DNA from: Pseudomonadota bacterium
GTDB taxonomy: Bacteria; Pseudomonadota; Gammaproteobacteria; Burkholderiales; Burkholderiaceae_C
Direction: 5' to 3'
Length of the DNA stretch: 64,000 nucleotides
Assembly (NCBI GenBank): GCA_021845505.1
Contig: JAJZVU010000002.1
Span: 62,001-126,000 of the forward strand
This document shows positions 1-64,000 of this stretch, piece by piece. The notes beneath the pieces are model-generated. The model was not told the origin of the DNA. It saw only the letters and a list, made by a program, of their open reading frames with translations, and did no database searches. Position 1 is the stretch's first letter. Each line of letters begins with the position of its first letter. The translations under genes were made by a program, and so were the position numbers.

Positions 1-456
1 GCCGATCCCGGTGACCACGACCAGCCGCAGCCCGGCGCGGTCGCCGATCTGCTGCAGCGTGCCGGCGAAGTTCTCCAGCAGCAAGATCGCGCTGGCGCCG
101 CTGTCGCGCAGCTGGTGCTCGAGTTCGCGCGGGGTGTACAGCGGGTTGACATTGACCACCACCAGCCCGGCGCGCAGCGCCGCCGCGACCGCGATCGGAT
201 ACTGCGGCACGTTGGGCATCATCAGCGCGATGCGCTCCCCGGGGCGCAGCCCCTGCTGCTGCAGCCAGGCGGCGAAGGCCGCGGAATCGCGTTGCCACTG
301 CGCGTAGCTGGTGCGCCGCCCCATGAAGGCGAACGCGGCGCGGTCGGCATGGCGCTCGAAGCTGCGTTGCAGCAGTTGTGTCAGCGAGCCGTAGGCGTCG
401 GGGTCGATTTCGGCGGGCACGCCTTCGGGGTAGTGCGCGAGCCAGGGGCGGTCCAT
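1..456 (-). CDS. fadD: Long-chain fatty acid-CoA ligase, N-terminal part (cut by window edge)
   Basis: The 152 visible codons are the N-terminus of an AMP-forming acyl-CoA synthetase, which activates free fatty acids with ATP and CoA for beta-oxidation. The start MDRPWLAHYPEGVPAEID and the later stretch VVNVNPLYTPRELEHQL closely follow E. coli FadD as I remember it. The AMP-binding motif and the rest of the enzyme lie beyond the window. ATG at 456 is chosen because GAGGAA sits 6-7 bases upstream. A perfect palindrome 47-68 bases upstream suggests TetR-type control. Another medium- or long-chain ligase of the same family is possible, but the N-terminal match favours FadD. Confidence 0.85.
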   Translation of the reverse strand, partial: MDRPWLAHYPEGVPAEIDPDAYGSLTQLLQRSFERHADRAAFAFMGRRTSYAQWQRDSAAFAAWLQQQGLRPGERIALMMPNVPQYPIAVAAALRAGLVVVNVNPLYTPRELEHQLRDSGASAILLLENFAGTLQQIGDRAGLRLVVVTGIG

Positions 457-502
457 CGGCGGTTCCTCGCGAATGCGGAGTGGGATTGCAGGGTCCGGAA
501 AT

Positions 503-524
503 AAAACGAACGATCGTTCGTTTT
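503..524. promoter_or_regulatory. Perfect 22-bp palindrome upstream of fadD (probable TetR-family operator)
   Basis: Two 11-base arms read AAAACGAACGA and TCGTTCGTTTT with no spacer, making an exact inverted repeat. It lies 47-68 bases before the fadD start, where a repressor would cover the promoter. TetR-family fatty-acid regulators of proteobacteria (PsrA, FadP) bind AT-flanked palindromes of about this size before fad genes, so one of these is the likely ligand. The regulator gene is not in the window. Confidence 0.65.
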
Positions 525-653
525 CCCGTCATCGCGAAGGATACCCGCTGGCGCGCCGCTTGACCAGAGCACTGCCACGGCGCAAAGGGAAACCCCGGCC
601 GCAAAGCCCGGCCGGCGCCGCCTGCCAGCCCCGCGCCCGCCGAGCGCCGCGCC

Positions 654-1748
654 TCAGGTATCGGCGATCTTGATGGTGGGGAAGCGCGACGAGTAGTCGC
701 GCGCGCGCTGCGCCACCGCGGCGCCGAGCCTGCGTGCGATCGCCAGGTATTCCTGGGCGGCAGCGCCCTGGGGATCGGCCACCACGCTGGGGGCGCCGCT
801 GTCGGCCTGCTCGCGGATGCGCAGGTCCAGCGGCAACGAGCCGAGCAGGGGCACGCCGAAATCCTCGGACATGCGCTGGCCGCCGCCGCTGCCGAAGATC
901 GGCTCCACGTGGCCGCACTGCGAACACACATGGGTGGCCATGTTCTCGACGATGCCCAGTACCGGGACCTGGACCTTCTCGAACATCCGCAAGCCCTTGC
1001 GAGCGTCGAGCAGCGCGATGTCCTGCGGGGTCGTGACGATCACCGCGCCGGTCAGCGGGACGCGCTGGCTGAGGGTGAGCTGGATGTCGCCGGTGCCCGG
1101 CGGCATGTCGACGATCAGGTAGTCCAGGTCCTGCCAGTGCGTCTGGTGCAGCAGTTGCTCCAGCGCCTGGGTGGCCATCGGGCCGCGCCAGATCATCGGC
1201 GTGTCGGCATCCATCAGCACCCCGATCGACATGACCTGCAGGCCGTGGCTGCGCAACGGCTCCATGGTCTTGCCGTCGCTGCTCTGCGGACGCCCCTGCA
1301 GGCCGAGCATCATCTGCTGCGACGGGCCGTAGATGTCGGCGTCGAGCACCCCGACCTTGGCTCCTTCGGCAGCCAGCGCCAGCGCCAGGTTGGCCGCGGT
1401 GGTGCTCTTGCCCACGCCGCCCTTGCCCGACGCCACCGCGATCACATTGCGCACCCCGTCCAGCGCGCGCACCCCGCGCTGCACCGCGTGGGCCTCGATG
1501 CGGGTGGACACCTCGACCTCGACCTCGCGCACCCCGGGCAGCGCGGCCACCGCCTGGCTGGCCGCCTGCCGCAAGTCCTCGATGCGGCTGCGCGCCGGGT
1601 AGCCCAGCACCAGCTGCAGCCTGACCTTGCCGTCCTGCGTTTCCACCTTGCGCAGCACCTTGGCCGCGAGCAGCCCCTGGCCGCTGCCGGGGTCGGCAAC
1701 GCGTTCGAGGGCCTGTTCGATCTGTTCCTGGGAGGGTGTCGTGGACAT
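654..1748 (-). CDS. apbC: Iron-sulfur cluster carrier ATPase of the Mrp/ApbC family
   Basis: A 364-residue cytosolic P-loop ATPase thought to bind and hand on Fe-S clusters. It has an N-terminal MIP18-like (DUF59) part over about the first 85 residues, then a deviant Walker A GKGGVGKST near residue 110, the LDADIYGPS stretch, and a CxxC pair in HVCSQCGH that would hold the bridging cluster. Length and domain order are typical. It is divergent from metG with 134 bp between starts, a neighbourhood common in proteobacteria. ATG at 1748 gives the normal N-terminus MSTTPSQEQI. Confidence 0.93.
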   Translation of the reverse strand: MSTTPSQEQIEQALERVADPGSGQGLLAAKVLRKVETQDGKVRLQLVLGYPARSRIEDLRQAASQAVAALPGVREVEVEVSTRIEAHAVQRGVRALDGVRNVIAVASGKGGVGKSTTAANLALALAAEGAKVGVLDADIYGPSQQMMLGLQGRPQSSDGKTMEPLRSHGLQVMSIGVLMDADTPMIWRGPMATQALEQLLHQTHWQDLDYLIVDMPPGTGDIQLTLSQRVPLTGAVIVTTPQDIALLDARKGLRMFEKVQVPVLGIVENMATHVCSQCGHVEPIFGSGGGQRMSEDFGVPLLGSLPLDLRIREQADSGAPSVVADPQGAAAQEYLAIARRLGAAVAQRARDYSSRFPTIKIADT

Positions 1749-1882
1749 GGTGCATGGCGCCGACGCAAGCCGGCCAGACTCGGCGATCCGAGCTCCCCAA
1801 GTCTACCTACAATGTCGCATTCGGCGCGCCGGCGCCTTCGCGCCCCCCGGCCGCCGGCCGGCGGCCCAGCACACCCTAGCGC

Positions 1883-4021
<2,139 letters not shown>

Positions 4022-4041
4022 AGCTGCGCGTGGAGTCCGCG

Positions 4042-4977
4042 ATGCCCGACGCCACGCCAGCGCTGCCCGGCGCAGCGGCCAAGCCGCCGCCGCCGGAGCA
4101 GGCCTTGCGGGAATTTCCCGACACTCAGTGGGGACAAGGCCGCACCACCCATCTGGAGCATCTGGTGGAAGCGGGCTGCGTACTGCACTTCCCGCAGCTC
4201 GCATTCACCGTGCAGCCGCCCGAACAGCGGTTTCTCGATCCGCGCTGGAGCGACGGCCGCTCGAAGAACATCAGCCTGCGCGCAGGCGGCGAACTGCGCG
4301 GCACGCAGGCGCAGGGGCAGGACCGCCAGCAACTGCAGGCGATGATCGAGCGCTTCGCGGCCCAGGCCGCGCAACTGGTCGACAGGCTGTTCCCCCAGTA
4401 CCGCGGCAAGCTGCGAGCGGGCAACGCGTCGCTGCGACCCTTCGAGGTGCAGGGCCGCGAGACCTCCTGGCGCAAGGACGACGCGCGGCTGCACGTCGAC
4501 GCCTTTCCGTCCAACCCGACCCGCGGGCTGCGCTTGCTGAGGGTGTTCAGCAACGTCCATCCAGGACAGCTCGCGCGCCAGTGGCGCGTCGGCGAAGCCT
4601 TCGAGGACTTCGGCGCGCGCTTCCTGCCCCGGCTGCGCCCGGCCTGGCCCGGTTCGGCGCGCGCGCTGCACCTGCTGCGCCTGACCAAGGCACTGCGCAC
4701 CCCGTACGACCAGGCGATGCTGCAGCTGCACGACCTGGCCAAGTCCGACCTGGAGTACCAGCGCCGGGCCCCGCAGGCGCGGGTGGACTTCGCTCCCGGC
4801 AGCACCTGGGTGGTGTACTCCGACCAGGTCCTGCACGCGGTGATGGGCGGCCAGCACATGATGGAGCAGACCTTCTACCTGCACCCCGACGACCAGCTCG
4901 CGCCCCATACCGCTCCGCTGCGCGTGCTCGAGCGGCTGCTCGGCCGCGAGCTGGGCGTGCCGCCGCGCCGCCGATGA
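4042..4977 (+). CDS. 2-oxoglutarate/Fe(II) oxygenase, Kdo hydroxylase family (KdoO-like)
   Basis: A 311-residue protein of the Kdo/Ko hydroxylase family, which hydroxylates the 3-deoxy-manno-octulosonic acid of the LPS inner core at the cytoplasmic face. An iron-binding HxD is visible in ARLHVDAFPSNP and a distal histidine in VYSDQVLHAVMGG, as expected for a double-stranded beta-helix dioxygenase. Its stop overlaps the start of a heptosyltransferase (ATGA at 4974-4977), placing it in LPS core assembly. ATG at 4042 is the first start after metG. Assignment rests on recalled family similarity plus context; a general 2OG oxygenase is the alternative. Confidence 0.75.
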   Translation: MPDATPALPGAAAKPPPPEQALREFPDTQWGQGRTTHLEHLVEAGCVLHFPQLAFTVQPPEQRFLDPRWSDGRSKNISLRAGGELRGTQAQGQDRQQLQAMIERFAAQAAQLVDRLFPQYRGKLRAGNASLRPFEVQGRETSWRKDDARLHVDAFPSNPTRGLRLLRVFSNVHPGQLARQWRVGEAFEDFGARFLPRLRPAWPGSARALHLLRLTKALRTPYDQAMLQLHDLAKSDLEYQRRAPQARVDFAPGSTWVVYSDQVLHAVMGGQHMMEQTFYLHPDDQLAPHTAPLRVLERLLGRELGVPPRRR

Positions 4978-6005
4978 AGGGCGCCGCAGCCACGCTGCCG
5001 CTGGCCTGGGGAACCGGCGGGCTGCCGGCCGCGCCGCGCTCGCTGCTGATCGTGCAGCTGTCGGCGATGGGCGACCAGGTGCAGACCCTGCCCGCGGTAT
5101 CGGACATCGCGGCGCGCTGGCCCGAGCTGGCGATCGACTGGGCCGTCGACTCGCGTTTCGCGGCGATCCCGCGCAGGCACCCGGCGGTGCGCCGGGTCTT
5201 CGCGCTGCCGCTCAAGGCCTTGCAGCAGGCGCCGGCGCGGATCGACCTCTGGCGCGCTCTGCTGGGCGCGTTGCGCGGACTGCGCCGCGATCGCTACGAC
5301 CTGGTGTGGGACCCGCAAAGCGTGCTCAAGAGCGCCATCGTCTCGCGCTGGGCGCGCGGCCGGCTGCGCGTCGGCTACCGTGCGGCCGACTGCGGCGGCG
5401 AGCCGCTGGCCGCGCACGCCTACCAGCTGCACTTCACCCGCCCCCCGGGGCTGCACGGGACGACCGGCAGGCGGGCCTTCGCTGCGGCGGTGCTGGACAG
5501 CGACCCGCTGCGCCCGGTGCAATACCGGCTGGCCGACTCGGTGCGGGTCGATGCCGCGGCACGCTCGCGGGTTCTGCTGGCGCACGGCGTGTCGCGCCCG
5601 CACCGCGAATGGGCGCCGGCCAACTGGATCGAGCTGGCGCGCAGGCTGCACCGCCAGGGCATCGGCTGCAAGCTGACCTGGGGCAGTGCGCGCGAACGCC
5701 AGCGCGCGCTGGACATCGCTGCCGCGCTGCCAGCCGGGGTGGTGCGGATCGACGACCCTCCGCAAGGTCTCGACCCGCTGCTGGACTACCTGGCCGCAAG
5801 CCGTGCGGTGGTCGGGGTCGACACCGGTTTCACCCACTTCGCTGCCGCGCTGCGGCTGCCTCTGCTGGGGGTGTTCAGCGCCGGCACCGGCCCCGAAGTC
5901 CTGCTGGCCGAGGACCCGCGGATCACCCGCAGCGTCGGCGGACACGGCCACGATCCCGACGTCGACGAGGCCTGGGCCGCACTGCGCGACCTGGTCGCTG
6001 CATGA
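4974..6005 (+). CDS. waaC: Glycosyltransferase family 9, heptosyltransferase I-like
   Basis: A 343-residue GT9 (GT-B fold) enzyme that probably adds the first L-glycero-D-manno-heptose to Kdo2-lipid A from ADP-heptose. The N-terminal LIVQLSAMGDQVQTLPA is the typical heptosyltransferase opening, and GVDTGFTHFAAALRLP is the nucleotide-sugar-binding segment. The four-base overlap with the Kdo-modifying oxygenase upstream suggests translational coupling and supports an inner-core role. WaaC is preferred over WaaF from the N-terminal motif, but the two are hard to separate by eye. Confidence 0.82.
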   Translation: MKGAAATLPLAWGTGGLPAAPRSLLIVQLSAMGDQVQTLPAVSDIAARWPELAIDWAVDSRFAAIPRRHPAVRRVFALPLKALQQAPARIDLWRALLGALRGLRRDRYDLVWDPQSVLKSAIVSRWARGRLRVGYRAADCGGEPLAAHAYQLHFTRPPGLHGTTGRRAFAAAVLDSDPLRPVQYRLADSVRVDAAARSRVLLAHGVSRPHREWAPANWIELARRLHRQGIGCKLTWGSARERQRALDIAAALPAGVVRIDDPPQGLDPLLDYLAASRAVVGVDTGFTHFAAALRLPLLGVFSAGTGPEVLLAEDPRITRSVGGHGHDPDVDEAWAALRDLVAA

Positions 6006-6126
6006 CCGGCTGCCTGACGCGTGTTCGTGCCGCCCCGCCCGCAGGTCCTAAGATTGCGGTATCCAGACCGCGCCGGCGCATGCGAAGCGCGCACTTTCCG
6101 ACTCCCGACCCCGCCGTCCTACTGCC

Positions 6127-6324
6127 ATGCCCTTTGCCGTCAAGCCCTATGTATCGGAAGCCACGCGCTTCCTGCAGGAACTCAAATCCCAGCACCCGGA
6201 GCTCGAGGCCGAGCAGAAACGCGGCCGCGCGCTGCTGTGGGATCGCCCGCAGGACGCCGAGCTGCGCGCCGGCTACGACGCCGCACGCGTGCCCCAGAAG
6301 GGCTACGTGTACGGCATCGACTGA
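6127..6324 (+). CDS. Small DUF3460-family protein
   Basis: A 65-residue charged protein, MPFAVKPYVSEATRFLQELK onward, with no signal peptide or membrane segment. It matches the short DUF3460 family of betaproteobacteria, usually encoded just before scpA as here. Its function is unknown. It ends in a conserved-looking VPQKGYVYGID. The spacing of only 14 bases to the scpA start suggests one transcript. The 121 bp upstream hold no other gene. Confidence 0.8.
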   Translation: MPFAVKPYVSEATRFLQELKSQHPELEAEQKRGRALLWDRPQDAELRAGYDAARVPQKGYVYGID

Positions 6325-6338
6325 AGCGGCGCGCAGCC

Positions 6339-7199
6339 GTGTCCAGCGCGACCTCCGCCCCGTCAGCGGCCGAGCAGGCCCTGGCCGGCGCCGGGGACAC
6401 CCTGCCGCAGACCGTCGACGGCCTGGCGGTGGCCAGGCTGTACGGCCAGCCGCTGTTCGAGCTGCCGCAGGACCTGTACATCCCCCCGGACGCGCTGGAG
6501 GTGTTCCTCGAGGCCTTCGAGGGGCCGCTGGACCTGCTGCTCTACCTGATCCGGCGCCAGGATTTCAACATCCTGGACATCCCGATGGCCCAGGTGACCC
6601 GCCAGTACCTGGAGTACGTCGAGCAGATCCGCGACTCCAACCTGGAGCTGGCCGCCGAGTACCTGCTGATGGCGGCGATGCTGATCGAGATCAAGTCGCG
6701 CATGCTGCTGCCCCGCCCCGCGGCTGCCGAGGGCGAACAGGTCGAGGATCCGCGCGCCGAACTCGTGCGCCGGCTGCTCGAGTACGAGCGCATGAAGCTC
6801 GCCGCCCGGCAACTCGACGCGCTGCCGCAGGCCGGGCGCGACTTCTGGCGCGCCCAGGTCGCGCTGGAGAGAAACCCCGGCGTGCTGCTGGCCGAGGTGT
6901 CGGTCGAGGAACTGCGCAGCGCCTGGTCCGAGGTGCTGCAACGCGCCCGGCTGCACGCCCGGCACACCATCGGACACGAACCCATTTCGCTGCGCGAGGT
7001 CATGAGCGGGGTGTTGCGCCAGCTGCACGACCGCCGCTGGGCCGAGTTCGCCGACCTGTTCGAGCCTGCGCGCGGCACGTTGCATGCGGTGCTGACCTTC
7101 GTCGCGCTGCTCGAACTGGCACGCGAGGGCCTGGTGCAACTCACCCAGGCCGAGGCCTACGCCCCGCTGTACCTGCGGCTCGCCTACACCCCATCGTGA
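6339..7199 (+). CDS. scpA: Segregation and condensation protein A
   Basis: Kleisin subunit of the SMC-ScpAB condensin, which compacts and helps segregate the chromosome. The diagnostic [19 protein letters not shown] lies near residue 65, followed by the helical [22 protein letters not shown]-terminal winged-helix part ends near residue 286. GTG at 6339 is chosen because it follows DUF3460 closely and no ATG precedes the conserved region. The first 45 residues are Ala-rich and variable, so a later start is possible. scpB is not in the window. Confidence 0.92.
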
Positions 7200-7209
7200 C
7201 GACCTGACC

Positions 7210-8070
7210 ATGCCCGCCAACCCTTCGGAAGCCGCCGCGCCGTATGCCGGCACGGCCGCCACGGGACCCAAGCCCATGACCTTGCATCGCCTGCGGGCGA
7301 TGCGCGACTCCGGGCAGCCGGTCGCGATGCTGACCGCCTACGACGCCGCCAGCGCCGCGCTGCTCGACGACTGCGGGGTCGACTGCCTGCTGGTGGGCGA
7401 CTCGCTGGGCATGGTGATGCAGGGCCACGCCTCGACGCTGCCGGTGAGCCTCGAACAGATGGCCTACCACGTCGGCTGCGTGGCCCGCGCGGCGCGCCGC
7501 GCCTGGGTGCTGGCCGACCTGCCTTTCGGCAGCTACCAGGCCGATGCCGCGCAGGCGGTGCGCAGCGCCGTCACGCTGATGCAGGCCGGCGCGCAGATGG
7601 TCAAGCTCGAGGGCGGCGGCTGGACGGCGCCGGTCGTGGCCGCGCTGGTCGAGCGGGGCATCCCGGTGTGCGCCCACCTCGGGCTGACCCCGCAAAGCGT
7701 GCATGCGCTGGGCGGCTACCGCATCCAGGGGCGCGACGCCTCCGGCGCGCAGCTGCTGCAGCGCCACGCGCGAGAGCTCGCCGCCGCCGGGGCGGCGATG
7801 CTGGTGCTCGAGCTCGTGCCCTCCGATCTGGCGGCAGCGGTCAGCGCCGAGTACCCGGGCATCTGCATCGGCATCGGCGCCGGCGCCCGCACCCACGGCC
7901 AGGTGCTGGTGCTGCACGACATGCTCGACATCACCCTCGGCCCCAAGCCGCGTTTCGTGCGCAATTTCATGCAGGGCGCCGCCAGCGTGCGCGAGGCCGT
8001 GCAGGCCTACGTGCGCGATGTCAAGGCCGGCGTCTTCCCCGACGAAGCGCTGCACGGCTACGCCGCCTGA
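7210..8070 (+). CDS. panB: 3-methyl-2-oxobutanoate hydroxymethyltransferase
   Basis: First step of pantothenate synthesis: adds a hydroxymethyl group from methylenetetrahydrofolate to 2-oxoisovalerate to form ketopantoate. The 286 residues carry the family features [24 protein letters not shown] (metal aspartate) and KLEGGG, on a TIM barrel of normal length. It starts 10 bases after scpA and is followed 15 bases later by panC, so panBC form an operon. Confidence 0.96.
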
Positions 8071-8085
8071 ACCCGCCCGCAACCG

Positions 8086-8943
8086 ATGCCTGCCCCGATG
8101 CCCATCCTGCGCAGCCGCGCCGAACTGCGCGGCGCGCTGCAATCCCTGCCGCGCCCGACGCTGGTGCCCACGATGGGCCACCTGCACGCCGGGCACCTGG
8201 CGCTGGTCGCGCGCGCGCGCGAATTCGGCGCACCGGTGGTGGCCAGCGTGTTCGTCAACCGGCTGCAGTTCGGCGCCGGCGAGGATTTCGAGCGCTACCC
8301 GCGCGACCTGCGGCGCGATGCCGGCCTGCTCGAGCAGGCCGGCTGCGACTACCTGTATGCCCCCGACGAAGCCGACATGTACCCGGTTCCCCAGACCTTC
8401 CACGTCAGCCCGGACCCGCGGCTGGCCGGCGAGCTCGAAGGGGCGGTCCGCCCGGGGCATTTCCAGGGCGTGACCACGGTGGTGCTCAAGCTGCTGCAGC
8501 TGGCGCAACCGGCCATCGCGGTGTTCGGCAAGAAGGACTACCAGCAACTGCTGCTGGTGCGCGCGATGGTCGAGCAGTTCGCGCTGCCGGTGCGCATCGA
8601 GGGGGTCGAGACGGTGCGCGAGCCCGACGGCCTGGCGATGTCCTCGCGCAACAGCTACCTGGGTGCCGCGCAGCGCGCGCAGGCGCCGCAGCTGCAGCAG
8701 GCGCTGCGCAGGCTCGCCGCGCAGCTGCCGGATTGCCGCAGCCTGCAGCGCCTGCAGGCCGCGCAGGACGCAGCCTGCGACTGGCTGCGCGAGCGGGGCT
8801 GGCAGCCCGACTACCTCAGCGTGCGCAGGCGCGCGGACCTGCAGCAGCCGCAGGCCGACGAACTCGGCCGGACCGGCACGCTGGTGGTGCTGGGCGCTGC
8901 GCGCCTGGGCAGCACCCGGCTGCTCGACAACCTGGAACTCTGA
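8086..8943 (+). CDS. panC: Pantoate-beta-alanine ligase
   Basis: Joins pantoate and beta-alanine with ATP to make pantothenate, the CoA precursor. Motifs are PTMGHLHAGH (the HxGH-type nucleotide signature), FGKKDYQQL and AMSSRNSYL, in order over 285 residues. An in-frame ATG 12 bases further in (8098) gives a more usual N-terminus, MPILRSRAEL, and may be the true start. It directly follows panB. Confidence 0.95.
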   Translation: MPAPMPILRSRAELRGALQSLPRPTLVPTMGHLHAGHLALVARAREFGAPVVASVFVNRLQFGAGEDFERYPRDLRRDAGLLEQAGCDYLYAPDEADMYPVPQTFHVSPDPRLAGELEGAVRPGHFQGVTTVVLKLLQLAQPAIAVFGKKDYQQLLLVRAMVEQFALPVRIEGVETVREPDGLAMSSRNSYLGAAQRAQAPQLQQALRRLAAQLPDCRSLQRLQAAQDAACDWLRERGWQPDYLSVRRRADLQQPQADELGRTGTLVVLGAARLGSTRLLDNLEL

Positions 8944-8956
8944 GGCGCCGCCGGCG

Positions 8957-10558
8957 ATGCAACCCACGACCATGCAACGCAGTGACGTGCTGATCATCGG
9001 TGGCGGACTGGCCGGCCTGAGCGCGGCGCTGCACCTGGCCGACCGGCATTCGGTGACCGTGCTGGCCAAGCGCGAGCTGGAGATCTCGTCCAGCCAGTGG
9101 GCGCAGGGGGGGATCGCCGCGGTGCTGGCCGGCGGCGACAGCTTCGACTCCCATGTGCAGGACACCCTGGTGGCGGGCGCGATGCTCAACGACCTGCCGG
9201 CGACCCGCTTTGTCATCGAGCGCGGCCCGGCGGCGATCGACTGGCTGCGCCGGCAGGGAGTGCCCTTCGACACCGAGCACGGCGAGCTGCACCTGACCCG
9301 CGAAGGCGGCCACAGCCAGCGCCGCATCGCCCACGTGGCCGACTTCACCGGTGCGGCGATCCAGCGCGCACTGCTCGAGCGGGCCCGCGCCCACCCGGGC
9401 ATCACGCTGCTGGAGAACCACGTCGCGGTCGATCTGATCACCGGCCGCCACGTCGCGGACGGCCGCCAGCCGCGCTGCTGGGGGGTCTACGCCCTCGACC
9501 TGGCGAGCTCCCGGGTGCGCACCTTCGTGGCCGCGCACACCGTGCTGGCCACCGGCGGCGCCGGCAAGGTCTACCGCTACACCACCAACCCGGACACCGC
9601 CAGCGGCGACGGGGTGGCGATGGCGTGGCGCGCGGGTTGCCGGGTGGCGAACATGGAATTCATCCAGTTCCACCCGACCTGCCTGTACCACCCGCAGGCG
9701 AAGAATTTCCTCATTTCCGAGGCCGTGCGCGGCGAGGGCGGAGTGCTGCTGCTGCCCGACGGCACCCGCTTCATGCCGGCGCACGACCCGCGCGCCGAAC
9801 TGGCGCCGCGCGACGTCGTGGCGCGGGCGATCGACTTCGAGATGAAACGCCACGGCCTGGACTGTGTCTACCTGGACATCAGCGCGCGCGGCGAGGAGTT
9901 CATCCGCCAGCATTTCCCGACCATCCACCAGCGCTGCCTGGAACTGGGGATCGACATCGCGCGCCAGTCGATCCCGGTCGTTCCGGCGGTGCATTTCACC
10001 TGCGGCGGGGTGCTCACCGATCTGGCCGGACGCACCGACCTGCAGGGCCTGCATGCGGTGGGCGAGGTGGCCTGCACCGGGCTGCACGGCGCCAACCGGC
10101 TGGCCAGCAACTCCCTGCTGGAGTGCGTGGTGTTCGGCACCGCGGCCGCGCAGTCGATCGCCGAGCAGCCGGCGCAGCCGCTGCCCGAGGTGCGGCCGTG
10201 GGACGAAAGCCGGGTCGGCGACGCCGACGAACTGGTGGTCATCAGCCACAACTGGGACGAACTGCGGCGCATGATGTGGAACTACGTCGGCATCGTGCGC
10301 ACCGACAAGCGGCTGGAGCGAGCCGCCCACCGCATCGCGCTGCTGCAGGCCGAGGTCCAGGAGTTCTACGCCAATTTCCGGGTCAACCGCGACCTGCTGG
10401 AGTTGCGCAATCTGCTGCAGGTGGCCGAACTGATCGTGCGCTCGGCCCGGCTGCGCCACGAAAGCCGCGGACTGCACTACAGCGCCGACTGGCCACGCAC
10501 CGCGGCGCCGGCCGCGCCGACCATCCTGGTCCCGGGAGTCCCCGCGGAGCACCCCTGA
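8957..10558 (+). CDS. nadB: L-aspartate oxidase
   Basis: FAD enzyme oxidising L-aspartate to iminoaspartate, the first step of bacterial NAD synthesis. The 533 residues begin with the FAD-binding GGGLAGLSAALHLA, then SSSQWAQGGIAAV, EFIQFHPTCLY and the FAD-proximal GLHGANRLASNSLLE, with a helical C-terminal cap. The aspartate-oxidase-type substrate loop (REGGHSQRRIAH) separates it from succinate dehydrogenase. ATG at 8957 is used; ATG at 8972 is equally plausible. nadA and nadC are not in the window. Confidence 0.95.
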   Translation: MQPTTMQRSDVLIIGGGLAGLSAALHLADRHSVTVLAKRELEISSSQWAQGGIAAVLAGGDSFDSHVQDTLVAGAMLNDLPATRFVIERGPAAIDWLRRQGVPFDTEHGELHLTREGGHSQRRIAHVADFTGAAIQRALLERARAHPGITLLENHVAVDLITGRHVADGRQPRCWGVYALDLASSRVRTFVAAHTVLATGGAGKVYRYTTNPDTASGDGVAMAWRAGCRVANMEFIQFHPTCLYHPQAKNFLISEAVRGEGGVLLLPDGTRFMPAHDPRAELAPRDVVARAIDFEMKRHGLDCVYLDISARGEEFIRQHFPTIHQRCLELGIDIARQSIPVVPAVHFTCGGVLTDLAGRTDLQGLHAVGEVACTGLHGANRLASNSLLECVVFGTAAAQSIAEQPAQPLPEVRPWDESRVGDADELVVISHNWDELRRMMWNYVGIVRTDKRLERAAHRIALLQAEVQEFYANFRVNRDLLELRNLLQVAELIVRSARLRHESRGLHYSADWPRTAAPAAPTILVPGVPAEHP

Positions 10559-10598
10559 ACGCGGCGCCCGACGCCCGCGGCCGCGCGCGCCAGTCCCG

Positions 10599-11429
10599 AT
10601 GTCCCAGCGCCAGAACCCCACCGCAGCCGATCTCGACACCCTCGGCGGCCTGCTGCGCGACGCCGCGCGCCGGCACATCCTGCCCCATGCCGCCGATCCG
10701 CGCGCGCGGCTCAAGGACGACGGCAGCTGGGTCACCGACGCCGACCTGGCGATGCAGCGCCACCTGCAGGACCGGCTGGCCGCTCTGTGGCCCGGGGTCG
10801 AGCTGCTGGGCGAGGAGATGAGCCCGCGGCGCCAGGCCGAGCTGATGGCCGCCGAGGCCGCGGATCCCCAGGGAAGCGGGCTGTGGGTTCTCGACCCGCT
10901 GGACGGCACCAGCAATTTCGCAGCCGGGCTGCCGGCCTTCGGGCCCGCGCTGGCCTGGGTGCAGGGCGGCAAGGTGCGCCTGGGACTGGTGCTCGACGTG
11001 ATGCGCGACGAACTGTTCAGCGCCGCGCTGGGCCATGGCGCGCGGCTGGACGCCCGCCCGCTGCGCTGCCCGCGAGCGCCCGCGATGGCGCGCGCGATCG
11101 CCTGCGTGGACTTCAAGCGCCTGCCGCATGCGCTGGCCGCGCGCCTGGCCACCGCCCCGCCCTACGCGTCGCAACGCTCGCTGGGGTCGGTGGCACTGGA
11201 CTGGTGCTGGGTCGCTGCCGGGCGCTTCCACCTGTACCTGCACGGCGCGCAAGGTCTCTGGGACTACGCAGCCGGCAGCCTGATCCTGGCCGAGGCCGGC
11301 GGCGGCGCGCAGACGCTGGACGGCGAGCCGGTGTTCGACAACTCGCTGCGCAAGCGCTCGGCGCTGGCCGCGCTCGACGACGCGCTGCTGCGCGACTGGG
11401 CCGCCTGGGTGGACGGCGCGTCCCGGTGA
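10599..11429 (+). CDS. Inositol monophosphatase-family phosphatase
   Basis: A 276-residue Mg2+-dependent sugar or nucleotide phosphatase. All three family signatures are present: ELLGEEM, VLDPLDGTSNFAAG (metal ligands) and LWDYAAGSLILAEAGGG. The substrate cannot be fixed by motif; inositol-1-phosphate, PAP (CysQ type) and histidinol phosphate (HisN type) are options. No histidinol-phosphatase is encoded in the his cluster later in the window, so HisN activity is worth considering. It is convergent with amn, with four bases between stops. Confidence 0.85.
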   Translation: MSQRQNPTAADLDTLGGLLRDAARRHILPHAADPRARLKDDGSWVTDADLAMQRHLQDRLAALWPGVELLGEEMSPRRQAELMAAEAADPQGSGLWVLDPLDGTSNFAAGLPAFGPALAWVQGGKVRLGLVLDVMRDELFSAALGHGARLDARPLRCPRAPAMARAIACVDFKRLPHALAARLATAPPYASQRSLGSVALDWCWVAAGRFHLYLHGAQGLWDYAAGSLILAEAGGGAQTLDGEPVFDNSLRKRSALAALDDALLRDWAAWVDGASR

Positions 11430-11433
11430 CCCG

Positions 11434-13023
11434 CTACTGGAACGCGACTTCGTCGAAACTGCGCAGCTTGCGGCTGTGCAGGCGCTCCATGCGCTGGCGG
11501 CGCAGGATTTCCAGCGCCCGCATGCCGATGCGCAGGTGCTGGCCGACGCGTTCGCGGTAGAAGCGGTCGGCCATGCCGGGCAGCTTCAGGTCGCCGTGCA
11601 GCGGCTTGTCGCTGACGCACAGCAGCGTGCCGTAGGGGACGCGCAGCCGGAAGCCGTTGGCTGCGATGGTGGCGCTTTCCATGTCCAGCGCGATCGCCCG
11701 GCTCTGCGAAAAGCGCAGCCGCGGGGTGCTCAACGGGCCGCCGAAGGGCTGCAGTTCCCAATGCCGGTTGTCGGTGGTGGCGACGGTGCCGGTGCGCATC
11801 ACCCGCTTGAGCTCGGCCCCCTGCAACAGCGTGATGTCGGCCACCGCCTGCTGCAGCGCCACCTGCACCTCGGCCAGCGCCGGGATCGGAACCCACGGCG
11901 GCAGGTCCTCGTCGAGCACGTGGTCCTCGCGCACGTAGCCGTGCGCCAGCACGTAGTCGCCCAGCTGCTGGGTGCTGCGCAGCCCGGCGCAATGGCCGAG
12001 CATCAGCCAGGTGTGCGGGCGCAGCACCGCGACGTGGTCGGTGATGGTGCGCGCGTTCGACGGGCCGACGCCGATGTTGACCAGGCTGATTCCCGAGCGA
12101 TCGGGGCGCACCAGGTGGTAGGCCGGCATCTGCGGCATGCGCGGCGGCGCCTGGCCGCCGGCGGCGGCAGGGTGGCCGGCGCGCGGCGTCAGCACGTTGC
12201 CCGGCTCGACCAGGGCGCAGTAGTCGTCGGCGTGGCCCGCGGGTTCGCGCATCAGCTGGCGCGCGATGGCGACGAACTCCTCGACGTAGAAGCCGTAGTT
12301 GGTGAACAGCACGAAATTCTGGAAATGCTCGGCCGACGTCCCGGTGTAGTGGCGCAGGCGCTGCAGCGAATAGTCGACCCGCGGTGCGGTGAACAGCGCC
12401 AGCGGCCGCGGCTGGCCGGCCGCGGGCACGAAGGTGCCGTTGGCGATGCCGTCGTCCATCGCCGACAGGTCGGGCATGTCGAAGGCCTCGCGCAGCCGCT
12501 GCCTGGCCTGCGCGTCGAGCTCGGCATCGAAGCGCAGCGTGTCGTCGAAGGTGAAGGGCAACGCGATCGGCACCTGGCTCGGGCCGACCAGCAGCGGCCC
12601 GCCGTGGTTGCGCAGCAGCAGCTCGAACTGTTCGCGGTAGTAGTCGGCGTACAGGTCGGGGCGGGTCAACGTGGTCTCGAACACCCCCGGCCCGCTGACA
12701 AAGCCGTAGCTGGCCGGCGCGTCGGCCAGCGCACGGCCGTCGGGGTGGCCGTGGGCGACCAGCCGCACCCGCGGGTAGACGGCGCGCACCCGCTGCGCCG
12801 CGTCGGCCGGGCCGCCGCGCGCCAGCGCCTCGCGCAACGCCTTGTGCAGCGTCTGGACGCCGTCGGCGTACAGCGCCTGCACGTGCGCGAGCGCGGCTTC
12901 GGCGTCGACATGGCTGCGCTCGCCGGCGCCGTCGTCCGGCGTGGGCGGTGGGGCGTGTCGCGGGTCGCCCACCGGCGGCAGCGCGCCGGGCGCGGGCGGG
13001 GATTCACCGGGGGCGCGGGTCAT
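11434..13023 (-). CDS. amn: AMP nucleosidase
   Basis: Hydrolyses AMP to adenine and ribose-5-phosphate, adjusting the adenylate pool. The 529-residue protein has the long N-terminal regulatory part, with FLLRNHG-type and PIALPFTFD segments. The C-terminal part is nucleoside-phosphorylase-like, with LVNIGVGPSNARTITDH and the catalytic region ALDMESATIAANGFRL and CVSDKPLHGD. Length agrees with the E. coli family plus about 40 extra residues at the Pro-rich N-terminus. ATG at 13023 is the first start in an open stretch; one about 35 residues later would also give a normal protein. Confidence 0.93.
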   Translation of the reverse strand: MTRAPGESPPAPGALPPVGDPRHAPPPTPDDGAGERSHVDAEAALAHVQALYADGVQTLHKALREALARGGPADAAQRVRAVYPRVRLVAHGHPDGRALADAPASYGFVSGPGVFETTLTRPDLYADYYREQFELLLRNHGGPLLVGPSQVPIALPFTFDDTLRFDAELDAQARQRLREAFDMPDLSAMDDGIANGTFVPAAGQPRPLALFTAPRVDYSLQRLRHYTGTSAEHFQNFVLFTNYGFYVEEFVAIARQLMREPAGHADDYCALVEPGNVLTPRAGHPAAAGGQAPPRMPQMPAYHLVRPDRSGISLVNIGVGPSNARTITDHVAVLRPHTWLMLGHCAGLRSTQQLGDYVLAHGYVREDHVLDEDLPPWVPIPALAEVQVALQQAVADITLLQGAELKRVMRTGTVATTDNRHWELQPFGGPLSTPRLRFSQSRAIALDMESATIAANGFRLRVPYGTLLCVSDKPLHGDLKLPGMADRFYRERVGQHLRIGMRALEILRRQRMERLHSRKLRSFDEVAFQ

Positions 13024-13115
13024 GCGGCAACTGTAGCGCAGGGGCCTGTCCCCACGCCCCGCGGGGCTCGCCGGCAGCCCGCCGACCCGGGAATCGCCGG
13101 TCGGCCGACGCCTGC

Positions 13116-13949
13116 TCAGGCGGCGGCCAGGCGCTCGAGCACCCCCAGGCTGGCCTCGGCCTGGTTCAGGGTGTAGAAATGGAACCCCGGCGCGCCGCCG
13201 TCGAGCAGGCGCCGGCACAGCGCCGCCACGACATCGCAGCCGAAGGCCACGATCGACGCGCGGTCGTCGCCGAAGCCCTGCAGCCGCAACCGCAGCCAGC
13301 GCGGCACCTCGGCGCCGCAGACCTCGGAAAAGCGCAACAACTGGCTGGCGTTGGTGATGGGCATGATCCCCGGCACCACCGGCGCGTCGATCCCGGCCGC
13401 GCGCACCTCGTCGACAAAGCGCAGGTACCCGTCGGGGTTGAAGAAATACTGGGTGATCGCCGAGTCGGCGCCGCTGCGCATCTTGGCCACGAAATGCCGC
13501 AGGTCCTCGGCCGGGCTCGCCGCCTGGGGGTGCATCTCCGGATACGCCGCCACCTCGATGTGGAACCAGTCTGCGGTCTCGTCGCGGATGAACCGCACGA
13601 GGTCGCTGGCGTGGGCCAGCTCGCCGCCCAGCCCGTAGCCCGAGGGCAGGTCGCCGCGCAGCGCGACGATGCGCCGGATGCCCTGCGCCCGGTAGCGCAG
13701 CAGCAGCTCGCGCAGACTGCCGCGGCTGCCGCCGATGCACGACAGGTGAGGCGCGGCGCGCATGCCCTCGGCGGCGATTTCCAGCACCGTGTCGAGCGTG
13801 CCCTGCTGGGTCGATCCGCCGGCGCCGAAGGTCACCGAACAGAACTCGGGGGCGTGGGCATACAGGCGCGAGCGCGCCGCGCGCAGCCTGGCGGCGCCCT
13901 CGGCGGTCTTCGGCGGGAAGAACTCGAAACTCAGGTGGTCGATGCGCAT
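13116..13949 (-). CDS. metF: 5,10-methylenetetrahydrofolate reductase
   Basis: FAD enzyme making 5-methyl-THF, the methyl donor for methionine synthase. Its 277 residues start MRIDHLSFEFFPPKT (family signature) and include FCSVTFGAGGST, RRIVALRGDLP, AITQYFFN and PGIMPITNASQL. It begins 14 bases after the ahcY stop on the same strand, so it is transcribed with ahcY and shares the SAH riboswitch. This links homocysteine recycling to SAH level. Confidence 0.95.
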   Translation of the reverse strand: MRIDHLSFEFFPPKTAEGAARLRAARSRLYAHAPEFCSVTFGAGGSTQQGTLDTVLEIAAEGMRAAPHLSCIGGSRGSLRELLLRYRAQGIRRIVALRGDLPSGYGLGGELAHASDLVRFIRDETADWFHIEVAAYPEMHPQAASPAEDLRHFVAKMRSGADSAITQYFFNPDGYLRFVDEVRAAGIDAPVVPGIMPITNASQLLRFSEVCGAEVPRWLRLRLQGFGDDRASIVAFGCDVVAALCRRLLDGGAPGFHFYTLNQAEASLGVLERLAAA

Positions 13950-13963
13950 CGCGCCGCGGGCAC

Positions 13964-15394
<1,431 letters not shown>

Positions 15395-15401
15395 CTCGGA
15401 T

Positions 15402-15419
15402 GCTCCACAAGACTGGAGC
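15402..15419 (-). promoter_or_regulatory. Hairpin masking the ahcY ribosome-binding site
   Basis: Read on the minus strand, GCTCCA and TGGAGC form a six-base-pair stem around a six-base loop. The 3' arm contains the GGAG Shine-Dalgarno element of ahcY, eight bases before the ATG. Such a stem would hide the ribosome site unless opened, and is the natural output element of the riboswitch just upstream. How the aptamer controls it is inferred. Confidence 0.55.
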
Positions 15420-15421
15420 CC

Positions 15422-15450
15422 GCCACGGGATGCACACCGCATCCCGTGGC
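15422..15450 (-). promoter_or_regulatory. Perfect 12-bp hairpin in the ahcY leader
   Basis: GCCACGGGATGC and its exact complement flank a five-base loop. It lies between the SAH aptamer and the Shine-Dalgarno hairpin. No T-run follows, so it is not a classical terminator. It may insulate the aptamer or be part of the expression platform. Confidence 0.5.
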
Positions 15451-15463
15451 AGGCACGGGTTGG

Positions 15464-15585
15464 GTGAGCGCCGTTGCACATGCGCCGCGCGGAAGGCGGC
15501 GCGCAGACACGAACTGCACCCCGAGCCTGGCGATCCGCCGGCGCCGAGCGGCGCCCGCGGATGCGTTGCAACGCTCCTCGGGGAT
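15464..15585 (-). promoter_or_regulatory. SAH riboswitch upstream of ahcY-metF
   Basis: On the minus strand the segment contains CCGAGGAGCGTTGCAAC, later GCCAGGCTCGG, and near its 3' end AACGGCGCTCA. These match the conserved core of the SAH riboswitch (P1 arms CCGAG/CTCGG and the GAGCG to CGCTC pseudoknot) as known from Ralstonia and relatives. The internal P2 arm is extended, ATCCGC pairing with GCGGAT around a GGCGCC hairpin. SAH binding is known to turn ahcY expression on. About 70 bases separate it from the ahcY start. Confidence 0.9.
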
Positions 15586-15633
15586 TGGCGATTGTAGACG
15601 CTCGGCGGCGGGCGGGTCGGCCCGCCGCCGCGC

Positions 15634-16839
15634 TCAGGCGGCGGCCACCGGCAGGTCCGGACCCAGCCCGGCGTCGGCGCGCAAGGCCGCCGCCTTGTCG
15701 ATCGCCTCCCACGTGAACTCGGGCTCGTCGCGGCCGAAATGGCCGTAGGCGGCGGTCTTGGCGTAGATCGGGCGCTGCAGGTCGAGCATGCGGATGATGC
15801 CCCGCGGCCGCAGGTCGAAATGACGGCGCACCAGCGCCTCCAGGCGGGCGTCGTCGATCACCCCGGTGCCCTGGGTGGTGACCATCACGCTGGTCGGCTC
15901 GGCCACGCCGATCGCGTACGACACCTGCACCAGGCAGCGCTTGGCCAGCCCGGCGGCGACGATGTTCTTGGCCACGTAGCGCGCGGCGTAGGCCGCCGAG
16001 CGATCGACCTTGCTCGGGTCCTTGCCCGAGAAGGCTCCGCCGCCGTGCGGGGCCGAGCCGCCGTAGGTGTCGACGATGATCTTGCGCCCGGTCAGCCCGC
16101 AGTCGCCCTGCGGCCCGCCGATGACAAAGCGGCCGGTCGGGTTGATCAGGTATTTCACCCCCGAGCGCATCCAGTGCGCCGGCAGCACCGGCTTGATGAT
16201 CTCCTCGATCACCGCCTCGCGCAGCCGCGCCATCTCGACGTCGGGCGCGTGCTGGGTCGACAGCACCACGGTATCGACGCCGACCGGCAGCCCGCCCTCG
16301 TAGCGGAAGGTGAGCTGGCTCTTGGCATCCGGACGCAGCCACGGCAGCCTGCCGTCGCGGCGCACCTGGCTCTGGCGCTCGACCAGCCGATGCGAGTAGT
16401 AGATCGGCGCGGGCATCAGGTCGGGGGTTTCGTCGCAGGCGTAGCCGAACATCAGGCCCTGGTCGCCCGCGCCCTGGTCCAGGTCGTCGTCGTGCGCCTT
16501 GTCGACTCCGCGCGCGATGTCCGGGCTCTGCTTGTCGTAGGCCACCAGCACCGCGCAACTCTTGTAGTCGATGCCGTACTCGGCGTTGTCGTAGCCGATG
16601 CGCTGCAAGGTGTTGCGCGCCACCTGGATGTAGTCGACCACGGCGCGCGAGGTGATCTCTCCGGCCAGCACGATCAGCCCGGTGTTGGCCAGCGTCTCGG
16701 CGGCAACCCGCGACGCCGGGTCCTGCGCGAGCAGCGCATCGAGGATGGAATCGGAGATCTGGTCGGCCACCTTGTCGGGGTGGCCCTCGGAAACCGATTC
16801 CGCGGTGAACAGATGGGTCGAGGAAGGCTGATCGGCCAT
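15634..16839 (-). CDS. metK: S-adenosylmethionine synthetase
   Basis: Makes SAM from methionine and ATP. The 401 residues include [52 protein letters not shown] and [12 protein letters not shown], all family signatures. ATG at 16839 ([11 protein letters not shown]) is preferred over an in-frame ATG 18 codons upstream, which adds a non-conserved Arg/His-rich tail. It lies upstream of ahcY but is separated by the riboswitch region, so the two are likely separately controlled. Its own leader can fold (see 16901-16982). Confidence 0.97.
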
Positions 16840-16900
16840 GCGCGGGCTCCTGAAGGGACGATGCGGGTGGCTACCGCCGCGGGCCTGCTGCATGCCGACG

Positions 16901-16982
16901 CTTTAGCGGTGGGTGGCCCCGGGCGCGGCCCGGGCTTGTCGCCCCGCAAGTTGTCATTAACTCGGCGACTTGCAACAGTATA
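16901..16982 (-). promoter_or_regulatory. metK promoter -10 and possible pseudoknot leader
   Basis: On the minus strand a TATACT box (16982-16977) is followed six bases or so later by GCAAGT...ACTTGC (16973-16968 with 16951-16946). This interlocks with GTCGCC...GGCGAC (16969-16964 with 16943-16938). The overlapping inverted repeats could form an H-type pseudoknot or two exclusive hairpins at the 5' end of the metK transcript. A perfect 7-bp GC hairpin (16918-16934) and GCTAAAG (16907-16901) follow. The strings GAGTTAA, CTTGC and GCTAAA occur in the order seen in SAM-II riboswitches, but the loop lengths do not fit, so identity is unproven. Confidence 0.35.
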
Positions 16983-17074
16983 CGTCGGAGCGCGGCGCAA
17001 GCGCCAGCGCGCCGCTGCGTTCGCCGCCCCGATAACATGCACCCTTTGCCGATCCCCCGCGAAGCCCGCCGCCG

Positions 17075-17944
17075 ATGTTGCGCCTGATCCAAGCCCTGTC
17101 GCTGCTGCCCCTGGGCCTGCTGCAGGCCGCCGGGGCGCTGCTCGGCCTGCTGGTCTACGCCGCTTCGCCGGCCTGGCGCAAGGTGGCGCGGGACAACCTG
17201 CGCCAGGCCGGCTACGACCCGCGCCGGCTGGCGCTGCCGGCGGCGCTGGCGGCCGGGCGCATGGTCGGGGAGTTGCCTTTCGTGTGGTTTCGCCACGGGC
17301 CGGGCGCCGCGGTGCACAGGGTGCAGGTGCAGGGCCGCGAGCATGTCGAACAGGCCCGGCGCGAGGGCCGCGGCGTGCTCTACCTGACCCCCCACCTGGG
17401 CTGCTTCGAGGTCGCCGCCCAGGTGGCGGCGAGCTGGGGGCCGATCACCGTGCTGTACCGGCCTCCGCACAAGTCCTGGCTGGCGCGGCTGGCCGGCGCG
17501 CGGCTGCGCGACAACCTGCGCATCGCTCCCGCCAGCCGGGCCGGCATGCGTCCGCTGCTGCGCGCGCTGCGCAACGGCGAGGCGGTCGGGCTGCTGCCCG
17601 ACCAGGCCCCGTCGGCGGGCGAAGGGGTGTGGGCGCCGTTCTTCGGCCGCCCGGCCTACACGATGACCCTGCCCGCGCGGCTGGTGCAGCTCAGCGGCGC
17701 GCGCATCGTGTTCGCCTTTGCCGAACGGCTGCCGCGCGGACGGGGCTACCGCCTGCGACTGCACCCGCTGGACGCGCAGCTTCCGGCCGATTCCGCGCAG
17801 GCGGCGCAGCGCATCAACCGCGAGATCGAGGCGCTGGTGCGCAGCTGCCCGAGCCAGTACCTGTGGGGCTATCGCCGCTACAAGGTCCCGCGCGGCGCGC
17901 CCGTGCCTCCGGCCGACGCCCCGGCGAACGGAGCGGCGGCGTGA
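17075..17944 (+). CDS. Lysophospholipid/lipid A acyltransferase, LpxL/HtrB family (first copy)
   Basis: A 289-residue inner-membrane acyltransferase that probably adds a secondary acyl chain to lipid A. It has one N-terminal hydrophobic segment (residues 1-30), the catalytic HX4E box in [12 protein letters not shown], a YRPPHKSW stretch and a C-terminal [11 protein letters not shown] that is typical of the family. It is followed with a GTGA overlap by a second family member, so the pair is translationally coupled. Which chain each adds cannot be told from sequence. Confidence 0.88.
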
Positions 17945-18831
17945 CCCGGCTGCTGCTGGGCTGGCTGTGGCTGCTGCAGTGGCTGCCCTACCCGGTGCAG
18001 TCGGCGCTGGGCTGGAGCCTCGGCCGCCTGTTGTGGCTGCTGGCCCGCGGCCGGCGCGCGGTCGCGCTGCGCAACCTGGAACTGTGCTTTCCGCAATGGA
18101 GCGAGCCGCAGCGCAGGCGGGTCGCCCGGCAGCATTTCGTCTGGGTGGCGCGGGCGCTGCTCGACCGCGCCTTCCTGTGGTGGGCCAGCCCGCGCCGGCT
18201 GCGCCGCGTCCTGCACCTGCGGGGCCCGGTCGACGAGGCGCTGCACGGCGAGCAGCCGGTGCTGCTGGTGGGGCTGCATTTCGAAGGCATGGACGCGGCA
18301 TGGACGGCGCTGACCCTGGCCTCGCGGCGACCGCTGTCGGGCATGTATACCCCGCAGAAGTCGGCCTCGCTGGACCGCTGGGTGCTGGCCGGGCGCAGCC
18401 GCTTCGCCACCGACCGCATCGTGTCGCGGCGCGAAGGGGCCACCGGCATGCTGCGCGCGCTGCGCCAGCGCACTCCCTTCTACACCCTGCCGGACATGGA
18501 CTTCGGCCCCAAGCACTCGCGCTTCGTGCCCTTCTTCGGGGTGCCGGCGGCCACCCTCGACGTGGTCCCGCGGCTGGCGGCCTCCACCGGTGCCCGCGTC
18601 TACCCGGTGACCGCGCGCATGCTGCCGCGGGCGCGCGGCTACGAGGTCACGATCCACCCTGCGTGGGAAGACTACCCGACCCTGCGCGACGGCCGCGTCG
18701 CCGACATCGACGCCGACCTGCTGCGGCTGAACCGCTTCATCGAACAGCAGGTGATCGCCATGCCGAGCCAATATCATTGGGTGCACAAGCGCTTCAAGAC
18801 CCGCCCGCCCGGCGAGGATTCGCTGTACTGA
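17941..18831 (+). CDS. Lysophospholipid/lipid A acyltransferase, LpxL/HtrB family (second copy)
   Basis: The second acyltransferase, 296 residues, uses GTG at 17941 that overlaps the previous stop by three bases. It has an N-terminal membrane segment ([17 protein letters not shown]), a catalytic HX4D box in [11 protein letters not shown], and the C-terminal [14 protein letters not shown]. Sequence divergence from its neighbour suggests a different acyl position or chain. dapF follows after 59 bases. Confidence 0.88.
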
Positions 18832-18890
18832 ACCCTGAACCGGAACCACCCCGAACGACCAGGCTGCGCGACCAGGCCCCAGATCCCTCC

Positions 18891-19829
18891 ATGCCCCTGC
18901 ACTTCGCCAAGATGCACGGTGCCGGCAATGACTTCGTGGTCATCGACGCCACCCGCGAGCCGTTCCGCCTGGACGCGCAGCGCCTGCGCCTGCTGGCCGA
19001 CCGGCATTTCGGGGTGGGCGCCGACCAGATCCTGGTGGTCGAGCCGCCGCCGGGCCCGGAGGTCGATTTCCGCTACCGCATCTTCAACTCCGACGGCGGC
19101 GAGGTCGAGCAGTGCGGCAACGGCGCGCGCTGTTTCGTGGCCTTCGTGCGCCGGCGCGGGCTGACGACCAAGGATGCGCTGCGCGTGCTCACCCGCGGCG
19201 GGGTCATCGAGCCGCGGCTGCAGCCCGACGGCCGGATCTGCGTGGACATGGGCGCGCCGCGGCTCGACCCCGCCGACGCGGCCTTCGACAGCAGCGGACT
19301 GCAGCGCGTGGACGAGGGCGAGCTCGCGCGCTGGCGGCTCGCGGTCGGCGGCCGGGAGCTGCTGCTGAGCGTGCTGTCGATGGGCAATCCCCATGCGGTG
19401 CAGCGCGTGGCCGATGTCGACACCGCCGAGGTCGACACCCTGGGCCCGCTGCTCGAGCGCCACCCGCGCTTCGCCCAACGCGTCAATGCCGGCTTCCTGC
19501 AGGTGCTCGACGACCACCATGCCCGGCTGCGGGTGTGGGAGCGCGGCGCAGGCGAAACCCTGGCCTGCGGCACCGGCGCCTGCGCCGCCGCGGTCGCGGG
19601 AATCCGCCACGGCTGGCTGCGCAGCCCGGTGCACCTGCAGGCGCGCGGCGGCGAACTGAGCATCGCCTGGGACGGTCCCGGACAGCCGGTGTGGATGACC
19701 GGGCCTGCCGTGCACGTCTTCGATGGCAGCATCGACCTCGACTGCCTGCCCCTGCCCCCGGCCGCAGCGCCGGCCGCCTGCGCGGCGGCCGCCGCGCAGC
19801 CACGCGAACCCACCGCCGGAACGCCCTGA
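18891..19829 (+). CDS. dapF: Diaminopimelate epimerase
   Basis: Converts LL- to meso-diaminopimelate for lysine and peptidoglycan. The two catalytic cysteines sit in [13 protein letters not shown] and [14 protein letters not shown], and the start [19 protein letters not shown] is typical. Residues from about 285 onward form an Ala/Pro-rich tail not usual in the family. The stop overlaps the next start (TGATG), and the order dapF-DUF484-xerC is the same as in E. coli. Confidence 0.96.
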
Positions 19830-20491
19830 TGGAACTCAGCGAAAACGACCTCGCCGCCTACCTGGCAGCGCATCCCGACTTTTTCGAGCGCCACGCCGAG
19901 TTGCTGGCCAGCGTGCAACTGCTCAGCCCGCACGGCAACCGCGCGGTATCGCTGCAGGAACGCCAGATCGAAATGCTGCGCGACAAGATGCGCGCCCTCG
20001 AGCACCGCCTGGCCGACCTGATGCGCAACGCGGCCGACAACGAGGCGATCTCCGGCCGGCTGCTGGCCTGGGCACGCGCGCTGCTGCTGCAGACCGACGC
20101 CATCGCGCTGCCGCGGACCGTGGTCGACGCGCTGTGCTCAGGTTTCGATCTGCCGCAGGCCGCGCTGCGTGTCTGGGGGGTGCGCAGCGAGTACGCCGCA
20201 CTGCCCGAGGCCGCGCCGGTGGGCGAGGACATCCCGGTGCTGGCCAACAGCCTGAGCCAGCCGTATTGCGGCGCCAATGCCGGTTTCGAGGCAGCCCGCT
20301 GGCTGGGCGCCCCCGCGCAGTCCCTGGCGATGGTCGCGCTGCGCGCCGACGGCCGCTCGCCCGCCTTCGGCCTGCTGGTGCTGGGCTCGCCGCAGGCCGA
20401 GCGCTTCACCGCCGACATGGGCACCGAATTCCTGGCCCGTCTCGGCGAGGTGGCCTCGGCCGCGCTGCTGCGGCTGCTGGCGCCGCACTGA
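19829..20491 (+). CDS. DUF484 family protein (GAF-like)
   Basis: A 220-residue cytosolic protein of the DUF484 family, [20 protein letters not shown] onward. An N-terminal helical region with coiled-coil character (AVSLQERQIEMLRDKMRALE) is followed by a GAF-like alpha/beta domain. It sits between dapF and xerC as in many proteobacteria (yigA position in E. coli). Its role is unknown; the constant link with xerC hints at cell-wall or chromosome-dimer processes. ATG overlaps the dapF stop. Confidence 0.88.
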   Translation: MELSENDLAAYLAAHPDFFERHAELLASVQLLSPHGNRAVSLQERQIEMLRDKMRALEHRLADLMRNAADNEAISGRLLAWARALLLQTDAIALPRTVVDALCSGFDLPQAALRVWGVRSEYAALPEAAPVGEDIPVLANSLSQPYCGANAGFEAARWLGAPAQSLAMVALRADGRSPAFGLLVLGSPQAERFTADMGTEFLARLGEVASAALLRLLAPH

Positions 20492-20507
20492 ACCACGGGC
20501 CCCGTCG

Positions 20508-21497
20508 ATGTCCCGGCCGCAGCGTCCGCCCCAGCCCGCTGCGTCGCCGCCGCTGCTCGCGCAGGCCTGCCGCGAGCACCTGCTGCGCCTGCGGCAGGTA
20601 CGGCGCCTGGCCGAACGCACCCTGGTGAACTACGAGCGCGACCTGCAGGATCTGTGCCGTCGCGCAGGGCAGGCCGGGCTCGATGCCCCGGCGCTGGCGC
20701 CGGCCCACTTGCGTGGCTGGGTCGCCGCGCTGCATGCCCAGGGAATGAGCGCGCGCGCCATCGCGGCCCGGCTGTCGGCCTGGCGCGGGCTGCTGCGCTG
20801 GCTGGCCAGCCGCGGCGTGCTCGCCGCCGATCCCTCCGCGGGAGTGCGCGCGCCGCGCGCCCCGCGACCGTTGCCCAAGGCGCTGAGCGTGGAACAGGCG
20901 GTGGCGCTGGCCGGCGCCGCCGCCGGCGGCGACGACCCGGCGGCCGCGGCGCGCGCGCGCGCGCTGGCCGAGTTGCTGTATTCCAGCGGGTTGCGGGTAT
21001 CGGAGCTGGTCGGGCTGGACATTCGATCCGTGCACTCGCCGCAGTACCGCTCGCAGGGCTGGATCGACTGGGACGACGCCCAGGCCCATGTGCTGGGCAA
21101 GGGCGGCAAGCGGCGCAGCGTTCCGGTGGGTTCGCAGGCCATGCAGGCGTTGCGCGAATGGCTGCGGCTGCGCGGGCCCTGCGCGGCCGACGCCGCGCAA
21201 GGCGACCGCGAGGCGCTGTTCCTGGGCCCGCGCGGCCGGCGCATCACGCCGCAGCGGGTGCGCGAGGAAATCCGCCTGCGGGCCTTGCAGAGCGGCCTGC
21301 CCAACCCGGTTCACCCGCACATGCTGCGCCACTCCTTCGCGTCGCATTTGCTGCAGTCCAGCGGTGATTTGCGCGGAGTGCAGGAACTGCTGGGCCACTC
21401 GAGCATCGCCAGCACCCAGGTCTACACCCGGCTGGATTTCCAGCACCTGGCCCAGGTCTACGACCGCGCCCACCCGCGCGCCCGCAAGCCCCGCTGA
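20508..21497 (+). CDS. xerC: Site-specific tyrosine recombinase XerC
   Basis: With XerD it resolves chromosome dimers at dif. The catalytic set is visible: Arg in YSSGLRVSEL, Lys in GKGGKRRSV, His and Arg in HPHMLRHSFASHLL, His in LLGHSSIAS, and the nucleophile Tyr in TQVYTRLD. The N-terminal SAM-like core-binding domain spans about residues 20-105. ATG at 20508 lies 16 bases after the DUF484 stop. The length of 329 residues is slightly above E. coli XerC. Confidence 0.95.
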   Translation: MSRPQRPPQPAASPPLLAQACREHLLRLRQVRRLAERTLVNYERDLQDLCRRAGQAGLDAPALAPAHLRGWVAALHAQGMSARAIAARLSAWRGLLRWLASRGVLAADPSAGVRAPRAPRPLPKALSVEQAVALAGAAAGGDDPAAAARARALAELLYSSGLRVSELVGLDIRSVHSPQYRSQGWIDWDDAQAHVLGKGGKRRSVPVGSQAMQALREWLRLRGPCAADAAQGDREALFLGPRGRRITPQRVREEIRLRALQSGLPNPVHPHMLRHSFASHLLQSSGDLRGVQELLGHSSIASTQVYTRLDFQHLAQVYDRAHPRARKPR

Positions 21498-21548
21498 AGC
21501 CGCCGCGCCGCGCCAGCCGCCCGCAGCGCCGTCCCACTCCTCGACCCG

Positions 21549-22730
21549 ATGAAAGTCATCCGCCTGCATCCCGGCAAGGAACGCGCGCTGCAGCGCCGCC
21601 ACCCGTGGGTCTTCGCCGGGGCGATCGCCCGCGGCGGCGCCGACAGCGGGGAGACGGTGTGCGTGCAATCGCACGACGGCACGGTACTCGGCTGGGCCGC
21701 CTACAGTCCGCACTCGCAGATCCGGCTGCGCATGTGGAGTTTCGACCCGGACCAGCGCATCGACGCCGCGTTCCTGCGGCAGCGGCTGCAGCAATCGATC
21801 GAGCGCCGGCTCCAGCTCGGGCTGGACCTGCGCGCGGCGCGCCTGGTGTGGGGGGAAGCCGACGGACTTCCGGGGCTGGTCGTCGACCGCTTCGCCGACA
21901 TCGCCGTGGTGCAGTTGCTCAGCGCCGGCGCCGAGCGCTGGCGCGAGGTGCTGCTGCACGCGCTGCGCGACCTGCTGCCGCAACTGCGCATCTACGAACG
22001 CTCGGACGTCGGCGTGCGCGAGCGCGAAGGGCTGCCGCAGCGCAGCGGCTGGCTGCACGGCGACGGCGACACCCGCGTGGACATCGAGGAGCACGCTCTG
22101 CGGCTGCACGTCGACGTGGCCGGCGGGCACAAGACCGGCTTCTACCTCGACCAGCGCGACAACCGCCGGCGCTTCGCCCGCCTGGTGCGCGAGCAGCGGC
22201 TGCAGCGGGTGCTGAACTGCTACGGCTACACCGGCGGCTTCACGCTGGCGGCGCTGGCCGCGGGAGCGCAGCAGGCGATCACCGTCGACTCCTCCGCGCC
22301 GGCGTTGCAACTGGCCGCCGAGCACCTGCTGGACAACGGATTCGAGGCCGCGCGCAACCCCCTGTTGCAGGCCGACGTGCCACGACTGCTGCGCGAATAC
22401 GCTGCGGCGGGCGAGCGCTTCGACGCCATCGTGCTCGACCCGCCCAAGCTCGCCCCCACGCTGGCGCAGGCGCCGCGGGCGACCCGCGCCTACAAGGACA
22501 TCAACCGCCTGGCGCTGGGGCTGCTGCGCCCGGGGGGCTGGCTGTTCACCTTTTCCTGCTCCGGGGGCATCGACTCCGCACTGTTCCAGAGCGTGGTCGC
22601 CGGCGCCGCGGTGGACGCCGGACGCGACGCCGAGATCGTGCAGCGGGTGGGCGCCGCCCCCGACCACCCGCTGCTGCTGAGCTTCCCGGAGAGCGACTAT
22701 CTGAAGGGCCTGCTGCTGCGCGCGCGCTGA
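21549..22730 (+). CDS. rlmI: Class I rRNA (cytosine-5-)methyltransferase, RlmI-like
   Basis: A SAM-dependent methyltransferase of the family that methylates C1962 of 23S rRNA. The 393 residues hold an N-terminal PUA domain (about 1-75, MKVIRLHPGKERALQRRHPW), a SAM-binding LNCYGYTGGFTLAALAAGA near 220 and the catalytic-loop motif DPPKLAP near 300. A conserved ETGHKTGF-type stretch appears as VAGGHKTGFYLDQRDNR. Confidence in the family is high; the exact target base is by analogy. Confidence 0.87.
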   Translation: MKVIRLHPGKERALQRRHPWVFAGAIARGGADSGETVCVQSHDGTVLGWAAYSPHSQIRLRMWSFDPDQRIDAAFLRQRLQQSIERRLQLGLDLRAARLVWGEADGLPGLVVDRFADIAVVQLLSAGAERWREVLLHALRDLLPQLRIYERSDVGVREREGLPQRSGWLHGDGDTRVDIEEHALRLHVDVAGGHKTGFYLDQRDNRRRFARLVREQRLQRVLNCYGYTGGFTLAALAAGAQQAITVDSSAPALQLAAEHLLDNGFEAARNPLLQADVPRLLREYAAAGERFDAIVLDPPKLAPTLAQAPRATRAYKDINRLALGLLRPGGWLFTFSCSGGIDSALFQSVVAGAAVDAGRDAEIVQRVGAAPDHPLLLSFPESDYLKGLLLRAR

Positions 22731-22785
22731 ACGGACAGCGGGCTTACACTTTCGGGATCCCCAGCCGTCGCGAGCCCCCATCGCC

Positions 22786-23892
22786 ATGTCCTCGGTCCTC
22801 ATCCCCGCCACCATCCTCACCGGCTTTCTCGGCAGCGGCAAGACGACGCTGCTCAAGCGGGTGCTCGGCGAGGCGCACGGCTCGCGCATCGCGGTGATCG
22901 AGAACGAGTTCGGCGAGGAGAACATCGACAACGACATCCTGGTCGAGGACCGCAACGAGCAGATCGTGCAGATGTCCAACGGCTGCATCTGCTGCACCAT
23001 CCGCGACGACCTGCGGGCCACGCTGAGCGACCTGGCGGCGCGCCGCCGGCGCGGCGAGTTGCTGTTCGACCGGGTGATCATCGAGACCACCGGCGTGGCC
23101 GACCCCGGCCCGGTGGCCCAGACCTTCTTCATGGACGACGACGTCGCCAGCCAGTACCTGCTGGACTCGATCGTCACGCTGGTCGACGCGGTGCACGCCC
23201 CGCAGCAGCTCGACACCCGCCTGGAAGCGCAGCGCCAGGTCGGGTTCGCCGACCGCATCTTCATTTCCAAGTCCGACCTGGCCGACCCGGCGGCGGTGTC
23301 CGAGCTGCAACAGCGGCTGCGCCGCATGAACCCGCGCGCGCCCCAGCAACTGGTGCACTTCGGCCAGGTGCCGCTGCAACAGGTGCTCGACCTGCGCGGC
23401 TTCAACCTGAACGCCCGCCTGGAGATCGACCCCGAGTTCCTCCGCGAACAGGAGCACGAGCACGCGCATGGCCACGAGCACGACCACGAGCACGGCCACG
23501 AGCACGGCCACGAGCACGGCCACGAGCACGGCCCCGACTGCGGGCACGACCACGAGCACGGCCCGCACTGCGCCCACCATCACCACCACGACGACGACGT
23601 CAAGTCCTTCGTGTTCCGCTCCAGCCAGCCCTTCGACCCTGCGCGGCTGGAGGAGTTCCTGGGCTCGATCGTGCAGATCTACGGCCCGCGCATGCTGCGC
23701 TACAAGGGCGTGCTGAGCCTGAAGGGAATCGATCGCAAGGTCGTCTTCCAGGGAGTCCACCAGTTGATGGGCAGCGACCTCGCGGCCGCCTGGGGACCCG
23801 CCGAGCAGCGCGAGAGCCGCATGGTGTTCATCGGCATCGACCTGCCGAGGGACATCATCGAACAGGGGCTGCGCCAGGCGCTGGTCGGCTGA
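22786..23892 (+). CDS. CobW/ZigA-type G3E GTPase with His-rich metal loop
   Basis: A probable zinc-chaperone GTPase. Walker A GFLGSGKTT is at residues 13-21, the metal-site CXCC is C67-I-C69-C70 in SNGCICCTIRDD, and the base-recognition SKSDL follows near 161. A histidine-rich stretch at about 222-269 contains HEHG repeats plus two CGHD/HCAH-like clusters that should bind several metal ions. The C-terminal CobW_C domain begins near VKSFVFRSSQPFD. It lies upstream of dksA. No Zur-like palindrome was seen in the 55 bases upstream. Confidence 0.9.
   Translation: MSSVLIPATILTGFLGSGKTTLLKRVLGEAHGSRIAVIENEFGEENIDNDILVEDRNEQIVQMSNGCICCTIRDDLRATLSDLAARRRRGELLFDRVIIETTGVADPGPVAQTFFMDDDVASQYLLDSIVTLVDAVHAPQQLDTRLEAQRQVGFADRIFISKSDLADPAAVSELQQRLRRMNPRAPQQLVHFGQVPLQQVLDLRGFNLNARLEIDPEFLREQEHEHAHGHEHDHEHGHEHGHEHGHEHGPDCGHDHEHGPHCAHHHHHDDDVKSFVFRSSQPFDPARLEEFLGSIVQIYGPRMLRYKGVLSLKGIDRKVVFQGVHQLMGSDLAAAWGPAEQRESRMVFIGIDLPRDIIEQGLRQALVG
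23485..23532 (+). repeat. Four perfect 12-bp tandem repeats encoding HEHG
   Basis: The unit CACGAGCACGGC occurs four times head to tail inside the CobW-like gene, each giving His-Glu-His-Gly. Exact DNA identity suggests recent slippage expansion, so the length of the metal-binding loop may vary between strains. Confidence 0.9.
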
Positions 23893-23920
23893 GCGCCGGA
23901 AGCCGTTCGCGCGGCGGGAC

Positions 23921-23926
23921 TATAAT
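23921..23926 (+). promoter_or_regulatory. Possible promoter -10 box (TATAAT) for dksA
   Basis: A consensus TATAAT stands out in a region of about 70% GC, 29 bases after the CobW-gene stop. No good -35 box is seen 16-18 bases upstream. If used, it would give dksA a leader of roughly 475 bases. Confidence 0.35.
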
Positions 23927-23945
23927 CGGGCGGTTTTGGCCGCAC

Positions 23946-24014
23946 GGGTGGTCGGCCGCGGTGGTCGGCAGCGGTGGTCGGCCGCGGGTGGTTGGCCACA
24001 GAGGGTCGGCCGCA
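23946..24014 (+). repeat. Degenerate tandem repeat of GGTGGTCGGCCGC
   Basis: About five imperfect head-to-tail copies of a 13-14-bp unit follow the TATAAT box. They are in the presumed dksA leader. No function is recognised; GC-rich repeats of this kind can fold into alternative hairpins. Confidence 0.6.
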
Positions 24015-24406
24015 GAGGCGCGCCTTGTCCTGCGCGCGGTCGCGCCTGCGGGCGATCGCGGCCTGGCCGGCGGCTGGGGCTGCGTCCCGGGGTGATCGTG
24101 GCTGCGCCGCGGTGGTTTCGGCTGCGGCGGCGCCCGCGATGGATGCCCGACTCACGGTTTGCGTTGCGTCCCTGCAACGCGAGAATGTCGGACTGAAGGC
24201 CCGCAGGTGCTACAAAAGAGCAAAGGGGGAGCCATCGTGGTCAGCAGCACACTCGCAGCATCGGCCGAGCCGGCGACGCGCCAGCGCGGCGGCCGGCACG
24301 AACGAGGGCTGTCCGAAGGTCATCGGCTGCCGTTACACTGCCGGCCGCGCCAGTCGGCTGGCCCAGCGCAGGCCGCCTTTCCGCATCCTCCAACGCAGCC
24401 CAAGCC

Positions 24407-24895
24407 ATGAGCACCGTCGCCTCCTCCACAGCAGCGTCCCCGGCCGATCCCAAGCTGGCCCAGGCCTGGAAATCCAAGCCGCCCCAGGAACTGACCGACG
24501 CCGAAGTGCTGGCGATGCCCGAGGACCAATACATGAACGCGGCGCAGCTCGAGTTCTTCCGGCACCGGCTGAGCTCGCTGCGCGGCGAGCTGCTGCGCAG
24601 CGCCGGCGAGACCACCGAGCATTTGCGCGAGGACACCCTGCTGGTTCCCGACCCGGCCGACCGCGCGACCATCGAAGAGGAACATGCGCTGGAGTTGCGC
24701 GCCCGCGACCGCGAGCGCAAGCTGCTGAAGAAGGTCGAACAGGCGCTGGCTCGCATCGACAGCGGGGACTACGGCTGGTGCGAGGAAACCGGCGAGCCGA
24801 TCGGCATCGGCCGGCTGCTGGCGCGTCCGACCGCGACGCTGTCGCTGGAAGCCCAGCAGCGGCGCGAAATGAAGCAGAAGATGTTCGGCGACTGA
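24407..24895 (+). CDS. dksA: RNA polymerase-binding transcription factor DksA (zinc-finger cysteines missing)
   Basis: Works with ppGpp on RNA polymerase to reset transcription in the stringent response. The 162-residue protein keeps the coiled coil and its tip DPADRA (the DxxDxA motif), and ends in a C-terminal region aligned to the zinc finger. Of the four finger cysteines only C125 remains; the others are T128, S146 and A149. Zinc-independent DksA forms of this type are known in proteobacteria. It lies next to a zinc-handling GTPase and upstream of a STAS protein and hslVU, a betaproteobacterial order. Confidence 0.95.
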   Translation: MSTVASSTAASPADPKLAQAWKSKPPQELTDAEVLAMPEDQYMNAAQLEFFRHRLSSLRGELLRSAGETTEHLREDTLLVPDPADRATIEEEHALELRARDRERKLLKKVEQALARIDSGDYGWCEETGEPIGIGRLLARPTATLSLEAQQRREMKQKMFGD

Positions 24896-24935
24896 CGCCG
24901 CAGCGCCTGGCCGAACCAGCACCCTTGCACAACCG

Positions 24936-26675
24936 ATGCCCCAAGAACCCGTCAAGCCGCGCAGCTTCTGGGGCAGGGTTGGCGAATTCATCAAGAACCC
25001 GACCCAGGACTGGGCGCTGACCCGGCACGAGAACGCGCTGCGCGACCTGCAGGAGCAGGAACACCTGCGCGCTCGCGAGGAGCAACGCAAGCTCGATTCC
25101 TTCATCCGCAAGCGCGAACTGGCGGCGCTGCGCCGGCTGCGCAAGCAGCAGGCCAGCGGCGAGGCGCCCGACCTGGTGCTGTCGGACCTGCCCGATACCG
25201 GGGCCGGGGTGCCGCAGGCGCCGCAGCGCGAGGCCACGCTGCGCAAGATCAATGAGATCGAGCGCGCGATGGTGCAGGACTCGACCGCCGACCCGCGCCC
25301 CCGCGTGTCGGCCAGCGGCACGCAGTCCGCGGGAGCGCCGCCGCCCGGCCCCCCGGTGCACAGCACCCAGCCGCTGAGCTTTCCGCTGACCGACGCGCTG
25401 AGCCGCCAGGCCGGGGCGACCTCGCTGCCGGGCGCGCTGCAGCCGACGGTTCCCGCGCCGACCCAGCTGGCGGCCACGCAGCTGGCGCCCACGCGCATCG
25501 GGGCCGACGAGGTGGCCCCCGCGCCCTACTCCCACAGCGCCGGGCTGGGCTGGTCAGCCAGCACCGGCGCCGGGGATTCGTCCCAATCGATGGCGGTCGA
25601 CGTGCAGGAGGGGGTGTCGTCGAGCCCGCTGTTCGACCAGGCCTGCATGGATTTCGCCAACGGCCACGACAAGGCGGCCGAGAAGGCGCTGCTGGAGGCG
25701 ATCTCCGGGTCACCCGAACGCAAGCTGGAAAACGAATTCTGGCTGGCGCTGTTCGACCTGTACCGCGCCGGCGGCGACGTGCAGCGCTTCGAGGCGCTGG
25801 TGTCCGACTACGTCGAGCGCTTCCAGTCCTCCGCGCCCTCCTGGGGCGGCGCCGGCATGCCGCGTCCGCCTGCGCCGCAAGCCGCCGCGCAGGCCCCCGG
25901 CTCGTTCACCGCGCTCGGCGAATGCGACGCCACGCAGGCGCGCGCGCTGCTGCAGCTGGCGCGCAGCGGCGCAGGTCAGCTCAGCCTGGATTTCAACGCC
26001 CTCACCGGTTTCGCCGAAGGCGCGCAACAGCCCCTGCACGAAGCCCTCAAGGTCATCAACGCCGCCGCCGGCTGCGTGGTCGAGGTCTCCGGGCTGGACC
26101 ACCTGCTCGAGTCCTGCGCGGTGCATTCGCCGGCCATGCACAGCCAGGCCGATTCCGCCTGGTGGGGCGCGCGGCTGGAGGCGCTGCGCCTGGCCGCGGC
26201 GCAGGAGGCCTTCGAGTCGACCGCGCTGGACTATTGCGTGACCTACGAAATCTCCCCGCCGTCGTGGGAACCCAGCCGCGCGCGCGTGCGCCTGTCGCAG
26301 TCGGGCGACTCGCAGGGGCTGGAGGGCGCCTCGCTGCTTCCGGGATCTCCCGCCAGCCGCCAGAACAGCCGGTTTTCCAACACCGAGAGCGATGGCGTCG
26401 CGCGCGCCCGCCTGGACGGCGAGATCCGCGGCGGCAGCGAGGATTTCCTCAAGCCGCTGGACCACGCGGCCCGCGGGCATTCGGCGATGGTGGTCGACCT
26501 GGCCGGTTTGCGCAGGCTCGACTTCTCCAGCGCGGGAATCGTCCTCAACTGGGTGATGGCGCAAAGCAACGCCGGACTCTCGGTACGCTTCGAGGGCACG
26601 CACCGGCTGATCGCCGGGCTGTTCGCGATCCTGGGCATCAGCTCGGTGGCGCAGGTCGAATTGCGCAAGGGCTGA
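24936..26675 (+). CDS. STAS-domain protein of unknown function between dksA and hslV
   Basis: A 579-residue soluble protein. Residues 1-75 are strongly charged and probably coiled-coil ([20 protein letters not shown]). About 80-228 is a Pro/Ala/Thr-rich linker. Residues 230-298 look like a short TPR-like helical unit ([20 protein letters not shown]). About 327-438 and 488-579 are STAS-like, the latter ending [20 protein letters not shown]. Its position is conserved near hslVU in betaproteobacteria. The function is unknown; a scaffold or anti-sigma-antagonist-like role is only inference. Confidence 0.75.
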
Positions 26676-26772
26676 GGCCGTTCCGGGCCGCGGGCGGGCG
26701 CACGCCGCCGTCGCCCGGCGCGGTCTTCCTGCCCGTACTCCTGCCGGCCACCTCCTCCACCCCGACCCTTCC

Positions 26773-27312
26773 ATGGACCAATATCACGGCACCACGATCC
26801 TCAGCGTGCGGCGAGGCGAGCGCGTGGCCCTCGGCGGCGACGGCCAGGTCACCCTCGGCAACGTCGTGGTCAAGTCCACCGCGCGCAAGGTGCGCAAGCT
26901 GCACGACCAGCGGGTGCTGGCCGGTTTCGCCGGCGGCACGGCCGACGCCTTCACGCTGTTCGAGCGCTTCGAGGCCAAGCTGCAGGAGCACCACGGCCAG
27001 CTGGTGCGCGCGGCCGTCGAGATGGCCAAGGACTGGCGCAGCGACCGCGCGCTGCGCAGGCTGGAGGCCATGCTGGCGGTGGCCGACGCCAGCGCCTCGC
27101 TGATCATCACCGGCAACGGCGACGTGCTCGAGCCCGAGCAGGGCATCCTGGCGATCGGCTCGGGAGGCGCCTACGCGCAGGCGGCTGCGCGCGCGCTGCT
27201 GGAACACACCGAGCTCGACCCGCGCCAGGTGGTCGAGCGCTCGCTGCACATCGCGGCCGACCTGTGCATCTACACCAACCACGAACTGCGCATCGAGACC
27301 CTGGGCGAGTAA
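26773..27312 (+). CDS. hslV: ATP-dependent protease subunit HslV
   Basis: Proteolytic chamber of the HslUV (ClpQY) protease. The 179 residues begin [14 protein letters not shown]; the six residues before the first Thr form a propeptide removed to expose the catalytic N-terminal threonine, as in relatives. ITGNGDVL and [14 protein letters not shown] are family landmarks. hslU follows after 19 bases. No sigma-32 promoter is clear in the 97 bases upstream. Confidence 0.97.
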
Positions 27313-27331
27313 CCGCGCAGCGCCGATCACC

Positions 27332-28623
<1,292 letters not shown>

Positions 28624-28636
<13 letters not shown>

Positions 28637-29421
28637 CCTCGGCCGGCGCCGGCCGGCGCGGCCGCGGCCAGCCCGGGTTCGGACGCGATCGCCAGCAACC
28701 CCTCGAACACCAGGTGCTCGACGCTGCTGTGGGGCAGCCCCAGCGCCAGCTCCAGCTTGGGCGCGGCGCCCCCGGTCAGCAGCACCCGCGGCGGGTGCTG
28801 CTGCAGCCGATTGAGCCGCTCGTGCATCTGGCGCGCCGCGCCCGCGATGGCCAACGCGCCGCCGGTCATCAGGCCATCGCTGGTGCTGTTGGGAAATTCC
28901 CGCAGCTCGCCCTCGGGAACCTTCAGCCCCGCGGTGCCCATTTCCAGCGCCCGGAGCATCAGCCCGAAGCCGGGCAGGATGACCCCGCCGAGGAAACGCC
29001 CGTCGGCGGCCAGGCAGTCGATGGTCACCGCGGTGCCCACGCTGATGATCAGCACGGCCTCGCGCGGATGGCGCCGGCGCGCACCGATCAGCGCCGCCCA
29101 GCGGTCGGCTCCCAGGGTCCCGGGCAGGGTGTAGCCGTTGCGCACCCCGCACTGCTGCGGCAGCGAATGGATCCAGTGGCAGCGCAACCCCAGTTCGTCC
29201 AGTTGCGCCTGCACCCTCAGGCTGGCCACGGTACCGGCCACCGCGCAGCCGATGGCTCCCTGCGGCGTCCCCCCGGCCTGCGCGCGCACCGCATCGGCCA
29301 GGGTCTCGATGGCCTCCAGGGGCATCGCGCCGTGCGCCCGCAGCGCCGGTCCGGCCTGCGCGCGGCCGCACACCCCCCACTTCAGGCGGGTGTTGCCGAG
29401 GTCGAGCAGCAGCAGGTCCAT
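28624..29421 (-). CDS. coaX: Type III pantothenate kinase
   Basis: First step of CoA synthesis from pantothenate, ASKHA fold. The 265 residues include [14 protein letters not shown] (phosphate-1 loop), [24 protein letters not shown] and [18 protein letters not shown] at 29421 is preferred to one eight codons upstream because the family begins at [10 protein letters not shown]. With panB and panC elsewhere in the window, three CoA-pathway genes are present. The 3' end overlaps hslU by 13 bases, tail to tail. Confidence 0.94.
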
Positions 29422-29503
29422 CGCAGCGGGCGGTCGCACAGGCACGCAACCATAGCAGACCCCGTGCTCGCGCGGCCCGGGCGCAGGCCGGCGGGCCCGG
29501 CGC

Positions 29504-31066
29504 TCACCAGCGATGCAGCCCCGAGACGCTGAGCAGCAGCAGCGCCGCCAGCAGACCCAGCCCGAAGGCCACCAGGCCCTGCAGCAGCGAATTGGTGCGG
29601 CGCTGCTCGTCCAGCAGCCTGCGCTGCAGGTCGCGCTCGCGCGCCTGCACCTGCTGCTCGAGCACCTGGTGCACCAGCCGCGGCAGCGCCGGCAGGTAGC
29701 GGGCGTAGCGCGGGGCCTCGCGCCGCAGTTGCTCGCGCAGCGCCGGCCAGCCGACCTGCGAGCGCATCCAGCGCCGCAGGAAGGGTTGCGCGGTGCTCCA
29801 CAGGTCGAGCTCGGGGTCGAGCTGGCGCCCCAGGCCCTCGACGTTGAGCAGGGTCTTCTGCAGCAACACCAGCTGCGGCTGGATCTCCACCTTGAAACGC
29901 CGGGAGACCTGGAACAGCCGCATCAGGATCTGCCCGAGGGAGATGTCCTTCAGCGGACGCTCGAACTGGGGCTCGCACACCGTGCGCACCGCCGCCTCGA
30001 GTTCCTCCACCCGCACGTCGGCCGGCACCCAGCCCGACTCCAGGTGCAGCTCGGCGACGCGCCGGTAGTCGCGCTGGAAGAAGGCGATGAAGTTCTGCGC
30101 CAGGTAGTCCTTGTCGAAGGCCGACAGCGTGCCGATGATCCCGAAATCCAGCGCGATGTACCAGCCGAAGGTCTCGGGCTCGACGCTGACCATGATGTTG
30201 CCGGGGTGCATGTCGGCGTGGAAGAAGCCATCGCGAAAGACCTGGGTGAAAAAGATCTCCACCCCGCTTTGGGCGAGCTTGCGGATGTCCACCCCCGCTT
30301 CGCGCAGGCGATCGACCTGGCTGATCGGCACCCCGCGCATGCGCTCCATCACGATGACATTGGCCCGGCACAGGTCCCACACCATCTCGGGGATCAGCAC
30401 CAGCCCCAGGCCATCCATGTTTCGCCGCAGCTGCGCCGCGTTGGCGGCCTCGCGCACCAGGTCGAGTTCGTCGTGCAGGTATTTGTCGAATTCCCCGACC
30501 ACTTCCCTGGGCTTGAGGCGCTTGCCGTCGGCCCATGCGCGCTGCACCCAGCTCGCCAGCAGGCGCATCAGCGCCAGGTCCTGGTCGATGACCTGCAGCA
30601 TCCCCGGTCGCAGCACCTTGACCGCCACCTGGCGCGAGCCCTGATGCTGCGGCAGCACGGCGAAATGCACCTGGGCGATCGACGCGCTGGCCACCGGCGT
30701 GCGCTCGAACTCGGCGAAGAGCTGCTGCAGCGGGCGGCCCAGCGCCTTCTCGATCGACGCGACCGCGACGTCGGAATCGAAGGGCGGCACGCGGTCCTGC
30801 AGCAGCGCGAGCTCGTCGGCGATGTCCAGCGGCAGCAGGTCGCGGCGGGTGGACAGCATCTGCCCGAACTTGACGAAAATCGGCCCCAGGCTCTGCAAGG
30901 CCAGCCGCAGGCGCACGCCGCGCGGCGCGCTGAGATCGCGCCCTACGGCCAGCCAGCGCGCCAGCAGGCGCACCCAGCGATGCCGAAAGCCCCCCAGCGC
31001 GAGCTGATCGAGGCCGTAGCGGTGCACGACCAGCAGGATGCGCAACAGACGCAGCAGACGGCGCAT
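29504..31066 (-). CDS. ubiB: Ubiquinone biosynthesis accessory kinase UbiB
   Basis: ABC1/ADCK-family atypical kinase-like protein required for ubiquinone synthesis, peripheral to the inner membrane. The 520 residues include the KxGQ motif in [33 protein letters not shown], the ExD in [14 protein letters not shown] and [11 protein letters not shown]. Two hydrophobic segments at the C-terminus (about 495-517) act as a membrane anchor. It lies downstream of ubiJ and ubiE on the same strand. Confidence 0.96.
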
Positions 31067-31071
31067 CGGGC

Positions 31072-31764
31072 TCAGTCGGGATCGCGCAGGCGGCCGCGCA
31101 ACACGGCCAGTCGCTTGTCCAGGCGCGCAGCGGCATCGCGCAGGCGCGCCACGTCGGCGGCGAAGGCCTCGAATTCCTGGCGGCCGACCAGGCCGCGGGC
31201 GTCCTCGCGCAGCCAGTCGCGGGTGTCGTGTTCGATGCGCGAGGCCAGTTCGCGCGCCCGCTCACGCGCGGTGCGCGCTGCGCGCACCGCGCGGTGCGCC
31301 ACCACGTCGCCGACCAGCCGGGCCAGATCGGCCTCGGCATCCCAGCCGGCCTGCCCGAGCAGCGCCGACACCACCTGGGCGAACTCGGCGTCGCCGGAAA
31401 TGCGCACGCCCCCCAGCGCGGCCTGCGGGCCGCCACGCGCCTGCGCGGCCAGCCACTGCTGCAGGTCCACGTCCACCCGCAACGCCGGCGCTGCGCTCGC
31501 CGGCACGCTGCGCAGGTTGCCGTCGGCGCCCACCTCGAACTGCAGGCAGGCACCGGCGGCTCGCCATTGCACGGCCTTGCCGGCATGCGCGCGCAGCCGC
31601 TGGCGCCCCTGCGGCTGCTGGCCCAGCAGGTGGTCGAGCAGCGCGGCCAGCAGCCCCAGCGCCCGCTCGGCGACGCCGGCCAGGCGGGAGCCGGCGCCCG
31701 ACGCCGCGCCGCCACCATCGGGCTGGGCTGGGGGCCAAGTCGCGGGCATGCTGCGGGCGTTCAC
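31072..31764 (-). CDS. ubiJ: Ubiquinone biosynthesis accessory factor UbiJ (SCP2 domain)
   Basis: Lipid-binding scaffold of the soluble ubiquinone-synthesis complex. The 230 residues hold an SCP2-like domain over about 30-140 and a helical, coiled-coil C-terminus ([20 protein letters not shown], then [20 protein letters not shown]). These features fit UbiJ, as does its position between ubiE and ubiB. The start is uncertain: ATG at 31764 or ATG at 31749 would both work. Confidence 0.85.
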
Positions 31765-31773
31765 GCCGGGCGC

Positions 31774-32514
31774 TCAGACGCGCAGACCCACATGCAGCGC
31801 GACCACCCCGGCGCTGAGGTTGTGCCAGCGCACCGCGGTGAAGCCCGATTGCTCCATCAGGGTCTTCAGCGTCGCCTGGTCGGGGTGGCGGCGGATCGAC
31901 TCGGCCAGGTAGCGGTAGCTGTCGGCGTCGCCGGCGACCAGCCTGCCCAGCCGCGGCAGCACCTGGAAGGAATACCAGTCGTAGGCCGGGCGCAGCGCCT
32001 CCCAGGGGCGCGAGAATTCCAGCACCAGCACCTTGCCGCCGGGTCGCAGCACCCGCCTGAACTCGGCCAGCGCGCGCTCCTTGTGGGTCATGTTGCGCAA
32101 GCCGAAGGCCACGCTGAGGCAATCGAAACTCGAGTCGGCGAAGGGCAGCTGCTCGGCGTCGCACTGCACCGCGGGAACGCACACCCCGGCGTCCTGCAGC
32201 CGCCGCCGCCCCTCGTCGAGCATCGCGCCGTTGATGTCGGCAGCCACCACCAGCCCGCTCGGCCCGACGCGCTGGGCAAACGCCCGCGCCAGGTCACCGG
32301 TTCCCGACGCGACATCGAGCACCCGCTGCCCGGGCCGCAAGCCGGCCAGCTCGACCGTGAAGGCCTTCCACAGCCTGTGCAGCCCGGCGCTCATCAGGTC
32401 GTTCATCAGGTCGTAGCGAGGGGCGACCGACTCGAACACCTGGGCCACGCGTCGCGCCTTGTCGCTTTCGGCCACCGTCTGGAAGCCGAAATCCGTCGTC
32501 GGTTCAGTGGGCAT
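31774..32514 (-). CDS. ubiE: Ubiquinone/menaquinone C-methyltransferase
   Basis: SAM-dependent C-methylation step of ubiquinone synthesis. The 246 residues carry [17 protein letters not shown], the SAM motif [12 protein letters not shown] and the family tail near [22 protein letters not shown] at 32514 ([14 protein letters not shown]) is chosen over an upstream in-frame start that adds an Arg-rich tail. It overlaps the DUF971 gene by 11 bases. The order DUF971-ubiE-ubiJ-ubiB is a standard betaproteobacterial operon. Confidence 0.96.
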
Positions 32515-32932
32515 GCCGCCCCCCCTGCGCCGTCGAGCACCCTCCCGCGGCCGGCGCGGCCGGCATCGGCGCATCGCGCTCGACACCGGCCTGCTGCAGC
32601 CGCTGCAGGTATTGCTGCCACAGCCGCTCGCGCTCCTGGCCGAGGAAATACAGGTATTCCCAGGTGTAGATGCCGCTGTCGTGGCCGTCGGAAAACACCG
32701 GCTGCACCGCGTAGCGGCCCACCGGCTCGAGGGAGTCGATCAGCACGTCGCGCTTGCCGGTCTGCAGCACCTCCTGGCCCGGGCCATGGCCGCGCACTTC
32801 GGCGGACGGCGAATAGACCCTGAGCAACTCAAAGGCAATGCGGAAACGGGCGCCGTCGTCGAAGCCGATTTCCAGCACGCGCGAGCCGCGGTGCACGGTC
32901 AGTTCGGTGGGTTGCGGAGTGACTTGGGTCAT
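32504..32932 (-). CDS. DUF971 domain protein
   Basis: A 142-residue protein with the DUF971 fold, related to the N-terminal domain of gamma-butyrobetaine hydroxylases. Landmarks are [17 protein letters not shown] and the C-terminal [20 protein letters not shown], which holds conserved metal-like His/Asp residues. The last 25 residues are low complexity. It leads the ubiE operon. Its role is unproven; Fe-S or quinone functions have been proposed for the family. Confidence 0.85.
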
Positions 32933-33002
32933 GGCGGAAAAACGTCGACAACCGCATTATGCGACTGGCCGGCCACGGTACGGCGGGCGCACAATCCCCA
33001 TC

Positions 33003-35684
33003 ATGGACAAGCACTACCTGACGCCGCTGTTCACCCCTTCGTCTATCGTGGTTTTTGCCTGCCCCGACGACGCGCAGGCCGGCAGCGTGGTGCTCGCGGT
33101 GCAACGGGCGCTGCGCGCCGGCGAATTCAAGGGCCGGCTGCAATTCGTCGACCTGCACACCAGCGGCACGCTGGAAGACCTGTCCCACGCCAGCTCGGAC
33201 CTGGCGGTGATCGCGCTTCCCGACGAGCAGGCAGGCGAAGCGCTGGAAGTCGCGGCCCGCATGGGTTGCCGCACCGCGCTGCTGGTGTCGCACGGCATCG
33301 ACGCCGAGCGCGCGCGCGCGTTGCGCGAAATCGCCGATCGCGACGGCGTGCAACTGCTGGGCCCCAACAGCCTGGGCTTCCAGCGCCCGGCCTCGGGTCT
33401 GAACGCCAGCGCCTGCGGGCCGTTGGCCGCCGCCGGGCCGCTCGGGCTGATCTCCCAGTCGGGGGCGCTGTCGGCGTCGATGCTGGACTGGGCGCAGAAG
33501 AACCGGGTGGGCTTTTCCTCGGTCATTTCGGTCGGCCCCTACACCGGGGTGGGTATCTCCGAGGCGCTGGATTTCCTCGCCCACGACCCGCAGACCCACA
33601 GCATCATCCTGTACCTGGAAGGGATCACCAACGCGCGCCGATTCATGAGCTCGCTGCGCACGGCCGCCAACGCCAAGCCGGTGATCGTGCTCAAGGCCGG
33701 CCGCCGGCCCGCGGGCGGCCGCGCGGCGCAGACCCACAGCGCCTCCAGCGTCGGCAGCGACGAGGTGTTCGATTCGGCGCTGCGACGCGCCGGCGCGGTC
33801 CGCGTGGCGTCCTTCGTCGAGCTGTTCTCCGCGGCCAAGTGCCTGGCCTCGCGCTACCGCCCGGTGGGCAAGCGCCTGGCCGTGGTCAGCAACGGCGGCG
33901 GCCCCGGCGTGCTGGCGGCCGACTGGCTGAACGAAATCGGCCTCGAGCTGGCGCAGCTGAGCCCCGACGCGGCCGGCGCGCTGCGCCCGCTGCTGCCGCC
34001 GCGGGCCACGCTGGACGACCTGCTCGACCTGTCGGAGGACGCCACCGCCGAGCACTACCGCAGCGCGCTGCAGGCGGCCGCCCACGACCGGACGGTCGAC
34101 GGGGTGCTGGCGATCCACTCGCCGAAGGCCGGCAGCGACTCCACCGCGGCGGCCGAGGCGGTGGCGTCGCTGCAGCACGGCTTCGGCAAGCCGCTGCTGG
34201 CCTGCTGGATGGGCGACTCCACCGTGGAGGCAGGCCGCGCCGCGCTGCGCGCAGCCGACATCCCGAGCTTTCGCACCCCCGAGGCGGCGGTCGGCGCGTT
34301 CGGCAACATCGCCACCTTCTACCAGAACCAGCAGCTGCTGCAGCAGACCCCCCCGCCGCTGAGCGACCTGGGCGCACCCGACGTGGAATGCGCGCGGCTG
34401 GTCATCGAGAGCGTGCTGGCCGAGCGGCGCCAGGTGCTGAGCGAAATGGAATCGAAGGCGCTGCTGTCGGCGTTCCACATCCCGGTCACCCATGCCGCGC
34501 TGGCGCGCAACGGCACCGAGGCCATGCTCCTCGCCAGCCAGATGGGTTTTCCGGTGGCGCTGAAAATCGACTCGCCGGACATCAGCCACAAGTCCGACGT
34601 CGACGGCGTGGCGCTGAACCTGCAAAGCGGCGCGCAGGTCCGCGACACCTTCGACGAGCTGATGCGCAACGTCGCCAGGCTGCAGCCGCAGGCGCGAATC
34701 CACGGCGTGACCGTGCAGAAGATGGCCAGCGCGCGCCGCGGCCGCGAGGTGTTCATCGGGCTGGTCACCGACGACCCCTTCGGCCCGGTGATCGTGTTCG
34801 GCGCCGGCGGGGTGATGGTCGAGCTGGTGCGCGACCGGGCGATGGAACTGCCCCCGCTGAACCAGTTCCTGGCGCGGCGGCTGATCGAGCGCGCGCGGGT
34901 CGCCGAGACCCTGGGCTCCTGGCGCGGCGCGGCGCCGGCCGACGTGCCGGCGCTGGAGCGCTTGCTGCTGCGGGTGTCGGAAATGGTCTGCGAGCTCCCC
35001 CAGCTGCGGGAAATGGACCTCAACCCGGTGATCGTCGACGAGCACGGCGCGGTAGCCGTCGACGCGCGCATCGTCGTCGGCAACGGCCAGGTCGCGATGT
35101 CCGGCAGCAACGACCGCTACCGCCACCTGGCGATCCTGCCGTACCCGGCGCGTTTCGAGCAGATGCTGCCGCTGCCGGGCGGCGGCGAATACCTGCTGCG
35201 TCCGATCCGCCCCAGCGACGGGGCGATGCTGCAGAAGCTCGTGCAGGGCCTGTCTGCGCAAAGCCGGTACTTCCGCTTCGTGTCGTCTCGGGCCGAGCTG
35301 CCTCCGACCATGCTGGCGCGATTCACCCTCATCGACTACGACCGCGAGATGGCGCTGGTCGCGGTGCTGCGCGAAGACGACCCGGCCGGCCCCGAAGGCG
35401 CGCAGCGCGAGCGCATCATCGGGGTGTCGCGCTACATCACCAACCCCGACCAGACCACCTGCGAGTTCTCGCTGGTCGTCGCCGACGAGTGGAGCGGCAA
35501 GGGAATCGGCTCGCGCCTGATGCAGGGCATCATGGACGTGGCTCGCGAGCGCGGCCTGAAGTTCATCGAGGGCCTGGTGCTGAGCAACAACCCCACGATG
35601 CTCAAGTTGATGCGTCACCTGGGCTTCAGTGTCGAGCCCTTCCCCGAGGACCCGGACTTCCGGCTGGTGCGCCACAGGTTGTGA
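33003..35684 (+). CDS. Pat-type protein lysine acetyltransferase: NDP-forming acyl-CoA synthetase-like domains plus C-terminal GNAT
   Basis: An 893-residue multidomain protein. A CoA-binding Rossmann domain (about 1-130) is followed by succinyl-CoA-ligase-like domains (about 135-460) that keep a His in AQTHSASSVGSDEVFD. An ATP-grasp domain follows (about 470-700, with PVALKIDSPDISHKSDVDGV), then a GNAT domain (about 720-893, with EWSGKGIGSRLMQGIMD). Such proteins acetylate and switch off acetyl-CoA synthetase and other enzymes. Whether the synthetase half is active is unknown. ATG at 33003 is 70 bases from the divergent DUF971 start. Confidence 0.88.
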   Translation: MDKHYLTPLFTPSSIVVFACPDDAQAGSVVLAVQRALRAGEFKGRLQFVDLHTSGTLEDLSHASSDLAVIALPDEQAGEALEVAARMGCRTALLVSHGIDAERARALREIADRDGVQLLGPNSLGFQRPASGLNASACGPLAAAGPLGLISQSGALSASMLDWAQKNRVGFSSVISVGPYTGVGISEALDFLAHDPQTHSIILYLEGITNARRFMSSLRTAANAKPVIVLKAGRRPAGGRAAQTHSASSVGSDEVFDSALRRAGAVRVASFVELFSAAKCLASRYRPVGKRLAVVSNGGGPGVLAADWLNEIGLELAQLSPDAAGALRPLLPPRATLDDLLDLSEDATAEHYRSALQAAAHDRTVDGVLAIHSPKAGSDSTAAAEAVASLQHGFGKPLLACWMGDSTVEAGRAALRAADIPSFRTPEAAVGAFGNIATFYQNQQLLQQTPPPLSDLGAPDVECARLVIESVLAERRQVLSEMESKALLSAFHIPVTHAALARNGTEAMLLASQMGFPVALKIDSPDISHKSDVDGVALNLQSGAQVRDTFDELMRNVARLQPQARIHGVTVQKMASARRGREVFIGLVTDDPFGPVIVFGAGGVMVELVRDRAMELPPLNQFLARRLIERARVAETLGSWRGAAPADVPALERLLLRVSEMVCELPQLREMDLNPVIVDEHGAVAVDARIVVGNGQVAMSGSNDRYRHLAILPYPARFEQMLPLPGGGEYLLRPIRPSDGAMLQKLVQGLSAQSRYFRFVSSRAELPPTMLARFTLIDYDREMALVAVLREDDPAGPEGAQRERIIGVSRYITNPDQTTCEFSLVVADEWSGKGIGSRLMQGIMDVARERGLKFIEGLVLSNNPTMLKLMRHLGFSVEPFPEDPDFRLVRHRL

Positions 35685-35688
35685 GTGT

Positions 35689-35889
35689 GAGTGCCCCCAG
35701 GCCCGGGCTGCGCCCGGACCGCCCCCCGCGGGGGCCAAGGAAACTTGGGGCGGCCCTGCGTTTCCTTGGGTGAGTGCCCCCAGGCCCGGGCTGCGCCCGG
35801 ACCGCCCCCCGCGGGGGCCAAGGAAACTTGGGGCGGCCCTGCGTTTCCTTGGGTGAGCGCCCCCAGGCCCGGGCTGCGCCCGGACCGCC
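35689..35889. repeat. 83-bp tandem repeat, two full copies plus a 35-bp partial
   Basis: Copies at 35689-35771 and 35772-35854 are identical. The third (35855-35889) repeats the first 35 bases with one mismatch. Each unit contains three self-complementary parts: a CCCGGGC/GCCCGG stem, CCCCCGCGGGGG, and CCAAGGAAAC/GTTTCCTTGG around 15 bases. The repeat fills the whole gap between two convergent genes, so it may serve as a two-way terminator or be a mobile repetitive element. Confidence 0.92.
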
Positions 35890-37218
35890 TCACTCCATGC
35901 GATTGACCCGCAGCGGGGCGAGCCAGGCCACGCCCAGGTACAGCAGCGCCAGCGCCGCGCTGGCCAGCGCCAGCACCAGCGGCAGGTCGCGCGAAAACCT
36001 CGACAGCAGCGACACGACCACCGGCATCGAGCCGCCGAGCGCGAAGCCGGTGTTCCACGACAGCGCGGTGCCGCTGGAGCGCAGCGAGGTGGGAAACCGC
36101 TCGTTGAGCACGATCAGCAGCGGCGCGTAGCACAAGGTGCCGACCCCGCTGAGCAGCGCCGCATCCAGGGTGATCGCCGCCGGCGATCCGGCCCGCACCA
36201 GCGCGTGGTACAGCAGCGGCAGCAGTCCCAGCGCGGCGGCGCCGTACAGCAGCATCGCCCGGCGCCGCCCGAGCATGTCGCTGAGCTGGCCCGCCAGCAC
36301 CGAACACCCGATGACCGCCAGCGCCGACAGGCTCAGCGTGCGGCCCAGCGCGGCCGGCGGCAGGTGCTTGAGCAGCTTGAGCAGGCTGGGCAGGTAGCCC
36401 GAGCTCAGGTAGGACAGCCCGCCGCCGGCGGTGGTCAGCAGCACGCAGGCGACGACCGCCGGGCCCAGCCCGGCCAGTCGCTGCGGCGCCGGCGCGTCGC
36501 CGGCGGGCTGCTCCCGGCCGGCGCGCCGCGCGTTCTCCCACAGAGGCGATTCGTGCAGCCGGGTGAACACCAGCAGCCCGAGCAGCGAGCTCAGCAGCCC
36601 GCTGAAAAACATCAGCCGCCATCCCCACTGGCGGAACTGCTGCGGGCTGCAGATCGAGGTCACGACGAGGAACACCAGCGAGGCCAGCAACTTGCCCACC
36701 CCGGAGCCGCCCCCCGAGATGATTCCCGAGGCCAGCCCGCGGTGCCGGCGATCGACGGACTCGGTGCCCAGCGTGTGGGTGGAAGCCACCATGCCCCCCA
36801 TGAACACCCCCTGCAGCAGGCGCAGCGCGACAAACAGCACGGTGGCCGCGGCGCCGATCGACTCCACTCCGGGCAGGCAACCCATCAGCGCGGTCGCGAC
36901 CCCGACCCCGGTGGCCGCGGCGACCATCGCGCCTCGGCGGCCGTTGCGGTCGGCGTAGCGCCCGAACGCGTAGCCGCCGACCGGCCGCATCACCAGCGTG
37001 GCGGTGAAGGCCGCGTACACCCCGGCCAGCGACAGCATCTGGTGCCGCGAGGGAAAGAACACCCGCGCCAGGATCGGAGCGACGTACAGCAGGATGAACA
37101 GATCGAACAGGTCGAAGGCCCAGCCCAGCGCCGAGAACGCGATCGCCGCGAAGGCCTGCGGCTGGCTCAACGCAGCGCTCGGGTCCGGCGCGACGGCGGC
37201 GGCTGGCTCGGCCTTCAT
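35890..37218 (-). CDS. MFS transporter, metabolite:H+ symporter type
   Basis: A 442-residue major facilitator with about 12 membrane segments. The MFS loop 2-3 signature appears as GRYADRNGRRGAM after GGYAFG, and the first helix FDLFDLFILLYVAPIL carries the acidic residues typical of the sugar-acid/dicarboxylate symporter families. A cytosolic loop sits near residues 225-260. It lies just downstream of the GntR regulator and opposite the CoA-ester genes, so it probably imports the substrate of that pathway. The substrate is not known. Confidence 0.85.
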   Translation of the reverse strand: MKAEPAAAVAPDPSAALSQPQAFAAIAFSALGWAFDLFDLFILLYVAPILARVFFPSRHQMLSLAGVYAAFTATLVMRPVGGYAFGRYADRNGRRGAMVAAATGVGVATALMGCLPGVESIGAAATVLFVALRLLQGVFMGGMVASTHTLGTESVDRRHRGLASGIISGGGSGVGKLLASLVFLVVTSICSPQQFRQWGWRLMFFSGLLSSLLGLLVFTRLHESPLWENARRAGREQPAGDAPAPQRLAGLGPAVVACVLLTTAGGGLSYLSSGYLPSLLKLLKHLPPAALGRTLSLSALAVIGCSVLAGQLSDMLGRRRAMLLYGAAALGLLPLLYHALVRAGSPAAITLDAALLSGVGTLCYAPLLIVLNERFPTSLRSSGTALSWNTGFALGGSMPVVVSLLSRFSRDLPLVLALASAALALLYLGVAWLAPLRVNRME

Positions 37219-37224
37219 CGGTGC

Positions 37225-38004
37225 TCAGTCGGCGCGGTGCGGCTCGATGGACCCGAGGTGGTTGGCGTCGAGCTCCATGTGGAGTTCGAAACGCCGCGCC
37301 GGCGCGAGCACCTCCAGGTATTCCACCGGCCGCAGTCGGGCATCGCAATGCAACCGGCGGATCAACAGCAGCGGCTCGCCGACCTCCACGTGCAGCGCGC
37401 GCGCCACCGTGGGATCGGCCACGCTCGCGCCGACGGTCTGCCTGCCCGAGCGCAGTTCGATTCCCGCCTGCTCGAACAGTTCGAGCAGCGGACGGCTGCG
37501 CAGCGCCGAGGCGTCCAGCCTGTCGGCCACCGCGCGCGGCAGGTAGGTGACCACATGCAGCAGCGGCTCGCCGCCGACCGAGCGAACCCGCACGATGCGC
37601 TGCAGGCTCGATTCGCCGCCGAACACATCGCGCAAGCCCGGCGGCACGCCCACGTCCTCGACACCCAGCAGCCGCACCGTGGTTCCGCGGCCGATTTCCC
37701 GCACATGCCGCAGCACGTCGGCCATCGAAGCCCGCACGGTGGTGTGCGCGGGCTGTGCCTGGGCGACATAGGTGCCCAGGCCGCGACGCTTTTCGACCAG
37801 GCCCTCGCGCTGCAGGTTGGCCATCGCGGTGCGCACGGTCACGCGGGCGACCCCGAAGCTTTGCGCAAGCTCCTGTTCGCCGGGCAGCGGCTCGCCGGGC
37901 GTGCACTTGCCCGAGACGATCCATTGGCGGATCACCGTGTACACCTGGAAATACAGCGGCGCGCCACGCTGCCTTGCCGGGCGGTGTTCGACCAGGGATT
38001 TCAA
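37225..38004 (-). CDS. GntR-family regulator, HutC subfamily (UTRA domain)
   Basis: A 259-residue repressor or activator. Its N-terminal winged helix has GAPLYFQVYTVIRQWIVSG, PGEQELAQSFGVARVTVRTA and the wing LVEKRRGLGTYVA. The C-terminal UTRA ligand domain spans about 95-255. TTG at 38004 is proposed as start because GGAG lies seven bases upstream and the length becomes normal; an ATG at 38172 is in frame but adds 56 unconserved residues and overlaps the divergent gene. The MFS gene follows six bases after its stop. It likely controls the neighbouring catabolic genes. Confidence 0.82.
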   Translation of the reverse strand: MKSLVEHRPARQRGAPLYFQVYTVIRQWIVSGKCTPGEPLPGEQELAQSFGVARVTVRTAMANLQREGLVEKRRGLGTYVAQAQPAHTTVRASMADVLRHVREIGRGTTVRLLGVEDVGVPPGLRDVFGGESSLQRIVRVRSVGGEPLLHVVTYLPRAVADRLDASALRSRPLLELFEQAGIELRSGRQTVGASVADPTVARALHVEVGEPLLLIRRLHCDARLRPVEYLEVLAPARRFELHMELDANHLGSIEPHRAD

Positions 38005-38130
38005 CTCGGGGCTCCGGGCAGGGACATTCGCGGGAGCGGCGGCACCGGCCGGCGGCCAGCGCACGCCGGGGCGGTCGGCTGCGCCGATGATATCGTCCCG
38101 CTCTGCTGGCGGCCGCGGGCCGCGGCGTTT

Positions 38131-38152
38131 AACATCCGGTTGTCCCGATGTT
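38131..38152. promoter_or_regulatory. Inverted repeat between gntR and caiB genes (possible operator)
   Basis: AACATC and GATGTT are separated by ten bases in the space between the divergent regulator and CoA-transferase genes. The position suits a GntR-family site controlling both. The short arms make chance occurrence possible. Confidence 0.3.
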
Positions 38153-38183
38153 GGACCCACCGATCCCAGCAAGGAAGCAGGTC

Positions 38184-39323
38184 TTGACCAGCGCGGTACC
38201 CGATTCGCTGCCCCTGGCCGGCCACCTGGTGGTCGAGCTGGGCCACAGCGTGGCCGCGCCGTACGCCGGGCAGATCCTCGCCGACCTGGGCGCCGAGGTG
38301 ATCAAGGTGGAAAAGCCTGCCGGCGACGATGCCCGCCACTGGGGGCCGCCTTTTGTCGACGGCGCCTCGGCGACCTTCCAGAGCCTCAACCGCGGCAAGC
38401 GCTCGCTGGTGCTGGATCTGCGCAAGCCCGAGGACCTGCTCGCGCTGAATCGCCTGATCGATGAGCGCGCCGACGTGGTGCTGCAGAACATGCGGCCGGG
38501 CCAAGTCGAGCGCCTGCGCCTGGACTGCGCCACCTTGCGCGCGCGCAAGCCGCAACTGGTGTATTGCAACCTCGGCGCCTTCGGCGCGCCCGGCCCGCTG
38601 GCCGATCGCCCGGGCTACGACCCGCTGATGCAGGCCTTCAGCGGGATCATGAGCGTGGTCGGCGAACCCGGCGGCGCCCCGGTGCGCGTCGGGCCGTCGA
38701 TCGTCGACATGGGCTCGGGCATGTGGGCGGCGCTGGGGATCGTCTGCCTGCTGCTGCGCAGGCGCGCCAGCGGAGTCGGCGGGGTGGTCGACGTCTCGCT
38801 GTTCGAAACCGCAGCCGCCTGGATGAGCATCTACGCGGCCCAGTACCAGGCGGCCGGCACGGTGCCCGGCAAGAACGGTTCGGGCCAGGCCGGAATCGTG
38901 CCCTACCGCGCCTACCGTACAGCCGACGGCGACCTGGTCGTCGCCGCCGGCAACAACGAGCTGTTCGCTCGCCTGTGCCGGCTGCTCGGCCGCGACGAAT
39001 GGCTGCGCGACCCGCGTTTCGCCGACAACCCGGCGCGGGTGGACCATGCCGACGCCCTCTACGCGATGCTCGAGCAGCACTTCGCGAGTCGCGGCAACGC
39101 GCAATGGATCGAACTGCTCGACGCCGCCGGAATTCCCTGCGCGCCGGTGCAGGACGTGCGCGGCATGCTCGAGCACCCGCAGACCGCGGCGCTCGGCCTG
39201 CTGCAGCGACCCGCGGGCGGCACCCTCGCGCTGGTCGGACTGCCGCTGCGACTCGACGGCGCGCGCCCGGCGCCGCGCGGCGCCTCGCCCGCGCTGGGAG
39301 ACATGAACCCGCAGCTGCCATGA
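38184..39323 (+). CDS. CaiB/BaiF-type (class III) CoA-transferase
   Basis: Moves CoA between carboxylic acids through an aspartyl-CoA intermediate. The protein (379 residues from the proposed start) shows VVELGHSVAAPYAGQILADLGAEVIKVE and the probable catalytic Asp in VGPSIVDMGSGMWAAL, about residue 175. TTG at 38184 is proposed because AAGGAAG precedes it by six bases; ATG at 38148 adds 12 residues and falls inside an inverted repeat. Its stop overlaps the enoyl-CoA hydratase start. It probably activates the pathway substrate. Succinyl-CoA is a likely donor by family analogy. Confidence 0.85.
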   Translation: MTSAVPDSLPLAGHLVVELGHSVAAPYAGQILADLGAEVIKVEKPAGDDARHWGPPFVDGASATFQSLNRGKRSLVLDLRKPEDLLALNRLIDERADVVLQNMRPGQVERLRLDCATLRARKPQLVYCNLGAFGAPGPLADRPGYDPLMQAFSGIMSVVGEPGGAPVRVGPSIVDMGSGMWAALGIVCLLLRRRASGVGGVVDVSLFETAAAWMSIYAAQYQAAGTVPGKNGSGQAGIVPYRAYRTADGDLVVAAGNNELFARLCRLLGRDEWLRDPRFADNPARVDHADALYAMLEQHFASRGNAQWIELLDAAGIPCAPVQDVRGMLEHPQTAALGLLQRPAGGTLALVGLPLRLDGARPAPRGASPALGDMNPQLP

Positions 39324-40117
39324 ACCTGCCCGACTACCAGACCCTGCGACTCGCTCCCGCGCAACCCCACCTGCTGGTGGTCACGCTGCATCGGCCTCAG
39401 GTGCTCAACGCCATCGACACCCGCATGGGCCGCGAGCTGCTCGACTTGTGGACCCGGCTGGCCGACGAGGCGGCCGATCTGCGTTGCGTGGTGCTCACCG
39501 GCGCCGGCGAGCGCGCGTTCTGCGCCGGTGGCGACCTCAAGGAACGCCACGGCATGACCGACGAGGCCTGGCGACGCCAGCACGAAATCTTCGAGCGGGC
39601 CTTTTCCGCGCTGCTCGACCTGCCGCTGCCGGTGATCGCGGCGGTCAACGGCCACGCCTACGGCGGTGGCCTGGAGACGGCGCTGGCCTGCGACTTCGTC
39701 TACGCGTCGCGCAACGCCCGCTTCGCCCTTTCCGAGGTACGGCTGGGCATCATGCCGGGCAGCGGCGGTACGCAGACCCTGGCGCGCGCGGTGGGCGAGC
39801 GGCGCGCCAAGGAGCTGATCCTGCGCGCCCAGGCCTTCGACGCCGAGCAGGCGCTGCGCTGGGGGCTGGTGAACCACGTCAGCGAGCCCGGCCGCGTGCT
39901 CGACGACGCGCTGGCCAGCGCGGCGGACATCGCCGCCAACGGGCCGCTGGCGGTGCGGCAGGCGAAAAAGTCCATCCACTTCGGGCTGCAGTCCGACCTG
40001 CGCACCGGCTTGCGGCTGGAGATCGAGGCCTACAACCGGCTGGTCGGCTCCGCGGACCGCCACGAGGGGGTCCGCGCGTTCAACGAAAAGCGCCCTCCCC
40101 GGTTCGAGGGCCGCTGA
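39320..40117 (+). CDS. Enoyl-CoA hydratase/isomerase family protein
   Basis: A 265-residue crotonase-fold enzyme. The oxyanion-hole segments are FCAGGDLKERHG and GHAYGGGLETALACDF, and the second catalytic acid region is LSEVRLGIMPGSGGTQ. These match hydratases of the methylglutaconyl-CoA/enoyl-CoA type. ATG overlaps the CaiB stop (ATGA) and HMG-CoA-lyase follows two bases after its stop. In this setting it would hydrate an unsaturated CoA ester to a beta-hydroxyacyl-CoA. Confidence 0.88.
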   Translation: MNLPDYQTLRLAPAQPHLLVVTLHRPQVLNAIDTRMGRELLDLWTRLADEAADLRCVVLTGAGERAFCAGGDLKERHGMTDEAWRRQHEIFERAFSALLDLPLPVIAAVNGHAYGGGLETALACDFVYASRNARFALSEVRLGIMPGSGGTQTLARAVGERRAKELILRAQAFDAEQALRWGLVNHVSEPGRVLDDALASAADIAANGPLAVRQAKKSIHFGLQSDLRTGLRLEIEAYNRLVGSADRHEGVRAFNEKRPPRFEGR

Positions 40118-40119
40118 AC

Positions 40120-41070
40120 ATGCAGCCCGCGCTCGACGTGCAGGTGCGCGAGGTCGGGCTGCGCGACGGCCTGCAGGCGGTGGCCGCGCCGCTGGCCACG
40201 TCGGCCAAGCTGGCGTGGATCCGCGCCGAGGCCGAGGCCGGAGTGCGGGAGATCGAGGTCACGTCCTTCGTTCCGGCCAGGCTGCTGCCGCAGTTCGCCG
40301 ACGCCGAGGAGGTGGTCGCGCAGGCGCTGCGGCTCGGCGGCCTGCAGGTCGTCGCGCTGGTTCCCAACCTGCGCGGCGCCGAGCGCGCGCTGGCGCTGGG
40401 AGTGCCCAAGCTGGACTACGTGGTGTCGGTCAGCCGGACCCACAACCTGAGGAACGTGCGCCGCGAGCGCGAGGCCTCGCTGGAGGACTTCCGGCGCATC
40501 GTCCAGGCGCGCGACGCCGCCGGACGCCATCACACCACCACGCTGGCGGCCGGCCTGTCGACCGCGCTGGGCTGCAGCTACGAGGGCCGCATCGCGGTCG
40601 ACGAGGTGCGCCGCTGCGCGGCCTTCCTGGCCGAGGCGGGGGCGCAGGAGATCCTGGTCGCCGACACCGTGGGCTACGGCGACCCCCGGCAGGTTCGCGA
40701 AGTCCTGCGCGGCGTGCTCGCCGAGGTCGCCGGCATCCCGGTGGCCGCGCATTTCCACGACACCCGCGGCCTCGGCCTGGCCAATGTGCTGGCCGCGCTG
40801 GACTGCGGGATCAGCCGTTTCGACGCCAGCCTGGGCGGGCTCGGCGGCTGCCCCTTCGCCCCCGGAGCCAGCGGCAACATCGTCATGGAGGACCTGGTGT
40901 TCATGCTCGAGTCCATGGGACTGCGCACCGGGGTCGACCTCGAGCGCCTGCTGGCCGTGCGCGAGCTGGCGGCGCGGCACCTGGGCGCCGACCAGATGCA
41001 CGGCGCGCTGGCCAGCGCCGGCCTGCCGCGCCACTACCGGGGCGCCGGCGACGGCGCCCGCCCCCACTGA
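40120..41070 (+). CDS. Hydroxymethylglutaryl-CoA lyase-type enzyme
   Basis: A 316-residue TIM-barrel lyase of the HMGL-like family. It has the catalytic Arg-Asp in REVGLRDGLQ, the metal histidines in AAHFHDTRGLGLAN and the HMGL signature with cysteine in GLGGCPFAPGASGN. It should cleave a 3-hydroxy-3-methyl-dicarboxyl-CoA such as HMG-CoA into acetyl-CoA and a keto acid. Being right after an enoyl-CoA hydratase supports this. A related substrate such as citramalyl-CoA cannot be ruled out. Confidence 0.88.
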   Translation: MQPALDVQVREVGLRDGLQAVAAPLATSAKLAWIRAEAEAGVREIEVTSFVPARLLPQFADAEEVVAQALRLGGLQVVALVPNLRGAERALALGVPKLDYVVSVSRTHNLRNVRREREASLEDFRRIVQARDAAGRHHTTTLAAGLSTALGCSYEGRIAVDEVRRCAAFLAEAGAQEILVADTVGYGDPRQVREVLRGVLAEVAGIPVAAHFHDTRGLGLANVLAALDCGISRFDASLGGLGGCPFAPGASGNIVMEDLVFMLESMGLRTGVDLERLLAVRELAARHLGADQMHGALASAGLPRHYRGAGDGARPH

Positions 41071-41082
41071 AACGCTTCGCCG

Positions 41083-42267
41083 ATGAACGACCACCCCGCA
41101 AACCCCAGCCTGGCGCTGGGCGAAGACTATCCCGAGATCCGCGACAGCGTGCGGCGCATCTGCGCCGACTTCCCGGGCGCCTACTGGCGCGAACTCGACG
41201 AGCGCCGCGGCTACCCCAGCGAGTTCGTGCAGGCGCTGACCGCGGCCGGCTTCCTGTCGGCGCTGATCCCCGAGGAATACGGCGGCAGCGGACTGCCGCT
41301 GCGCGCGGCCGGCGTGGTGCTCGAGGAGATCCACGCCTCGGGGGGCAACGCCGCGGCCGCGCATGCGCAGATGTACACCATGGGCACGCTGCTGCGCCAC
41401 GGCAGCGCCGAGCAGAAGCGCGACTACCTGCCGGCCATCGCCAGCGGGCAGCTGCGCCTGCAGGCCTTCGGGGTCACCGAGCCGGTATCGGGCACCGACA
41501 CCACCCGGCTGCGCACCCGCGCCGTGCGCGAAGGCGACAGTTACGTGGTCAACGGGCAGAAGATCTGGACCTCGCGCGCGCTGTATTCGGACCTCATGCT
41601 GCTGCTGGTGCGCACCACCCCGCTGGAGCAGGTGGCCAGGCGTACCGAGGGGCTGTCGGTGCTGCTGGTCGACATGCGCGAAGCGGTGGGGCGCGGCATG
41701 ACCATCCGCCCGATCAAGGCGATGGTCAACCACAACACCACCGAGGTGTTCTTCGACAACCTGCGCGTCCCGGCGGCCAACCTGATCGGCGCCGAGGGCG
41801 CCGGCCTGCGCTGCATCCTGGACGGCATGAACGCCGAGCGCATCCTGATCTCCCACGAGTCGCTGGGCGACGCCAGGTGGTTCATCCGGACCGCGGTGCG
41901 CTATGCCAACGAACGCGTGGTGTTCGACCGCCCGATCGGCAAGAACCAGGGCATCCAGTTCCCGCTGGCGCGTGCCTACGCGCAGACCCAGGCCGCCGAG
42001 CTGATGCTGCGCAAGGCGGCCGCGCTGTTCGACGCGGCGCAACCCTGCGGCGAGCAGGCCAACCTGTCCAAGCTGCTGACCGCCGAAGCCGCGTGGGAGG
42101 CCGCCGAGGCGTGCATGCAGACCCACGGCGGCTTCGCCTACGCCTGCGAATACGACATCGAGCGCAAGTGGCGCGAGGCGCGGGTGCAGCGCACCGCGCC
42201 GATCTCGACCAACCTGATCCTGTCCTATATCGCCGAGCACGTGCTCGGGCTGCCCCGCTCGTACTGA
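41083..42267 (+). CDS. Acyl-CoA dehydrogenase family protein
   Basis: A 394-residue flavoprotein that introduces an alpha-beta double bond in an acyl-CoA. It has the FAD/substrate segment FGVTEPVSGTDTTRL, IWTSRALYSDLMLL and the C-terminal THGGFAYACEYDIERKWREA. The usual C-terminal catalytic Glu (YEGT motif) is absent; the region reads QRTAPISTN. Glu252 in MNAERILIS stands where isovaleryl- and long-chain acyl-CoA dehydrogenases place their base. It lies 12 bases after the lyase gene, in the same operon. Confidence 0.88.
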   Translation: MNDHPANPSLALGEDYPEIRDSVRRICADFPGAYWRELDERRGYPSEFVQALTAAGFLSALIPEEYGGSGLPLRAAGVVLEEIHASGGNAAAAHAQMYTMGTLLRHGSAEQKRDYLPAIASGQLRLQAFGVTEPVSGTDTTRLRTRAVREGDSYVVNGQKIWTSRALYSDLMLLLVRTTPLEQVARRTEGLSVLLVDMREAVGRGMTIRPIKAMVNHNTTEVFFDNLRVPAANLIGAEGAGLRCILDGMNAERILISHESLGDARWFIRTAVRYANERVVFDRPIGKNQGIQFPLARAYAQTQAAELMLRKAAALFDAAQPCGEQANLSKLLTAEAAWEAAEACMQTHGGFAYACEYDIERKWREARVQRTAPISTNLILSYIAEHVLGLPRSY

Positions 42268-42277
42268 AGGCGCGGCG

Positions 42278-43627
42278 ATGGGGCTGACCCGGCAACTCGC
42301 GGAGTTCGTCGCCGGCATCGACGCCGGCGCGCTGCCGCACGCATGCCTGGCCAGCGTGCGCAGGGGCATCGCCGATGCCGTCGGCGTGGCCCTGGCCGGC
42401 GCCCGCGAGCCGGTGGTCGGGCATGCGCTGGCGCTGCTGGCCACGCCCGCGGCGGACGCGCCGTCGCGCATCTGGACGCACCCTCTGCACGCGGCGCCCG
42501 CCGAGGCCGCACTGCTCAACGCCACCGCGGCGCATGCGCTGGACTTCGACGACACCGGCCTGGACGGCCACCCCAGCGCGGTGCTCGCGCCGGTGGTGCT
42601 GGCGCAGGCGCAAGCCTTGGGGCTGTGCTGGCGCGACGCCGTGGTCGGCTATGTCGCCGGCTACGAGACCTGGGCCGAGCTCGTCGCGCGCGATCTCGAC
42701 AAGCACCACGCCAAGGGCTGGCACCCGTCGGCGGTGTTCGGAGTCGTCGGCGGCGCCGCCGCCGCGGCCCGGCTGCGCGGGCTGCCCGCCGCGGCGACCG
42801 CCCACGCGCTGGGCATCGCGGCGTCGATGGCCGCGGGCCTGGTGGCCAATTTCGGCAGCATGACCAAGCCGCTGCAACTCGGGCTGGCCGCGCGCAATGC
42901 GATGCTCGCCGCCACGCTGGCCGAGCGCGGCGTGGACGCCGCCGGCGATGCGCTGGAAAGCCCGCGCGGCCTGCTGGCCGCGCTGTCGCCCGCGGGCCGG
43001 GTGCGGCTGGACGACGATTGCCGGGTCGGGCGCGACTGGCAGATCCTGCGCCAGCCGCCGAACATCAAGCGCTACCCCACCTGCTACGCGACCCACCGCA
43101 TCATCGATGCCGCGCTGTCGCTGCGGCCGCGGCTGCGCTGCGCCGCGCAGGACATCGAGGAGGTGGTGGTGGAAATCGGCGAACTGCAGGCGGCGATGCT
43201 GCGCTGCGCGCGGCCGACCCACTCGCTGGATGCCCGCTTCAGCGCGCAATACGCGGTGGCCTGCGCGCTGGCGCGCGGCCATGTCGATCTGCCGGACCTG
43301 CACGAGCAGTCCGTGCGGCAGGCCGACGTGCAGCAACTGCTCGGCAAGGTGCGGGTGGTGACGCTGGCCGCGCGCGACCCGCTGGAGCCGCTGTTCTCCC
43401 CCGAGGACCGGGTGCGGGTGCGGCTGGCCGACGGCTCGCCGCCGCTGTGCGCGGCGGTGCGACGCCCGCTCGGCCATGCCAGCCGCCCGCTGGACGACGC
43501 CGCGCTGCGCGACAAGTTCCTCGGCTGCGCCGGCGTCCACCTCGGCGCGGACGAGGCATTGGCCTGGTGGGACGGCGCGACCGCGCCGCTGCAGCAGCCG
43601 GTGCGCTGGCCCGACGCGCGGGGCTGA
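42278..43627 (+). CDS. MmgE/PrpD family protein
   Basis: A 449-residue member of the family that contains 2-methylcitrate dehydratase and cis-aconitate decarboxylase. It shows the all-helical N-terminal domain with ALDFDDTGLDGHPSAV and AKGWHPSAVFGVVGGA, then the lid domain from about 270 with KRYPTCYATHRIIDAAL. It ends the plus-strand operon, 17 bases from the convergent leuDB-like stop. It probably dehydrates or decarboxylates a tricarboxylate or hydroxydicarboxylate; the substrate is unknown. Confidence 0.85.
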   Translation: MGLTRQLAEFVAGIDAGALPHACLASVRRGIADAVGVALAGAREPVVGHALALLATPAADAPSRIWTHPLHAAPAEAALLNATAAHALDFDDTGLDGHPSAVLAPVVLAQAQALGLCWRDAVVGYVAGYETWAELVARDLDKHHAKGWHPSAVFGVVGGAAAAARLRGLPAAATAHALGIAASMAAGLVANFGSMTKPLQLGLAARNAMLAATLAERGVDAAGDALESPRGLLAALSPAGRVRLDDDCRVGRDWQILRQPPNIKRYPTCYATHRIIDAALSLRPRLRCAAQDIEEVVVEIGELQAAMLRCARPTHSLDARFSAQYAVACALARGHVDLPDLHEQSVRQADVQQLLGKVRVVTLAARDPLEPLFSPEDRVRVRLADGSPPLCAAVRRPLGHASRPLDDAALRDKFLGCAGVHLGADEALAWWDGATAPLQQPVRWPDARG

Positions 43628-43644
43628 CGCGACGCGCCGGGGCT

Positions 43645-45378
43645 TCAGGCGCCTTGCGCCTGCCGCTCGAGCTGGGCGATCACCGCATCGCCCATCCGCA
43701 CGGTGCCCACGCTGGGGCCGCCCGGCGCCGCGATGTCGGCGGTGCGCAGGCCCTGCTCGAGCACCCGCTCGACCGCCTGCTCGAGCAGCAGCGCGTCGGG
43801 CTCGCTGCCGAAGGTGAAGCGCAGGCACATCGCGAAGCTCAGGATGGCCCCCAGCGGGTTGGCGATGCCGCGCCCGGCGATGTCGGGGGCGCTGCCGTGG
43901 ATGGGCTCGTACAGCGCCTTGCGCCGGCCCAGGGAATCGGGTGCGCTCAGCGACGCCGACGGCAGCAGGCCGAGCGAGCCGGCGACCATCGCGGCGCAGT
44001 CCGACAGGATGTCGCCGAACAGGTTCTCGGTCAGCAGCACATCGAATTGCGAAGGTCGGCGCACCAGTTGCATCGCGCAGTTGTCCACGTACAGGTGCGA
44101 CAGCTCGATGTCGGGGTACTCGCGCTGCTGCAGCTCGATGACCGTCTCGCGCCACAGCAGCCCGCCTTCCAGCACGTTGCTCTTGTCCACCGAGCAGACC
44201 CTGCCGCGCCGCTGCCGCGCCAGCTCGAAGGCGGCGCGGGCGATGCGCTGGATTTCCGAGGTCGTGTAGCTGCAGGTGTTGACCCCCCTGCGCTGACCGT
44301 CGGGCAGATCGAAGATGCCCCGCGGCTCGCCGAAGTAGATGCCCCCGGTCAGCTCCCGCACGAGCACCATGTCGCAACCCTCGAGCACCTCGGGGCGCAG
44401 CGTGGAGGCGTCGCGCAGAGCGGCCAGCGACTTGACCGGACGCAGGTTGGTGAACAGGTCGAGCTCCTTGCGCATGCGGATCAACTGGTCGTGCTTGCGC
44501 GCCTCGTAGGGAATGTCGGCGTATTCGGGCGAACCGGTGGCGCCGAACAGGATGGCGTCGGCGTCGAGGATCTTGCGCCACAGATGGTCGGGCATCAGGC
44601 TGCCATGGGCCTTCCACGCGGCGATTCCGTACGGCTCCTCGTCGAGTTGCAGCGGCACGTCGCGCCGGCTGGCGAACCACTCGACCACCCGCCGCACCTG
44701 GGGCATGATCTCCGGGCCGATCCCGTCCCCCGGCAGCATCAGCAGCTTGCGCGGCGCCTGGGCGTCGGCCGGCAGCAACCAGGGCTGCCGGGCCTGGCTT
44801 TGCTTCTCGAAGGTCTGGATCATCGCGAGGTGCTCGAGTGTCATGGCAATGCGGTCGCGTCCGCGCAGCAGCGCCTGCTGGTGCAACGGGTCGATGTCGA
44901 AGCCCAGCGTGCCCAGGCCTTCGGCCTGCACGGTGCGCTCCCCGAGGTCCACCCGCAGCCGCGGCTCGGCGCTGTCGCACACATGCCGGCAGACGGCCTC
45001 GTAGGCGTCGCCGGCGAGCTGCAGCGGCAGCAGGCCGTTCTGGTAGCAGTTGGAGCGGAAGATGTCGCCGAAGCTCGGCGCGATGACGCAGCGGATTCCC
45101 GCGGCCAGCAGCGCCCACACCGCGTGCTCGCGCGAGCTGCCGCAGCCGAAGTTGCGCCCGGTGACCAGGATCCCGGCGCCCTGGTAGCGGGGTTGGTGCA
45201 GCACGAAGCCCGGGTCGATGCCGCCGCTGGGGTCGCGCCGCCAGGGCTCGAAGCAGAACGGCCCGAGTTCGTCCGGCGCGTAGGCGATCAGCCTGTCGAT
45301 CGGGATGATGACGTCGGTATCGATGTTGTCCTTGAGCAGCGGCGCGGCCAAGGCATCCAGGGTGGTGAAGGGTTTCAT
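43645..45378 (-). CDS. LeuD-LeuB fusion: isomerase small subunit joined to isopropylmalate dehydrogenase-like domain
   Basis: One open frame of 577 codons contains two complete enzymes. Residues 1 to about 205 are LeuD-like (LKDNIDTDVIIPIDRLI, TGRNFGCGSSREHAVWAL), ending ARQPWLLP. After only about six linker residues, LeuB begins with RKLLMLPGDGIGPEI. It continues through RELTGGIYFGEPRG, SVDKSNVLEGG, LTENLFGDILSD and YEPIHGSAPDIAGRGIANP. No stop or credible internal start lies between them. Isomerisation and oxidative decarboxylation of a 2-alkylmalate-like substrate could thus be physically coupled. Its ATG overlaps the leuC-like stop. Confidence 0.88.
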   Translation of the reverse strand: MKPFTTLDALAAPLLKDNIDTDVIIPIDRLIAYAPDELGPFCFEPWRRDPSGGIDPGFVLHQPRYQGAGILVTGRNFGCGSSREHAVWALLAAGIRCVIAPSFGDIFRSNCYQNGLLPLQLAGDAYEAVCRHVCDSAEPRLRVDLGERTVQAEGLGTLGFDIDPLHQQALLRGRDRIAMTLEHLAMIQTFEKQSQARQPWLLPADAQAPRKLLMLPGDGIGPEIMPQVRRVVEWFASRRDVPLQLDEEPYGIAAWKAHGSLMPDHLWRKILDADAILFGATGSPEYADIPYEARKHDQLIRMRKELDLFTNLRPVKSLAALRDASTLRPEVLEGCDMVLVRELTGGIYFGEPRGIFDLPDGQRRGVNTCSYTTSEIQRIARAAFELARQRRGRVCSVDKSNVLEGGLLWRETVIELQQREYPDIELSHLYVDNCAMQLVRRPSQFDVLLTENLFGDILSDCAAMVAGSLGLLPSASLSAPDSLGRRKALYEPIHGSAPDIAGRGIANPLGAILSFAMCLRFTFGSEPDALLLEQAVERVLEQGLRTADIAAPGGPSVGTVRMGDAVIAQLERQAQGA

Positions 45379-46775
45379 CGGCGGGGCGGAGCCTCGATCG
45401 CGCCGGCGATCGCCGAGGCGGCGGCCAGCGCGGGGCTGGCCAGGTGGGTGCGCGCACCCGGCCCCTGGCGACCGACGAAATTGCGGTTGGAAGTCGACAC
45501 GCAGCGTGCCCCGGGCTCGACGGTCTCGCCGTTGGCCGCCAGGCACATGGAGCAACCGGGCATGCGCCAGTCGAAGCCGGCATCGCGGAACACCTGGTCG
45601 AGGCCCTCGGCCTCGGCCCGCAAGCGGGTGTCGTGCGAGCCGGCGACGACCCACGCCCGCACATGCGGGGCGACGCGCCGGCCGGCAACCACCGCCGCCG
45701 CCGCGCGCAGGTCGGACAGCCGGCCGTTGGCGCAGGAGCCGATGAACACCCGGTCGATGCGGGTGCCGCGGATCGGCTGCCCGGCGCGCAGCCCCATGTA
45801 GGCCAGCGCGTCCTCGATCGCCTGGCGGCGCTGCGGCGTCGCCGCCGCGGCGGGATCGGGAAGGCGGCCGTCGATGTCGATCACCTGCTCCGGGCTGGTG
45901 CCCCAGGTGACCTGCGGGCCGATGTCCCGGCAGTCGATGCGCAGCTGGCGGTCGAACAGCGCGCGCGCCGACGAGCGCAGGCCCCGCCAGTCGGCCAGCG
46001 CCCGGCTCCAGTCCTGGCCGCGCGGCGCGAAACGCCTGCCCTCGATCCACGCGAAGGTACGCTCGTCGGGCGCGACCATGCCGAACTTGGCCCCCATTTC
46101 GATCGACAGGTTGCACAGGGTCAGCCGCTGCTCGATGTCCAGCGCCGCCACCGCCTGCCCGCAGTACTCGATCGCGAAGCCCTGCGCCGCCGCGGTGCCC
46201 AAGCGCCCGATGGCGTGCAGGATCATGTCCTTGGCGCAGGCCCCGGGCGCCAGCGGGCCGTCGAAGGCCAGTTGCATCACCCGCGGCTTGCGCTGGCGGA
46301 TGGTCTGCGTGGCCAGCACATGCTCGACCTCGCTCGAGCCGATCCCGAAGGCCAGCGCGCCCAGCCCGCCGTGGGTGCAGGTGTGGCTGTCGCCGCAGAC
46401 GATCAGCGTGCCCGGCAGGCTCAGCCCGAGTTCGGGGCCGATCACATGCACGATCCCGCTGCCGCTGCGGTCGAGGTCGAACAGCCGGATGCCCTGCTCG
46501 GCGACGAGCCGGCGCATGTCGTGCAGCAGCCTGGCGCCGACCTCGCTGGTGTCGGCGTCGCGCCCGGGCAGCGTGGACACCGCATGGTCCGGAGTGGCGA
46601 AGCTCAGGTCGGGCCGCCGCACCGCAAGCCCGCGCTGGCGCAGCCGCCGCATGCGCGGCGACGCCTCCAGGTCGTGGAGGAAATGCCGGTCGACGTGCAG
46701 CAGCGAATCGCCGTCGGGCAGCACGTCGACCAGGTGCCGCTCCCAGATGGTGTCGAACAGCGTGCCCTCGCTCAT
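45375..46775 (-). CDS. Aconitase-family isomerase large subunit, LeuC-like
   Basis: A 466-residue 4Fe-4S dehydratase subunit partnering the LeuD part of the next gene. It has CGDSHTCTHGGLGALAFGIG and the three cluster cysteines, one in FIGSCANGRLSDL and two in PGCSMCLAANGE. True LeuC proteins normally read SCTNSR at the first site; SCANGR here, and general divergence, suggest a substrate other than isopropylmalate (for example citramalate or another alkylmalate). ATG at 46775 has AAGGGGCGGGG upstream. An in-frame ATG 61 codons upstream is rejected because it runs through the operator-like repeats. Confidence 0.87.
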   Translation of the reverse strand: MSEGTLFDTIWERHLVDVLPDGDSLLHVDRHFLHDLEASPRMRRLRQRGLAVRRPDLSFATPDHAVSTLPGRDADTSEVGARLLHDMRRLVAEQGIRLFDLDRSGSGIVHVIGPELGLSLPGTLIVCGDSHTCTHGGLGALAFGIGSSEVEHVLATQTIRQRKPRVMQLAFDGPLAPGACAKDMILHAIGRLGTAAAQGFAIEYCGQAVAALDIEQRLTLCNLSIEMGAKFGMVAPDERTFAWIEGRRFAPRGQDWSRALADWRGLRSSARALFDRQLRIDCRDIGPQVTWGTSPEQVIDIDGRLPDPAAAATPQRRQAIEDALAYMGLRAGQPIRGTRIDRVFIGSCANGRLSDLRAAAAVVAGRRVAPHVRAWVVAGSHDTRLRAEAEGLDQVFRDAGFDWRMPGCSMCLAANGETVEPGARCVSTSNRNFVGRQGPGARTHLASPALAAASAIAGAIEAPPRR

Positions 46776-46817
46776 CCCCGCCCCTTGCCTGCCCGGTCCA
46801 GGATCGACACCGTACCA

Positions 46818-46839
46818 GATGTACCATGAATAGTACATC
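46818..46839. promoter_or_regulatory. Inverted repeat GATGTAC-N8-GTACATC upstream of leuC-like gene (operator candidate)
   Basis: Perfect 7-bp arms flank eight bases, 43-64 bases before the leuC-like start. On the minus strand a TACTAT hexamer overlaps the right arm and could be the -10 box. A dimeric regulator bound here would control the operon; the GntR protein of this island is the obvious candidate, though this is inference. Confidence 0.5.
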
Positions 46840-46845
46840 CGGGCC

Positions 46846-46876
46846 CATTCGGGGAACATTCGGGGAACATTCGGGA
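46846..46876. repeat. Three tandem copies of CATTCGGGGAA (11 bp)
   Basis: Two perfect copies and a third of nine bases lie head to tail just upstream of the operator-like inverted repeat before the leuC-like gene. An 11-bp period is one helical turn, so a regulator could bind side by side on one DNA face. Confidence 0.75.
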
Positions 46877-46994
46877 CGCACGCGCGGATCGACGATGCCC
46901 GGCTGCGCACCCGTCGACTCGTGGCACCGCCGGCCAGCGCGGCGCCGGCACGATCCACCAGGTCGGCAAGGCTCGCGTGCGCGAAGCGCTGCGG

Positions 46995-47012
46995 GCGCTG
47001 CGGGCGCAGCGC
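46995..47012 (-). terminator. GC hairpin 13 bases after tRNA-Thr (weak terminator candidate)
   Basis: GCGCTGC and GCAGCGC form a 7-bp stem around four bases downstream of the tRNA CCA end. No T-run follows, so intrinsic termination is doubtful; it could protect or help process the tRNA 3' end. Confidence 0.25.
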
Positions 47013-47024
47013 AGCCGGGTCTGC

Positions 47025-47311
47025 TGGTGCCGAGTGTCCGACTCGAACGGACGACCTACCGCTTACCGTACCACTTCGGCTTTCGCCGCCTCTGGGTTCG
47101 TGGTCTGGACTATCCCTTGGCCATGGCGATCGACGCGTTAGGCCCCCCCCGTCTAGTCTCTACACCTTCCCACCGCGTGGGCTTGGCTCGGGATTGGCAT
47201 GGCCGTCGCGGCTTTAGCGTTCCCCGAGTTTGAGGGGTTCTGCACCCGCCGTTTCCGGCAGGGCACTCGTTCACATCAAGGCGGTTGCTCTACCAGCTGA
47301 GCTAACCCGGC
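47025..47311 (-). tRNA. tRNA-Thr(UGU), interrupted by a group I intron
   Basis: The 5' exon is 47278-47311 (G1 to U34) and the 3' exon is 47025-47066 (G35 to the encoded CCA). Joined, they give a full cloverleaf: acceptor GCCGGGU/ACUCGGC, D-arm GCUC/GAGC, anticodon stem ACCGC/GCGGU with loop CUUGUAA, and T-arm GUCCG-UUCGAGU-CGGAC. Anticodon UGU reads threonine ACA, and perhaps ACG by wobble. The exons resemble standard betaproteobacterial tRNA-Thr(UGU). A 211-nt insert splits the anticodon after U34. Confidence 0.93.
47067..47277 (-). ncRNA. Group I self-splicing intron in tRNA-Thr anticodon loop
   Basis: The 211-nt insert has the group I core in order on the minus strand: Q-like AAUCCCGAGCCAAGC (47181-47195), R-like GGUGUAGAGACUAGACGG (about 47149-47166), and S-like AAGGGAUAGUCC (47107-47118). 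R and S pair as P7 through ACUA/UAGU. P2 and P9 are capped by GAAA loops. The 5' exon ends in U34, which can pair with the G of an internal guide GAG, and the intron ends in G, as group I splicing requires. It resembles the compact Azoarcus tRNA-Ile and cyanobacterial tRNA-Leu introns. There is no endonuclease gene. Confidence 0.93.
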
Positions 47312-47369
47312 ATCGTTTCAGCAAGCCGGCGGATTATAGGGACCGCAGCCGGCCCGGGCGCCGCGGCGC

Positions 47370-47861
47370 CTACTTGACCCGCTTGAGGTGGCTTCCGGCC
47401 GGCGGGCGCGGCGGCGGCTCGTCGCCGCCGTCCCCGGCGGGCGTCTCGCCGGGCTGCGGCACCGCGTGCAGTCGCGGCGGGGCCGCCGGCGGCTGCGCCG
47501 CGTCGCCCGCGCCGCCCTCGGCGTCGGTGTCGATCTGCGGCGGCGGGAAGGCCATGCCCTGGCCGTTCTCCCGCGCGTAGATCGCGGTCACGTGGCTGAC
47601 CGGCACGACGATCTCCCGCGCCACGCCGCCGAAGCGCGCCTTGAACTGGATGTCGTCGTTGCCCAGGTTGAGCCCGCTGGTCGCGCCGAAGCTGATGTTC
47701 AGCACGATCTCGCCGTTGCGCACATGTTCGCGCGGCACGCGCACGCTGGAGTCGACCCGCACCGCCAGGTACGGCGTGTAGCCGTTGTCGCAGCACCACT
47801 CGTAGAGGGCGCGCAGCAGGTAGGGCTTGGTCGAGGTCGGTTGCGGGGCGGAATCGCTCAT
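47370..47861 (-). CDS. sspB: ClpXP specificity-enhancing factor SspB
   Basis: Adaptor that binds ssrA-tagged proteins and delivers them to ClpXP. The 163 residues have the SspB fold (TKPYLLRALYEWCCDNGYTPY, NGEIVLNISFGATSGLNLGN) over about 1-110. A long Pro/Ala/Gly-rich tail follows and ends HLKRVK, which fits the ClpX-binding XB tail. It lies eight bases after sspA, the usual pair. Confidence 0.94.
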   Translation of the reverse strand: MSDSAPQPTSTKPYLLRALYEWCCDNGYTPYLAVRVDSSVRVPREHVRNGEIVLNISFGATSGLNLGNDDIQFKARFGGVAREIVVPVSHVTAIYARENGQGMAFPPPQIDTDAEGGAGDAAQPPAAPPRLHAVPQPGETPAGDGGDEPPPRPPAGSHLKRVK

Positions 47862-47869
47862 CGCGCGCC

Positions 47870-48481
47870 TTACTTGCGCATCACCTTTTCCGAAGGCGTC
47901 AGCGCTTCGATGTAGGCCGGCCGCTGGAAGATGCGTTCGGCGTACTTGGCCAGCGGCGCCGCCGATTTCGGAAGGTCGATTCCGTAATGGTCCAGGCGCC
48001 ACAGCAGCGGAGCGATCGACACGTCGAGCATCGAGAAGTCGTCGCCCAGCATGTAGCGGTTCTTGGTGAATACCGGCGCCAGCTGGGTCAGGCGGTCGCG
48101 GATCGCCGCGCGCGCCTTTTCCATCGCCTTTTCGTTGGCCTTGGTGGTGCGCGATTCCAGCACGCCGACGTGGACGAACAGTTCCTTCTCGAAATTGAAC
48201 AGGAACAGGCGCACGCGCGCCCGCGCCACCGGATCGCCGGGCATCAGCTGGGGGTGGGGGAAGCGCTCGTCGATGTACTCGTTGATGATATTCGACTCGT
48301 ACAGGATCAGATCCCTCTCGACCAGGATCGGGACCTGGCCGTAGGGGTTCATCACATTCACGTCCTCCGGCTTGTTGAAGAGATCCACGTCGCGGATCTC
48401 GAAGTCCATGCCCTTTTCGAACAGCACGAAGCGGCAGCGCTGGGAAAACGGGCAGGTCGTGCCGGAATAAAGGACCATCAT
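47870..48481 (-). CDS. sspA: Stringent starvation protein A
   Basis: Glutathione-S-transferase-fold protein that binds RNA polymerase under starvation. The 203 residues begin MMVLYSGTTCPFSQRCRFVL (thioredoxin-like domain), with NPYGQVPILVERDLILYES and a helical C-terminal domain. ATG at 48481 has AGGAG nine bases upstream, favouring it over an ATG eight codons earlier. The cytochrome bc1 genes that often precede sspA in betaproteobacteria are absent here; a divergent mscL takes that place. Confidence 0.95.
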   Translation of the reverse strand: MMVLYSGTTCPFSQRCRFVLFEKGMDFEIRDVDLFNKPEDVNVMNPYGQVPILVERDLILYESNIINEYIDERFPHPQLMPGDPVARARVRLFLFNFEKELFVHVGVLESRTTKANEKAMEKARAAIRDRLTQLAPVFTKNRYMLGDDFSMLDVSIAPLLWRLDHYGIDLPKSAAPLAKYAERIFQRPAYIEALTPSEKVMRK

Positions 48482-48749
48482 GGGATGCGACTCCTGAAAA
48501 AGCAAAGGGAGTGAGTTGGCTCACCCCCGCGGACGCCGTTCGCTTGCTCGCCGCGGCCGCGCAGGCCACAGGATCGGCAACTTGCGAATGATACCTCGTC
48601 CTGGCAAGGGGCGGCCCGGGCGGCGGCCCGGCGCGGGAACCCGTCGCCCGCGCGTCCCGCACAAGCTGAGGCCCTGCCTCCGACTCATGGAGGCTTAACC
48701 ATGCAACAATCGGCAAACAACAAATCTTCCAACGACGGAGAGCAACTCG

Positions 48750-49181
48750 ATGAGCCTGTTGAAGGATTTCAAGGACTTCGCGGTCAAGGGCAACGTGATC
48801 GACCTGGCAGTGGCGGTGATCATCGGCGGCGCCTTCGGCAAGATCGTCTCGGCGCTGGTCGCCGACATCATCATGCCGCTGGCCGGCGTGGTGGTGGGCA
48901 AGATCGACTTCACCAACCTGTTCATCGTGCTGGGCAGCGCGCCGCCGGGCACCGCGCGCACCCTGGAGGCGCTGAAGAAGGCCAACGTGCCGGTCCTCGC
49001 CTACGGGGACTTCATCACCATCGCGCTGAACTTCCTGATCCTGGCCTTTGTGATCTTCCTCATGGTCCGGGTCATCTCCAAGCTCAAGCACGCGCCGCCC
49101 GAAACGCCGCCGGCTCCGCCGCCGGTGCCCGAGGACGTGCAGTTGCTGCGGGAGATCCGCGACCTGCTCGGCAAGGGCTGA
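48750..49181 (+). CDS. mscL: Large-conductance mechanosensitive channel
   Basis: Pentameric emergency valve in the inner membrane that opens on osmotic downshock. The 143 residues have the N-terminal amphipathic [22 protein letters not shown]1 [20 protein letters not shown], a periplasmic loop, TM2 near 90-110 and a C-terminal helix [14 protein letters not shown] after a Pro-rich linker. GGAGAG precedes the ATG. It is divergent from sspA with 268 bp between them, in which a small GCCTCC/GGAGGC hairpin (48676-48694) is the only structure noticed. Confidence 0.96.
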
Positions 49182-49220
49182 GCCGCTGCGCGCTGGCGCC
49201 GGCCGGCCGCCGCGAGCCGG

Positions 49221-50240
49221 TCAGGCGCTGGCGCCGGCCAGTCGCCTCGCCATGGCGATCGCCGAGCACAGGCTCGCCGGGTCGGCGAGCCCGCGGCCGG
49301 CGATGTCGAATGCCGTCCCGTGGTCGGGGCTGGTTCGCACGAACGGCAGCCCGAGGGTGATGTTCACTCCCTGCTCGAGGCCGAGGTATTTCACCGGGAT
49401 CAGCGCGTGGTCGTGCAGCATCGCGACCACCACGTCGAAGGCGCCGCCGCGCGCCCGCATGAACACGGTGTCCGGCGGGTACGGGCCGCTGGCGTCGATT
49501 CCCTCGGCGCGTGCCTGCTCGATCGCCGGGGCGATGATGCGCAGTTCCTCGTCGCCGAACAAGCCGCCTTCGCCGGCATGGGGATTCAAGCCGGCCACCG
49601 CGATGCGCGGCCGCTGCTGCCCCCACGCGCGCCCCGCAGCATCGGTGATGCGCAGGGTCTGCAACACGGCCTGCTCGGTGACGGCCTGCAGCGCGCGCCG
49701 CACGCTCAGGTGGATGGTCACCAGCACGGTGCGCAATTCCTGGTTGGCCAGCATCATGCGCACGTCGACCCCGCCGCACAGGTGCTGCAGGATTTCGGTG
49801 TGCCCGGGGAAATCCACCCCCGCCGCATGCAGCGCCTCCTTGTGGATCGGCGCGGTGACCAGCCCGGCGACCTCGCCGCGCAACGCCGCCTGCGCGGCGG
49901 CGACTATGCTGCGATGGGCCGCTGCGCCGGCGCGCGCATCGACCCGTCCGGGGACGATGTCGCGCAGGCTGGCGCTGTCCACACCGGCCGGGCGCACCAC
50001 CGGGATCACGCCCGCGGGCAGCTCGCGCCACGCCGCCGGCGCGTCGACCTCGGCCACCACCGGGTGTCCGCACGGACCGGCCAGTTGCTGCGCGGCGCGC
50101 GCCACGGCCTCGGGGCAGCCGTAGACCACGCAGGCTCGCGCCTGGCCGGCCAGGCAGGCCTTGACCACGATTTCCGGGCCGATTCCGGCGATGTCCCCCA
50201 GCGTGAGGGCCAGCAGCGGTGGCTCGGCGAGGTCGTTCAT
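49221..50240 (-). CDS. pdxA: 4-hydroxythreonine-4-phosphate dehydrogenase
   Basis: NAD-dependent step of pyridoxal phosphate synthesis. The 339 residues show TLGDIAGIGPEIVVKA, LVTAPIHKEAL, GHTEILQHL with the metal His, GLNPHAGEGGLFGDEE and LPFVRTSPDHGTAFDIAG, all typical. Its ATG overlaps the Nif3-family stop (ATGA). In enterobacteria pdxA pairs with surA and ksgA; those are not adjacent here. Confidence 0.95.
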   Translation of the reverse strand: MNDLAEPPLLALTLGDIAGIGPEIVVKACLAGQARACVVYGCPEAVARAAQQLAGPCGHPVVAEVDAPAAWRELPAGVIPVVRPAGVDSASLRDIVPGRVDARAGAAAHRSIVAAAQAALRGEVAGLVTAPIHKEALHAAGVDFPGHTEILQHLCGGVDVRMMLANQELRTVLVTIHLSVRRALQAVTEQAVLQTLRITDAAGRAWGQQRPRIAVAGLNPHAGEGGLFGDEELRIIAPAIEQARAEGIDASGPYPPDTVFMRARGGAFDVVVAMLHDHALIPVKYLGLEQGVNITLGLPFVRTSPDHGTAFDIAGRGLADPASLCSAIAMARRLAGASA

Positions 50241-50989
50241 GCCGGGTTGTCCAGGTCGATGAACCGATGCTCCAGCCCGAACCGCTCGGCCAGGTGCGCT
50301 CCCAGCGCCTGCACGCCGTAGCGCTCGGTGGCGTGGTGGCCGCAGGCCAGGTAGGCGATTCCCATCTCCCGCGCGAAATGCGCGGTGGGCTCGGAAATCT
50401 CCCCGCTGACGTAGGTGTCCGCTCCGGCCTGCTGGGCCTGTTCGATCCAGCCCTGCGCGGCGCCGGTGCACCAGGCCAGGCGCCCGACCGGCGCCCCGGC
50501 ATCGCCGATGAGCACGGGCGCGCGGCCGAGCAGGCGCTCGAGCGCCTCGGCGAGTTCGGCTCGCGTGGCCTGCGGGGCACGCCCGAGCACTCCGAGCTGC
50601 TGCCTGCCGAAGCGCGACTGCGCCTGCCAGCCCAGCCGCGCGGCAAGCTGCGCGTTGTTGCCGAGCTCGGCGTGGGCATCGAGCGGCAGGTGGTAGGCGT
50701 ACAGGTTGATCCCGGCCTGCAGCAGCGCATGCAGGCGCTTGTGGCGCTGGCCCACGACTCGCGGGTCCTCGCCCCGCCAGAACCAGCCGTGATGCACCAG
50801 GATCGCGCAGGCGTCGAGCTGGGCCGCGCGCTGCACCAGCTCCAGGCTGGCGGTGACCCCGCTGACCAGCCGGCGGATGGTCGGGCGACCCTGCACCTGC
50901 AGGCCGTTGGGGGCATGGTCGTCGAACGCGTCGGCCTGCAGCAACTGCTGCAGGTAGCGCTCGAGTTCGTCGCGCGACAGCGTCGGCAT
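50237..50989 (-). CDS. Nif3-like dinuclear metal-centre protein (YbgI family)
   Basis: A 250-residue toroidal hexamer-forming family with a two-metal site. Metal-ligand motifs are AILVHHGWFWRG (HH) and the late ACGHHATERYGV (HxxxE). NGLQVQG near the start and NLYAYHLPLDAH are family landmarks. The molecular function is unsettled in the family; GTP cyclohydrolase-like activity has been proposed. It is translationally coupled to pdxA and lies 11 bases after tatC. Confidence 0.9.
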   Translation of the reverse strand: MPTLSRDELERYLQQLLQADAFDDHAPNGLQVQGRPTIRRLVSGVTASLELVQRAAQLDACAILVHHGWFWRGEDPRVVGQRHKRLHALLQAGINLYAYHLPLDAHAELGNNAQLAARLGWQAQSRFGRQQLGVLGRAPQATRAELAEALERLLGRAPVLIGDAGAPVGRLAWCTGAAQGWIEQAQQAGADTYVSGEISEPTAHFAREMGIAYLACGHHATERYGVQALGAHLAERFGLEHRFIDLDNPA

Positions 50990-51000
50990 GGCCTGGGGAC

Positions 51001-51846
51001 TCAGTCGGGGTCGCCCGCCGCGCCTGCGCCGTCGCCCGAGCGGACCACCGCCTTGTCCGCCTCGGCCTTGCGCTGGTCGGCCTCGTCGGGCGGCGCCGAA
51101 TAGGTGCCGAGGATGCGCGCGCCGATGATCCCCACCTCGTAGAGCAGGATCATCGACACGGCCAGCGAGGTCTGGGAGAACACGTCGGGAGGGGTGATCA
51201 CGGCCGCGATGGCAAACGCGGCGACGATGAAATAGGAGCGCCACGCCTTCAGCTGGGCGATGCTCAGCACGTCGAACCGCACCAGCAGCATCAGCACCAC
51301 CGGGACCTCGAAGGCGGTGCCGAAAGCCAGGAACAGGGTCAGCACGAAGCTCAGGTAGGACTCGATGTCCGGAGCCGCGGTGATGACCTTCGGAGCCACC
51401 GCCTGGATGAAGGTGAACAACCGGCCGAGAACGATGAAATAGGCGAAGGCCACGCCGAGGTAGAACAGGATGGTGCTCAGCACGACCAGCGGCAGCACCA
51501 GGCGCTTTTCGTGGGAATACAGGCCGGGAGCGACAAAGGCCCAGACCTGGTAGAGCACCGCCGGCAGCGCCACCAGCAGCGCGGCCAGCATGGTCAGCTT
51601 CAGCGGGACCAGGAACGGCGTGATGACCCCGATGGCGATCATGCTCGAGCCATGAGGCAGGTGGGAGATCAGCGGTCGCGCCAGCAGGTCGAACAATCCC
51701 GACGGCCCGGGGTAGACCACCAGCACCGCGAACACCACCCCCACCGCGATCAAGGCGCGGATCAGGCGATTGCGCAACTCGATGAGGTGGGAAACGAAAG
51801 GCTGCTCGCCCAGCGGATCGGGCTCGGTGGTCGGTGTTTCGCTCAC
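51001..51846 (-). CDS. tatC: Sec-independent translocase subunit TatC
   Basis: Receptor for twin-arginine signal peptides. The 281 residues have six membrane segments and the family motifs FVSHLIELRNRLIRA (cytosolic N-terminus) and VLYQVWAFVAPGLYSHEKRL. A charged C-terminal tail of about 30 residues follows the last helix. The order tatA-tatB-tatC after hisE is the standard betaproteobacterial layout. Confidence 0.96.
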   Translation of the reverse strand: MSETPTTEPDPLGEQPFVSHLIELRNRLIRALIAVGVVFAVLVVYPGPSGLFDLLARPLISHLPHGSSMIAIGVITPFLVPLKLTMLAALLVALPAVLYQVWAFVAPGLYSHEKRLVLPLVVLSTILFYLGVAFAYFIVLGRLFTFIQAVAPKVITAAPDIESYLSFVLTLFLAFGTAFEVPVVLMLLVRFDVLSIAQLKAWRSYFIVAAFAIAAVITPPDVFSQTSLAVSMILLYEVGIIGARILGTYSAPPDEADQRKAEADKAVVRSGDGAGAAGDPD

Positions 51847-51934
51847 TGCACGGGCTCAGGGCGTAGGGGGGATGCGGCCCGCGCGCTTGGCGCGCCGGGC
51901 CCGTCGGGCTGCACAGGCATCGCGCCCATGCCGC

Positions 51935-52450
51935 TCAATTGCGCGAACGCTCGCGAAAGCGGGCCATGCGCGCCGCGCCCGACAGCGCATGGCCGCGCAG
52001 GCGGGAATGCCGGCGATACCACAACGGAACCGAATTCGAGCCGATGCGCTTGAGCCGCTTGGGTCGACCCGGCGCGGCCAGGTACGGCCCCGCCTGCGCA
52101 TCGTCGGGCGCCGCCTGCGCATCGGTGGCGTCGCCGGCGGCGGCCATTCCCGGCAGGCCGGAGGTGGCTTCCTTCCAGGCGCTGTCGAAATCCTGGCGCA
52201 CCTCGCTGAGGTTCTTCGACACCGTGCTGCGGATGTCCTGCAACGAGGACTCGACGCTGGACTTGACGCCGCGCAGGTCGTCGAGTTCGATCTGGCGGTT
52301 GACCTCGGCCTTGACGTCGGCCATGTAGCGCTGGGCACGCCCCATCAGGTTGCCCACGGTGCGCGCGACCCGCGGCAGCTTCTCGGGGCCGAGCACGATC
52401 AGCGCGACCACCCCGATGACTCCGAGTTCGGAAATACCGATGTCGAACAT
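51935..52450 (-). CDS. tatB: Sec-independent translocase subunit TatB
   Basis: Partner of TatC in twin-arginine export. The 171 residues start MFDIGISELGVIGVVALIVL, a single N-terminal membrane helix, followed by the GPEKLPRVARTVG hinge and an amphipathic helix (VKAEVNRQIELDDLRGVKSS). The C-terminal third is disordered and Arg-rich. It sits between tatA and tatC. Confidence 0.94.
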   Translation of the reverse strand: MFDIGISELGVIGVVALIVLGPEKLPRVARTVGNLMGRAQRYMADVKAEVNRQIELDDLRGVKSSVESSLQDIRSTVSKNLSEVRQDFDSAWKEATSGLPGMAAAGDATDAQAAPDDAQAGPYLAAPGRPKRLKRIGSNSVPLWYRRHSRLRGHALSGAARMARFRERSRN

Positions 52451-52506
52451 GGCTCAGGACCGGCGGGCGCGCCCGGCGCGCGCGACACCGCCGGCAGGCA
52501 GGGAGT

Positions 52507-52752
52507 TCAGGACTTTTCCTTTGCCTCGACGTCGATCGCGTCCTTGTGCGCAGCGGCCTCGGGCGCCTGCGCGGCGAGCTGCTTGTCGGGCGCCGCAGGC
52601 GCCTGCGGGTTGTCGCCCTCGCGCATGCCTTCCTTGAAACCCTTGACCGCCGAGCCGAGGTCGCTGCCGATGTTCTTCAGCTTCTTCGTGCCGAAGACCA
52701 TCATGACGATGACCAGCACGATCAGCCAATGCCAGATGCTCAATGAACCCAT
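52507..52752 (-). CDS. tatA: Sec-independent translocase subunit TatA
   Basis: Pore-forming subunit of twin-arginine export. The 81 residues show the membrane helix [20 protein letters not shown], the hinge and the amphipathic [19 protein letters not shown], then an acidic tail. It begins 184 bp after hisE on the same strand; AGGAGG lies eight bases before the ATG. Confidence 0.95.
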
Positions 52753-52936
52753 GGTCGAACCTCCTGCGCGCCTCCAGTCGAGATCGCGCTTGCGCGGGCG
52801 AAACCGCCCAGAACGTGGAAATGCAGGCGCAAGGACCTCCTGCCCGCAGTGATGCCGTCGCGGGGACGCGGTGCCGAACCGCCGCCCCGACCCGGCTGCG
52901 CCGCCAGCCGCGCATCGAAAACCCTCATTTTACCGG

Positions 52937-53305
52937 TCAGGGCGGAGCCGCAGGCGCGGGGCCGCCCCGCGACGCGAATTCCTCCAGGCCGGACAGTCCC
53001 TGCCTGCGCGCGAGTTCGGCCAGCACCTCGCGCGGGGAGATGCCATGCGCGACCAGCGCCACCAGGGTATGAAACCACAGGTCGGCCGCCTCGTACACCA
53101 GCTGGCCGCGCTGCCCCCCCTTGGCCGCCAGCACGAACTCGGTGGCCTCCTCGCCGACCTTCTTCAGCACCGCGTCCTCGCCGCGCGAGTACAGCCGGGC
53201 GACGTAGGACTTGTCCGGATCGGCGCCGCGGCGCGATTCGATGACCTCGGCCAGGCGCTCCAGCACCTCGTCGGAGCCTGCCGGGGCGGGTTGTTCCGGG
53301 GTCAT
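52937..53305 (-). CDS. hisE: Phosphoribosyl-ATP pyrophosphatase
   Basis: Second step of histidine synthesis, removing pyrophosphate from PR-ATP. The 122 residues hold the MazG-like metal motif [14 protein letters not shown] and [17 protein letters not shown] at 53305 overlaps the hisI stop. It is separate from hisI, unlike the fused HisIE of enterobacteria. Confidence 0.94.
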
Positions 53306-53700
53306 CGGTAGATCTCCCGCGGGTCCTTCAGCACCGGGTCGACGCTGTGCCAACCGTCGGGTTGCAGTTCCCGGTAGAAGCAGGCATGCCTGCCGGTATG
53401 GCAGGCGATCGACGGCTCGTGGCCAAGCTGGCGCACCTTCAGCAGCACCACGTCGCCGTCGCAGTCCAGGCGGATGGACTGCACCTTCTGCACGTGCCCG
53501 GATTCCTCGCCCTTGTGCCACAGCCGCTGGCGCGATCGCGACCAGTACACCGCCTCGCCGAGCTCGCGGGTGCGCGCCAGCGCATCGCGGTTCATCCACG
53601 CGACCATCAGCACGTCGCCGCTGCCGGCTTCCTGCACCACGGCGGTCACCAGACCCTGCGCATCCCAGCGCACGGCGTCCAGCCAGTCGTCTTCGCTCAT
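53302..53700 (-). CDS. hisI: Phosphoribosyl-AMP cyclohydrolase
   Basis: Third step of histidine synthesis, opening the adenine ring of PR-AMP. The 132 residues include [37 protein letters not shown] and the zinc-site [15 protein letters not shown] at 53700 is chosen over an upstream start that adds an Arg-rich 11-residue tail. It is followed by hisE with an ATGA overlap. Confidence 0.95.
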
Positions 53701-53737
53701 GTTCCCAGTGTAGCCAGCGCGGCGGCGCGGCACGCCG

Positions 53738-54511
<774 letters not shown>

Positions 54512-54529
54512 GGCGGTCGCCAGCGGCCC

Positions 54530-55273
54530 TCAGCTGCGCTCGACGGCGTCGACGCGCTGCAGCGCGGAGGCGAAATCCAGCGCGCCGGTGTAGATGGCCC
54601 GGCCGCAGATCACCCCTTCGACCCCGCTGGCCTCGATGTCCAGCAGGCGTTCGATGTCGGCCATCGAGGCCAGCCCGCCGGAGGCGATCACCGGCACGCT
54701 CAGCGCCTCGGCCAGCCGCAGCGTGGCGTCGATGTTCAGGCCGCTGAGCATGCCGTCGCGCCCGATGTCGGTATAGATCACCGCCTCCACGCCATAGTCC
54801 TCGAACTTGCGCGCCAGCCCGATGACCTCGTGGCCCGTGAGCTTGCTCCAGCCGTCGGTGGCCACCTTGCCGTCGCGGGCGTCCAGGCCGACGATGATGT
54901 GGCCGCCGAACGCGCTGCACGCCTCTTTCAGGAAGCCCGGGTTCTTCACCGCGGCGGTGCCGATGATCACATAGCTCAGCCCGTCGTCCAGATAGCGCTC
55001 GATGGTCTCGAGGTCGCGAATGCCCCCGCCCAGTTGCACGGGAATGTCGTCACCCACCGCGCGCAGGATGGAGCGGATCGCCGGCTCGTTCTCCGGCCTG
55101 CCGGCGAAGGCGCCGTTGAGGTCGACCAGATGCAGGCGGCGCGCGCCCTGCTCGACCCAATGCCTGGCCATCGCCGCCGGGTCGGAGGAGAACACGGTCG
55201 CGGCCTGCATCTCCCCCTGCTCGAGGCGGACGCACTGGCCGTTTTTCAGATCGATCGCTGGGATCAGCAGCAT
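54530..55273 (-). CDS. hisA: Phosphoribosylformimino-AICAR-phosphate isomerase
   Basis: Amadori isomerase, fourth step of histidine synthesis. The 247 residues show the half-barrel repeats with [15 protein letters not shown] (catalytic Asp), [27 protein letters not shown] (second Asp) and ASGGLAS. ATG at 55273 is used; hisH ends 65 bases upstream. Confidence 0.97.
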
Positions 55274-55338
55274 GGGCTGGGGAACGCGGGGAGGATGGAC
55301 GAAAGATGGGGCCCGCCGGCGTGCCTGCAAGGGCGCCC

Positions 55339-55998
55339 TCAAGGTTTCCAGGCCAGAAAATTCCGATACAGCTCGAGTCCCGCCGAGGCACTCTTTTCCG
55401 GGTGGAATTGCGTCGCGAAAATGGTAGCGTGGCAGATTGCGCTTGCAAATGTCACGCCATATTCGGTCTGCCCGGCAATGTTGCGTGCGTCCGACGGATC
55501 CGCGTAGAAACTGTGCACGAAATAGAACGCCGCACGGTCGGCGATTCCCCGCCACATCGGATGCACGCCGCCGTCGTGCGCAATCTGCCGCACCGTGTTC
55601 CACCCCATGTGGGGCACCTTGTAGCGGCTGCCGTCGCTCTGGCGCCGGCCCTGCAGCTCGAAGCGCCGCACGCTGCCGGGGATCAGCCCGAGGCCGTCGG
55701 TCGGGCCCTCGTCGCTGCGCTCGAGCAGCATCTGCATTCCCACACACACGCCGAACAGGGGCTTGGCCGCGGCCACGGCCCCCAGCACCGCCTGCTGCAG
55801 CCCCGACCGACGCAACTCGCGCATGCAGTCGGGCATCGCCCCCTGCCCGGGCAACACCAGGCGATCGGCCTGCGCCACCTGCTGCGGGTCGGAGCTGACC
55901 ACCACCTGCCACGGCAATCCCTTGGCCACGTGTTCCAGCGCCTGGGAAACCGAGCGCAGGTTGCCCATGCCGTAATCGACGATCGCGACGCTTTTCAT
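55339..55998 (-). CDS. hisH: Imidazole glycerol phosphate synthase, glutaminase subunit
   Basis: Class I glutamine amidotransferase that feeds ammonia to HisF. The triad is the Cys in [10 protein letters not shown] and the His and Glu in [21 protein letters not shown] starts the protein and [11 protein letters not shown] is the oxyanion segment. The length of 219 residues is usual. Confidence 0.96.
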
Positions 55999-56053
55999 GC
56001 GGCTGCGGACTGGAGGGGTGCGATGGCGCGCGAGCCGTCGCCTGGCGGCGGCG

Positions 56054-56641
56054 TCAAAGGCTGCCCTTGGTCGAGGGGATCTGCCGCGCCAGGCGCGGGT
56101 CGGGCTCGACGGCCTGGCGCAGCGCCCGGCCGAAGGCCTTGAACACCGTCTCGCACTGATGATGGGAGTTGTCGCCCCGCAGATTGTCCACGTGGACGGT
56201 GATCAGCGAGTGGTTGACCAGGCCCTGGAAGAACTCGTGCGCCAGCTCGACGTCGAAGCTGCCGATGCTCGAGCGGGTGAACTCCACCCGCCACAGCAGC
56301 CCCGGACGCCCCGACAGGTCGACGACCACCCGCGACAAGGCCTCGTCCAGCGGCACGTAGGCATGCCCGTAGCGCCGCAGGCCCATCTTGTCGCCCAGCG
56401 CCTTGGCCAGCGCCTGGCCGAGGGTGATCCCCACGTCCTCGACGGTGTGGTGGCCGTCGATATGCAGGTCGCCGGCTGCCCGCACCTTCAGGTCGAACGC
56501 GCCATGCCGGGCGATCTGATCGAGCATGTGGTCGAAGAAGCCGATGCCGGTATGCAGTTCGGAGCGGCCGCTGCCGTCGAGGTCGATTTCGACCTCGATG
56601 CGGGTTTCGGCTGTCTGGCGCAGGACGCTGGCGGTACGCAT
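56054..56641 (-). CDS. hisB: Imidazoleglycerol-phosphate dehydratase (dehydratase domain only)
   Basis: Sixth step of histidine synthesis; Mn-dependent. The 195 residues include [28 protein letters not shown] and [15 protein letters not shown] with the His-rich metal sites. There is no N-terminal histidinol-phosphatase domain as in E. coli, so that step needs another enzyme. ATG at 56641 lies ten bases after hisC. Confidence 0.97.
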
Positions 56642-56651
56642 GATGGCCCGA

Positions 56652-57734
56652 TTATTCACCAAGCCCGGCCTGCAGGATCTGCCGCAGCGCTTCCACCAGT
56701 GCGGCGCACTGCGCCTCGGTGCCGATGGTGATGCGCAGGAATTCGGCGATTCGCTGCGGACGCTGGAAGTGCCGCACCAGGATGCGCCGCTCGCGCAACG
56801 CCGCCGCCAGCGCCTGCGCGTCGCGCCCGGGATGGCGGGCGAACACGAAATTGGCCGCCGACGGCAGCACCTCGAAACCGAGTTCGAGCAACTGGGCGCA
56901 GAGTTGTTCGCGGCTGCCGACAATGCGCGACAGGGTGTGCGCCAGCCAGGTGTCGTCCTGCAGCGCGGCGGTCGCGCCGGCCAGCGCCAGCCGGTCCAGC
57001 GGGTAGGAATTGAAGCTGTTCTTGACCCGGTTCAGGCCCTCGATCAGATCGGCCTGGCCGAGCGCGTAGCCGACCCGCAGCCCGGCCAGCGCGCGCGCCT
57101 TCGACAGGGTGCGCACCACCAGCAGCTGCGGATGGCGGTCGATCAGCGTGACCGCGCTTTGCGCGCCGAAATCCACATAGGCCTCGTCGACCACCACCAC
57201 CGATTCGCGGTTGCCCTGCAGCAGCCGCTCGATGTCGTGCAGCGGCAGCGCGATGCCCGTCGGGGCGTTCGGGTTGGCGAACACGATGCCGGCATTCGGA
57301 CCGGCATCCAGGTAATCCTGCACCCGCAGCCGGAATTCGCCGTCCAGCGGCAGCATGCGGGTGGCGATGCCGTACAGCGCGGCGTACACCGGATAGAAGC
57401 TGTAGCTGATGTCGGGCAGCAGCAACTCGCGGGGGTGGCGCAACAGCGCCATGAACACATGCGCCAGCACCTCGTCGGAGCCGTTGCCGACGAACACCTG
57501 CTCGGGCTGCAGCCGGTGGTGCTGGGCGATGACCTGCCTGAGCTGGCTGCAGTCGGGGTCGGGATACAACCGCAAGTCCTCGCCGGCGGCCTCGCGGATG
57601 GCCTGCAGCACCCGCAGGCTGGGCGCGTACGGGCATTCGTTGGTGTTGAGCTTGATCAGCCCGCCGATGCGCGGCTGCTCGCCGGGCACGTAGGGCTGCA
57701 GCCCCTGCACCGACTCGCTCCAGTAGCGGCTCAT
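56652..57734 (-). CDS. hisC: Histidinol-phosphate aminotransferase
   Basis: PLP enzyme making histidinol phosphate from imidazole acetol phosphate. The 360 residues contain [51 protein letters not shown] and the PLP lysine in [16 protein letters not shown]. It overlaps nothing but abuts hisD (one base between). Confidence 0.96.
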
Positions 57735-57735
57735 G

Positions 57736-59076
57736 TCAACGCGCCTGCTCGTCGCCGCGCTGCAGGCGCATCTGCGCCGCGTTGGCGTGGGCCTGCAGGC
57801 GCTCGCCCTCGCCCAGCACCGACGCGATGCGCCCGAGGCTGTCGGCGCCGCGCCGGCTGACCTCGATCAGGCTCGTTCGCTTGACAAAGTCATACACGCC
57901 AAGAGCCGACGAAAAGCGTGCAGTACCTGAGGTCGGCAGCACATGGTTCGGCCCTGCGCAGTAGTCGCCCAGGGATTCCGAGGTATACGCCCCGAGGAAG
58001 ATCGCCCCCGCATGACGCAGGCGGTCGGCCCAGACGCGGGCGTCGCGCGTGGCCAGTTCCAGGTGCTCGGGGGCGATGCGATCGGCCAGTGCGCAGGCCT
58101 GCTCGAGGTCGCGCACCCGGATCAACGCCCCGCGGCCGCGCAGCGAGGCCTCGATGATCGCGCGCCGCGACATGCCGGGCAGCAGCCGCTGCATCGCCTG
58201 CTCGACCTGCTCGATGTAGCCGGGGTCGGGGCACAGCAGGATGCTTTGCGCGAGTTCGTCGTGCTCGGCCTGGCTGAACAGGTCCATCGCGACCCAGTCG
58301 GCAGGGGTGCTGCCATCGGCGATGACCAGGATTTCCGAGGGCCCGGCGATCATGTCGATGCCGCAGACCCCGAACACCCGGCGCTTGGCCGCGGCGACGT
58401 AGGCATTGCCCGGGCCGGTGATCTTGTCCACCTTGGGGATGGTCGCGGTGCCGAAGGCCAGCGCACCCACCGCCTGCGCCCCGCCGAGCGCGAACGCGCG
58501 GTCGACCCCGGCGACCGCCGCGGCGGCCAGCACCAGCGGATTGCGCTCGCCTTCGGGAGTGGGAACGACCATGACGATCTCGCCCACCCCCGCGACATGC
58601 GCCGGGATCGCGTTCATCAGCACCGACGACGGGTAGGCTGCCTTGCCTCCGGGAACGTAGATTCCCACCCGATCCAGCGGGGTGAGCTTCTGCCCCAGCA
58701 GCGTGCCGTCGGCGTCGTGGTATTCCCAGCTGCCTCCCATCTGCTGCAACTGGCGCTGGTGGTAGGAGCGGATGCGCTGCGCCGCCGCCTGCAGCGCGTC
58801 GCGCTGCTCGGCCGGGATCGCGGCCAGCGCAGCCTGGAGTTCCTGCTGGGAGATCTCCAGCTCGGCGATGCTGCCGCAAGACACCCTGTCCAGGCGCCGG
58901 GTGTAGTCCAGCACCGCCGGGTCGCCCTCGCGCTGCACCCGCTCCAGGATCTCGGCCACCCGCGTATCGATCGCGGAGTTCTGCTCCGAGATCTGCCGGA
59001 ACAGTTCGGTGTAGCGCTGTTCGAAATCGGGCGCCGAGGTGTCGAGGCGGCGCAGGCTCAGGCCGGGATCGGGCAT
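57736..59076 (-). CDS. hisD: Histidinol dehydrogenase
   Basis: Last two oxidations to histidine, zinc- and NAD-dependent. The 446 residues have [56 protein letters not shown] and the catalytic Glu-His in APEHLEL, plus the zinc-site [11 protein letters not shown]. The ATG lies three bases after the hisG stop. Confidence 0.97.
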
Positions 59077-59078
59077 GA

Positions 59079-59750
59079 TCAGGACGTGGCTGCTGGGGAT
59101 CGGGCCGCGGCTGCCTCGCGCAGCGCCGCGACCAGCGGACCGAGCGAGGCAGCACGGGTCTTGAAGGCGGCCTGGTTGACAATCAGCCGCGCGGAGATGT
59201 CCAGGATGCGCTCGACCTCGACCAGGCCGTTGGCGCGCAGCGTGCCTCCGGTGGACACCAGGTCGACGATCGCGTCGGCCATTCCGGTCAGTGGCGCGAG
59301 TTCCATCGAGCCGTACAGCTTGACCAGGTCGACATGCACCCCCTTGGCGGCGAAGTGCTCGCGCGCCAGATTCAGGTACTTGGTGGCCACGCGCAAGCGC
59401 GCTCCCTGGCGCACCGCGGCCGGGTAGTCCCACCCCTGCGGCGCGGCCACGCTCAGGCGGCAGCGGGCGATCCCCAGGTCGACCGGGCGGTACAGGCCGT
59501 CGCCGCTGCCGCCGGCGTCGGATTCGAGCAGCACGTCCAGCCCGGCCACGCCGAAGTCGGCGCCGCCGTAGCGCACGTAGGTCGGCACGTCGCTGGCCCG
59601 CACCAGCACCACCCGCAGGTCCTCGCGATTGGTGGCCAGGATCAGCTTGCGGGTGGACTGCGGATCCTCGGCGACCTCGATTCCGGCACGCCCCAGCAGC
59701 GGCAGGGTGTCGTCGAAGATGCGTCCCTTGGACAGCGCGAGTGTCAGCAT
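59079..59750 (-). CDS. hisG: ATP phosphoribosyltransferase, short form
   Basis: First, committed step of histidine synthesis. At 223 residues it is the short HisG lacking the C-terminal regulatory domain, a form that works with HisZ. It starts [20 protein letters not shown], has [14 protein letters not shown] and the PRPP loop near [18 protein letters not shown]. No hisZ is in the window; in relatives it lies elsewhere. hisG follows murA by 31 bases. Confidence 0.96.
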
Positions 59751-59781
59751 GGCGGATGCGGCAGGGGGTTGGCGGCCGGGG

Positions 59782-61050
59782 TCAGCGCAGCCGCTCGATG
59801 CGCGCTCCCAGCGACGCGAGCTTGCGCTCCATCGCCTCGTAGCCGCGATCGAGATGGTAGATGCGCTCGATGCAGGTGCTGCCCTGCGCGACCAGCGCGG
59901 CGATCACCAGCCCTGCCGAGGCGCGCAGGTCGGTGGCCATCACCGTGGCCCCCGACAGGCTGTCGCAGCCCTGCACGACGCAGGTGTTGCCCTCGATGGC
60001 GATGCGCGCGCCCAGGCGCACCAGCTCCTGCACGTGCATGAATCGGTTCTCGAAAATCGTCTCGGTGACCGTCGCGGTGCCGGAGGCGATGCAGTTCAGC
60101 GCCATGAACTGGGCCTGCATGTCGGTCGGGAAACCCGGGTATTCACTGGTACGCACCGACACCGCGCGCGGACGGCCGCCGGGCATCGATTCGGCGCGCA
60201 GGCGGATCCAGTCGGCGCCGCAGTCGATCTGCGCGCCGGCCTCGCGCAGCTTGTCGAGCAGCGCGTCCAGGTGGCCGGGCACGCAGCCGCGCACCGTCAC
60301 GTCGCCGCCGGTGGCGGCGGCGGCGCACAGGAACGTCCCGGCTTCGATGCGATCGGCCACGATGCCGTGGCTGGCCCCCTGCAATCGCGACACCCCGCGC
60401 ACGCGCAGGCACGAGCTTCCGGCGCCCTGGATATCGGCCCCCATCGCGATCAGCATGTTCGCCAGGTCGACCACCTCGGGTTCCTGCGCGGCGTTCTCGA
60501 TCACCGTCTCGCCGTCGGCCAGGCAGGCGGCCATCAGCAGGTTCTCGGTCCCGGTGACGGTGATCATGTCGGTGGTGATGCGCGCGCCGCGCAGGCGCCC
60601 GCCGGGAACGCTGGCGACGATGTAGCCGTGCTCGACCTCGACCTTCGCGCCCAGTTGCCGCAGGCCGCGGATATGCTGGTCCACCGGGCGCGCGCCGATC
60701 GCGCAACCGCCGGGCAGGCTGACCCGCGCGTGGCCGAAGCGCGCCAGCAGCGGCCCCAGCACGAGCACCGAAGCGCGCATGGTCTTCACCCGTTCGTAGG
60801 GAGCCTCGCACAGGGTGACGCGGTCGGCCTGCAGCACCAGCCGGGTGTCTTCGCGCTCCAGCTGCACGCCCATCGAGCGCAGCAACTCGCCCAGGGTATG
60901 CACGTCCACCAGCCGGGGCGCGCGCTCCAGCCGTACCGGCTGCTCGGTCAGCAGGCTGGCCGCCATCAGCGGCAGCGCGGCGTTCTTCGCGCCGCTGGCG
61001 AGCACTTCACCGTGCAGCGCTGGCCCGCCGTGTATGCGCAGTTTGTCCAT
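59782..61050 (-). CDS. murA: UDP-N-acetylglucosamine 1-carboxyvinyltransferase
   Basis: First committed step of peptidoglycan synthesis and fosfomycin target. The 422 residues begin [20 protein letters not shown], with catalytic Cys116 in [16 protein letters not shown] and [15 protein letters not shown] carrying the conserved Lys/Asn. The Cys means the enzyme should be fosfomycin-sensitive. ATG at 61050 is preferred to an upstream frame of low complexity. Confidence 0.97.
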
Positions 61051-61110
61051 GAAGGCGCTGGATCGGGGAGATGGGGGCGTGGTTCGCGCTGCCGTGTCGG
61101 TCGGCTTGCC

Positions 61111-61145
61111 GGCCCGCGCTGCCGGGCCGCGCTGCCGGGCCGCGG
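61111..61145. repeat. Short GC-rich tandem repeat before murA
   Basis: About 2.6 copies of GGCCGCGCTGCCG (13-14 bp period) lie in the 162-bp gap between the bolA-like gene and murA. No function is recognised. Confidence 0.6.
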
Positions 61146-61212
61146 TGTTGCACGGACGGGTCGCGGCGCGCGACGAACCGGACATTCTAGCGGCGACCGC
61201 CCCGGCCTTCGC

Positions 61213-61455
61213 TCACTGCGGAATCGCCTCGTCGGGGGCCACGGTGCGCATCGACAGCGCGTGCACCTGCTCGCGCATGCGCTCGCCCAGCACCTCGTAG
61301 ACCAGGCGATGGCGCTGCAGCCGGGTCAGCCCGGCGAAACGCGGGCTGACGATGGTGGCGAAAAAGTGCTGGCCGTCTCCCTGCACCTCCAGCCGGGTGC
61401 AGGGCAGGCCGGCGGCGATCAGGGCGTGCAGCTCTTCGGGGGTAGGCAGGGACAT
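61213..61455 (-). CDS. BolA-family protein (IbaG-like)
   Basis: An 80-residue protein with the BolA fold. It carries VQGDGQHFFATIVSPRFAGL and RHRLVYEVLGERMREQVHAL, and the invariant His near the C-terminus (VHALSMRT). BolA proteins pair with monothiol glutaredoxins in iron handling. Its place between an ABC exporter and murA matches ibaG of other proteobacteria. Confidence 0.92.
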   Translation of the reverse strand: MSLPTPEELHALIAAGLPCTRLEVQGDGQHFFATIVSPRFAGLTRLQRHRLVYEVLGERMREQVHALSMRTVAPDEAIPQ

Positions 61456-61491
61456 CGGCGATCCACCTCGATGAAATCCGGGGCCCGACGG

Positions 61492-62247
61492 TCAATTGCG
61501 CAGCTTGTAGCCGCGCCGCAGCCAGTTCCAGGCCACCGCGCCGCAAGCCAGGTTGCCCAGCAGCGCAGCGCCCAGGCAGGTCCAGGGCGACACATCGGAA
61601 ACCCCGAAGAAACCATAGCGCAACCCGTCGACCAGATAGAAGAAGGGGTTGAGCCGCGACACGGCGACCCAGAACGGGGGCAGGGTGTAGACCGAGTAGA
61701 ACACGCCCGACAGGAAGGTCGCCGGGACAATGATGAAATTCTGGAAAGCCGCCATCTGGTCGAACTTCTCGGCCCAGATCCCCGCCACGATCCCCAGCGA
61801 ACCCAGCATCGAGGCGCCGAGCACAGCGAACCACAGCGACCACAGCGGCTCGCGCCATTGCAGCGGAACGAACCAGGCGGTCACGAGCAGCAGGCCGCCG
61901 CCGACGAACAGGCCCCGCACCACCGAGGCGCCCACGTAGCCCAGGAACAGCTGCCAGGGCTCCAGCGGCGAGAGCAGCACGAACACCAGGTTGCCGGTGA
62001 TCTTGGACTGGATCAGCGACGAGGAACTGTTGGCGAAGGCGTTCTGCAGCACGGTCATCATCGCCAGCCCGGGCACCAGGAAGCTGGTGTAGGGAACGCT
62101 GCCATACACCTCGATGTGCGAGGCCAGCGCATGGGAGAAGATCAGCAGGTAGAGCAGGCTGGTGATCACCGGCGCAGCCAGGGTCTGCAGGCCGACCTTC
62201 CAGAAGCGCAGCACTTCCTTGCCGAACAGGGTGAGCAGCGAGTTCAT
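61492..62247 (-). CDS. ABC-2 type transporter permease
   Basis: A 251-residue inner-membrane protein with six predicted segments. It has the ABC-2 family regions VPYTSFLVPGLAMMTVLQNA, FVLLSPLEPWQLFLGYVGAS and RLNPFFYLVDGLRYGFFG. It resembles the YadH-type permeases. The start overlaps the ATPase stop (ATGA), so the two make one exporter. The substrate is unknown; the mla setting hints at lipids or envelope parts. Confidence 0.9.
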   Translation of the reverse strand: MNSLLTLFGKEVLRFWKVGLQTLAAPVITSLLYLLIFSHALASHIEVYGSVPYTSFLVPGLAMMTVLQNAFANSSSSLIQSKITGNLVFVLLSPLEPWQLFLGYVGASVVRGLFVGGGLLLVTAWFVPLQWREPLWSLWFAVLGASMLGSLGIVAGIWAEKFDQMAAFQNFIIVPATFLSGVFYSVYTLPPFWVAVSRLNPFFYLVDGLRYGFFGVSDVSPWTCLGAALLGNLACGAVAWNWLRRGYKLRN

Positions 62248-63185
62248 GCGGCCTGCTCCCGCGGCGGCTGCGAGTCCGAGCCCATGATCTGCAGGAAGGC
62301 GTCCTCCAGGTCGGCGCGACGCACCTCGAGTTCGTCGACCTCGCAGCCGGCTGCACGCAGTTCGGCCAGGATGCGCTCGAGCTCGGCGGAGTCGCGCACC
62401 GTCCACGCGCGGCGGGCGCCGATCGGCCGGCTGCCGGCCAGCAGCGCCGGCGGCACGGGCTGGCCGCGGCTGCGCAGCAGCAATTGCGTGGAGGCGAAGC
62501 GCGCGAGCAGCGCGTGGGTGCCGTCGAGCGCGACCAGGCGGCCGAGCTTGAGCATGCCGATGCGGCTGCACAGCGACTCGGCCTCCTCCAGATAGTGGGT
62601 GGTCAGCAAGACGGTGTGACCCTGGCGGTTGAGGTCGGTGATGAACTGCCACAGGCTCTGGCGCAGCTCCACGTCGACCCCCGCGGTCGGCTCGTCGAGC
62701 ACGATCACCGGCGGCTTGTGCACCAGCGCCTGCGCCACCATGACCCGGCGCTTCATGCCGCCCGACAGCGCGCGCATGTTCTGCTCGGCCTGCGCGGCCA
62801 GCCCGAGGTGGTGCAGCAGTTCGTCGATCCAGGCGTCGTTGCGCCGCAGTCCGAAATAGCCCGACTGCAGGCGCAGGGTCTCGCGCACCGTGAAGAAGGG
62901 GTCGAACACCAGTTCCTGCGGCACGACGCCGAGCAGGCGTCGGGTCAGGTACGGCTCGCGGCTGACCTCGTGCCCCAGCACCTGCACCGAGCCTGCGCTG
63001 GGCCGGGCGAGCCCGGCCAGCATGCTGATCAAGGTGGTCTTGCCGGCTCCATTGGCGCCCAGCAGCGCGAAGAATTCGCCCTGGGCGATCTCCAGGCTGA
63101 CGTCGTCGACCACCTTGCGCGCGCCATAGCGCTTGACCACCCCCTGCAGTCGCACCGCGGGGGCCGTGTGCACCTGCCCCGTCAT
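62244..63185 (-). CDS. ABC transporter ATP-binding protein
   Basis: A 313-residue ATPase for the adjoining ABC-2 permease (YadG/CcmA type). It has Walker A LLGANGAGKTTLIS, Q-loop VVPQELVFD, signature RALSGGMKRRVMVAQAL, Walker B VIVLDEPTAGVD and the switch His in LLTTHYLEEAE. A C-terminal DUF4162-like domain follows about residue 225. ATG at 63185 overlaps the STAS-protein stop. Confidence 0.93.
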   Translation of the reverse strand: MTGQVHTAPAVRLQGVVKRYGARKVVDDVSLEIAQGEFFALLGANGAGKTTLISMLAGLARPSAGSVQVLGHEVSREPYLTRRLLGVVPQELVFDPFFTVRETLRLQSGYFGLRRNDAWIDELLHHLGLAAQAEQNMRALSGGMKRRVMVAQALVHKPPVIVLDEPTAGVDVELRQSLWQFITDLNRQGHTVLLTTHYLEEAESLCSRIGMLKLGRLVALDGTHALLARFASTQLLLRSRGQPVPPALLAGSRPIGARRAWTVRDSAELERILAELRAAGCEVDELEVRRADLEDAFLQIMGSDSQPPREQAA

Positions 63186-63514
63186 CGCCCGCTGTCTCCG
63201 CTCGCGGCTTGCAGCGGGTCGGGCGAGGCCGCGCCGGGGTCGACGACAAAGGCCACTCCATAGGCGTCGGCCAGGTTGCGCAGCCGGTGCGGCACGCCCA
63301 GCAACTCGACCCCGGCATCGCCGGCGCGGCGACGCAGTTCCATCAGCACGGCCAGGCAGGACGAGTCGAACTGCAGCAATTCGCCGGCCTGGATGCGCCA
63401 CGGCGCCGGCTTGCCCGCCAGGCTGCGCAGCGCCTGCGCGAGCACGTCGGCCGCCTGCGCCACGGTCAGCGTCTGCGGCAGGCTGAACTCGCCCCGGGCG
63501 AGCTGTCGATCCAT
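63182..63514 (-). CDS. mlaB: STAS-domain protein, MlaB-like
   Basis: A 110-residue single STAS domain, MDRQLARGEFSLPQTLTVAQ, with the conserved LLQFDSSCLAVLMELRRRA around a possible phosphorylatable Ser. MlaB regulates the MlaFE phospholipid transporter. It lies directly downstream of mlaC, as in other proteobacteria. ATG at 63514 is preferred to one 19 codons upstream because the family starts near it. Confidence 0.8.
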   Translation of the reverse strand: MDRQLARGEFSLPQTLTVAQAADVLAQALRSLAGKPAPWRIQAGELLQFDSSCLAVLMELRRRAGDAGVELLGVPHRLRNLADAYGVAFVVDPGAASPDPLQAASGDSGR

Positions 63515-63572
63515 CAGCCGAGCCCCCGCGGCGAGTCGCCCGCCGCGGCCGGGCGAAGGCGCATCCCGCAAC

Positions 63573-64000
63573 TCATTGCCCGCCCTGGTGCGCTTGCGCC
63601 AGCTCCTTGTTGCGCTGTTGCAGCACCTGGATCAGGCCGTCGATCCCCTTGCTGTTGATCTCCTGGGCGAACACCCCGCGATAGTTGTCGACCAGCCAGA
63701 CGCCCATCACGTTGACATCGGAAATCTTCCAGTCCTGGCCGAGCTTGACCACCCGGTAATCGAGCTGGATCAGGTCGCCGTTGTTGATCACCCGGGTGTG
63801 CACCACCACGCTGGTGGCTCCCGGGGCCGCGCGCAGCGGCAGGTACTGCACCTGCTGGTTGCGGATCTCCTTGATCGCACCCGAGTAGGTGTGGACCAGC
63901 AATTCCTTGAATTGCTGCTGCAACTGCTCGCGCTGCTGCGGCGTCGCGCGCCTCCAGTAGGGGCCGACCGCCGACGCGGTCATCTGCTGGAAGTCCAGGT
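63573..64000 (-). CDS. mlaC: Phospholipid-binding protein MlaC, C-terminal part (cut by window edge)
   Basis: About 142 codons of the C-terminal part of the periplasmic lipid carrier of the Mla system, which returns mislocalised phospholipids to the inner membrane. Visible features are FKELLVHTYSGAI, DLIQLDYRVVKLGQDWKISD and VMGVWLVDNYRGVFAQEINS, all typical of the Tol-Tol-Ttg2D/MlaC fold. The signal peptide and N-terminal half lie outside the window. Confidence 0.92.
   Translation of the reverse strand, partial: LDFQQMTASAVGPYWRRATPQQREQLQQQFKELLVHTYSGAIKEIRNQQVQYLPLRAAPGATSVVVHTRVINNGDLIQLDYRVVKLGQDWKISDVNVMGVWLVDNYRGVFAQEINSKGIDGLIQVLQQRNKELAQAHQGGQ

What the first reader, a model, noticed from the sequence alone, without database searches (positions are those of the whole stretch)
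47025..47311. Group I intron inside the anticodon of tRNA-Thr(UGU)
The tRNA exons join into a perfect tRNA-Thr(UGU), and the 211-nt insert between U34 and G35 has the group I Q, R and S core elements, GAAA-capped P2 and P9, a U before the 5' splice site and a terminal G. Bacterial tRNA group I introns that I know of are in tRNA-Leu(UAA), tRNA-Ile(CAU), tRNA-Arg(CCU) and tRNA-fMet. A tRNA-Thr(UGU) host may be undescribed. The insertion point equals that of the cyanobacterial tRNA-Leu intron (after U34), so spread by reverse splicing into a similar anticodon loop (CUU target) is plausible. At 211 nt it rivals the small, fast Azoarcus ribozyme.
Basis: partly seen in the sequence, partly recalled or inferred. 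Interest (0 to 1): 0.87.

Follow-up and report, generated by a model that had tools for sequence, protein, structure and literature searches.

The report
Self-splicing intron splitting threonine tRNA anticodon
A bacterium's only known gene for one threonine transfer RNA has its three-letter decoding site cut open by a small RNA that very probably removes itself, and the same arrangement, for which I found no earlier report, recurs in other proteobacteria and some phages while a standard gene finder misses it.

Summary
On the minus strand, 47311-47025 is tRNA-Thr(UGU), split between U34 and G35 by a 211-nt group I intron (47277-47067). Rfam's group I model matches the core (28.6 bits, E 2.2e-5), below its gathering score, and default ARAGORN reports no tRNA, so annotation would miss both. 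In 23 tRNA-Thr(UGU) introns, 98.4% of cells in the drawn P1-P9 helices pair and 26 of 48 pairs show double changes (2-8 when slid). No second UGU gene was found in the fragmented genome. I found no report of this host in the papers searched, but it is not unique: a pattern scan found 19 proteobacterial genomes with the same tRNA split at the same place, and four viral contigs. It belongs to a larger radiation: 115 assigned introns in Leu(UAA), Leu(CAA), Ile(CAU) at two sites, Arg(CCU), Arg(UCU), Ser(UGA) and Thr(UGU), clustering by host site. In the window's genus the locus (sspA-sspB-tRNA-Thr) is shared with intron-less relatives; intron-bearing alleles also carry a different acceptor stem, so the whole intron-plus-tRNA gene was probably acquired horizontally, not freshly inserted by reverse splicing. 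Splicing itself is inferred. A new host lineage of a known ribozyme class.

The parts
47025..47311 (-). tRNA-Thr(UGU) gene with intron, CCA encoded
   Evidence: ARAGORN intron mode
47278..47311 (-). 5' exon, tRNA positions 1-34, ending C32 U33 U34
47067..47277 (-). 211-nt group I intron
   Evidence: RF00028 28.6 bits; own covariance model, built with this sequence among 12, 146.2 bits; covariation
47025..47066 (-). 3' exon, from G35 to CCA
47266..47280 (-). P1: exon CUU (47280-47278) with guide GAG (47268-47266), U.G at the 5' splice site; extension pair 47277-47269
   Evidence: U.G in 23 of 23, extension pair G-C in 22 and A-U in 1
47241..47265 (-). P2 hairpin with GAAA loop
   Evidence: 10 pairs, 97.8% of cells paired, 7 pairs with double changes
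47232..47237 (-). P3 5' strand
   Evidence: pairs with 47145-47148 and 47152-47153; 4 of 6 pairs with double changes; one pair (47233-47152) is missing in 4 of 23
47145..47153 (-). P3 3' strand with CGG bulge
47188..47227 (-). P4 (47227-47223 with 47192-47188) and P5
47169..47181 (-). P6
   Evidence: 4 of 4 pairs with double changes, 94.6% of cells paired
47154..47158 (-). P7 5' strand, part of the guanosine site
   Evidence: pairs with 47108-47112; 3 of 5 pairs with double changes across hosts, 1 of 5 among Thr introns
47108..47112 (-). P7 3' strand
47119..47144 (-). P8
   Evidence: 3 of 4 outer pairs with double changes
47070..47104 (-). P9 with inner GAAA hairpin
47067..47067 (-). terminal G of the intron
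47333..47338 (-). TATAAT, -10-like, upstream of the tRNA; a TATAAT stands at about the same distance in L002, L003 and L192
   Evidence: sequence; the consensus is recalled, no promoter test
47370..47861 (-). sspB-like gene next to the tRNA (named from memory)
   Evidence: end of the ORF 49091-47370, start chosen by me; synteny by tblastn
47870..48505 (-). sspA-like gene (named from memory)
   Evidence: ORF; used for divergence

Best explanation
This is a working tRNA-Thr(UGU) gene interrupted by a small group I ribozyme of the kind found in bacterial tRNA genes. The pre-tRNA is transcribed whole. The intron folds into P1-P9, P1 pairs the last three 5' exon bases (CUU) with the guide GAG, a guanosine bound in P7 attacks after U34, and the freed exon then attacks after the terminal G, joining U34 to G35 and restoring the UGU anticodon. 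Pairing and gene intactness are supported here; the chemistry is inferred from the known class. In this genus the intron probably did not land afresh: the whole intron-plus-tRNA allele probably replaced the resident intron-less gene at the sspA-sspB-tRNA-Thr locus.
For: RF00028 match. Core pairs covary across 12 introns of five tRNA kinds: 97.1% of 380 cells paired, 18 of 33 pairs with double changes, against 1-9 when slid. Among 23 tRNA-Thr(UGU) introns: 98.4% of 1104 cells, 26 of 48 pairs, against 2-8 when slid. Exons form a clean tRNA and the only UGU gene found. ARAGORN calls tRNA-Thr(tgt) with an intron in 19 of 19 loci of the corrected genome scan. sspB beside the tRNA in intron-bearing and intron-less relatives. 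Allele replacement: exons of window, L002, L003 and a Thiomonas MAG (L192) are identical, while the 11 full-length same-genus intron-less genes compared differ from them at 4 or 7 of 76 positions, always including two acceptor pairs; G013 differs from the window at 0.38 of four-fold sites of sspA, within the 0.26-0.48 of 13 other loci (12 seen intron-less, L025 cut by its contig end), yet its intron differs at only 12 of 211; the exact GCCGGG exon pattern without intron is in 1 of 349 family genomes.
Against: No RNA data. RF00028 is below its gathering score and one search lists no match. The fold energy of the intron alone is unremarkable. The assembly is in 84 contigs and tRNAs such as Asn, Lys and Trp were not found, so a missed second UGU gene is not excluded. 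Both structures were drawn with the sequences in view, which favours them over slid versions. Replacement rests on four linked exon positions and one gene for divergence; ribozyme constraint, or co-adaptation of exon and intron, would also link them. sspB was not found beside most intron-bearing genes of other genera.
Confidence: 0.85

Rival explanations
1. A decayed intron in a dead tRNA copy; Thr ACA codons are read by another gene.
For: The assembly is in 84 contigs and lacks several tRNAs, so another copy could be missing. ACA is rare: 20 of 16,594 codons in 48 ORFs picked by GC bias.
Against: Exons intact, core helices kept in 23 sequences with compensatory change, one match in a 99.48% complete genome, exons identical in three other intron-bearing genomes.
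Confidence: 0.05
2. Fresh insertion by reverse splicing of a tRNA-Leu(UAA) intron into the CUU of tRNA-Thr in this lineage.
For: Same C32 U33 U34 target and same position; Leu(UAA) introns occur in two same-genus genomes.
Against: The nearest introns are tRNA-Thr introns, one in another genus; the same-genus Leu introns lie far off in the tree; acceptor-stem exon positions differ along with the intron.
Confidence: 0.06
3. Vertical inheritance from an intron-bearing ancestor with repeated precise loss.
For: sspB beside the tRNA in intron-bearing and intron-less members of the genus; exact presence and absence.
Against: Precise loss would leave the acceptor stem unchanged, but the same-genus intron-less genes compared carry CU and AG where intron-bearing ones carry GG and CU; intron divergence is low for the sspA divergence, although structural constraint could also slow the intron.
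Confidence: 0.12
4. The intron splices only with help from host proteins rather than by itself.
For: Some group I introns need protein cofactors (PMC3984707, passages seen).
Against: Small tRNA introns such as that of Azoarcus self-splice (recalled; only titles in reference lists seen).
Confidence: 0.15

Closest known systems
Azoarcus pre-tRNA-Ile(CAU) group I intron (IC3)
   Same: Similar size and an identical GAAGGTGTAGAGACTAGACGG core stretch and ATAGTCCAG, in an alignment with an Azoarcus sequence recalled from memory
   Different: Host tRNA-Ile(CAU), inserted after the anticodon (recalled); the P1 and P9 regions differ in that alignment
[quoted passage not shown]
   Same: Insertion after U34 behind CUU in the 54 introns of this host assigned here; the cyanobacterial position is recalled
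   Different: Different clusters in the tree: 9 host changes in all against a mean of 68.9 for shuffled labels
Putative group I introns in tRNA-Arg(UCU) and tRNA-Leu(UAA) of Beggiatoa and Thiomargarita (PMC4853749, passages seen)
   Same: Proteobacterial tRNA genes missed by annotation because of introns
   Different: Other tRNAs; intron type not determined there
tRNA-Ile2 introns of Acidovorax and Burkholderia (tRNAscan-SE 2.0, PMC8450103, passages seen)
   Same: Introns that hide tRNA genes from a gene finder
   Different: Different tRNA; no tRNA-Thr intron in the passages seen
[quoted passage not shown]
   Same: Claimed further tRNA hosts
   Different: 22-49 nt, too short for a group I core in my judgement

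Membership tests
Group I catalytic introns | Match to a group I covariance model | tested here: met
   RF00028 28.6 bits, E 2.2e-5 over 551 bases, though below the gathering score of 50 and not listed by the whole-genome family search
Group I catalytic introns | P4-P6 and P3-P8 domains with the P7 pairing that crosses P3 | tested here: met
   P3 and P7 covary across hosts
Group I catalytic introns | U.G pair at the 5' splice site in P1 | tested here: met
   23 of 23
Group I catalytic introns | Terminal G of the intron | tested here: met
   in the relatives it was part of the search pattern, so it is no independent evidence there
Group I catalytic introns | Guanosine-initiated self-splicing | not testable with these tools
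   No RNA experiment
Subgroup IC3 (tRNA introns) | Subgroup-specific model or peripheral elements | tested here: inconclusive
   Only resemblance to a recalled Azoarcus sequence; no subgroup model was run
Homing (endonuclease-bearing) introns | Encoded homing endonuclease | tested here: not met
   At 211 nt too short to encode one; three mechanical ORFs of 98-135 aa overlap it on the plus strand and are not taken as genes
Archaeal/eukaryotic protein-spliced tRNA introns | Insert at the canonical 37/38 position with bulge-helix-bulge | tested here: not met
   Insert at 34/35 with a group I core; bulge-helix-bulge itself was not searched for

The most novel reading that the evidence does not exclude
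Intron-split tRNA genes, tRNA-Thr(UGU) among them, move between bacteria as complete cassettes (exons plus self-splicing intron), replacing resident intron-less genes, with phage tRNA arrays and plasmids among the carriers; the introns persist where the tRNA serves rare codons, so slow or imperfect splicing costs little.
Probability: 0.35. Interest if true: 0.75.

Novelty: new variant of a known kind. Interest (0 to 1): 0.58.

Why it matters
It adds a tRNA isoacceptor to the hosts of bacterial group I introns, in a lineage that spans alpha- and betaproteobacteria, and shows a blind spot: such genomes look as if they lack a tRNA that they need. Linked exon changes and closely similar introns in diverged genomes make the question of how tRNA introns without endonucleases spread (reverse splicing, or transfer of whole tRNA genes) directly testable. 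Phage tRNA arrays with group I introns give a possible vehicle; a 2014 review said that all phage introns observed so far lay in protein-coding genes (PMC3984707, passages seen).

Tried and rejected
Chance resemblance: rejected on covariation and on conservation in other genomes. ARAGORN's host names were not trusted blindly: several Arg(CCU) and Ile(CAU) introns were called Arg(ACG), His, Ser, Gln or Leu, so hosts were re-read from exon ends. Of 127 loci (L067, L068) repeat others, 4 had no usable call (L123, L138, L168, L174) and 7 fitted no listed host pattern (L117, L149, L164, L178, L183, L185, L186); with the window added this leaves 115 introns. My list of host patterns was written.

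Fold energy was not useful (z -1.29). The first genome contigs and viral scans found nothing because my spacer was one base too long; the window itself did not match. The corrected pattern was checked on window and loci before the last scans. The pattern fixes letters of the core, the terminal G and the tRNA-Thr 3' exon, so 19 genomes and 4 viral contigs are lower bounds, and these letters are no evidence in the hits. Searches used stricter filters that lose weak matches; eleven of the matches printed cover only model positions 10-86.

Tree limits: one search is a quick tree; I left out L150-L153 and L187, thinned Leu(UAA) from 54 to 26, dropped L190 and L195 as repeats of L003 and L002, and used 5 of 6 Asn contigs; L069/L203 are an identical pair and L202/L211 nearly or wholly so, all kept in. 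Alignment A6 (23 rows) left out L190, L195, L203 and L211 as repeats. Against my reading, the Thr introns need 3 changes, not 1: three viral ones (L207, L208, L210) fall outside, the other Thr rows come off an unresolved fork, and the deep branches there are not starred.

Exon-allele limits: searches tested two exact patterns in 349 family genomes; 1 matched the first, 16 the second, and the rest neither, so their alleles were not seen, nor those of intron-less genomes outside the family. Five of the 19 intron loci do not carry the GG exon (L189, L191, L193, L200, L202). sspB was found beside the tRNA in 4 of those 19 (L189, L190, L195, L204) and not in the other 15, nor in L069, some of them cut by contig ends.

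Rare-codon idea: codons of host tRNAs are rarer than those of other tRNAs (Mann-Whitney p 0.0004), but it was tested after the hosts were known, with codon use of this window only, and with some tRNAs assumed; Leu(CAA) and Arg(CCU) codons rank 30 and 23 of 61. The four viral Thr contigs do not prove a phage origin of the bacterial introns; L211 has no other tRNA in its stretch and may be bacterial flank of a prophage.

Full report
What is there. The finding lies on the minus strand. Read from 47311 down to 47025, the two ends form tRNA-Thr(UGU) with a normal cloverleaf and an encoded CCA; the insert is 211 nt. Default ARAGORN finds no tRNA in the window, and the whole-window Rfam search at gathering thresholds lists only an SAH riboswitch at 15585-15459. 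With a permissive threshold RF00028 matches 47237-47145 at 28.6 bits, E 2.2e-5; the whole-genome search with RF00028 lists nothing in this genome. Automatic annotation would therefore miss both tRNA and intron.

Where the splice sites are. The intron and the 3' exon both start with G, so the window alone allows a break after U34 or after G35. After U34, the exon CUU pairs with GAG of the intron with the U.G pair at the cut, and the intron ends in G. The homologue in Uliginosibacterium (L191) starts its intron with A, which leaves only U34|G35.

Structure. I drew P3, P4, P5, P6, P7 and P8 on 12 introns from tRNA-Thr, -Ser, -Leu(UAA), -Leu(CAA) and -Ile(CAU): 97.1% of 380 cells pair, and 18 of 33 pairs change on both sides in some sequence, against 1-9 when partners are slid by 1-3 columns. 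P7, the guanosine site, reads CUA/UAG in the window, GCA/UGC in some Leu introns and GUG/CAC in others. On 23 tRNA-Thr(UGU) introns with P1-P9 drawn, 98.4% of 1104 cells pair and 26 of 48 pairs change on both sides, against 2-8 when slid. In both of 500 shuffles reached these two measures; for the number of further pair types it was 9 of 500. The drawings were made with the sequences in view, so the slid control flatters them, but drawing alone does not produce that many double changes.

Is it the only gene? The genome (3.70 Mb, 84 contigs, 99.48% complete) has 36 intron-less tRNAs by RF00005: Thr(CGU) and Thr(GGU), no Thr(UGU). The DNA search gives one match and the intron model one. tRNA-Asn, -Lys and -Trp were not found either, so the tRNA set is incomplete. 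In the sister genome G024 a 3' part of a Thr-like tRNA without a recognisable 5' half was seen (L065).

Who else has it. In the genus, 6 of 28 genomes have an intron of this family: three in tRNA-Thr(UGU), two in Leu(UAA), one in Ser(UGA). In one search, 18 of the 28 have the two halves of tRNA-Thr(UGU) side by side, 3 have the intron, and 7 could not be told. In the family, 86 of 399 genomes match at E 1e-5 or better; in the class, 32 of 369 at 1e-8. Hosts of the 115 assigned introns, window included: Leu(UAA) 54, Ile(CAU) after U36 20, Ile(CAU) after U33 12, Leu(CAA) 12, Arg(CCU) 10, Thr(UGU) 4, Ser(UGA) 2, Arg(UCU) 1. A pattern made for Thr introns found 19 genomes, all 19 called tRNA-Thr(tgt) by ARAGORN with introns of 204-237 nt: Massilia, Thiobacillus, Thiomonas, Uliginosibacterium, Acetobacter (two), Acidiphilium, Paraburkholderia (two), Burkholderia sp. 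WAC0059, Hydrogenophaga, Zoogloea, Magnetospirillum, Pseudochelatococcus, Pelomonas, Variovorax and three unnamed proteobacterial MAGs (classes from memory). Two of those MAG contigs have the same lengths as the contigs of G013 and G024, and the Pelomonas intron is identical to that of G161, so these are probably the same genomes.

How it came here. Introns cluster by host tRNA and site: 9 label changes against a mean of 68.9 for shuffled labels. The window's intron sits with those of two same-genus genomes and a Thiomonas MAG (support 100/98), not with Leu introns; but the Thr label needs 3 changes, and deep branches are weak. An sspB-like gene lies beside tRNA-Thr in the window, G024 and G013 and in the same-genus intron-less loci tested, and in a few other genera with (L189, L204) and without intron; it was not found beside the other intron-bearing genes. 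The intron-bearing genes of window, G024, G013 and Thiomonas have identical exons. The 11 full-length same-genus intron-less genes compared have CU at positions 5-6 and AG at 67-68 of the gene, where the former have GG and CU. Precise loss of an intron would not change the acceptor stem. The exact GG-type exon pattern without intron was found in 1 of 349 family genomes and the CU type in 16 of 349; the rest matched neither. Fourteen of the 19 loci begin GCCGGGU. G013 differs from the window at 0.38 of four-fold sites in sspA, as much as other relatives (0.26-0.48 in 13 loci, one of them cut before the intron site), but at only 12 of 211 intron positions. I read this as replacement of the resident gene by a horizontally acquired intron-bearing allele. 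Constraint on the ribozyme, or co-adaptation of exon and intron, could explain part of it.

Phages and plasmids. Of 10 viral contigs, four hold a Thr(UGU) intron and six an intron that I read as lying in tRNA-Asn(GUU) after U35 (ARAGORN says Thr(GGT)). Nine of the ten stretches hold six or more other tRNAs. Of 10 proteins scanned from six of these stretches, several match HNH, homing or other endonuclease families, one a tail fibre and one an endolysin; one has no match. Gordonia phage Daredevil carries an unannotated tRNA-Lys(UUU) with a 238-nt insert that matches the window's intron, about 570 bases from its integrase gene. In the plasmid collection 1,285 records match the window's stretch, 1,281 of them at 60-80% identity; I read two, and both show what I read as tRNA-Leu(UAA) with a group I intron (ARAGORN misnames it) near aac(3)-IId.

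Literature. No title or abstract start in the listings that I saw names a tRNA-Thr group I intron in bacteria, and the passages that I saw in nine papers name none. Several listings were cut, and of the 26 papers holding 'group I intron' and 'tRNAThr' I looked into two. Only open papers are held; Paquin 1997 and Ikawa 2000 were not. Known hosts named in the passages: Leu(UAA), fMet, Ile2, Arg(UCU); Arg(CCU) is recalled.

Verdict. Observation confirmed, ribozyme class very likely, splicing inferred, host lineage apparently undescribed, recent reverse splicing in this genome not supported.

Noticed in passing
L209, L212, L213, L214, L215, L216 (IMG/VR contigs): 198-199-nt group I-like introns in phage tRNA arrays, read by me as tRNA-Asn(GUU) split after U35; ARAGORN names them Thr(GGT).
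   Followed up: partly
L207, L208, L210 (IMG/VR contigs): tRNA-Thr(UGU) with group I introns inside phage-like tRNA arrays, with endonuclease-like genes among the proteins scanned.
   Followed up: partly
L219 (NC_048021.1, Gordonia phage Daredevil), 1920-2231: Unannotated tRNA-Lys(UUU) with a 238-nt group I-like intron after U34, about 570 bases from the integrase gene.
   Followed up: partly
L217 (pCTX-M3) 2958-3256; L218 1111-1410: tRNA-Leu(UAA), by my reading, with a group I intron near aac(3)-IId; 1,281 plasmid records match the window's stretch at 60-80% identity, two were read.
   Followed up: partly
L063, L076, L086, L096, L097, L103, L104, L106, L109, L110, L112, L159: tRNA-Leu(CAA) introns after C34: the 5' splice site follows C instead of the usual U; one cluster beside Leu(UAA) introns.
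   Followed up: partly
L005, L015, L131, L135, L139, L141-L144, L146, L148, L180: tRNA-Ile(CAU) introns inserted after U33, before the anticodon, a different site from the one after U36.
   Followed up: partly
L014 (own genus), L163: tRNA-Ser(UGA) split after U34 by a related group I intron.
   Followed up: partly
L178, L186: Introns that ARAGORN calls Thr(AGT); the loop would fit tRNA-Lys(UUU) split after U35. Not assigned.
   Followed up: no
L220 (Pelagibacter phage HTVC120P), 1501-1657: Match to the phage Asn-tRNA intron query between two ORFs both annotated capsid protein, perhaps an intron in the capsid gene.
   Followed up: no
window 15459-15585, minus strand: SAH riboswitch, 44.2 bits.
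   Followed up: no
L065 (G024), about 465-515: 3' part of a tRNA-Thr-like gene without a recognisable 5' half, perhaps an integration remnant.
   Followed up: no
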